DNA of 24,433 nt, from IMG/VR virus record IMGVR_UViG_3300024518_001026, positions 1 through 24,433 of that record; one strand, 5' to 3'. Made by a program: the position numbers and the translations under genes. Below the pieces are notes generated by a model, which was given only the letters and a program-made list of their open reading frames with translations, searched no databases and was not told where the DNA came from. The DNA is from a virus. Below, piece by piece: positions 1-24,433 of this stretch (within the stretch, counting starts at the first letter, position 1; each line of letters starts with the position of its first letter).

Positions 1-464
1 CCACTTAAAGTAAGTGAATCAGTAGTATCACTAGCATCTTCTGCTCCACTATTTTGAGTTCCTTCTGTAGCTTTCAATCCGTTATTGATACCATAAATTA
101 AGAACTCTTGATTCTGAGTTTCTACAATAACAGCCATTTTAGCTACTAACATCTCTTCGATAATAGCATCATCTGATGGAGTAGTAGAAATCAATTTAAT
201 AGCTACAGTATGATTAAAGAACTTATTACCACCTTCTGCTACAACAGCCTCCCATCCAGCACTACAGGAATTATCTGGACTATCAAACGTAAATGAACTT
301 GCACCAACTTCAAAAGTCAAAGCCTCAATATATCCTTCTATTGATTCTGTAGAACCAGATACATCTGATGGAGCATAAATCCAAAATCTATTATTTAATC
401 CTCCTAATCTTCTTAAATCATCACAGGTCAAGTCTACACCCGCCGTAATCTTACAATTTGCCAT
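1..464 (-). CDS. Structural protein, possible tail tube (3' end cut by window)
   Basis: An open frame starts at the ATG at 464 and runs off the left edge, giving 154 visible residues that begin MANCKITAGVDLTCDDLRRL. There is no signal peptide or membrane segment. The visible part is acidic and mixes beta-prone stretches with Ser/Thr/Gly-rich ones, as in a virion protein. It is the first gene after the major capsid gene, beyond a strong terminator, so it may be separately transcribed at a high level. An exact TAnnTTTG box (470-477) sits only 5 nt before the ATG, which would give a nearly leaderless mRNA; its -33 partner is not convincing. The assignment to tail tube or another abundant virion protein is from position and composition only, and I recognise no diagnostic motif. 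Confidence 0.7.
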   Translation of the reverse strand, partial: MANCKITAGVDLTCDDLRRLGGLNNRFWIYAPSDVSGSTESIEGYIEALTFEVGASSFTFDSPDNSCSAGWEAVVAEGGNKFFNHTVAIKLISTTPSDDAIIEEMLVAKMAVIVETQNQEFLIYGINNGLKATEGTQNSGAEDASDTTDSLTLS

Positions 465-487
465 AATTACAAATTTATATTGTTAAA

Positions 488-511
488 CAAAAGGGAGGTA
501 TTACCCTCCCT
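488..511 (-). terminator. Rho-independent terminator after major capsid gene
   Basis: On the minus strand a perfect 7-bp stem AGGGAGG/CCTCCCT (492-498 with 505-511) closes a 6-nt loop and is followed by TTTTGTTT. It lies directly after the capsid stop codon and before the next gene, so it probably sets relative expression of the two. Confidence 0.85.
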
Positions 512-517
512 ATTTAA

Positions 518-1516
518 TTATACTGATGGACTTTGAGCAATTACAGTAAATCCTGCTGCTCTATATTGGTAACCCATTCTGTATTTAACAGAAGTCTTAA
601 CAATATCATCATCTTTAGAGTACCATACATCCGCTTTAGTTTCGTCACCAGCTTTCTCGATACCTACTACGTGATTTGTAGGAGTAGTATAAAGAAGTTT
701 GTGAGTAGACAATAAAGAGAAAGCAGATAAAGCAGCATCCCATTGAGATAATTTAATAACCTCAACACCTCTATATCTTACAACAGGAATACCATCAGCT
801 TGGTAACCTACTTGCAAATCAGAACCAGTAGAAACAGACTCATAAGAAGAAACTAAGTTATCGTATACAGAACGAGTTACATAGAATTTTCTATCCGCTT
901 CTGGAAGTTGGTCTAATACTGCTGGAGCTGATTCGTAAGCTAGTTTCATTTTTGCTAGTGCTTCACCAGCAACTAAAACAGCGTTGAAGTCTGCAACCTC
1001 TGATACATCACCAGCAATTACACCAGCTTCTAGTCTAGTCCATAATCCATCTAATTGGTTAATGTTAGTATCTACACTTCCTGTATCTCCAAAAGAAAGG
1101 ATGTTAAAAGCATCTCTACCAGCAGCCTCTGCTACTAAAGCGTTCATTAAAGTTGCTGCTCCTGTACCTGTTAAATCATTAACATCGTTACCAGCCTTCA
1201 ACCACTCTTCATAAATAGTGTTTTTGAAAGCATCTCCACACTGCTCTAAGAAAATCTTAAGAGGTGATACTTCTAAAGTTCTGTTAAGAATCTCAACACC
1301 TGTACCAGTAGTAGTTCTTCCACAAGTCAAATCATCTGCCTTAGTGATTTGTGCCATTTGGTTAGTGTAACCAAGTTGCATTTTAGATTTGATACCATTT
1401 AAAACAGTAAACAAATCAGTAATACCAGGGTGTTGAACTCCTGGAGTAATAAACACGTCAAGAGTTTCTTGACCGTTGAATGTATAATCTAAATTTACAC
1501 CTATTGCGTTAGCCAT
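518..1516 (-). CDS. Major capsid protein
   Basis: A 332-residue soluble protein rich in Ala, Val, Thr and Asp, with no signal peptide. Its length and composition, and its position directly after a ClpP-type prohead protease with a scaffold-like tail, fit a tailed-phage major capsid protein (probably HK97 fold) that forms the icosahedral shell. The central part (about residues 130-200) is Ala-rich and helical, and the C-terminal third is beta-rich and ends VKYRMGYQYRAAGFTVIAQS, which resembles the end of several Bacteroidetes phage capsid proteins. The 26-nt gap to the upstream protease gene implies co-transcription, and a terminator follows at once. No obvious maturation-cleaved delta domain is visible at the N terminus. 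The family is inferred from context rather than from a signature motif. Confidence 0.8.
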   Translation of the reverse strand: MANAIGVNLDYTFNGQETLDVFITPGVQHPGITDLFTVLNGIKSKMQLGYTNQMAQITKADDLTCGRTTTGTGVEILNRTLEVSPLKIFLEQCGDAFKNTIYEEWLKAGNDVNDLTGTGAATLMNALVAEAAGRDAFNILSFGDTGSVDTNINQLDGLWTRLEAGVIAGDVSEVADFNAVLVAGEALAKMKLAYESAPAVLDQLPEADRKFYVTRSVYDNLVSSYESVSTGSDLQVGYQADGIPVVRYRGVEVIKLSQWDAALSAFSLLSTHKLLYTTPTNHVVGIEKAGDETKADVWYSKDDDIVKTSVKYRMGYQYRAAGFTVIAQSPSV

Positions 1517-1542
1517 AATTTCTATAATTTAATTTTAATATT

Positions 1543-2658
1543 CTAGTTTAATTTTAAGAATCCAGCCAAACCACTAGCTAGACCGCTTTCTTCTTTTTTT
1601 ACTTCAGGAGTTTTTACCGCTGCTTTAATTGGCTCTTTACCTCCTACTGTAACCGATGCCATAGCTTTATTCTCTTCTTCTAATGCAGATACCTTTTCAA
1701 CTATTGAGTCAATAGATGCTTTCATTTCAGCATTTACTTTTTCAGACTCTTCTAGTGCAGATACACTTTCTACAGATGCAGCTTTAAGAGTTTCGATTTC
1801 AGCCTTTAGAGCTTCGTTCTCTTTTGCTAGTGCTTCTGCTTCTTCGTTTGGTTCTGCTGCTTCTTTAATTTCAGAAATAGCTCCACCTTCTACCATTAAC
1901 TCTCTACCATCTTCTAACAAATATGAGCCATCAGCTAAAGCCTCTCCACCCTCTTCCGAGAATATCATCTTTCCAACTAAATCACCATCTTCGCTATCAA
2001 TGTAAACAGTACTTCCATCTTCCAAAGTGATTACCATCGCTTTAGGAGAGTCTTCGTTTTTCACTACTTTAGTGATTAACGCTTTTATGTCTTTTAAAAG
2101 ACCCGTTTGTTTATCATTCATATTATCTAATTTAATACTTGCTACTGCTCGATATTCAAAAGAACTAGCATTAACGAAACCTAGTTTTCTAGAAAGGTTT
2201 TTATCCATTCTAGTCTCAACTTTCATTAACTCCTTAATCTCATCTATATCAGCGTTTAATTTGTTAGCATAGAATTTAGCTAACTTATCCTCTTCTTCTC
2301 TTAGATACTCACCAGCTTTCTCAAAATCCTTTGCCTCCATAGGTCTATTAGGATTCATCCAAGGGTTGTGAATCATTGGTGAAGAGTTTGGTGAATCTGT
2401 TCTTTTTTCACCAGCTAAAAATGGAACTGTAGCAATAGAAGCACAAACACCAACTATATTAGTGTTTACTGTAATCCCTTGCTTTTTTAATCCTTCAAAA
2501 TAATCATGAATAGCGTATCCTTCATCAACATCCCCGCCTCCGCTATTAATATCTACGTTTAGAGTATCAATATCTCCGAGAGCTAACACAGAGTTTCTAA
2601 CAGATTCCAATGTAATATGCTCACCAAAACCACCATCTAGATATATTTTACCTTCCAT
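1543..2658 (-). CDS. ClpP-type prohead protease fused to scaffold-like domain
   Basis: A 371-residue protein. Residues 1 to about 165 form an S14 (ClpP-like) serine protease: the strand and glycine turn DINSGGGDVDEG (36-47), the nucleophile motif GVCASIA with Ser74, and His97 in MIHNPW. The third triad residue cannot be assigned with certainty. Residues about 245-335 are a long Glu/Lys/Ala coiled coil, followed by a low-complexity tail ending GLASGLAGFLKLN. This protease-plus-coiled-coil design is typical of head maturation proteases whose C-terminal part acts as internal scaffold. It would help assemble the prohead, then cut the scaffold and itself. The capsid gene follows after 26 nt. Unusually, the pair lies downstream of the tape-measure gene. 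Confidence 0.88.
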   Translation of the reverse strand: MEGKIYLDGGFGEHITLESVRNSVLALGDIDTLNVDINSGGGDVDEGYAIHDYFEGLKKQGITVNTNIVGVCASIATVPFLAGEKRTDSPNSSPMIHNPWMNPNRPMEAKDFEKAGEYLREEEDKLAKFYANKLNADIDEIKELMKVETRMDKNLSRKLGFVNASSFEYRAVASIKLDNMNDKQTGLLKDIKALITKVVKNEDSPKAMVITLEDGSTVYIDSEDGDLVGKMIFSEEGGEALADGSYLLEDGRELMVEGGAISEIKEAAEPNEEAEALAKENEALKAEIETLKAASVESVSALEESEKVNAEMKASIDSIVEKVSALEEENKAMASVTVGGKEPIKAAVKTPEVKKEESGLASGLAGFLKLN

Positions 2659-2707
2659 ATATCACAAATAAAAATAATATTCTGCAAAATACGAAATAAA
2701 CCAAAGA

Positions 2708-2968
2708 TTATTTTGTCCAAAAACTTTTAAACTTCTTTTTTATTGTGTGAAAAGTACCTTTACCAATATTAAATTTGGTCATGGTGTTTTGCTTTGCTTG
2801 ATATTCATCACAAAAAGTTAACTGCTCTTTATAAAACTCGTAGTATGTATGATGATTAAAAAATCTATTGGATATAACACCCTCATTATCTAAGAACTCA
2901 ACGACCTTTATAAAGTCTTTTAATGAAATGTTTTCTTTTTCTTTTAGTTTGTTGTGATAATATATCAT
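2708..2968 (-). CDS. Hypothetical 86-residue protein
   Basis: A small basic protein with a helical N-terminal half (LKDFIKVVEFLDNEGVIS), an aromatic/His-rich middle (RFFNHHTYYEFYKEQ) and a Lys-rich C terminus (TFHTIKKKFKSFWTK) that could bind nucleic acid or a partner protein. No signal peptide or membrane segment is seen. It sits alone between the tape-measure gene and the protease gene, with a strong hairpin upstream and 49 nt of AT-rich sequence downstream. I do not recognise a family. Its place between tail and head modules may mark a module boundary, with this gene carried as accessory cargo. Confidence 0.65.
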   Translation of the reverse strand: MIYYHNKLKEKENISLKDFIKVVEFLDNEGVISNRFFNHHTYYEFYKEQLTFCDEYQAKQNTMTKFNIGKGTFHTIKKKFKSFWTK

Positions 2969-3003
2969 AATTGTTTTATATTTGAGTCGTTAACAATTGG
3001 TAT

Positions 3004-3041
3004 AAGCTAGGAGGTTTTTGTTCATTTTCCCCTCCTAGCTT
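3004..3041. other. Strong stem-loop between tape measure and 86-aa gene
   Basis: A perfect 11-bp stem AAGCTAGGAGG/CCTCCTAGCTT (3004-3014 with 3031-3041) has a 16-nt loop. The run of T after the stem lies on the plus strand (3040-3045), so as an intrinsic terminator it points against the genes. On the coding minus strand the stem follows the tape-measure stop codon within a few bases but has no T tract after it. It may therefore protect or process mRNA 3' ends, or stop antisense transcription. Confidence 0.7.
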
Positions 3042-3043
3042 TT

Positions 3044-5332
3044 TTATATACTAGCTCTACTTTGTTTTACACTTACATTCGATTGTGTTCTATTAATATC
3101 TGTTACTGCTACTTGTGCTGGTACTTGGTTTTTTATTTGATTAGATATAGAGTTTTCAGAAGCCATAGCACTATCAATCCCAGCCGTTGAACTTGCAGCT
3201 AATGGAATACCACCACTAGCAAACTTCTTACCACCACCAGCAGCATTTAAAGAACTTAGTAAAGGTTTAAACATTGCGGTACTACGTTTGTTTATAATTG
3301 CTTCACCTCCTTCTGCTTCGTGTATCTTTCCACCTACTGCAAATTTTACTCCACCGTTAGCATGAGAAGCACCTTCAAACATTCCACCGTCAGATAGTCC
3401 ACCATCAGCAAATTTAGTAATACCACCATCTTCAAAGATACCAGCAATCTTAGCTGATTGGGCAGCTCCAATACCTCCAACTACTGATGCCTGAGCGAAC
3501 TGTACAGGTAGTGGTAGTGGTGTAGCAAATGCGGCTATAATAGCCTGTGCTGTATTTATTCCAACCTGAGCAATACCAGCAGCTTTAGCGGCTATACTAC
3601 CCTCTTCTGCAAATTGAGACACCGCACCAGCTACGCCACTAGCTAAACCTATTTTTGCTGAGGCTATTTCTTCGTCTGTTGCTATTTCTTCATCTGCTGA
3701 TTCTTCATCTGCTTCTTTTTGTATTTCCTTTTGTGTTTGTAAACTTTCCTCTTCTATTAATAGTTTTTCACTTGCGGTTAGTTTCTCATTCTCTAATAAT
3801 CTTGCAGACTTATCTTGTTCTATTAATATTAATGCATCTGCTTTTGCTTGTGCATCTGTTAGCTCATTAGCTGCTAATTCTCTTTTAAATATATCTAATT
3901 CAAATGCAGCTTGTTTTTCTTTGTCTATTGCATCTTGTGTTATTTTTTCAGATGCCTTTGTTGCTGCATCTCTTTTCTTGATATTGGTTTGTATCTCGCT
4001 TTCTACTTTTCTTTTAGTATTAGCTCTAGCCTCTTCTAATTTAATTACCTCCGCCTCTAATCTAGCCTCTTCTAATTTATCTTCTTTATTAGATTTACCT
4101 TGCTTATTCTCTTGTTGCTTAATTCTCAATCTTATTTGAGCGTTAGCTAATTCGTTTTGAGCAAATTGGTCTTCTAGGTCTTGTGCCTCTCTTAAAAGTT
4201 TTATCCTTTCCTCTGCTGTAAATTGGTCTTCTTTTTTTGCATCTAATCTTCTTTTAGCAATCTCAACATCTAACTTAGCATTTTCTACTAAAACTCTTCT
4301 TTCATTTTTTGCTAAAAAAATTTGTAGTGCCGATATTTCTCTAGACCTATCAAAGTTATCATTTAATTGCTTTGTTTTCTCTGCTGCAAATTCTTTAGTC
4401 GCTACTATAGCCTCTTCTGTTTTTCCTATTACGTCCTCTACTCCTGTAGCTGCTTGAAGTCCAGCGTTAGCTAAATCTTTAAACCCTTCTTTTAAATCAC
4501 CGCTTATAATCTTAACAATAGCATCACCAACTAAAGCAACAGCCTTAAATCTATTTATTACATTCTCTACTATTAGATTGCCTAATTCTTTTATAGCTTC
4601 CTGTGGTTCACTTATAGCATCAAATATAGCCTTACCAACTATTTGAACGACATCAGATAAAACACCAAATACAGCACTTAACTTATTAGTGATTTTTAAT
4701 AAATCATTTTGCCCTTCCTCTGAACCTTGGAAGTATTCAGTTAATGCACCAACAGCCAAACCTAAAGCAGCAATAACAGCACCGATAGGAGTAGCAATAA
4801 AGGCTAAAGCTCCCTTAGTCATAGCTTGAAAGCCACTAACAGCACTTCCCATAGCTGGATTAACTTGACCTAAAGCACTTCCATAGTCACCAACACTTCT
4901 AGTAAATGTTCCTTGTGCTTGTTCAGCGTTCTTTAAAGACTTGGTTTGTTTAGATATTTCCTTTTCAAGTCTTTTATATTCCTTTTGACCTTGCTTAGTA
5001 GCCGTATTTACATCTCCAATAGCTCTCTTATTAGCAGCTAATGCAGCCTTTTGAGCATTTAAAGAGTTATTAGTTGCTTTTAATTGTTGTGCAGCAGCCT
5101 TTTGACCTTGTTTGTACTTAGTTAACTGTACATTATTCTTAGCTATTTCCTCATTATTCTTATTTATAGCTACAGAATTAGCTTTATAATCTTGACTAAG
5201 TTCCTTATTAGTAGCTCGTAGCTGTTTATTAGATTGATTTAATCCATCTACAGCTTTAGTATTTTGTGTTAACGCCTTTTGTGCTGCTGAATTATCAACA
5301 ACTACCTCTATTATTATCTGTTCTTCTGCCAT
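3044..5332 (-). CDS. Tail tape measure protein
   Basis: A 762-residue protein with tape-measure architecture. The N-terminal 140 residues are a Gln/Asn/Lys/Ala-rich coiled coil. A hydrophobic Ala/Gly segment follows at about 170-200 (ALAFIATPIGAVIAALGLAV), then a very long charged coiled coil at about 330-560, an Ala-rich hydrophobic stretch near 570-640, and a Gly/Phe/Asp-rich C-terminal part with repeated GG turns (EDGGITKFADGGLSDGG). The protein is expected to set tail length and to pass through the tail tube on DNA ejection; the usual rule of about 0.15 nm per residue suggests a tail near 110 nm. Only 1 nt separates its start from the stop of the upstream tail gene, so the two are translationally coupled. 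The long coiled coil makes this call robust. Confidence 0.92.
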   Translation of the reverse strand: MAEEQIIIEVVVDNSAAQKALTQNTKAVDGLNQSNKQLRATNKELSQDYKANSVAINKNNEEIAKNNVQLTKYKQGQKAAAQQLKATNNSLNAQKAALAANKRAIGDVNTATKQGQKEYKRLEKEISKQTKSLKNAEQAQGTFTRSVGDYGSALGQVNPAMGSAVSGFQAMTKGALAFIATPIGAVIAALGLAVGALTEYFQGSEEGQNDLLKITNKLSAVFGVLSDVVQIVGKAIFDAISEPQEAIKELGNLIVENVINRFKAVALVGDAIVKIISGDLKEGFKDLANAGLQAATGVEDVIGKTEEAIVATKEFAAEKTKQLNDNFDRSREISALQIFLAKNERRVLVENAKLDVEIAKRRLDAKKEDQFTAEERIKLLREAQDLEDQFAQNELANAQIRLRIKQQENKQGKSNKEDKLEEARLEAEVIKLEEARANTKRKVESEIQTNIKKRDAATKASEKITQDAIDKEKQAAFELDIFKRELAANELTDAQAKADALILIEQDKSARLLENEKLTASEKLLIEEESLQTQKEIQKEADEESADEEIATDEEIASAKIGLASGVAGAVSQFAEEGSIAAKAAGIAQVGINTAQAIIAAFATPLPLPVQFAQASVVGGIGAAQSAKIAGIFEDGGITKFADGGLSDGGMFEGASHANGGVKFAVGGKIHEAEGGEAIINKRSTAMFKPLLSSLNAAGGGKKFASGGIPLAASSTAGIDSAMASENSISNQIKNQVPAQVAVTDINRTQSNVSVKQSRASI

Positions 5333-5333
5333 T

Positions 5334-7298
5334 CTATGAAATTAAAATCAATTCTACTTTAGTTATTCCCCCTGTTAAGGGTCTGTAATCACTTATCTTG
5401 TTTATGTAGAAGTAGCTGTTTAGTTTTCCACCTAAATAAATAGGAGTTAAATAATCGAGGTTGTTTATATCTCTCTCATTAAGTAACAAATATACGGTTA
5501 CTCTACGAGGATTATTAAGTATACTACTAAAATCTTGATAGTATGTATCTACTAAAGTGCTTTTAGTATTAGGTTTTAAGTTATCTCCAAAGCTCAAAGA
5601 TTGGTCGATAGCATTAACCTTTAACATATTCGTAATTGGTACGTTAAAATATGGATAAGGTAAATCAGTTACTACAGTTGTTCCACTAGCACCAACTATA
5701 TCCAATGTCGTTATAGCTCCGTTACTAACTTCTGATACAGGAACATCACTAACACATATTGCACATCTTGGTAAAGGGTCTACATCAGGAGCATCATAAT
5801 CGATTGTTGGATTAGTAAACCTTGGGATATACATTGCAGTAGCGTTACCATTAAAACAGGTTGTATTCTGACTACAAGCAAACTCACTCTCAAATAACTC
5901 ATTGTTCTTACTAAGGAAATCATTATCAATCTCTATTTTACCATCACCCCCCTTAGGCTTAATATTAGTAGTTGTAACATTTACTTTATAGTCCTCATTT
6001 GGGGTATACCTTAAATGGTTTACCTTACCATAATCACTAACAAGCTCTGTGTAGTCTACTTCAATCTCTCTACTATTATCTATCTTATCAGTCCAATCTA
6101 AAGCGTTAGATATATTGCTCTTAATAGTTTCAAACGTATTTAAATACACCGTCTTACTAATGCTATCCGTTGTAAATAATATACCAAATTGGTTAAATAT
6201 GGTACGTATAAAGTCCTCTTGTTTCATATCTGGCAAAGTTGAGGACATATCCATAGTACTACCTTCAATACTAGATGATAATGGTAGTATCAAGAATTGA
6301 TTTTGTGCTAAGTATGGAATAGTAGTAGTACCTCCTAATCTTAAAGTAATAGTTATTTGGTCGCCTGTAACTATGTCAAGTATAGTAGTAGTAGCATTAC
6401 CGTACTGTTGATGTACTACAACTCCATTTCTTCTTATCTGTATATCATCTGTAGGGAGTCCTAAAGTCCTTATAAAACTACAATAAATACCAGCCTTGAA
6501 AGTTTGTGAAGCTGTATAAACTCCTGTAGCTGCGTTATAGTTACCTCCTGTATTACCTGTTACTTTAAAAGGGTATACTATTGGAGTAGCTGCTGCATAT
6601 GTTCCGTTAGCTGCTGCATAAGATATGCCTAATAATTGAATATTAGTTGAGGGTTGTTCTAAGTTTCTCTTACTAAATGGTACAATATGCTTTAAAAAAA
6701 TAGGGTCATTAAATATATTACCTCCTACTTTCCATCCAGCACTAGAAAACAACTCTCTTACTAATGTATGCGAGTACATAGCTGGTGACCAATCTAATAT
6801 ACTCGTTTGATTAGTTGTGATAGTTTCATATTTCCCATAATTGATAAAAGGATAAATATACCCTTCTGTATTTGAGAAACTAGCAGCTACTACACTAGGT
6901 AAATATAAATGGTTGTATTTAGTTAGGTCTATATCTTGTAAGTCCTTATCTGATATATCATCAGACCACTCAGTATTACCACTAAAGAAACTAACACTAA
7001 AAGAGTTATCTGTTTGGTTGTATTGTTCTATTTGTATAATGCCGTTTTGAACATCTAAACCGTCAATAGTTATCTTTGCGTTCCTTGACTTCGTAGGCTT
7101 AAACCCTGTTACAAAGTTAATCTCACTAGGATAACCAAGTATTCTATTATTGTTAGATGTGCTAGGTAACTTAAATTTATTCGAGTAACTACCATCTCTA
7201 GTTTCAATACTAGCTAAATCATTTATAGCCATCGTTAAACTTATAACCTCATCAGGATATAAATCTAAAGCCTCATTACTTACTATTAACTCTACCAT
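5334..7298 (-). CDS. Tail protein (possible tail-tip or hub component)
   Basis: A 654-residue beta-rich protein with no signal peptide or coiled coil. Its N terminus (LIVSNEALDLYPDEVISLTM, then AINDLASIETRDGSYSNKFKLP) is of a kind I associate with structural proteins beside the tape measure in Bacteroidetes phages, where the RxGSYSxxFKLP stretch recurs. The middle is Thr/Asn/Gly-rich (about 230-330), and residues 500-520 hold three cysteines (DPLPRCAICVSD). The gene lies next to the tape-measure gene (1 nt gap) and overlaps the upstream zinc-ribbon gene by 7 nt. A distal-tail, hub or baseplate role is inferred from position. No peptidase or lysozyme motif is visible. Confidence 0.72.
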   Translation of the reverse strand: MVELIVSNEALDLYPDEVISLTMAINDLASIETRDGSYSNKFKLPSTSNNNRILGYPSEINFVTGFKPTKSRNAKITIDGLDVQNGIIQIEQYNQTDNSFSVSFFSGNTEWSDDISDKDLQDIDLTKYNHLYLPSVVAASFSNTEGYIYPFINYGKYETITTNQTSILDWSPAMYSHTLVRELFSSAGWKVGGNIFNDPIFLKHIVPFSKRNLEQPSTNIQLLGISYAAANGTYAAATPIVYPFKVTGNTGGNYNAATGVYTASQTFKAGIYCSFIRTLGLPTDDIQIRRNGVVVHQQYGNATTTILDIVTGDQITITLRLGGTTTIPYLAQNQFLILPLSSSIEGSTMDMSSTLPDMKQEDFIRTIFNQFGILFTTDSISKTVYLNTFETIKSNISNALDWTDKIDNSREIEVDYTELVSDYGKVNHLRYTPNEDYKVNVTTTNIKPKGGDGKIEIDNDFLSKNNELFESEFACSQNTTCFNGNATAMYIPRFTNPTIDYDAPDVDPLPRCAICVSDVPVSEVSNGAITTLDIVGASGTTVVTDLPYPYFNVPITNMLKVNAIDQSLSFGDNLKPNTKSTLVDTYYQDFSSILNNPRRVTVYLLLNERDINNLDYLTPIYLGGKLNSYFYINKISDYRPLTGGITKVELILIS

Positions 7299-7537
7299 TT
7301 ATCTAACGGACACCCCTCGTTAAGTACCCTTAATTTTAATTGTTTAAAACACCCACACTCACCACAAGTAAACCGCTTATTTTTATCACAACTTTTACAT
7401 AACTTGTTTCTACCTTCAAACATCTCGCTATTCTTATTGGATACCCAATACCAAAAGCCCTTAATTATATTACTGGCTTTGGCTTTGAATATCTGGAAAG
7501 CGAATATTAAATCTGATAGTGTATAAAGTTTCTTCAT
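7292..7537 (-). CDS. Small zinc-ribbon tail-region protein
   Basis: From the ATG at 7537 this is an 81-residue protein. The N-terminal 30 residues are hydrophobic and aromatic (SDLIFAFQIFKAK, then IIKGFWYWV). The C-terminal half is a cysteine module: Cys47-x2-Cys50, Cys58-x2-Cys61-x-Cys63, then a final CPLDKW with Cys76. Similar short CxxC...CxECGCF...CPLxKW proteins are, from memory, common near tail genes of Bacteroidetes phages; the role is unknown. The start is uncertain: ATGs at 7567, 7546, 7537 and 7423 are all in frame. I prefer 7537 because the aromatic stretch before the first CxxC seems to belong to the family, although this makes the gene overlap the upstream large gene by 68 nt. 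Confidence 0.62.
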   Translation of the reverse strand: MKKLYTLSDLIFAFQIFKAKASNIIKGFWYWVSNKNSEMFEGRNKLCKSCDKNKRFTCGECGCFKQLKLRVLNEGCPLDKW

Positions 7538-9971
7538 CTCCGTCATTAAATAATAAAATATTATCATTGTCTACTATTACAGTAGTTAATTTATCACCTA
7601 CTAAAACCTGTACTTTAGGACTGTATTTGATATTACTAATAGCGTTTAACTCATCTTCGTTTAAGTATTGACTAAATACAGATAATTCTTTATGAGCTAC
7701 TGTATTGATAGCATCTAGTTGGGTATCTCCATTTATAAAAGCATCATCCCAATTAGCAAATACATTACGCTTGATAGTATCTTTTGATTCTATATTAAGG
7801 TTATGGTCTTTCTCTGCTGTGAACTTCCAATAATCCCAACCTCCCAAAGTATTAAGCCACGTAATATAAATATCTTGATTAGCACATTCTCTATTAATAT
7901 TAAATGTTTTCTTTTCAGATAGGATACAAGTTTCACCACTAGATAATTGAATATCTATCTTTGCAGCATCAGAGTTATAAGTAGGTTCTACTCTATACAC
8001 TCCTGTATCTGTATAATCTATATCTTTTAATTCAGTTCTTAATAAAGCACCATTACTATCGTACTCGTTTTGAACATATCCAAATGATGTAGTATCATAT
8101 AAATCATATTTAGAGCCTATGTAATTATCTATTTGCCACTTCTTACAAGGGTCTATATCTAATGGTACTATTATCATCTCTGATATTTGACCATCTAAAT
8201 AGTTAGTACTAAACTTACCTATATTAGTATTCAACATCGGAACACTACCTAAGTCTCCCTCTGCTACTAAAACATTATCAACAAACATACAAGAGTTAGC
8301 ACCATCTATTACAGCCTTTACTACTGTGTTACTCCCTAATACGTATGGGTCAGGGTCTACTAAAGATGTTGAGCCGTTAAATAAGGCTAGTTTTCCTTCT
8401 GTAGATGTAGTAAAGAAAGCCATTCTACTAGCTTCGTCAGAATCCCATATCTGACTTTTAGTGTCTGCTTTAAATACTGTATAAACTACCATAGGTTGAG
8501 ATAGGTTTATATCCGTAGCAAAGTACTGATTAGTGCCATTAAACTCAACAGAAGGTAAACCATTAATACCAGAGGTTTTGTATATCGGTTCTTGTGTAGC
8601 TACCGTAGTAACTGATACGTTACCTGTTCTATCAATCCATGATGATACAGCAGTACTATCAGATTGACCAATATCAGAAGCCACTAACCACATATCTGCA
8701 ATGTCTGCTATATCTAAATCCTTATTGGTAGAACCATCTAAGATAATAGAAGTATCAAAGTACTCATTATCAAATATCGTAGGAATATTAAAGTTAGTCA
8801 TAAACTTACTATTAACATCTCTACCTATGTAATCGTACATATTACCGCCTCTACTATTCTGAAACTGTAAAGAACTATTATTACCCCAAAATAGATACTC
8901 ACATACTGTAGGACTTATAGATACATTGTCAACAGTAGCCTCTATAAATTGTACAGATGCATTAGTAAACTGAACCGCAATATATTGATAGTCGTTTGTA
9001 GGTATAAAGCTCTGTGATAGGTTTGGTGTATTAGATACATTAACAGATATAAGAGTATCAAAAGTGGATAGGTCATTACTTCCTAGTATCCTATACGTTA
9101 ACCCTCCACCGCTTTTAGTAATATTAGATTGTATTAAGTATTCTACATTAGCTACTAACTCAACCGCTTGATATAAATATTGTGACTTGCTATCAGTATC
9201 TAAGTTAACCTTTGCTACTCCTGTATCCCATACGAAGGTATCTCCTACCCCTGTTTGTGTCCATCCTGATAAATCAGTCGCAAAGTCACCATTAGTAACT
9301 AACTCATTACCACAACCAGCAACCTCATCTATTTCCCATGCAGTATAAACAGTTTCAATTACACCGTTTACATTCTCATCATATCCCTCTCTCCATTGAA
9401 TATAAAAACCTGTAAAACTACTTAGCTCTATACCTTCTGATAATTGGTTATTGAAAGTAATATCTGCTTTTATAATCCCACTAAAAGAAGCTATAATATC
9501 ATTATCCACATTAGGTATAACTCTTAAAGTTCCTACCTCTATAATTGGATTAGATGCGTAGTCAACGTGCCATGATGGTAAACCACCAAAAACTTTAACC
9601 TCTGAAAAGTAGTTAATATAATGCTTTTGTAATTCTCCTAATGCTAGAGTAGAATTGTAAGCAACATAAAGAACAAAGTTTTGAGTATCTATAACCTCTT
9701 TAACTCTCCAAATGTTATTGTATTCATCAATAGATGCATTAGTCATTTGAACATATTCACCTTCTAATACATTAGTCAAAGGTGTAACTAATTCAACTTG
9801 TAAGAACCCATCATTATTAGTAAAAGAAGCTGTAAAGCTAATTGGGTCTACACTATTAACAGGATACAAGTCGCTATTTAATTTGTATTGAATAGGTAGG
9901 TTAGTACAATTCCAAGTACTTGTATTACCGTCTATTTCTTTTGCTGGTCTACTGGTTACTGTTAATGCCAT
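7470..9971 (-). CDS. Large structural protein with lectin-like domains (receptor-binding candidate)
   Basis: An 833-residue protein. Residues 1 to about 215 form a beta-rich structural part starting MALTVTSRPAKEIDG. Residues about 220-355 look like a CBM4/9-type jelly roll: the entry motif ELVTNGDFATDLSGW, a long run of strands and the closing VDNVSI. Residues about 430-605 resemble a concanavalin-A/LamG-like fold (WIDRTGN, PSVEFNGTNQYFATD, VVYTVFKAD, YLDGQISEMIIVP). The remainder (to 833) returns to virion-type sequence. Carbohydrate-binding modules inside a tail protein suggest host surface-glycan recognition. The gene overlaps the connector gene upstream by 23 nt and the zinc-ribbon gene downstream. 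Its function is inferred from domain look-alikes; a minor tail or decoration role is the alternative. Confidence 0.75.
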   Translation of the reverse strand: MALTVTSRPAKEIDGNTSTWNCTNLPIQYKLNSDLYPVNSVDPISFTASFTNNDGFLQVELVTPLTNVLEGEYVQMTNASIDEYNNIWRVKEVIDTQNFVLYVAYNSTLALGELQKHYINYFSEVKVFGGLPSWHVDYASNPIIEVGTLRVIPNVDNDIIASFSGIIKADITFNNQLSEGIELSSFTGFYIQWREGYDENVNGVIETVYTAWEIDEVAGCGNELVTNGDFATDLSGWTQTGVGDTFVWDTGVAKVNLDTDSKSQYLYQAVELVANVEYLIQSNITKSGGGLTYRILGSNDLSTFDTLISVNVSNTPNLSQSFIPTNDYQYIAVQFTNASVQFIEATVDNVSISPTVCEYLFWGNNSSLQFQNSRGGNMYDYIGRDVNSKFMTNFNIPTIFDNEYFDTSIILDGSTNKDLDIADIADMWLVASDIGQSDSTAVSSWIDRTGNVSVTTVATQEPIYKTSGINGLPSVEFNGTNQYFATDINLSQPMVVYTVFKADTKSQIWDSDEASRMAFFTTSTEGKLALFNGSTSLVDPDPYVLGSNTVVKAVIDGANSCMFVDNVLVAEGDLGSVPMLNTNIGKFSTNYLDGQISEMIIVPLDIDPCKKWQIDNYIGSKYDLYDTTSFGYVQNEYDSNGALLRTELKDIDYTDTGVYRVEPTYNSDAAKIDIQLSSGETCILSEKKTFNINRECANQDIYITWLNTLGGWDYWKFTAEKDHNLNIESKDTIKRNVFANWDDAFINGDTQLDAINTVAHKELSVFSQYLNEDELNAISNIKYSPKVQVLVGDKLTTVIVDNDNILLFNDGDEETLYTIRFNIRFPDIQSQSQ

Positions 9972-10398
9972 TCTTACTAAAATCTTTTACTATTTGTGTT
10001 TTTAATTGTTTAGCAAAGTTGTTTTTAAATTTGGTTATAGGGTCGCTTATTAAACCTTTAGTACCTTCATATCCTTCTGCGTTTATCTTTCTCCATATTG
10101 GATAAAATGCACTTTGGTCTATACCTCTTATTCTCATCCAATTCCTTAAATCAGATTCCCATGAAGCATTACTACCAGCGTTCTTAGTTTTACCTCTACC
10201 GTATTGTAATTGCTCCAATACACTAGACCCTAACAACTGACCTTTGATAACATCAGGCTTAACATCCATAACAACTTTTAAAGACTTAGCAGTTTTACCA
10301 CTAGCTACTCTATTGTTTTTGTATAGGTTTTCTGTTATGTCATTTAATAAACCTTCTAATCCTTTTTGCAATATGTTAGCTGTGTTCTTACTATCCAC
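9949..10398 (-). CDS. HK97-gp10-like tail completion/connector protein
   Basis: A 149-residue basic, mainly helical protein. The early segment RVASGKTAKSLKVVMD followed by a small-residue strand (GQLLGSSVLEQLQYGRG) is the usual pattern of HK97-gp10-type neck or tail-completion proteins (a variable-tail SGxLxxSxxV strand followed by a YGR-type turn). The C-terminal helices (ISDPITKFKNNFAKQLKTQI) end in a flexible Asn/Ser tail. The gene overlaps its upstream neighbour by 8 nt and its downstream neighbour by 23 nt, marking a tightly packed head-tail joining cluster. The family assignment is by motif resemblance and position. Confidence 0.65.
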   Translation of the reverse strand: MDSKNTANILQKGLEGLLNDITENLYKNNRVASGKTAKSLKVVMDVKPDVIKGQLLGSSVLEQLQYGRGKTKNAGSNASWESDLRNWMRIRGIDQSAFYPIWRKINAEGYEGTKGLISDPITKFKNNFAKQLKTQIVKDFSKNGINSNQ

Positions 10399-10879
10399 AG
10401 TCTACACAGTAATCTATATTATCAGGGCTTACTATTGTCATACTAACACCAACGCCTACAAGACCACTAGCAGTCTTATTAATGTTAGTTGTATTATCTG
10501 CACCGTCAACAGTCAAAGTACCTCTACTAGGTTTTACTTGCTCCATAGCTACAATAAAATTAGCAGCTATACTATCTAAGTCGTAGTGGTTATTATTCTT
10601 ATCTTTTAAGGTATCATCTATATCAGATTTGACCCATATCATATAAGCAGCACTAATTGTACTAATAGTCATGCTAGAATTAGGAACTTTCACAGTACTC
10701 TTAATAGTTTGTGCATCATCTCTAAGCCACCATATTAAAGGTAAGGTAGGTTGTTTATTAATGATATAATTATTCATATCAGATATTGAGCCTGTACCAT
10801 AAGAGAATTGAGCTTCAAACTTACTGTTGAAACTCTCTGCTATTTGCTTGTTAATATAATCTAGTTCTTTAAGTAGCAT
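10391..10879 (-). CDS. Probable tail terminator or head-tail connector protein
   Basis: A 162-residue protein with an N-terminal helix (LKELDYINKQIAESFNSKFE) and an alternating strand region (LPLIWWLRDDAQTIKSTVKV, then MTISTISAAYMIWVKSDIDD). A further helix follows (HYDLDSIAANFIVAMEQV), and the protein ends with strands and a CVDCG motif. Helix-strand-strand layout and position directly before a gp10-like gene fit the tail-terminator family that caps the tail tube, but no diagnostic motif is visible. The start codon overlaps the end of the 46-residue gene upstream by 11 nt, and the stop overlaps the next gene by 8 nt. Confidence 0.6.
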   Translation of the reverse strand: MLLKELDYINKQIAESFNSKFEAQFSYGTGSISDMNNYIINKQPTLPLIWWLRDDAQTIKSTVKVPNSSMTISTISAAYMIWVKSDIDDTLKDKNNNHYDLDSIAANFIVAMEQVKPSRGTLTVDGADNTTNINKTASGLVGVGVSMTIVSPDNIDYCVDCG

Positions 10880-11009
10880 TATCCTCTTTTATACCTTGTA
10901 ATAAATCGTATATTATCTCTAACAAATCATCTTTAGTAGCTTCCCAAGGTGCTAAGTCATAATAATTTGTTATAAATATTCTAACCTCTTCTAAGTTGTC
11001 GTTTGTCAT
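10869..11009 (-). CDS. Small acidic protein (46 aa)
   Basis: A 46-residue acidic helical protein starting MTNDNLEEVRIFITNYYDLA and ending GIKEDNAT. Two coupled junctions support it: its ATG overlaps the TGA stop of the frameshifted upstream gene (ATGA, 11006-11009), and its stop lies 11 nt inside the next gene. It fills what would otherwise be a gap of about 125 nt in a dense operon. No family is recognised. A small adaptor or chaperone in tail assembly is possible. Confidence 0.6.
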   Translation of the reverse strand: MTNDNLEEVRIFITNYYDLAPWEATKDDLLEIIYDLLQGIKEDNAT

Positions 11010-11284
11010 TTTCTTTTCTGTTTACTCCTTACAATTTCCTCATAGTTCTTAGTGCATTTATCAATCCAACTATTTAACTGTAATTGATTATACACCGTAT
11101 AAACCGATAATCCTAATATCTTTTCCTCCTTAATCAAATCCCCTCCGCTTAATTGTGCCGATGTAGTTTTAAACCCGAAAACTTCCGTAAGCCTATCAAA
11201 CCCAGCCATTTTCTGGTCATTCGTATAACTTGACTTTTTAGTCCTACTTTCGTTCCATTCCTCAATCCTTGTACTTTGTTCAAA
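11006..11284 (-). CDS. -1 frame extension of the tail chaperone-like protein
   Basis: Slipping by -1 within the T9 run continues as FEQSTRIEEWNESRTKKSSY, then MAGFDRLTEVFGFKTTSAQL, to a stop at 11006, adding 92 residues to residues 1-169 (261 in all). The -1 frame has TAG just before the T run, so the shift must happen inside the run. The extension has normal amphipathic composition and its stop overlaps the next start in ATGA, which argues that it is translated. An internal ATG at 11209 could alternatively give a separate 67-residue protein, but the open frame upstream of that ATG makes the fusion more likely. Confidence 0.65.
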   Translation of the reverse strand, partial: FEQSTRIEEWNESRTKKSSYTNDQKMAGFDRLTEVFGFKTTSAQLSGGDLIKEEKILGLSVYTVYNQLQLNSWIDKCTKNYEEIVRSKQKRK

Positions 11285-11790
11285 AAAAAACTAGCAGCGT
11301 TATAAACTTTAACACATGGTTGATTCTCAAATACCTCAACCAATCCACTAGCCTTTTTATAGTCATACTCACCATCTCTCAATACTTGATAATACGAGGC
11401 ACAAATCAAAGGATAAATATCTAGAATACTATCTTTGTTTTCTTGTGCCTCGTTTTGAATATCTTTATACAATCCTACCGATAACATCCCAACATCTTTA
11501 GGAAAAGAAAAGGTTTCATTATCTAAAATAAATACCTCTCCACTACTTTTACTATCATCCCACTCATTAGACCAAGACATATTATGCTCTAAATATACAT
11601 AGTAATCCGCTAAGTCTGGATACTTATTAAAGAAGTCTACAGGAATACCTGTCAATATAGATAACCTCCCTAATGAATCAGACTCTTTTTGTATATCTCT
11701 AAACTGCTTAAAGGTTACATCATCCCATGATTGAGGCTCTTGTACCTTTAACGGTTTTTGATTCGTTATGTTAATCTTTTTAAATAACAT
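11149..11790 (-). CDS. Tail assembly chaperone-like protein, zero-frame product
   Basis: The zero frame reads 213 residues. Residues 1-169 look like a coherent cytoplasmic protein (PQSWDDVTFKQFRDIQ, DSLGRLSILTGIPVDFF, FSFPKDVGMLSVGLYKDI) and end NAASFF at a run of nine T. After that run the zero frame becomes Arg/Lys/Leu-rich and poorly protein-like (LNKVQGLRNGTKVGLKSQVI), whereas the -1 frame continues well. The protein is of a type found just after terminase and before tail genes in Bacteroidetes phages, and a tail-chaperone role is inferred from position plus the frameshift layout (compare lambda G/GT). The start overlaps the upstream membrane-protein stop in TAATG. Either the long fused form is the only real product, with the zero frame spurious, or both are made. 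Confidence 0.6.
   Translation of the reverse strand: MLFKKINITNQKPLKVQEPQSWDDVTFKQFRDIQKESDSLGRLSILTGIPVDFFNKYPDLADYYVYLEHNMSWSNEWDDSKSSGEVFILDNETFSFPKDVGMLSVGLYKDIQNEAQENKDSILDIYPLICASYYQVLRDGEYDYKKASGLVEVFENQPCVKVYNAASFFLNKVQGLRNGTKVGLKSQVIRMTRKWLGLIGLRKFSGLKLHRHN
11282..11290 (-). other. T9 slippery run (frameshift or transcript slippage site)
   Basis: The minus strand reads GCTAG, nine T, then GAAC. In the zero frame this is AGT TTT TTT TTG. A -1 ribosomal slip, or one extra U added by polymerase, joins the 169-residue upstream part to the 92-residue -1 extension. I saw no strong stem-loop just downstream, so transcriptional slippage is at least as likely as a stimulated ribosomal shift. 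A sequencing indel in the homopolymer is also possible. Confidence 0.65.
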
Positions 11791-11933
11791 TAAAAGTACC
11801 CTAGAGTAAATTTATAACCATTTGTAGCTACTCCAAATAAAGCACCTAAAACCCAACAAGCCACTAAAGATGTACCTATAAGTATACCTAAGTAGATTGC
11901 ATATAATACCGCTTGTTTAATTTTCTTAATCAT
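11790..11933 (-). CDS. Small membrane protein (47 aa)
   Basis: A 47-residue protein with a basic start (MIKKIKQ) and one long hydrophobic stretch (YLGILIGTSLVACWVLGALF), then a short polar end (NGYKFTLGYF). It should form a single transmembrane helix. Its ATG overlaps the end of the 68-residue gene by 8 nt, and its TAA shares a base with the next ATG (TAATG, 11788-11792), so it is embedded in the operon. A holin is conceivable from size and topology, but there is no lysis gene beside it. Function is unknown. Confidence 0.62.
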   Translation of the reverse strand: MIKKIKQAVLYAIYLGILIGTSLVACWVLGALFGVATNGYKFTLGYF

Positions 11934-12132
11934 TGTTTTGTTGTTTAATTAAATCTAATATTTTTTCAGATAAACAAATAAGTTGTAATTGTGAGTACTT
12001 TTGTTTGTTTTCTAATCCTACGTGTATTCTAAAGTGGTCTTCTTCATTCCAATATAGCTCAATAGAATCTCCATTAGGTCGCTCTACTGTTATATCATTT
12101 GGAGTAAATGTTATCTTACCTTTATCTACCAT
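11926..12132 (-). CDS. Hypothetical 68-residue protein
   Basis: A small protein with short strands (KGKITFTPNDITVERPNGDS), an Asp/Glu/His-rich middle (YWNEEDHFRIHVGL) and a C-terminal helix (LQLICLSEKILDLIKQQNND). It overlaps the large terminase stop by 7 nt and the membrane-protein start by 8 nt, so it is clearly translated within the morphogenesis operon. No family is recognised. Position after the large terminase, where a portal gene is usual, is noteworthy, but the protein is far too small to be one. Confidence 0.65.
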   Translation of the reverse strand: MVDKGKITFTPNDITVERPNGDSIELYWNEEDHFRIHVGLENKQKYSQLQLICLSEKILDLIKQQNND

Positions 12133-13388
12133 CTTGTTGTCGTTTTACTTATTTCAAAATACATTCTCATCATCAAACTGTCCGAGATGTCTGGACTACG
12201 TCCTATAGTTCTCTTAACTTCATCCTTACTGATAACATCTAACTTATTAACATCGTTTATATTAGGCATTCTTACTTGCTCTAATTCCTCTGTTAACATT
12301 CTGATTACCTTATCATCAGTACAAGATACAAAAATTTTTGAACTATTAATATATTCAGCCAACTTATAATAACATTGTGCTTTTAAATGTCTATAATTTT
12401 GAGCTTTACCCTTTTCTTTTTGAGCTTTAGCATTTGATACAAAACCTTTACACTTTAGTATATCAGTAAGACCACCACCTACACCACTATCATCTACTAT
12501 AATCTGTGAACGTGGTATATTTTGCACTTTAGCAAGTTCCTGTATCTCTTTTGCTAAGGAAGTAATCGTATTTTGTTGGATTATTCTAATACTCTCTAAC
12601 CTTAACCCATTCCATAAACACACACAACTAGCATCCTTACCGAATCTAGCAACGTCAATACTTAAATATTTCTTACCTTTTACTGCAAAATCATTAGTAA
12701 ATAAATCTCTTATTGAATCAGAGCTTATTAATTGGTCTGTACCGTCACATGGCTCTGCTAAATATAGCTCCTTAAATATCTTTTCAGGTAAATCTATTTG
12801 AGCTTGTTCTACTTCTTTCTTAGATAGTATCCCTTCCTTTACGGCATCCCAGCAGTTAACTCTAAAGTAAGAGTAATTACTATCTTCTAAGGCTTTCTCT
12901 TTAAGTTTATGTACCCAATTACCTACACCGCCAAAGTTACCTATAAGTTTGCAAGGTGCTTCTGTAGCTGTTAATGTGGAACGTAAGGCGTACCATGACT
13001 CTGGTCTAGCTCTAGGAGCTTCATCGAACACACAAGCGTAAACATCTTCACCGAATAAGTTATCAGGTTTCTCTGCTGATTTAAACACTATCATAGCACC
13101 ATTAGGACAATGGATAGTTAAAGACGTTTCATTAAATCTGAATACTCCATACTTAATTAGATTACGCTTTAATCTACTAAATGCTATCTTAGCTTGATTG
13201 TATACAGGAGCTACCCACCAATAATTATATCCATGAGCTTCTGATAACTCCATAGACTTACCGAATAGCCAAATGATATGGCTATGGGTTTTACCTACCT
13301 TTGTACTAGCTTCTGTTATTGTGAATCTAGAATGACAAAAGAGTATATCTTTTTGATAAGAGGTTAGATGTGGTTTAGTTACTTCCAA
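12126..13388 (-). CDS. terL: Terminase large subunit
   Basis: A 420-residue DNA-packaging motor. The ATPase domain shows the Walker A-like EASTKVGKT (26-34), Walker B plus catalytic Glu in VYACVFDEAPR (116-126), and a coupling-type GNF at 150-152. The nuclease domain has the acidic residues of an RNase-H-like site: SIDVARFG (Asp245), IIVDDSG (Asp299/300) and the late PDISDS (Asp400/403). It would cut concatemeric DNA and pump it into proheads using ATP, with the small subunit encoded by the overlapping upstream gene (10-nt overlap). Length is normal for the family. The downstream neighbour is not a portal gene, which is unusual. Confidence 0.93.
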   Translation of the reverse strand: MEVTKPHLTSYQKDILFCHSRFTITEASTKVGKTHSHIIWLFGKSMELSEAHGYNYWWVAPVYNQAKIAFSRLKRNLIKYGVFRFNETSLTIHCPNGAMIVFKSAEKPDNLFGEDVYACVFDEAPRARPESWYALRSTLTATEAPCKLIGNFGGVGNWVHKLKEKALEDSNYSYFRVNCWDAVKEGILSKKEVEQAQIDLPEKIFKELYLAEPCDGTDQLISSDSIRDLFTNDFAVKGKKYLSIDVARFGKDASCVCLWNGLRLESIRIIQQNTITSLAKEIQELAKVQNIPRSQIIVDDSGVGGGLTDILKCKGFVSNAKAQKEKGKAQNYRHLKAQCYYKLAEYINSSKIFVSCTDDKVIRMLTEELEQVRMPNINDVNKLDVISKDEVKRTIGRSPDISDSLMMRMYFEISKTTTRW

Positions 13389-13651
13389 TCGTTCATGTCT
13401 ATTGTAGGGAACTCATGTTTAACTACATCAGAGTTCTCTGTTTTCTTAGGTACAAAGTATTGAGCAAACTTAGCAATCAAGTCCAGATACTTTTCTGGGT
13501 TCTCTTGCTTAACGTGTTCAAATGCTTCTGCTATGTATTCTGTCTGACCTTCAATAGTCTTTATAAACAACTCTCTAGCTTCTGTAGTTGTCTTGTTGGT
13601 AGTACCTTTCTTTCTACCTCCTGTCTTTTCGCTTCCTTTAGCTTTACCCAT
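13379..13651 (-). CDS. Terminase small subunit-like DNA-binding protein
   Basis: A 90-residue protein starting MGKAKGSEKTGGRKKGTTNK, the basic GGRKKGTxNK opening of DUF5681/small-terminase-like phage proteins. A helical body follows (TTEARELFIKTIEGQTEYIA, then EKYLDLIAKFAQYFVP) and an acidic tail (TIDMNDWK). It is expected to recognise the packaging site and load the large subunit. A 10-nt overlap with terL supports that role. It is shorter than many small terminases, so it could be a minimal version. The 31 nt upstream, before the lipoprotein stop, is AT-rich and shows no terminator. Confidence 0.7.
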   Translation of the reverse strand: MGKAKGSEKTGGRKKGTTNKTTTEARELFIKTIEGQTEYIAEAFEHVKQENPEKYLDLIAKFAQYFVPKKTENSDVVKHEFPTIDMNDWK

Positions 13652-13682
13652 TCTAATAAAATCTACTTTACATTTAAATATA

Positions 13683-14366
13683 CTAAAAATATTCTACATC
13701 TACATTACCCTTATACTCAACATAGATTATGTCTGTACCTATCAACTCTAAATAACCATCATTACAATCATTAACTAAAGTAAGATAACTACTAACGCTA
13801 TTACCCATATTACAAACATAGTACTTAGCATCGTTTATTATTGTTATCCTTGATAGTGCGCTATTGATACCATGAATAACTCTTATTGAGTCCATTACTT
13901 CTATACTGTTAAAAGTAATCTTAACATGGTTAGTTTCTATTTGTTCAACTACTCTTATGTATAGTATAGTTTGTACTAACTTACCATCCTCGTAATTTAA
14001 CAAGGTCATCTTATCGTCACCATCAAACTCGTAAAAGCTACCCCCTACCGATGGGCTAGGACTATCACTAATTTTGTTTGGTGCATGGTAATAGATATCC
14101 GCTTGTAAACTTACATCAGCTAAGGATATCCACGAATCTTTTGTTAATCTCATGGTTAGATTATTGTCTACTACAATATCTCCTGTTTCAGGTGACCAAA
14201 TGTTTACCGCTTCCCATTCACCATAGATACGCTCATCGGGTTCATATGGTGTTGGTGTTGGTGTAACTACTATTGGAGCTACAGTATTTGTATCTGGCTC
14301 TACTTCTTCTTTTTTGCAGCTTATCATACCTAGTACGATTAAAGCTAATAATATATTTCTTTTCAT
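13683..14366 (-). CDS. Surface-type lipoprotein (phage accessory gene)
   Basis: From ATG 14366 it is 227 residues: MKRNILLALIVLGMISC is a type II signal peptide with the lipidated Cys17, followed by KKEEVEPD. Basic-then-acidic residues just after the cysteine resemble the lipoprotein export signal that sends Bacteroidetes lipoproteins to the cell surface. A Thr/Pro linker (TVAPIVVTPTPTPYEPDE) precedes a beta-rich body (YGEWEAVNIWSPETGD; GGSFYEFDGDDKMTLLNYED) that looks lipocalin-like. Upstream in-frame ATGs (14387, 14402) are disfavoured because they lie inside the palindromic site and precede the signal peptide. It is probably a moron that alters the host surface, for example by blocking superinfection; that is inference. 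Ancestrally it may have followed the 83-residue gene directly, before the cassette array was inserted. Confidence 0.75.
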   Translation of the reverse strand: MKRNILLALIVLGMISCKKEEVEPDTNTVAPIVVTPTPTPYEPDERIYGEWEAVNIWSPETGDIVVDNNLTMRLTKDSWISLADVSLQADIYYHAPNKISDSPSPSVGGSFYEFDGDDKMTLLNYEDGKLVQTILYIRVVEQIETNHVKITFNSIEVMDSIRVIHGINSALSRITIINDAKYYVCNMGNSVSSYLTLVNDCNDGYLELIGTDIIYVEYKGNVDVEYF

Positions 14367-14375
14367 AATTTTTTT

Positions 14376-14461
14376 AATTTTTAACATAATATAAAACAGC
14401 ATTGTTCGTTACCTCACAACGACCGCTCAAGCTCTGTTTATATGGGTGTTGTACATCATAA
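14376..14461 (-). repeat. attC-like palindromic site C
   Basis: Plus-strand layout is AAC (14383-14385), 3-nt spacer, ATATAAA, one unpaired A, CAG, a variable centre, CTG, TTTATAT, 4-nt spacer, GTT (14448-14450). The 7-bp stem ATATAAA/TTTATAT plus CAG/CTG with a single bulged A matches site B in design. The minus-strand inverse core GATGTACAAC (14457-14448) overlaps the stop codon of the GIY-YIG gene, and the G^TT point would be at 14385/14384. It is the third attC-like site downstream of an ORF. The centre can also fold (TCGTT/AACGA). Span is about 82 bp, within the normal attC range. Confidence 0.6.
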
Positions 14462-14800
14462 CCCTACTTTATTGTATTTTGGCTGTATGTGTTTTATAAG
14501 CATATCCTCTATTCTTACGCTTTCAGTATTATTTTCTGTATATAAAACACCTACAAATTGTATTTCGTTCTCCCATATAAAATCCCTATCCCTTACATAT
14601 TGTAATATTCTATTTCTTAATTTCACAGCTTTGCCAACTCTTATTGGATAGTCATCCCATCCAAAAAAAACATAACATCCATTACTATTTTGTATTGAGT
14701 CTTTTGGTATTTTCCTTAAAGTTCCTTTTCTACATAACATATCAAAAAAACATTCATTTGCATCTGTTACAAATATTCTTTCAGGTAATTCTATTTTCAT
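14456..14800 (-). CDS. GIY-YIG-like nuclease domain protein (cassette cargo)
   Basis: A 114-residue protein starting MKIELPERIFVTDANECFFD. The second half resembles a GIY-YIG domain: the strand GCYVFFGWDDYPIRVGKAVK corresponds to the GIY...YIG pair, LRNRILQY carries the usual Arg-rich helix, and EDMLIKHIQPKYNKVG fits the catalytic Glu and terminal Asn motif. The exact GIY and YIG triplets are degenerate (CYV, IRVG), so activity is uncertain. No separate DNA-binding domain is present. It could be a minimal nuclease, a toxin-like or anti-phage nuclease, or a homing-type enzyme. It occupies one unit of the cassette array, with 16-bp imperfect terminal inverted repeats on both sides, and its stop overlaps site C. 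Confidence 0.7.
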   Translation of the reverse strand: MKIELPERIFVTDANECFFDMLCRKGTLRKIPKDSIQNSNGCYVFFGWDDYPIRVGKAVKLRNRILQYVRDRDFIWENEIQFVGVLYTENNTESVRIEDMLIKHIQPKYNKVGL

Positions 14801-14812
14801 TTTTTTTATTTA

Positions 14813-14881
14813 TTACGATGTACAACACGATGTAAAACGAAACTCGTTCCTCGCATACGTTTACATTAACCGTTACCCTTA
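14813..14881 (-). repeat. attC-like palindromic site B
   Basis: Plus-strand layout is AAC (14824-14826), spacer ACG, ATGTAAA (14830-14836), bulged A, CG, a variable centre, CG, TTTACAT (14860-14866), spacer TAACC, GTT (14872-14874). It lies between the 140-residue gene and the GIY-YIG gene. The right flank GTTACCCTTA is the inverse complement of the far end of the 140-residue unit (15361-15370). The left flank GATGTACAAC is the inverse complement of the far end of the GIY-YIG unit (14448-14457). A near-tandem 12-mer (acgatgtacaac, acgatgtaaaac) at 14815-14838 is also present. Confidence 0.62.
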
Positions 14882-14884
14882 ATA

Positions 14885-15307
14885 CTAATCTTCGTCTTCG
14901 TTAGTAAATGGTTCGCTATCAAATCGCCAATTATTGATTTTGCCCTCTTTATCAACTTTCATAATAATGTAGTCGCCATATCCGCTATCATCAATTGCTA
15001 AAAAGCCGGGTACATAATATCCTTTTGCCTTTACAATCTTTTCACCGTTTTCGTCTTGCAACCAATATTCACCTGCATCACATACTTTGTAATGTATATT
15101 CGCTTCCTTTCCTTTTTCCCAATTAGTTATTAATCCAGTTTCTAAATCAATAATTGGCTTCCAGGTGTCGCCTACTTTACAAGGTATTAAATCACCGTTT
15201 TCGTCTTCAACACCATTTACAGTTGCATCTTCCCAATATCTCACATCGGCTTCAACTAATAATGTCTTTACTTCAAATTCCTTTTTTACTGTTAATTCAA
15301 TTTTCAT
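14885..15307 (-). CDS. Conserved hypothetical protein (140 aa, cassette cargo)
   Basis: A 140-residue acidic cytoplasmic protein starting MKIELTVKKEFEVKTLLVEA. Key stretches are VRYWEDATVNGVEDENGDLI, CKVGDTWKPIIDLETGLITN, HYKVCDAGEYWL, and GYGDYIIMKVDKEGKI. I recognise this from memory as a widespread hypothetical protein of phages, plasmids and bacteria (including Proteobacteria) with no known function, so lateral transfer is plausible. The ORF is alone between two palindromic sites, and the TAG stop lies 4 nt before the inverse core of site B. The first five residues (MKIEL) and the flanking bases resemble those of the GIY-YIG gene, perhaps a shared translation start context. Confidence 0.75.
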   Translation of the reverse strand: MKIELTVKKEFEVKTLLVEADVRYWEDATVNGVEDENGDLIPCKVGDTWKPIIDLETGLITNWEKGKEANIHYKVCDAGEYWLQDENGEKIVKAKGYYVPGFLAIDDSGYGDYIIMKVDKEGKINNWRFDSEPFTNEDED

Positions 15308-15350
15308 TTTATTTCTGTTTTTAAGTTAATTTATTTCTTCAAACCCGTAC

Positions 15351-15427
15351 TAAGGGTAACTAAGGGTAACAACGTGTATATTGCATAGCCTATCGGCATA
15401 CGCACCATACACAATGCGTTATCGAGA
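15351..15427 (-). repeat. attC-like palindromic site A with duplicated end
   Basis: Plus-strand layout is TAAC (15367-15370), spacer AAC, GTGTAT (15374-15379), an imperfect inner stem (TGC, TA and GCC paired, loop TATC at 15391-15394), ATACAC (15407-15412), spacer AATGC, GTTA (15418-15421). The TAA of the minus-strand inverse core is the stop codon of the 83-residue gene. The left flank holds an exact tandem 10-mer TAAGGGTAAC (15351-15360, 15361-15370), inverse complementary to GTTACCCTTA at 14872-14881. The spacer sizes of 3 and 5 nt are the same as in site B. About 67 bp without the duplicate. Confidence 0.65.
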
Positions 15428-15670
15428 ATACTTCTTTATGTGATTACTACATAATAGACTCCCTTTACTTTGAAAGTTATTGCATCTAGTATGTATACAC
15501 GTCTCGATAACAGGGTTTAGCAAATCAGATTTTAACTCTCTTAGGCTTGATATATCATCTATTAACTCCTGTTGTTCTTCTGGTGTTAGGCTTATTATAC
15601 CTTCATCTGTATCAAATCTCATTGATGCAAATAGCTTATTCCACTTATACTCTATCTTATTATTTTCCAT
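15419..15670 (-). CDS. Hypothetical protein with cassette-derived zinc-finger-like tail
   Basis: An 83-residue ORF in two parts. Residues 1-54 are helical and acidic (MENNKIEYKWNKLFASMRFD, then PEEQQELIDDISSLRELKSD). Residues 55-83 carry Cys58-x4-Cys63-x10-Cys74-x2-His77, a possible zinc site, and end KKYSR. The switch point is codon 54 (GTT, 15509-15511), where a 10-mer GTTATCGAGA begins whose inverse complement covers the stop codon (15418-15427). Joining codon 54 to the GTT of site C (14383-14385) gives ...PVKN-stop, a 56-residue protein. I infer that the C-terminal 29 residues were donated by an inserted cassette and that the original gene was shorter. Function is unknown. Confidence 0.65.
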   Translation of the reverse strand: MENNKIEYKWNKLFASMRFDTDEGIISLTPEEQQELIDDISSLRELKSDLLNPVIETCIHTRCNNFQSKGSLLCSNHIKKYSR

Positions 15671-15708
15671 AATTCTATTTCGTTAAAATTCGATTGCTAC
15701 ACTTATTA

Positions 15709-15882
15709 TTATTCAAACTTATCAATAGTCTTTTTAATTTCCTCTATATCAAAATCAATACTACATTCCAATACACTACCCTCTAAAACTCTCTTAGATT
15801 CTTCCATAGATTCTAATTCAAGTTTTAGAAGTTTATGTATCTGGACTTTCTCGCTGTATGTTAATTCTTTCATTGTTCCCAT
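15709..15882 (-). CDS. Small coiled-coil protein (57 aa)
   Basis: A 57-residue charged helical protein starting MGTMKELTYSEKVQIHKLLK and ending EEIKKTIDKFE; it should form a helical hairpin or coiled coil. Two starts are possible: 15882, or the Met at 15873 (54 residues), which has GGGA a few bases upstream. It lies 40 nt after the MazG-like gene and 38 nt before the 83-residue gene, in the same direction. No family is recognised. It is likely a real small phage protein given the operon context. Confidence 0.55.
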   Translation of the reverse strand: MGTMKELTYSEKVQIHKLLKLELESMEESKRVLEGSVLECSIDFDIEEIKKTIDKFE

Positions 15883-15922
15883 TGTTTACACAATAGTACA
15901 ATTAAATTTAATTAATAACAAA

Positions 15923-16363
15923 CTATTTAAATAAAATATCTTTTAACTGTGGTTTTTCATATGTATCAGGCTTTAGTACTTTACCAATATCACTCATTAA
16001 CATCTTACCTCCTGTTAGTTTTGTTCTATTGCTTCTATGTACTTCGTCTAGTCCTTCCTCTTGTATGTCTTGGAATCCATGTTGAGCCTTAATACCATCT
16101 AAGATATATTGCATATCTAATACAGCATCGAATACTTCTATTAGTCTATCTTCTTTTGTTATCTCGTTCTCTTCTTTTTGGTATGCGTGAAGGTATTCCC
16201 AAAGCTCTTCCTGCATTAGTTTAAACATTCTTACGGCTGCATCTCTATGGATAAGAGTAGGAGCGTTGTTTATCTCTACTGGTGCGTGTTCGTTTGTTTT
16301 TAGTTGAGCCTCTCTTACTGGCTTGTTCCATTCGTCTGCGATAATCTTACTGTAGTTTTTCAT
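15923..16363 (-). CDS. MazG-like nucleotide pyrophosphohydrolase
   Basis: A 146-residue all-alpha NTP pyrophosphatase candidate. The helix with EELWEYLHAYQKEE provides the ExxE/ExxxE metal-binding acids, and RLIEVFDAVLDMQYILDGIK provides the second acidic helix (ExxD-type). The LDEVHRSNRTKL motif is the substrate-binding end seen in phage MazG/PRA-PH-like proteins, which resemble phosphoribosyl-ATP pyrophosphohydrolase. Such enzymes hydrolyse (d)NTPs to (d)NMP and pyrophosphate, cleaning the nucleotide pool or lowering alarmones in infection. The gene overlaps the upstream 93-residue gene by 17 nt, so expression is coupled. The active substrate cannot be predicted from sequence. Confidence 0.8.
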   Translation of the reverse strand: MKNYSKIIADEWNKPVREAQLKTNEHAPVEINNAPTLIHRDAAVRMFKLMQEELWEYLHAYQKEENEITKEDRLIEVFDAVLDMQYILDGIKAQHGFQDIQEEGLDEVHRSNRTKLTGGKMLMSDIGKVLKPDTYEKPQLKDILFK

Positions 16364-16628
16364 GTTTCTCTATTTGTTCTGTGAATTGTTTTTTAAGGTC
16401 TAATGTGATATCATATTTAAAGTTTTCCATTGATAAGAATGTAGGGTCATCAGTTGGAATAGCTTTATCTAAGTGGGTCAATAACATCCTAGCCTGAGCT
16501 AAGAAGTTATTGAATATTTGCTTTTGTTTTCTTTTTAATTCCTTATTTAGATTCTCTGACTTTTCGCATAGAGCTTTTAAGTCTGTAGCGTAATCCATAA
16601 TATAGAATGCTTTCTCTAGTTCTGTCAT
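16347..16628 (-). CDS. Hypothetical helical protein (93 aa)
   Basis: A 93-residue helical charged protein (KALCEKSENLNKELKRKQKQ, then NNFLAQARMLLTHLDKAI) with no cysteine motif or membrane segment. It starts 2 nt after the methyltransferase stop and overlaps the MazG-like gene by 17 nt, so it belongs to the helicase-methyltransferase-pyrophosphatase operon. No family is recognised. It could be an accessory factor for the modification or nucleotide genes. Confidence 0.65.
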   Translation of the reverse strand: MTELEKAFYIMDYATDLKALCEKSENLNKELKRKQKQIFNNFLAQARMLLTHLDKAIPTDDPTFLSMENFKYDITLDLKKQFTEQIEKHEKLQ

Positions 16629-16630
16629 GA

Positions 16631-17641
16631 TTAAAATAATGTTTCTTGTACTAATTCGTTAAATCTGTGAGGTGCTTCTTTTAAGTTCTTAATAGCTTGT
16701 TTAAAGTAGCTATCTTTTAACTCAATACCGATAGCCTTACGACCTAAAGATACTGGACTATAAACCTCGCTACCTACTCCCATGAATGGAGTAAATACTG
16801 TTTCACCTTCATTAGAATATAATTCTACTATCCTATCAATTACATCTAATTGCAGAGGGTGTACGTGTTTCTCGTCGTCCTCTTCTCTTGACTCTCTATA
16901 AGGTAATATATTATCTATTCTAATATCATCCCATGTACTAGAGGCGTAACGCTGCCAAATGTAATGAGATAGTTTATTTCCTTTAGGGTCTTGACAATCT
17001 TTGAACTCTTTATTTAAATGTTCCCATAATTCAGACTCATTTAAGTTTGTGTTGTTCGCATTATTCCACGCTCTTAAAATATTAGGTAGTATTGGTGTTT
17101 CTCCAAAGTATCTCTTTAATCCTGTTGGATGTGTTACAGGTACTTCATTTTCTCCTTTCTTAGTAAATACTAATACGTAGTCTGGCATCGCAGTAAAACA
17201 CTTTGTAGAATCCTCAACTATAAACTTATGCATAAGGCTTTGTACCATTGTTCTCATACGAACTTTTAAAGGTTCTTTCCATATTGTGATACGGTTACGG
17301 TATTCAAAACCGTACTTCTCATGTAGTCTTATTATCTCATGTGGAAAGTCCCAAAGTCTACACGTATTATCAAATACATCGGTACAATGTACAGCCGTAA
17401 TCCTACCTTTTTTAGTTACTCTTGCAACCTCTTTTATTAAGTACTCATATTGTTCTAAGAATTGTTCCTTAGATTCACAGTTACTAAAATCTCTTTCACT
17501 ACTTGAATAGTTATACAACCCAGCGAACGGAGGAGAATAAACTGATAGGTCTATACTTTCACTTGGCATAGTTGTTACTACTTCCATACAATCCGAGTTA
17601 TAGATTGCGTAATCTTCTGTTACTATTTGTTCTTTTGTCAT
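16631..17641 (-). CDS. Site-specific DNA methyltransferase (N4-cytosine/N6-adenine type)
   Basis: A 336-residue amino-methyltransferase. The catalytic motif IV is SPPF (36-39, in LSVYSPPFAG), the SPP form more often seen in N4-cytosine enzymes. The AdoMet motif I is FMGVGS (286-291), followed by GRKAIGIEL. Motif IV before motif I, with the target-recognition region between them, is the class beta order. It transfers a methyl group from S-adenosylmethionine to a base in a specific sequence. No restriction endonuclease is adjacent, so it is probably a solitary phage enzyme that protects DNA from host restriction. It begins 1 nt after the helicase stop, indicating strict coupling with that gene. 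The target site cannot be read from sequence. Confidence 0.88.
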   Translation of the reverse strand: MTKEQIVTEDYAIYNSDCMEVVTTMPSESIDLSVYSPPFAGLYNYSSSERDFSNCESKEQFLEQYEYLIKEVARVTKKGRITAVHCTDVFDNTCRLWDFPHEIIRLHEKYGFEYRNRITIWKEPLKVRMRTMVQSLMHKFIVEDSTKCFTAMPDYVLVFTKKGENEVPVTHPTGLKRYFGETPILPNILRAWNNANNTNLNESELWEHLNKEFKDCQDPKGNKLSHYIWQRYASSTWDDIRIDNILPYRESREEDDEKHVHPLQLDVIDRIVELYSNEGETVFTPFMGVGSEVYSPVSLGRKAIGIELKDSYFKQAIKNLKEAPHRFNELVQETLF

Positions 17642-17642
17642 T

Positions 17643-19004
17643 TTAAATAAATTTAGGTAGTTCTATTGTTTTATTAAATTCTTTTACTTGGTAGTTAAAT
17701 GCGTTGTTCACATTCTTGTTAAGGTTTTCATATAACTCTTTTGCCTTTTGTGTCTTAGTTTGTAAAGACTTCATTACTCCTGTTTGACCGTCAGATATTA
17801 CTAAGTCTACTGTTACGTTGTTCTTTTGTCCAAACCTGTAGAAACGTCTTAGAGCTTGATAGTACTGCTCATAAGAGAAAGTAGGAAAGAATACAGTATG
17901 ATTGCAATGTTGCCAATTCAAACCGAAAGAAGTCATACTAGCTTTAGTAATTAATCTCTTTATCTTACCTTGTGCAAAGTCTAATAGTATCTGTTCTTTT
18001 TTCTCCATTGTTTGACTACCAATTATTTCTACTGCTTCTGGGTCTAACTTAGATAGTAGTTTACTTTCTTCGTTTCTATTACACCAATATACAGAAGTTT
18101 TACCTTTAGCTAGTTCAACGGCTTTAATACATCTTTCCTCTATTGTTTGTTTTACTTCGTGTCTAACTTCATTAAAGCCTTTAGCTGGTTTATTAAACAT
18201 TTGTATTTGACCGTTCAAATCTTGTAAGCTGTTATTCTTTACGGTATGCGTATTTGTTATAAGTTCAGGTAAAATGTATCTCTCATCTGAAAAACCTAAA
18301 TCACTTGGCATCTTAACCATAATAGACCATTGATTAACCCATGAAAAAAAGTCCTTTTCTGCGTGTGGTTTTAAGTACCACTTTTCTCCAGCGTGTTTAG
18401 GGTCTATGCTATTATTGTTATTCTTAAAGAACTTACCTAGCATATCAGTATAACCCATATAACCTAAAGCCTCTGAGCTTGTACCCAATTCTATAAAGTC
18501 ATTAGGCGAAGGTGTAGCAGTAGAAAGGAATCTATAAGGTATCTTTTTAACAAAGCTGGTAACGTGGTTCTTTATCTTACCTTCAAAGTTTTTAAGGATA
18601 CTTGACTCATCTAATACAACTCCTTTAAAGTCCTCTTTATCGAAATAGTGTAACCTTTCGTAATTACAGATAACTATACTTTTTGTATGCTTACCATCTT
18701 TAGAGTATTCAATATCTGTTATACCTAACTTTTCAGCTTCTAATATAAATTGGAAAGCAACCGCTAAAGGAGTTAATATTAAAACCTTTCCTTTTGTGTG
18801 GTTAACTACGTTTTGAGCTATTGATAATTGCATTAAGGTTTTACCTAGTCCTGTATCTGCAAAGATTGCTATACGACCTTTTTGTGTTGCTTTCTCTATT
18901 ATGTGCTTTTGAAAGTCAAACGCCATATCAGGTATGTAGTTAGCTTTAAATCCACTATTACCTAGCGAGTGTTTTTTAGTTTCTATAAAATCTTTGTAGT
19001 CCAT
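17643..19004 (-). CDS. SF2 DEAD/SNF2-like helicase or translocase
   Basis: A 453-residue superfamily 2 ATPase. Motifs in order: Walker A ADTGLGKT (49-56), motif Ia near LILTPLAVA (75-83), motif II LDES (131-134) in place of DEAD/DEAH, motif III STATPSPN (161-168), and a C-terminal helicase half with WCNRNEES, ASMTSFGLNWQHC (IV-V) and motif VI QALRRFYRFGQ (383-393). The layout is close to SNF2/DEAD-like proteins often paired with phage methyltransferases. It likely moves along or remodels DNA using ATP; no nuclease domain is visible. The methyltransferase gene follows after 1 nt. A 28-residue ORF ends 2 nt before its start. It could aid replication, recombination or access of the methylase to DNA. 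Confidence 0.87.
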   Translation of the reverse strand: MDYKDFIETKKHSLGNSGFKANYIPDMAFDFQKHIIEKATQKGRIAIFADTGLGKTLMQLSIAQNVVNHTKGKVLILTPLAVAFQFILEAEKLGITDIEYSKDGKHTKSIVICNYERLHYFDKEDFKGVVLDESSILKNFEGKIKNHVTSFVKKIPYRFLSTATPSPNDFIELGTSSEALGYMGYTDMLGKFFKNNNNSIDPKHAGEKWYLKPHAEKDFFSWVNQWSIMVKMPSDLGFSDERYILPELITNTHTVKNNSLQDLNGQIQMFNKPAKGFNEVRHEVKQTIEERCIKAVELAKGKTSVYWCNRNEESKLLSKLDPEAVEIIGSQTMEKKEQILLDFAQGKIKRLITKASMTSFGLNWQHCNHTVFFPTFSYEQYYQALRRFYRFGQKNNVTVDLVISDGQTGVMKSLQTKTQKAKELYENLNKNVNNAFNYQVKEFNKTIELPKFI

Positions 19005-19006
19005 TG

Positions 19007-19093
19007 TTATTTAATTAGTCCGTAAATTTTCATTTGTTCTCTAGTCATTTCTATGACTGTTGGTTTTTCAATCTTTCTGTTTTTCTCGTTCAT
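19007..19093 (-). CDS. Very small ORF upstream of helicase (28 aa)
   Basis: A 28-residue ORF (MNEKNRKIEKPTVIEMTREQ, then MKIYGLIK) whose TAA is 2 nt before the helicase ATG. Composition is normal for a phage micro-protein, with basic and acidic residues balanced. The close spacing suggests translational coupling, or a leader peptide. No homologue is recognised. It is in the only promoter-bearing gap of the replication module. It may be a real micro-protein or a leader ORF; sequence alone cannot decide. Confidence 0.42.
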   Translation of the reverse strand: MNEKNRKIEKPTVIEMTREQMKIYGLIK

Positions 19094-19209
19094 ATTATTA
19101 TTTGTTTTGTTGGTAGGATGCGTGGCATCGGTCACTCCGTTAAGCCCTATTTAAACTTAGATATTTAAAGACCTTCTTTTAGTTGCTAGTCCTAATGTTT
19201 GTTTCTGTA

Positions 19210-19238
19210 ATTATACAACCTTTTTAAATAACGCACAA
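19210..19238 (-). promoter_or_regulatory. Candidate promoter for helicase-methyltransferase operon
   Basis: On the minus strand TTGTGC (19233-19238), a 17-nt spacer and TATAAT (19210-19215) give a sigma70-like layout in the longest gene-free gap of the replication module. The predicted start would be near 19203, leaving a leader of about 110 nt with a GC-rich stretch (about 19110-19150) before the 28-residue ORF. It does not match the Bacteroidetes TAnnTTTG box, so the host polymerase may not use it. Confidence 0.4.
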
Positions 19239-19251
19239 CTATTTTAATAAA

Positions 19252-19665
19252 TTATAAAAAGTTTTTTTGTCGTTGTATCTCTTGGTCAATTTGTATATGG
19301 TTTAAAATATACTCTTCACTCGTTGGAATGGATATTCCTTGAACTCCAGCAAAGTCAATAATAAATTCTATAAAGTCTGTTAATTCTTTTGTGTCTAAAT
19401 CTCTAGTTCTTTTTAGAAATACGTTTCCATCTTTGGTATACCTCATAAAACTACACTCTCTTTTTAATACTGTTTTACTTTCTTCTAGGGTGTATCCTAC
19501 ATCGATAGCAAATAGAGTGATACAAACGTGAAGGTAGGCGTTTTGGTTTACGCTTCTTTTCTTACGTTTCTCTGTTAGTTCTATTACTTTTCCATCTTCT
19601 GCTAGTTGTTTAAACTTGTATGCAGCTTTGTTTTTATCTTCGTTATTTGCAAGGTCGTATATCAT
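19252..19665 (-). CDS. NinB-like recombination protein candidate
   Basis: A 137-residue protein. The N-terminal segment is small and charged (MIYDLANNEDKNKAAYKFKQ), then KRSVNQNAYLHVCITLFAID has the RSxxQNAYxH pattern of NinB/Orf (YbcN) recombination mediators, followed by a helix with GYTLEESKTVLKRECSFMRY. The C terminus is helical (TKELTDFIEFIIDFAGVQGI). NinB proteins bind single-stranded DNA and work with phage recombination. The gene overlaps rusA by 23 nt, consistent with a joint role in processing branched DNA. The family call rests on the short conserved motif and neighbours, so it is moderate. Confidence 0.6.
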   Translation of the reverse strand: MIYDLANNEDKNKAAYKFKQLAEDGKVIELTEKRKKRSVNQNAYLHVCITLFAIDVGYTLEESKTVLKRECSFMRYTKDGNVFLKRTRDLDTKELTDFIEFIIDFAGVQGISIPTSEEYILNHIQIDQEIQRQKNFL

Positions 19666-19966
19666 ACTCTATAAATTCTTTTCCTTTTTTAACATCTATT
19701 TTCTTTAGATTCATTTCGTAAATATCCCTATCGTTAAAGTTGTATTTCTTTTGAAGTATATCTATGAAAGCCTTAACAGGGTTATCTATATCTGCGAGTT
19801 TAGAAGATAGTCCAAAGGTTAGGAATACTTTTAGTTTACCTTCTGGAATATCCATAGGCTTTAATTTGTACTTTAGTTCCTTTTCGTATGCTTTGTATTT
19901 AGGTGTTTTAAATCTTTTACCTTGCCAACAAGCATTAACGGATAACGGTTTAATGTTTACTTTCAT
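19643..19966 (-). CDS. rusA: RusA-type Holliday junction resolvase
   Basis: A 107-residue nuclease of the RusA family, which cuts Holliday junctions as a dimer with a metal ion. Recognisable parts are the N-terminal strand MKVNIKPLSVNACWQGKRFK with the PLSVN segment, the central DIDNPVKAFIDIL containing the catalytic aspartates of the DxDN motif, and the late NDRDIYEM. Length is close to the usual 100-140. The start lies 2 nt after the primase-helicase stop, so it is co-translated with replication. It would resolve recombination intermediates before packaging. Confidence 0.9.
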   Translation of the reverse strand: MKVNIKPLSVNACWQGKRFKTPKYKAYEKELKYKLKPMDIPEGKLKVFLTFGLSSKLADIDNPVKAFIDILQKKYNFNDRDIYEMNLKKIDVKKGKEFIEYDIRPCK

Positions 19967-19968
19967 AA

Positions 19969-21777
19969 TTAAAAGGGAGCATCTTCATTTATAATTTCTA
20001 ATGAATCTTCATCAAAATCTTTTGCTTTCTCCCATACTGATTTAGTTTCTATTTGCATCTGTTCAGGTTCTTTTTCTTTATGTATCGGGTTTGGGTCATA
20101 GTGTGTTCCTTGTGCGTAATATCTACCACTTGGTACATGATAATTAAAATTACGAGTTGCTCCTATTTCACCTTGAAAACTAAACTTAGTTTTAAGATTC
20201 TTGAATATTGTACATGGTGCATTTTGTTCATCTTCAAAAACTCTATAAACACAAAAACCGTCATGCGTTTGATTTCTAAAATCTGCACTACCTGAAACAT
20301 CATATAAGTTAGGCATATCATAAGCTCCTGTTTTTTCGTTCTTTTTCATCTTAGTAGGGTGAGCAACCAAGAATATAATAACATTATTTTGTTGAGCGAA
20401 TGAAGTTAACCGAGTTAGTACCTCACTAATCAAATGCCTGTTTTCTCCTGTCTTATCAAATAGAACTTTGTTAAAAGCATCTATTACAAATATGTCTATA
20501 CCATATCCGTATATTTGTTCTTTAAACTTTTCAAACAACCAATCCCACGTAGGCGACTCATTTTGTTCAGGTGCTGTTAAATATATCTTTTCATTAGCCC
20601 ACTTTTTATATTTCTCTATTTCAGGTCTTGTAATCCTTTCTACTCCGTCAATAGTTCCAAAGAATGGTTTACCAAAAAACTTTTGCATTAGGTTAGATTG
20701 GTGTAATTCTAATGGGTGATGTTCTGGACTAAACCAACTAGATTTTAAGTTATAATCTTCTAGCAAGTTCATAATATACCAGTCCGTAAAGTTAGACTTA
20801 CCATGTGATGGTATACCTGTAACGGTTACAAGATGCCCACGCATAACGCTAAACATATCACTCATCCCAGTAAACCAATTACCTTTAGGGTGTATTGTAT
20901 CAGGTAGCCCACTATCATAAAGTTTGTAAATATCACTTTCTAAATCTTCTACTTTGAAAGTTCCAGATACTGGATATTTTTTAGGGTTATTTAATGACTC
21001 TTCTAAAGTAAATACAGACTCTATCAAATCATCATTAGCATCTTTGTTTTTAAAAGTAATACGTTCACATCTATAACGACCTAACCTTTGAGCTATCTTT
21101 TCTGCTATGTCGTTTCCTTTCTCATCCATATCAGTACAGATGTAGAACTTTTCAATAGTTGATAGATATTGTTCGCAGTTAGACCAAACATCATCATTAT
21201 CATTAGCTCCATTAGGTACGCTAATACAATTCTTTTTTCCTACTTCCCAAAGTGCTAACTTATCAAATTCACCTTCTACAATATAACACTCCTTTTCTCC
21301 TACAATATCATTGATTCCGTAGAATATGTTTTTAGTGTTTTTGCTTTGTGTAAACTTCTTATCTCCTGACCTGTATTTTTTATTTACAAGTGTTGAACCT
21401 TCAAAGTAATTGAATACAATATTAGATACTTTTTTACTTAAAGCTGGTTGGTAGTACTCTTCCTCTGTTACCTTACACTCAATAATAGTCTTCTGGCTTA
21501 TTCCTCTCGATTCTAAGAACTTTAAAACCCTATCTGATACCTTTGTATAGTTCGCCCAATTTGAAGGCGGTAAATCAAAAGTTTTGTTTTCAGGTTTACT
21601 TTTAAAATCTCTGATTGTAATTTCCTCGCAGTAATGACATTTGCCAATTCCTTTGTCAAGGTCAACACTTAAAGCGGTATCTTTTTTATTGCTTCGAGTA
21701 TGTGAGCAACTAGGACAAATTACTTTTACTTGACCGCTTTTTTTATTCTTAAAATCTATGTCATCCCAGTTTATCAT
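19969..21777 (-). CDS. Bifunctional primase-helicase (T7 gp4-like)
   Basis: A 602-residue protein with a zinc-binding domain (Cys21, Cys24, Cys47, Cys50 in CPSC and CHYC), a TOPRIM domain with the catalytic Glu in YIVEGEFDKL (165-174) and the DMDEKG acids (216-221), and a DnaB-like helicase domain. The helicase part has the Walker A-like GIPSHGKS (321-328) and Walker B IDIFVIDAF (427-435), followed by FLVAHPTK. It primes lagging strands with RNA and unwinds the fork as a ring. The start overlaps the DUF6291 gene stop by 4 nt (ATGA). The domain order is the same as T7 gp4 and TWINKLE. The acidic C terminus (DSLEIINEDAPF) may contact a polymerase, which is not in this window. Confidence 0.92.
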   Translation of the reverse strand: MINWDDIDFKNKKSGQVKVICPSCSHTRSNKKDTALSVDLDKGIGKCHYCEEITIRDFKSKPENKTFDLPPSNWANYTKVSDRVLKFLESRGISQKTIIECKVTEEEYYQPALSKKVSNIVFNYFEGSTLVNKKYRSGDKKFTQSKNTKNIFYGINDIVGEKECYIVEGEFDKLALWEVGKKNCISVPNGANDNDDVWSNCEQYLSTIEKFYICTDMDEKGNDIAEKIAQRLGRYRCERITFKNKDANDDLIESVFTLEESLNNPKKYPVSGTFKVEDLESDIYKLYDSGLPDTIHPKGNWFTGMSDMFSVMRGHLVTVTGIPSHGKSNFTDWYIMNLLEDYNLKSSWFSPEHHPLELHQSNLMQKFFGKPFFGTIDGVERITRPEIEKYKKWANEKIYLTAPEQNESPTWDWLFEKFKEQIYGYGIDIFVIDAFNKVLFDKTGENRHLISEVLTRLTSFAQQNNVIIFLVAHPTKMKKNEKTGAYDMPNLYDVSGSADFRNQTHDGFCVYRVFEDEQNAPCTIFKNLKTKFSFQGEIGATRNFNYHVPSGRYYAQGTHYDPNPIHKEKEPEQMQIETKSVWEKAKDFDEDSLEIINEDAPF

Positions 21778-22406
21778 AATACGTTAACCTCCCAAGGTTT
21801 TTTAGTTTCTTTGTTTGATTGTTCTTTGAACTTATCCCAAAATAAACCAGTCCATTGATTATTGATTGAATTGGTTACGGCAAATTCACACTCTTTCAAA
21901 GTTGCCTTATTGAATTGGTCTATCAAACTGTTTAAGGTTTTCTTTGCCTTGATTGGTTTTTTAATTTCCTTTCTGTATCCAATCCATTCAGAAAAAACAA
22001 CCTCTTTATCTTTATTTATTACATTAACATTAACAGTATCATTTACATTAACATTAACATTAACATTATCATTTACAGTTGGATTTGTTGAAGTTTGTTT
22101 AACATTTTTAACATTTGTTGAATTTGTTAACTCTTGTTCCCTCTTTAATCTTCTAGCTTCTGCTGATGCTTTACCAGCTTTACTTCTACCTTCTTTAGTA
22201 GTACCCCACTTATCTAAATCCCTTTTTAACTGTTGTTTAATAGGTTCAAAGGCAATTTTAGTAATAGGGTTATCCGTTACTGGACTTTCATCATTTACAT
22301 AACTAAGAATATGTTTAAATAAATTTCCAGCTTGTTCATCCGTTAAGTGTTTAACAGTATGTTGCAAATCTGCATACAATACAAATGATTTTTTATCAGC
22401 AGCCAT
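21774..22406 (-). CDS. DUF6291-type replication-region protein
   Basis: A 210-residue protein. Residues 1-75 match my memory of DUF6291: SFVLYADLQHTVKHLTDEQA, then LFKHILSYVND, KIAFEPIKQQLKRD. A basic linker (GRSKAGKASAEARRLKREQE) is followed by a low-complexity VN repeat (111-129). The C-terminal region (PIKAKKTLNSLIDQF, then TNSINNQWTGLFWDKF) resembles the end of phage replication initiators and helicase loaders. It overlaps the primase-helicase gene by 4 nt, so a role in starting replication is likely. The VN region is coded by a six-base DNA repeat that could act as origin iterons. A 15-bp palindrome spans its start codon. Confidence 0.72.
   Translation of the reverse strand: MAADKKSFVLYADLQHTVKHLTDEQAGNLFKHILSYVNDESPVTDNPITKIAFEPIKQQLKRDLDKWGTTKEGRSKAGKASAEARRLKREQELTNSTNVKNVKQTSTNPTVNDNVNVNVNVNDTVNVNVINKDKEVVFSEWIGYRKEIKKPIKAKKTLNSLIDQFNKATLKECEFAVTNSINNQWTGLFWDKFKEQSNKETKKPWEVNVL
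22021..22076 (+). repeat. Tandem hexamer repeats inside DUF6291 gene (origin candidate)
   Basis: On the plus strand the unit ACATTA recurs two to four times in a row in two blocks split by ACAGTATCATTT, ending ACATTATCATTTAC. It encodes VNVNVN. Further copies of TTAACATTT and TTTGTTGAA lie at about 22083-22130. Iterons within a replication initiator gene are the layout of lambdoid origins. The coding need for Val-Asn alone does not force this near-perfect base repetition, but slippage of low-complexity DNA could. Confidence 0.6.
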
Positions 22407-22418
22407 TATTCAATAATG
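22404..22418. promoter_or_regulatory. Palindrome across DUF6291 start codon
   Basis: CATTATT-C-AATAATG (7-bp arms) covers the ATG at 22404-22406. A perfect 12-bp palindrome TATTTTAAAATA lies at 22421-22432, next to the preceding terminator. Either could be an operator or an mRNA hairpin hiding the start, but AT-rich DNA yields such palindromes easily. Confidence 0.35.
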
Positions 22419-22425
22419 TTTATTT

Positions 22426-22526
22426 TAAAATAAAAAAGCCTTTGTTATCCAGTAGCTCACGACTTCCACTTTCAAACAAAGGCAATATTAATTTCTTTTA
22501 TATGCTATAATGTCGTGAGGCATATA
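22426..22526 (-). ncRNA. Candidate ~100-nt structured RNA with H-type pseudoknot
   Basis: The gap between antirepressor and DUF6291 genes has an exact TATATTTG -7 box (22532-22539) and ends in a terminator (22431-22483). On the minus strand CTCACGAC (22519-22512) can pair with GTCGTGAG (22463-22456), which lies inside the loop of the GCCTTTGTT/AACAAAGGC terminator stem (22483-22475 with 22446-22438). The order of 5' arms and 3' arms is that of an H-type pseudoknot with 8- and 9-bp stems. No ORF is present. It may be a free small RNA or a leader attenuator whose first stem competes with termination. Confidence 0.45.
22431..22483 (-). terminator. Long-loop intrinsic terminator
   Basis: The stem GCCTTTGTT/AACAAAGGC (9 perfect bp, 22475-22483 with 22438-22446) closes a 28-nt loop and is followed by TTTTTTATTTT on the minus strand. 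It should end transcription from the antirepressor operon or from the small RNA. The large loop is odd for a terminator and contains the pairing partner of an upstream element. Confidence 0.75.
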
Positions 22527-22531
22527 CGATA

Positions 22532-22539
22532 CAAATATA
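22532..22539 (-). promoter_or_regulatory. Bacteroidetes-type -7 promoter box
   Basis: TATATTTG on the minus strand is an exact TAnnTTTG, the -7 element of Bacteroidetes promoters. No clear TTG is found at the expected 19-nt distance upstream, so the promoter may be weak or activator-dependent. A start near 22525 would begin the candidate small RNA. Confidence 0.42.
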
Positions 22540-22544
22540 AGCAA

Positions 22545-23300
22545 TTAATTAAACATATCCTCTTGACAAGGTTTTTTATATAATCTTTTAAATAAATATT
22601 CAATACCTTTATTTGTTACTAGAGTTTGTTTCTTTATTATATGGCAACCGTTACTACCTACAATTTCATTAACCTTTAATGCTAAATGTCCTTTGTTAAC
22701 AGATGTTTGCATAGGCTCTGTACTTCCTTTAAATACCATTCCTAAACCACGCATAAACTTGTATAGGTTTTTAGACCCCATAATAGGAATACCTCTACCC
22801 TCTAATATCTTAGCTGCTTGTCCTACTTTGTGAGTAGTAACATCATCAGCCATGATGTGGTCAGCTAACTGAACTTTAGGCTTATTTATAGCTATGTCTT
22901 TTTGTTGTATACTTACCAATAAATTAAGCTCTTCGTTTTCATTTAATAAAGCCAATTGTCTAGTCAATAACTCTTTTTCTGTTAGTTTTTTAGGTATACT
23001 TAATTTAAGACTCTTTTCGCAGTCTATAAAGTACTTTCTAGCTTGTTTACCTTTGTCTGACCTTTGAATCATTGATAACTCTTTTGCCATGTCTAAGGTT
23101 ATAGCGTATTCAGTTGCATCTTGACCCCGAACATTTTTGGTCACCCTTTCAAAATCAACACCTTCTTCAAACCCGTAGTCAATCATTCTAGGCATCCATG
23201 TCCTAAATTGAGTACTGACATCTAAAAACCCGTGTAACTCTCTTGCAGATACTACTTGTGAGCCTTGCTCATTTGTAGTGATGTTTATTAAATTGTTCAT
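22545..23300 (-). CDS. Phage antirepressor (AntA plus KilAC domains)
   Basis: A 251-residue protein with an N-terminal AntA-type domain (about 15-80): SARELHGFLDVSTQFRTWMP, GFEEGVDF, AITLDMAKELSMIQRSDKGK. The C-terminal KilAC domain (about 145-245) has ADHIMADDVTTHKVGQAAKI, LYKFMRGLGMVF and LVTNKGIEYLFKRLY. Antirepressors inactivate phage repressors after induction or in competing prophages, and KilAC is the DNA-binding part. The gene lies 6 nt after a ribbon-helix-helix gene and is followed by a small-RNA-like unit, forming a compact control module. No repressor is seen in the window. Confidence 0.87.
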   Translation of the reverse strand: MNNLINITTNEQGSQVVSARELHGFLDVSTQFRTWMPRMIDYGFEEGVDFERVTKNVRGQDATEYAITLDMAKELSMIQRSDKGKQARKYFIDCEKSLKLSIPKKLTEKELLTRQLALLNENEELNLLVSIQQKDIAINKPKVQLADHIMADDVTTHKVGQAAKILEGRGIPIMGSKNLYKFMRGLGMVFKGSTEPMQTSVNKGHLALKVNEIVGSNGCHIIKKQTLVTNKGIEYLFKRLYKKPCQEDMFN

Positions 23301-23306
23301 AATCTC

Positions 23307-23438
23307 TTAATGTTTTGATTGTTTAACATAGTCCTCTAAAATCACTATTATCATATTCGATAATGACCTTCTTTCTTTCTTTGCCAATTGCTCTAAAGAC
23401 TCCTTCAAAGCAAAAGATAATGTTATTATTTTATTCAT
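23307..23438 (-). CDS. Ribbon-helix-helix (Arc/CopG-type) regulator, 43 aa
   Basis: A 43-residue protein with the sequence pattern of a ribbon-helix-helix regulator: a short strand (KIITLSFA), first helix (LKESLEQLAKKER), turn, second helix (SLSNMIIVILEDYVKQ). The S-x-S-N-M-I start of helix 2 is the typical conserved turn of Arc/MetJ/CopG proteins. It should bind DNA as a dimer through the N-terminal strands. It starts at 23438 after an inverted repeat and ends 6 nt before the antirepressor start, so the two are one transcription unit. A self-regulating repressor role is inferred. Confidence 0.75.
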   Translation of the reverse strand: MNKIITLSFALKESLEQLAKKERRSLSNMIIVILEDYVKQSKH

Positions 23439-23444
23439 ACATTA

Positions 23445-23463
23445 AATATATAAAACATATATT
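23445..23463. promoter_or_regulatory. Candidate operator for the ribbon-helix-helix regulator
   Basis: Perfect inverted repeat AATATAT-AAAAC-ATATATT (7-bp arms, 5-bp spacer) ends 6 bp before the regulator's start codon. Its position in the leader fits an autoregulation site. The region is extremely AT-rich, so the palindrome alone is weak evidence. Confidence 0.35.
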
Positions 23464-23478
23464 AAACTTAGTATAGTT

Positions 23479-23506
23479 ATTATATATTTATTTTTAATTA
23501 TAACAA
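23479..23506 (-). promoter_or_regulatory. Candidate promoter of regulator-antirepressor operon
   Basis: Minus-strand TTGTTA (23501-23506), 16-nt spacer, TATAAT (23479-23484). The -35-like element overlaps the T tract of the preceding terminator, so a new transcript would start immediately after the upstream one ends. Sigma70-like rather than Bacteroidetes consensus. Confidence 0.38.
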
Positions 23507-23531
23507 AAAAAGCCCATATCTCTATGGGCTT
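23504..23531 (-). terminator. Rho-independent terminator after 67-aa gene
   Basis: On the minus strand AAGCCCATA/TATGGGCTT (9 perfect bp, 23523-23531 with 23510-23518) has a GAGA loop and is followed by seven T. It separates the exonuclease/coiled-coil transcript from the regulator-antirepressor operon. Confidence 0.88.
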
Positions 23532-23564
23532 AATGGTTGTTGATTACTACGACTTACTAATTAT

Positions 23565-23768
23565 TTACCATGTTTTATCTAATATATCTATTCGCTCCTT
23601 GCAGTTCTTAATAATGGCTTTGGATATATCTATATCCTCCCTTAATAATACTTTACTACATAGCTCCGCATCAATCATCTTCTTTTCTATATTCCTTATG
23701 TTTAACTCTTCTAACCTAATACCTCTTTTAAGGCTCTCTATCTTTTCCTCTACTGTAAATACTGTCAT
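23565..23768 (-). CDS. Small coiled-coil protein (67 aa)
   Basis: A 67-residue charged, almost entirely helical protein (MTVFTVEEKIESLKRGIRLE, then IRNIEKKMIDAELC, KAIIKNCKERIDILDKTW) predicted to form a helical hairpin or coiled coil. It is followed at once by a terminator. In the 73-nt gap upstream, a minus-strand TTG (23814-23816) and TATAATTG (23790-23797), 16 nt apart, form a possible promoter with one mismatch to TAnnTTTG. No family is recognised. Confidence 0.6.
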   Translation of the reverse strand: MTVFTVEEKIESLKRGIRLEELNIRNIEKKMIDAELCSKVLLREDIDISKAIIKNCKERIDILDKTW

Positions 23769-23841
23769 TTTATTTCGTTTTAGTTTCTACAATTATACTA
23801 TTAATATATTTAACAATTACAATTAATTTAAAAAAGTTTAA

Positions 23842-24433
23842 TTATCTAGGTAAAGGAGTTAATTTAGTTTGTGCTTTGTTTGTTCTACATCTGTTACCAC
23901 AATGGGAACATCTATACTCGCTATAAGTATTCGCATAAGTTGAGTAATCAGATACATATTTAAGCCTATCAGATTCACACGAAGGACATACCATGTCATC
24001 AGTATCTAAGAATAGAGATAAGTTTGGATGTGGTCTAATAAATGGTCTAAGTTTTAAATAAACTTCCTCATTAATTAATATATCACCGTCATTATATTCG
24101 CTCATCTTATCAAGTGATTCCTTATCACCTTCTAAACACTTAGCCCACATATCAAACCCAGCATGACTAACTTTCTTACCTACTCCTAATCTTTGAGCTA
24201 GGAAATCTAACTTATTAGAATGGAACGCAAAAGACTTACGAGCATGAACCAAAGTATCTATCATTAAAAAAGAACTTGGAGAGGGTAACCCATGCATTAA
24301 GAAACGAGTATTAAGTTTCTTTACGTCAAACTTTGCGATATTATGACCTATTAAAATATCCGCTTTGTCTAACATTTCCCAGATGCTTTTAGTTATCCTT
24401 TCGTCATCCTGTTTAAGAGCTTCTTTAGGTGTT
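23842..24433 (-). CDS. DnaQ-like 3'-5' exonuclease with C-terminal zinc ribbon (5' end outside window)
   Basis: The frame is open to the right edge, so the start lies outside; the internal ATG at 24375 is not the real start because the frame continues upstream with normal sequence (KEALKQDDERITKSIWEM). The visible part has the RNase-H-like Exo II segment ILIGHNIAKFDVKKLNTRFL and the Exo III-like helix with YNDGDILINEEVYLKL, then a CPSC...CSHC four-cysteine zinc ribbon near the C terminus. The Exo I DxE motif must lie beyond the window. Exonucleases of this type trim 3' ends in phage replication or recombination. The added zinc ribbon suggests a DNA- or partner-binding module. Confidence 0.78.
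   Translation of the reverse strand, partial: TPKEALKQDDERITKSIWEMLDKADILIGHNIAKFDVKKLNTRFLMHGLPSPSSFLMIDTLVHARKSFAFHSNKLDFLAQRLGVGKKVSHAGFDMWAKCLEGDKESLDKMSEYNDGDILINEEVYLKLRPFIRPHPNLSLFLDTDDMVCPSCESDRLKYVSDYSTYANTYSEYRCSHCGNRCRTNKAQTKLTPLPR

Follow-up and report, generated by a model that had tools for sequence, protein, structure and literature searches.

The DUF6291 and primase-helicase genes of this viral record are preceded by a promoter box and two hairpins with complementary apical loops, one at the 5′ end and the other that of an intrinsic terminator, and this element appears to represent an undescribed RNA family in phages of Bacteroidota. The family is widespread and has an unusually clean signature, in that compensatory changes, dozens of them, have preserved the complementarity of the terminator loop to the loop of the 5′ hairpin. 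We consider it reasonably probable that the element is a cis-acting terminator-leader that limits replication-gene expression and is also released as a small RNA. Very little has been described of how phages of Bacteroidota control expression post-transcriptionally; neither Bacteroid- nor Flavobacter- is mentioned in a 2025 review on small RNAs in phages (PMC12197685), and literature searches returned no description of the present RNA. The family provides a concrete, cheaply testable model of how replication-gene dosage is set in Bacteroidota phages, a means of locating the starts of replication operons in phages that have not been cultured, and a natural range of kissing-loop regulators of use for Bacteroides genetics.

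The element in the window

The window, which is the whole stretch of DNA analysed, is a viral record of 24,433 bases in which every phage gene lies on the minus strand. The element occupies 22432–22539 on that strand, and its parts and neighbours are as follows:

22545–23300, minus: AntA/KilAC antirepressor, the upstream codirectional gene (Pfam)
22532–22539, minus: −7 promoter box of the Bacteroidota type, TATATTTG (sequence; kept in relatives)
22499–22526, minus: hairpin 1, 7-bp stem TATATGC/GCATATA with a 14-nt loop, CTCACGACATTATA (sequence, covarying helix)
22520–22526 / 22499–22505, minus: arms of the hairpin 1 stem (sequence)
22512–22519, minus: kissing arm 1, CTCACGAC, the 5′ part of the hairpin-1 loop (CTCACGAC-ATTATA) (covariation)
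22484–22498, minus: unpaired A/U-rich linker (AAGGWATTATTNA is the conserved form in relatives)
22438–22483, minus: terminator hairpin (sequence; outer and inner helices covary)
22475–22483 / 22438–22446, minus: terminator outer stem, a perfect 9 bp, GCCTTTGTT/AACAAAGGC (sequence)
22456–22463, minus: kissing arm 2, GTCGTGAG, in the terminator apical loop (sequence, covariation)
22427–22437, minus: U-tract of the intrinsic terminator, TTTTTTATTTT (sequence)
22404–22418, minus: CATTAT-TGA-ATAATG, a perfect 6-bp hairpin in the read-through RNA (sequence, window alone)
21774–22406, minus: DUF6291 protein gene, downstream (Pfam)
19969–21777, minus: primase-helicase gene, next after DUF6291 (ORF list, protein search)

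The minus-strand order is TATATTTG-tatcg-TATATGC(CTCACGACATTATA)GCATATA-linker-GCCTTTGTT-TGAA-AGTGG-AA-GTCGTGAG-CTACT-GGAT-AACAAAGGC-TTTTTTATTTT, with 5 nt between the box and the first paired base of hairpin 1 (3–5 nt in relatives). An earlier note on this DNA had described the box, the CTCACGAC/GTCGTGAG pairing, a 9-bp terminator holding the second arm in its loop, and the lack of an ORF; all are present on the minus strand, and our search of the gap found no ORF of at least 50 aa. Promoter box, structured RNA and terminator are all there in the sequence, in agreement with its description of a self-contained RNA unit. The G+C-containing stem, with a U-run directly after it, is a predicted intrinsic (Rho-independent) terminator. 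Within it, an internal loop (TGAA/GGAT), probably of the tandem G.A type, is followed by an inner stem (AGTGG/CTACT) and the apical loop with arm 2. The note had read the arm order as an H-type pseudoknot but had overlooked hairpin 1. Because arm 1 lies in the hairpin-1 loop and arm 2 is capped by the inner stem, the 8-bp pairing is a loop–loop kissing contact between two hairpins, and the plain H-type fold was dropped once hairpin 1 had been seen and its covariation shown.

An 8-nt inverted repeat occurs in 22% of dinucleotide shuffles of the window gap and is therefore unremarkable by itself. A terminator stem of at least 9 bp occurs in 1.3% of such shuffles, and a repeat together with a terminator of at least 9 bp carrying one arm in its loop in 1 of 3000. 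The minimum free energy z-score of the element is −2.1 with the kissing pairs left out. The decisive evidence for the window structure is comparative and not these shuffle statistics.

In read-through RNA, the DUF6291 start codon (22404–22406) would lie within the 3′ arm of the CATTAT-TGA-ATAATG hairpin, the 5′ arm of which repeats part of the hairpin-1 loop (ACATTAT). Short ATTAAC/ATTTAC-type repeats are also found in the DUF6291 gene at 22040–22080 (plus-strand numbering), where they encode a central N-V-N-V stretch of the protein.

Relatives and distribution

A search with the DUF6291 protein yielded 80 viral loci, and the DNA directly upstream of the gene was compared. Many of these loci have the same architecture with different arms, for example CTCTCAC/GTGAGAG (L016), CTTCCAC/GTGGAAG (L019) and CATCCGAC/GTCGGATG (L022), and the promoter box is kept in relatives from this search, which is independent of the box. 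A pattern free of arm sequence (box, linker motif and terminator end) found the element in at least 120 uncultured phage contigs. Among 93 distinct stretches compared, 82 have at least 6 nt complementary between their 5′ and 3′ parts, compared with ∼28% when arms are swapped between loci. Nearly all members come from uncultured contigs, several of them near-duplicates; the cultured carriers, Cellulophaga phi13:2 and Tenacibaculum Gundel_1, belong to two phage groups, and a blastn match in Cellulophaga phage phi19:3 covers the adjoining coding region. Searching with the exact arms gave a sole match, in L082, which is a chance look-alike in an unrelated context.

A host-encoded RNA was considered and set aside: none of 395 Bacteroidia genomes had a match, although this is weak evidence since the many-genome scan is shallow and scores few candidates per genome, and no convincing match was seen in six genomes with DUF6291 genes. 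The same shallow scan found no prophage copy. A multi-copy regulon within each phage was likewise rejected, as 35 whole records contain one strong type A copy each. The contig L131 carries a type A element at 7886–7983 (minus) and a second, type-B-like element ∼2 kb upstream on the minus strand, each ahead of its own gene; their arms differ (GGCTTCAC versus GTTACGG), an indication that pairing takes place within each copy. The Flavobacterium phages elemo and lillamy/tooticki/hemulen have a DUF6291 gene and do without the element, which is therefore not essential to that gene. Rfam 15 gave no match for the window at the gathering score and none at E up to 2 for 11 loci of several subtypes, c4 (RF01695) included.

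Covariation in type A

The window has the parts common to type A members, namely the box, hairpin 1, a terminator with internal loop and inner stem, and loop complementarity. We aligned 36 phage type A members over 26 base pairs in four helices, the kissing helix among them. The covariation among relatives that the earlier note had proposed as a check is abundant: 97.0% of cells are paired (96–97% in each of the four helices), and 23 of the 26 pairs show double-sided changes. There are 236 double-change cells, compared with 62 ± 6 in shuffles, and the slid controls have 16–24. For the kissing helix taken separately, pairing is 96.4% and six of the seven pairs have double-sided changes; RNAalifold, unaided, returns the same nested structure. 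The linker, mostly 13–15 nt among these members, is long enough to span along the terminator stem.

The A1 members had been chosen by a detector that requires complementary loops, and the test was repeated on sets not so chosen. A covariance model built on the nested helices only, with the kissing pairs left out, was run over 99 loci and gave 61 matches, one strong copy per locus, although its training set overlapped the loci searched. A loop–loop complement of at least 6 nt is present in 60 of these 61 matches; counting distinct loop pairs, 31 of 32 are complementary, compared with ∼21% for swapped loops. The window, which is among the model's own sequences, scores 64.2 bits (E 1.6e-9). A structured RNA is thus supported as far as sequence alone permits.

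We found no conserved anti-terminator that would exclude the terminator: RNAalifold returns one structure with no conserved competing helix. The switch part of a classical transcription attenuator, defined by mutually exclusive structures, is therefore missing. No ligand-type conserved core of the kind that marks a riboswitch was noted in the relatives, where the loops vary freely.

Type B and the third copy

In type B members the hairpin-1 loop is 6–7 nt and the terminator carries an AGTA/GAA internal loop, which we take as a probable sarcin–ricin or loop-E signature. The inner stem covaries (GTG/CAC, CCG/CGG, GGA/TCC, ACG/CGT), and the kissing helix is 100% paired with variation at two of its six positions. 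The exact hairpin-1 arm occurs again directly upstream of the downstream start codon in 18 of 20 members. A fresh pattern search in which this third copy was not used found 62 new members, 49 of which have the exact 6-mer at the expected position, eight sequence versions being represented; arms of other members were found at that position in 0 of 434 comparisons. The third copies are always sense and therefore complementary to the terminator loop. Within the loci examined they occur only at the immediately downstream gene, and further mRNA targets with arm copies in their start regions, which we also considered, were not found there.

A third copy is also present in a few type A members (CTTCGAC in L119, L124 and L144) and in an unrelated leader, L003 (GGTATCA). 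The window has no CTCACGAC copy before the DUF6291 start and so lacks this mark of type B. BLAST of type B elements against cultured phages gave no credible match.

Genomic context

The element usually heads a DNA-replication operon. In 112 of 114 cases the gene upstream has the same orientation, and its stop codon usually falls 4–14 nt before the promoter box; in the window the antirepressor stop codon is 5 nt before the box, the commonest spacing in relatives. The terminator has a canonical U-tract in nearly all members, with a T-run of 5–8 after the stem in relatives. The downstream start codon lies 17–27 nt past the terminator stem in most loci (about 24) even though the first genes are unrelated, too short a distance for a further promoter; the DUF6291 start of the window is at 31 nt. 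These first genes encode DUF6291, replisome-organiser/DnaD-like or HNH proteins, or ∼60-aa proteins followed by a replication gene, and a DnaB/primase-type ATPase commonly comes next; other first genes are Ant in Gundel_1 and a thymidylate-synthase-like operon in L161/L034. The PHROG neighbours of the window DUF6291 protein are primosomal protein and replication initiation O-like. Upstream proteins that were sampled often have a DnaA C-terminal domain (Bac_DnaA_C-like; E ∼1e-6, just below the Pfam cut-off).

These neighbours fit a DNA-replication operon and not lysogeny regulation, so that the regulatory module in which the earlier note had set the RNA does not describe the relatives, whereas the attenuator-like position it proposed ahead of the DUF6291 and primase genes agrees with the gene order. 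Its antirepressor neighbour is real in the window but is not a general rule: a search with the window protein found only three distant relatives, the neighbour gene varies, and we gave up the antirepressor as a defining neighbour. In the cultured phage Gundel_1 (L221, 3001–3097) the element is directly upstream of the annotated anti-repressor (Ant) gene.

Proposed mechanism and alternatives

Sequence comparison establishes the fold (by covariation), the placement and the third copy of type B; termination in vivo, the direction of regulation and the role of kissing are what we infer. Transcription from the element's own TATATTTG promoter would give a structured RNA of about 95–105 nt, in which the 5′ hairpin and the intrinsic terminator hairpin fold and their apical loops kiss. 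Most transcripts would end at the U-tract and be released as a stable small RNA (∼95 nt), and a minority would read through into the replication operon. Of 123 loci, 116 lack a promoter box between the terminator and the start codon (the other seven have one), which indicates that the operon depends on read-through; with the replication genes expressible only in this way, the RNA would act first in cis. The kissing complex may stabilise or time the terminator hairpin, and the leader would set, and probably regulate, the amount of transcription entering the operon. In type B and the few type A members with a third copy, the terminator loop could pair instead with the start-codon copy, adding translational control. 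Since hairpin 1 and the start-codon region are both possible partners of this loop, hairpin 1 of type B would be a competitor. A further extension, that the sense loop, antisense terminator loop and sense start codon form a three-copy circuit metering the replication genes, with the arms as an address through which the RNAs of co-infecting phages with the same arms interfere, is speculative and rather doubtful; if true, it would be a phage counterpart of plasmid incompatibility.

The terminated RNA might instead accumulate and act mainly in trans, its terminator loop pairing with mRNA start regions, including that of its own read-through mRNA, while the operon is served by read-through or upstream transcription. 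The complete small-RNA anatomy seen in the sequence, the unfailing complementarity of the type B start-codon copy to the terminator loop, and the precedent of short IsrK acting on its own read-through isoform (PMC4825925) are consistent with this. We nevertheless regard it as unlikely: the sole start-region copy is at the immediately downstream gene, with no second target gene in the loci examined, the terminator loop is already held by the RNA's own hairpin 1, and a third copy is absent from the window, as from most type A members. It is less likely again that the element is an immunity or heteroimmunity RNA like P1 c4 or P4 CI, blocking the replication operons of incoming phages with the same arms. 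The copy–anticopy–copy layout of type B, the many arm sequences across relatives and an antirepressor gene next to the element in the window, and immediately downstream of it in Gundel_1, would suit such a role. However, the kissing arms show no higher rate of change than the inner stem (∼30% versus 44% of cells with double changes in type A) and so give no sign of extra diversification, only two of six arm positions vary in type B, and no prophage copy was seen in the 395 Bacteroidia genomes at the sensitivity used.

In most loci the element has a DnaA-like gene on one side and a helicase-loader-like gene on the other, which could also mean that a promoter–terminator transcript primes or opens a phage origin, the nearby genes simply reflecting it. 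This is very improbable, because non-initiator genes are also headed by the element (Ant in Gundel_1, the thymidylate-synthase-like operon in L161/L034), and because start-codon third copies and compensatory RNA pairs favour control of the mRNA at the RNA level. A strong promoter with a constitutive terminator that shields the operon from transcription entering from upstream, with a purely structural role for the kissing, would accord with the canonical U-tract terminators and with our finding no mutually exclusive structure. But a promoter ahead of an insulating terminator would be pointless, and both the loop complementarity kept through many compensatory changes and the third copy would go unexplained; we give this reading similarly little credence. 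The cis-acting terminator-leader remains our preferred interpretation.

Comparison with known systems

In plasmids of the IncI-alpha, IncB and IncL/M groups a pseudoknot controls translation of the replication initiator, as Asano and Mizobuchi reportedly described in 1998 for repZ of ColIb-P9 (cited in PMC10724649). Type B would be similar in that a loop in a replication-gene leader pairs just upstream of the start and has a competitor, but that competitor is a separately transcribed antisense RNA in the plasmids and a hairpin of the leader itself in type B, where the loop also belongs to a transcription terminator. The phage P4 CI RNA shares with c4 of P1/P7 (RF01695) a likeness to the type B layout. 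Like our element, c4 is a phage RNA ahead of early or antirepressor genes, with loops complementary to downstream starts (PMC12197685). In contrast to c4 and P4 CI, the present RNA has its own promoter and terminator, intramolecular kissing and a replication-operon context, and no Rfam match.

The pT181-type rep attenuator is also a terminator-leader before a replication gene with kissing as the recognition step, but it requires both an antisense RNA and an anti-terminator incompatible with the terminator (PMC4878617), neither of which is among the parts recognised here. IsrK of the Salmonella prophage Gifsy-1 is a single prophage RNA with a short and a read-through isoform. It resembles the scheme proposed here in having a phage promoter, a short RNA that is terminated and, beyond it, a read-through mRNA, and a leader able to pair near the downstream translation start (PMC4825925). 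It differs in its long mutually exclusive helices, where our element has 6–9-bp loop–loop kissing, and in its hosts and genes, and no sequence or structural relation tested positive. By analogy, the element would work most like IsrK and the loop-pairing replication control of plasmids (pT181, repZ of ColIb-P9), although by the tests run the window element is a member of neither the IsrK, the pT181 nor the repZ type.

Other leaders

Several leaders (L003, L010, L013, L047, L064, L066, L073, L075 and L197) have the layout of box, hairpin 1, terminator and kissing loops with no obvious sequence similarity; the design may recur among them or may have diverged past recognition. Another leader, with a promoter box and no terminator, lies ahead of DUF6291 genes in three viral contigs only (L322, L323 and L324, minus; the contigs of L322 and L324 also carry the labels L012 and L033). 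It has a junction-like fold, TTCAACGAGG-loop-TTCCTG, and its loop (TATACGTT or TCAAGTT) has a complement, AACGTATA or AACTTGAA, immediately before the start codon.
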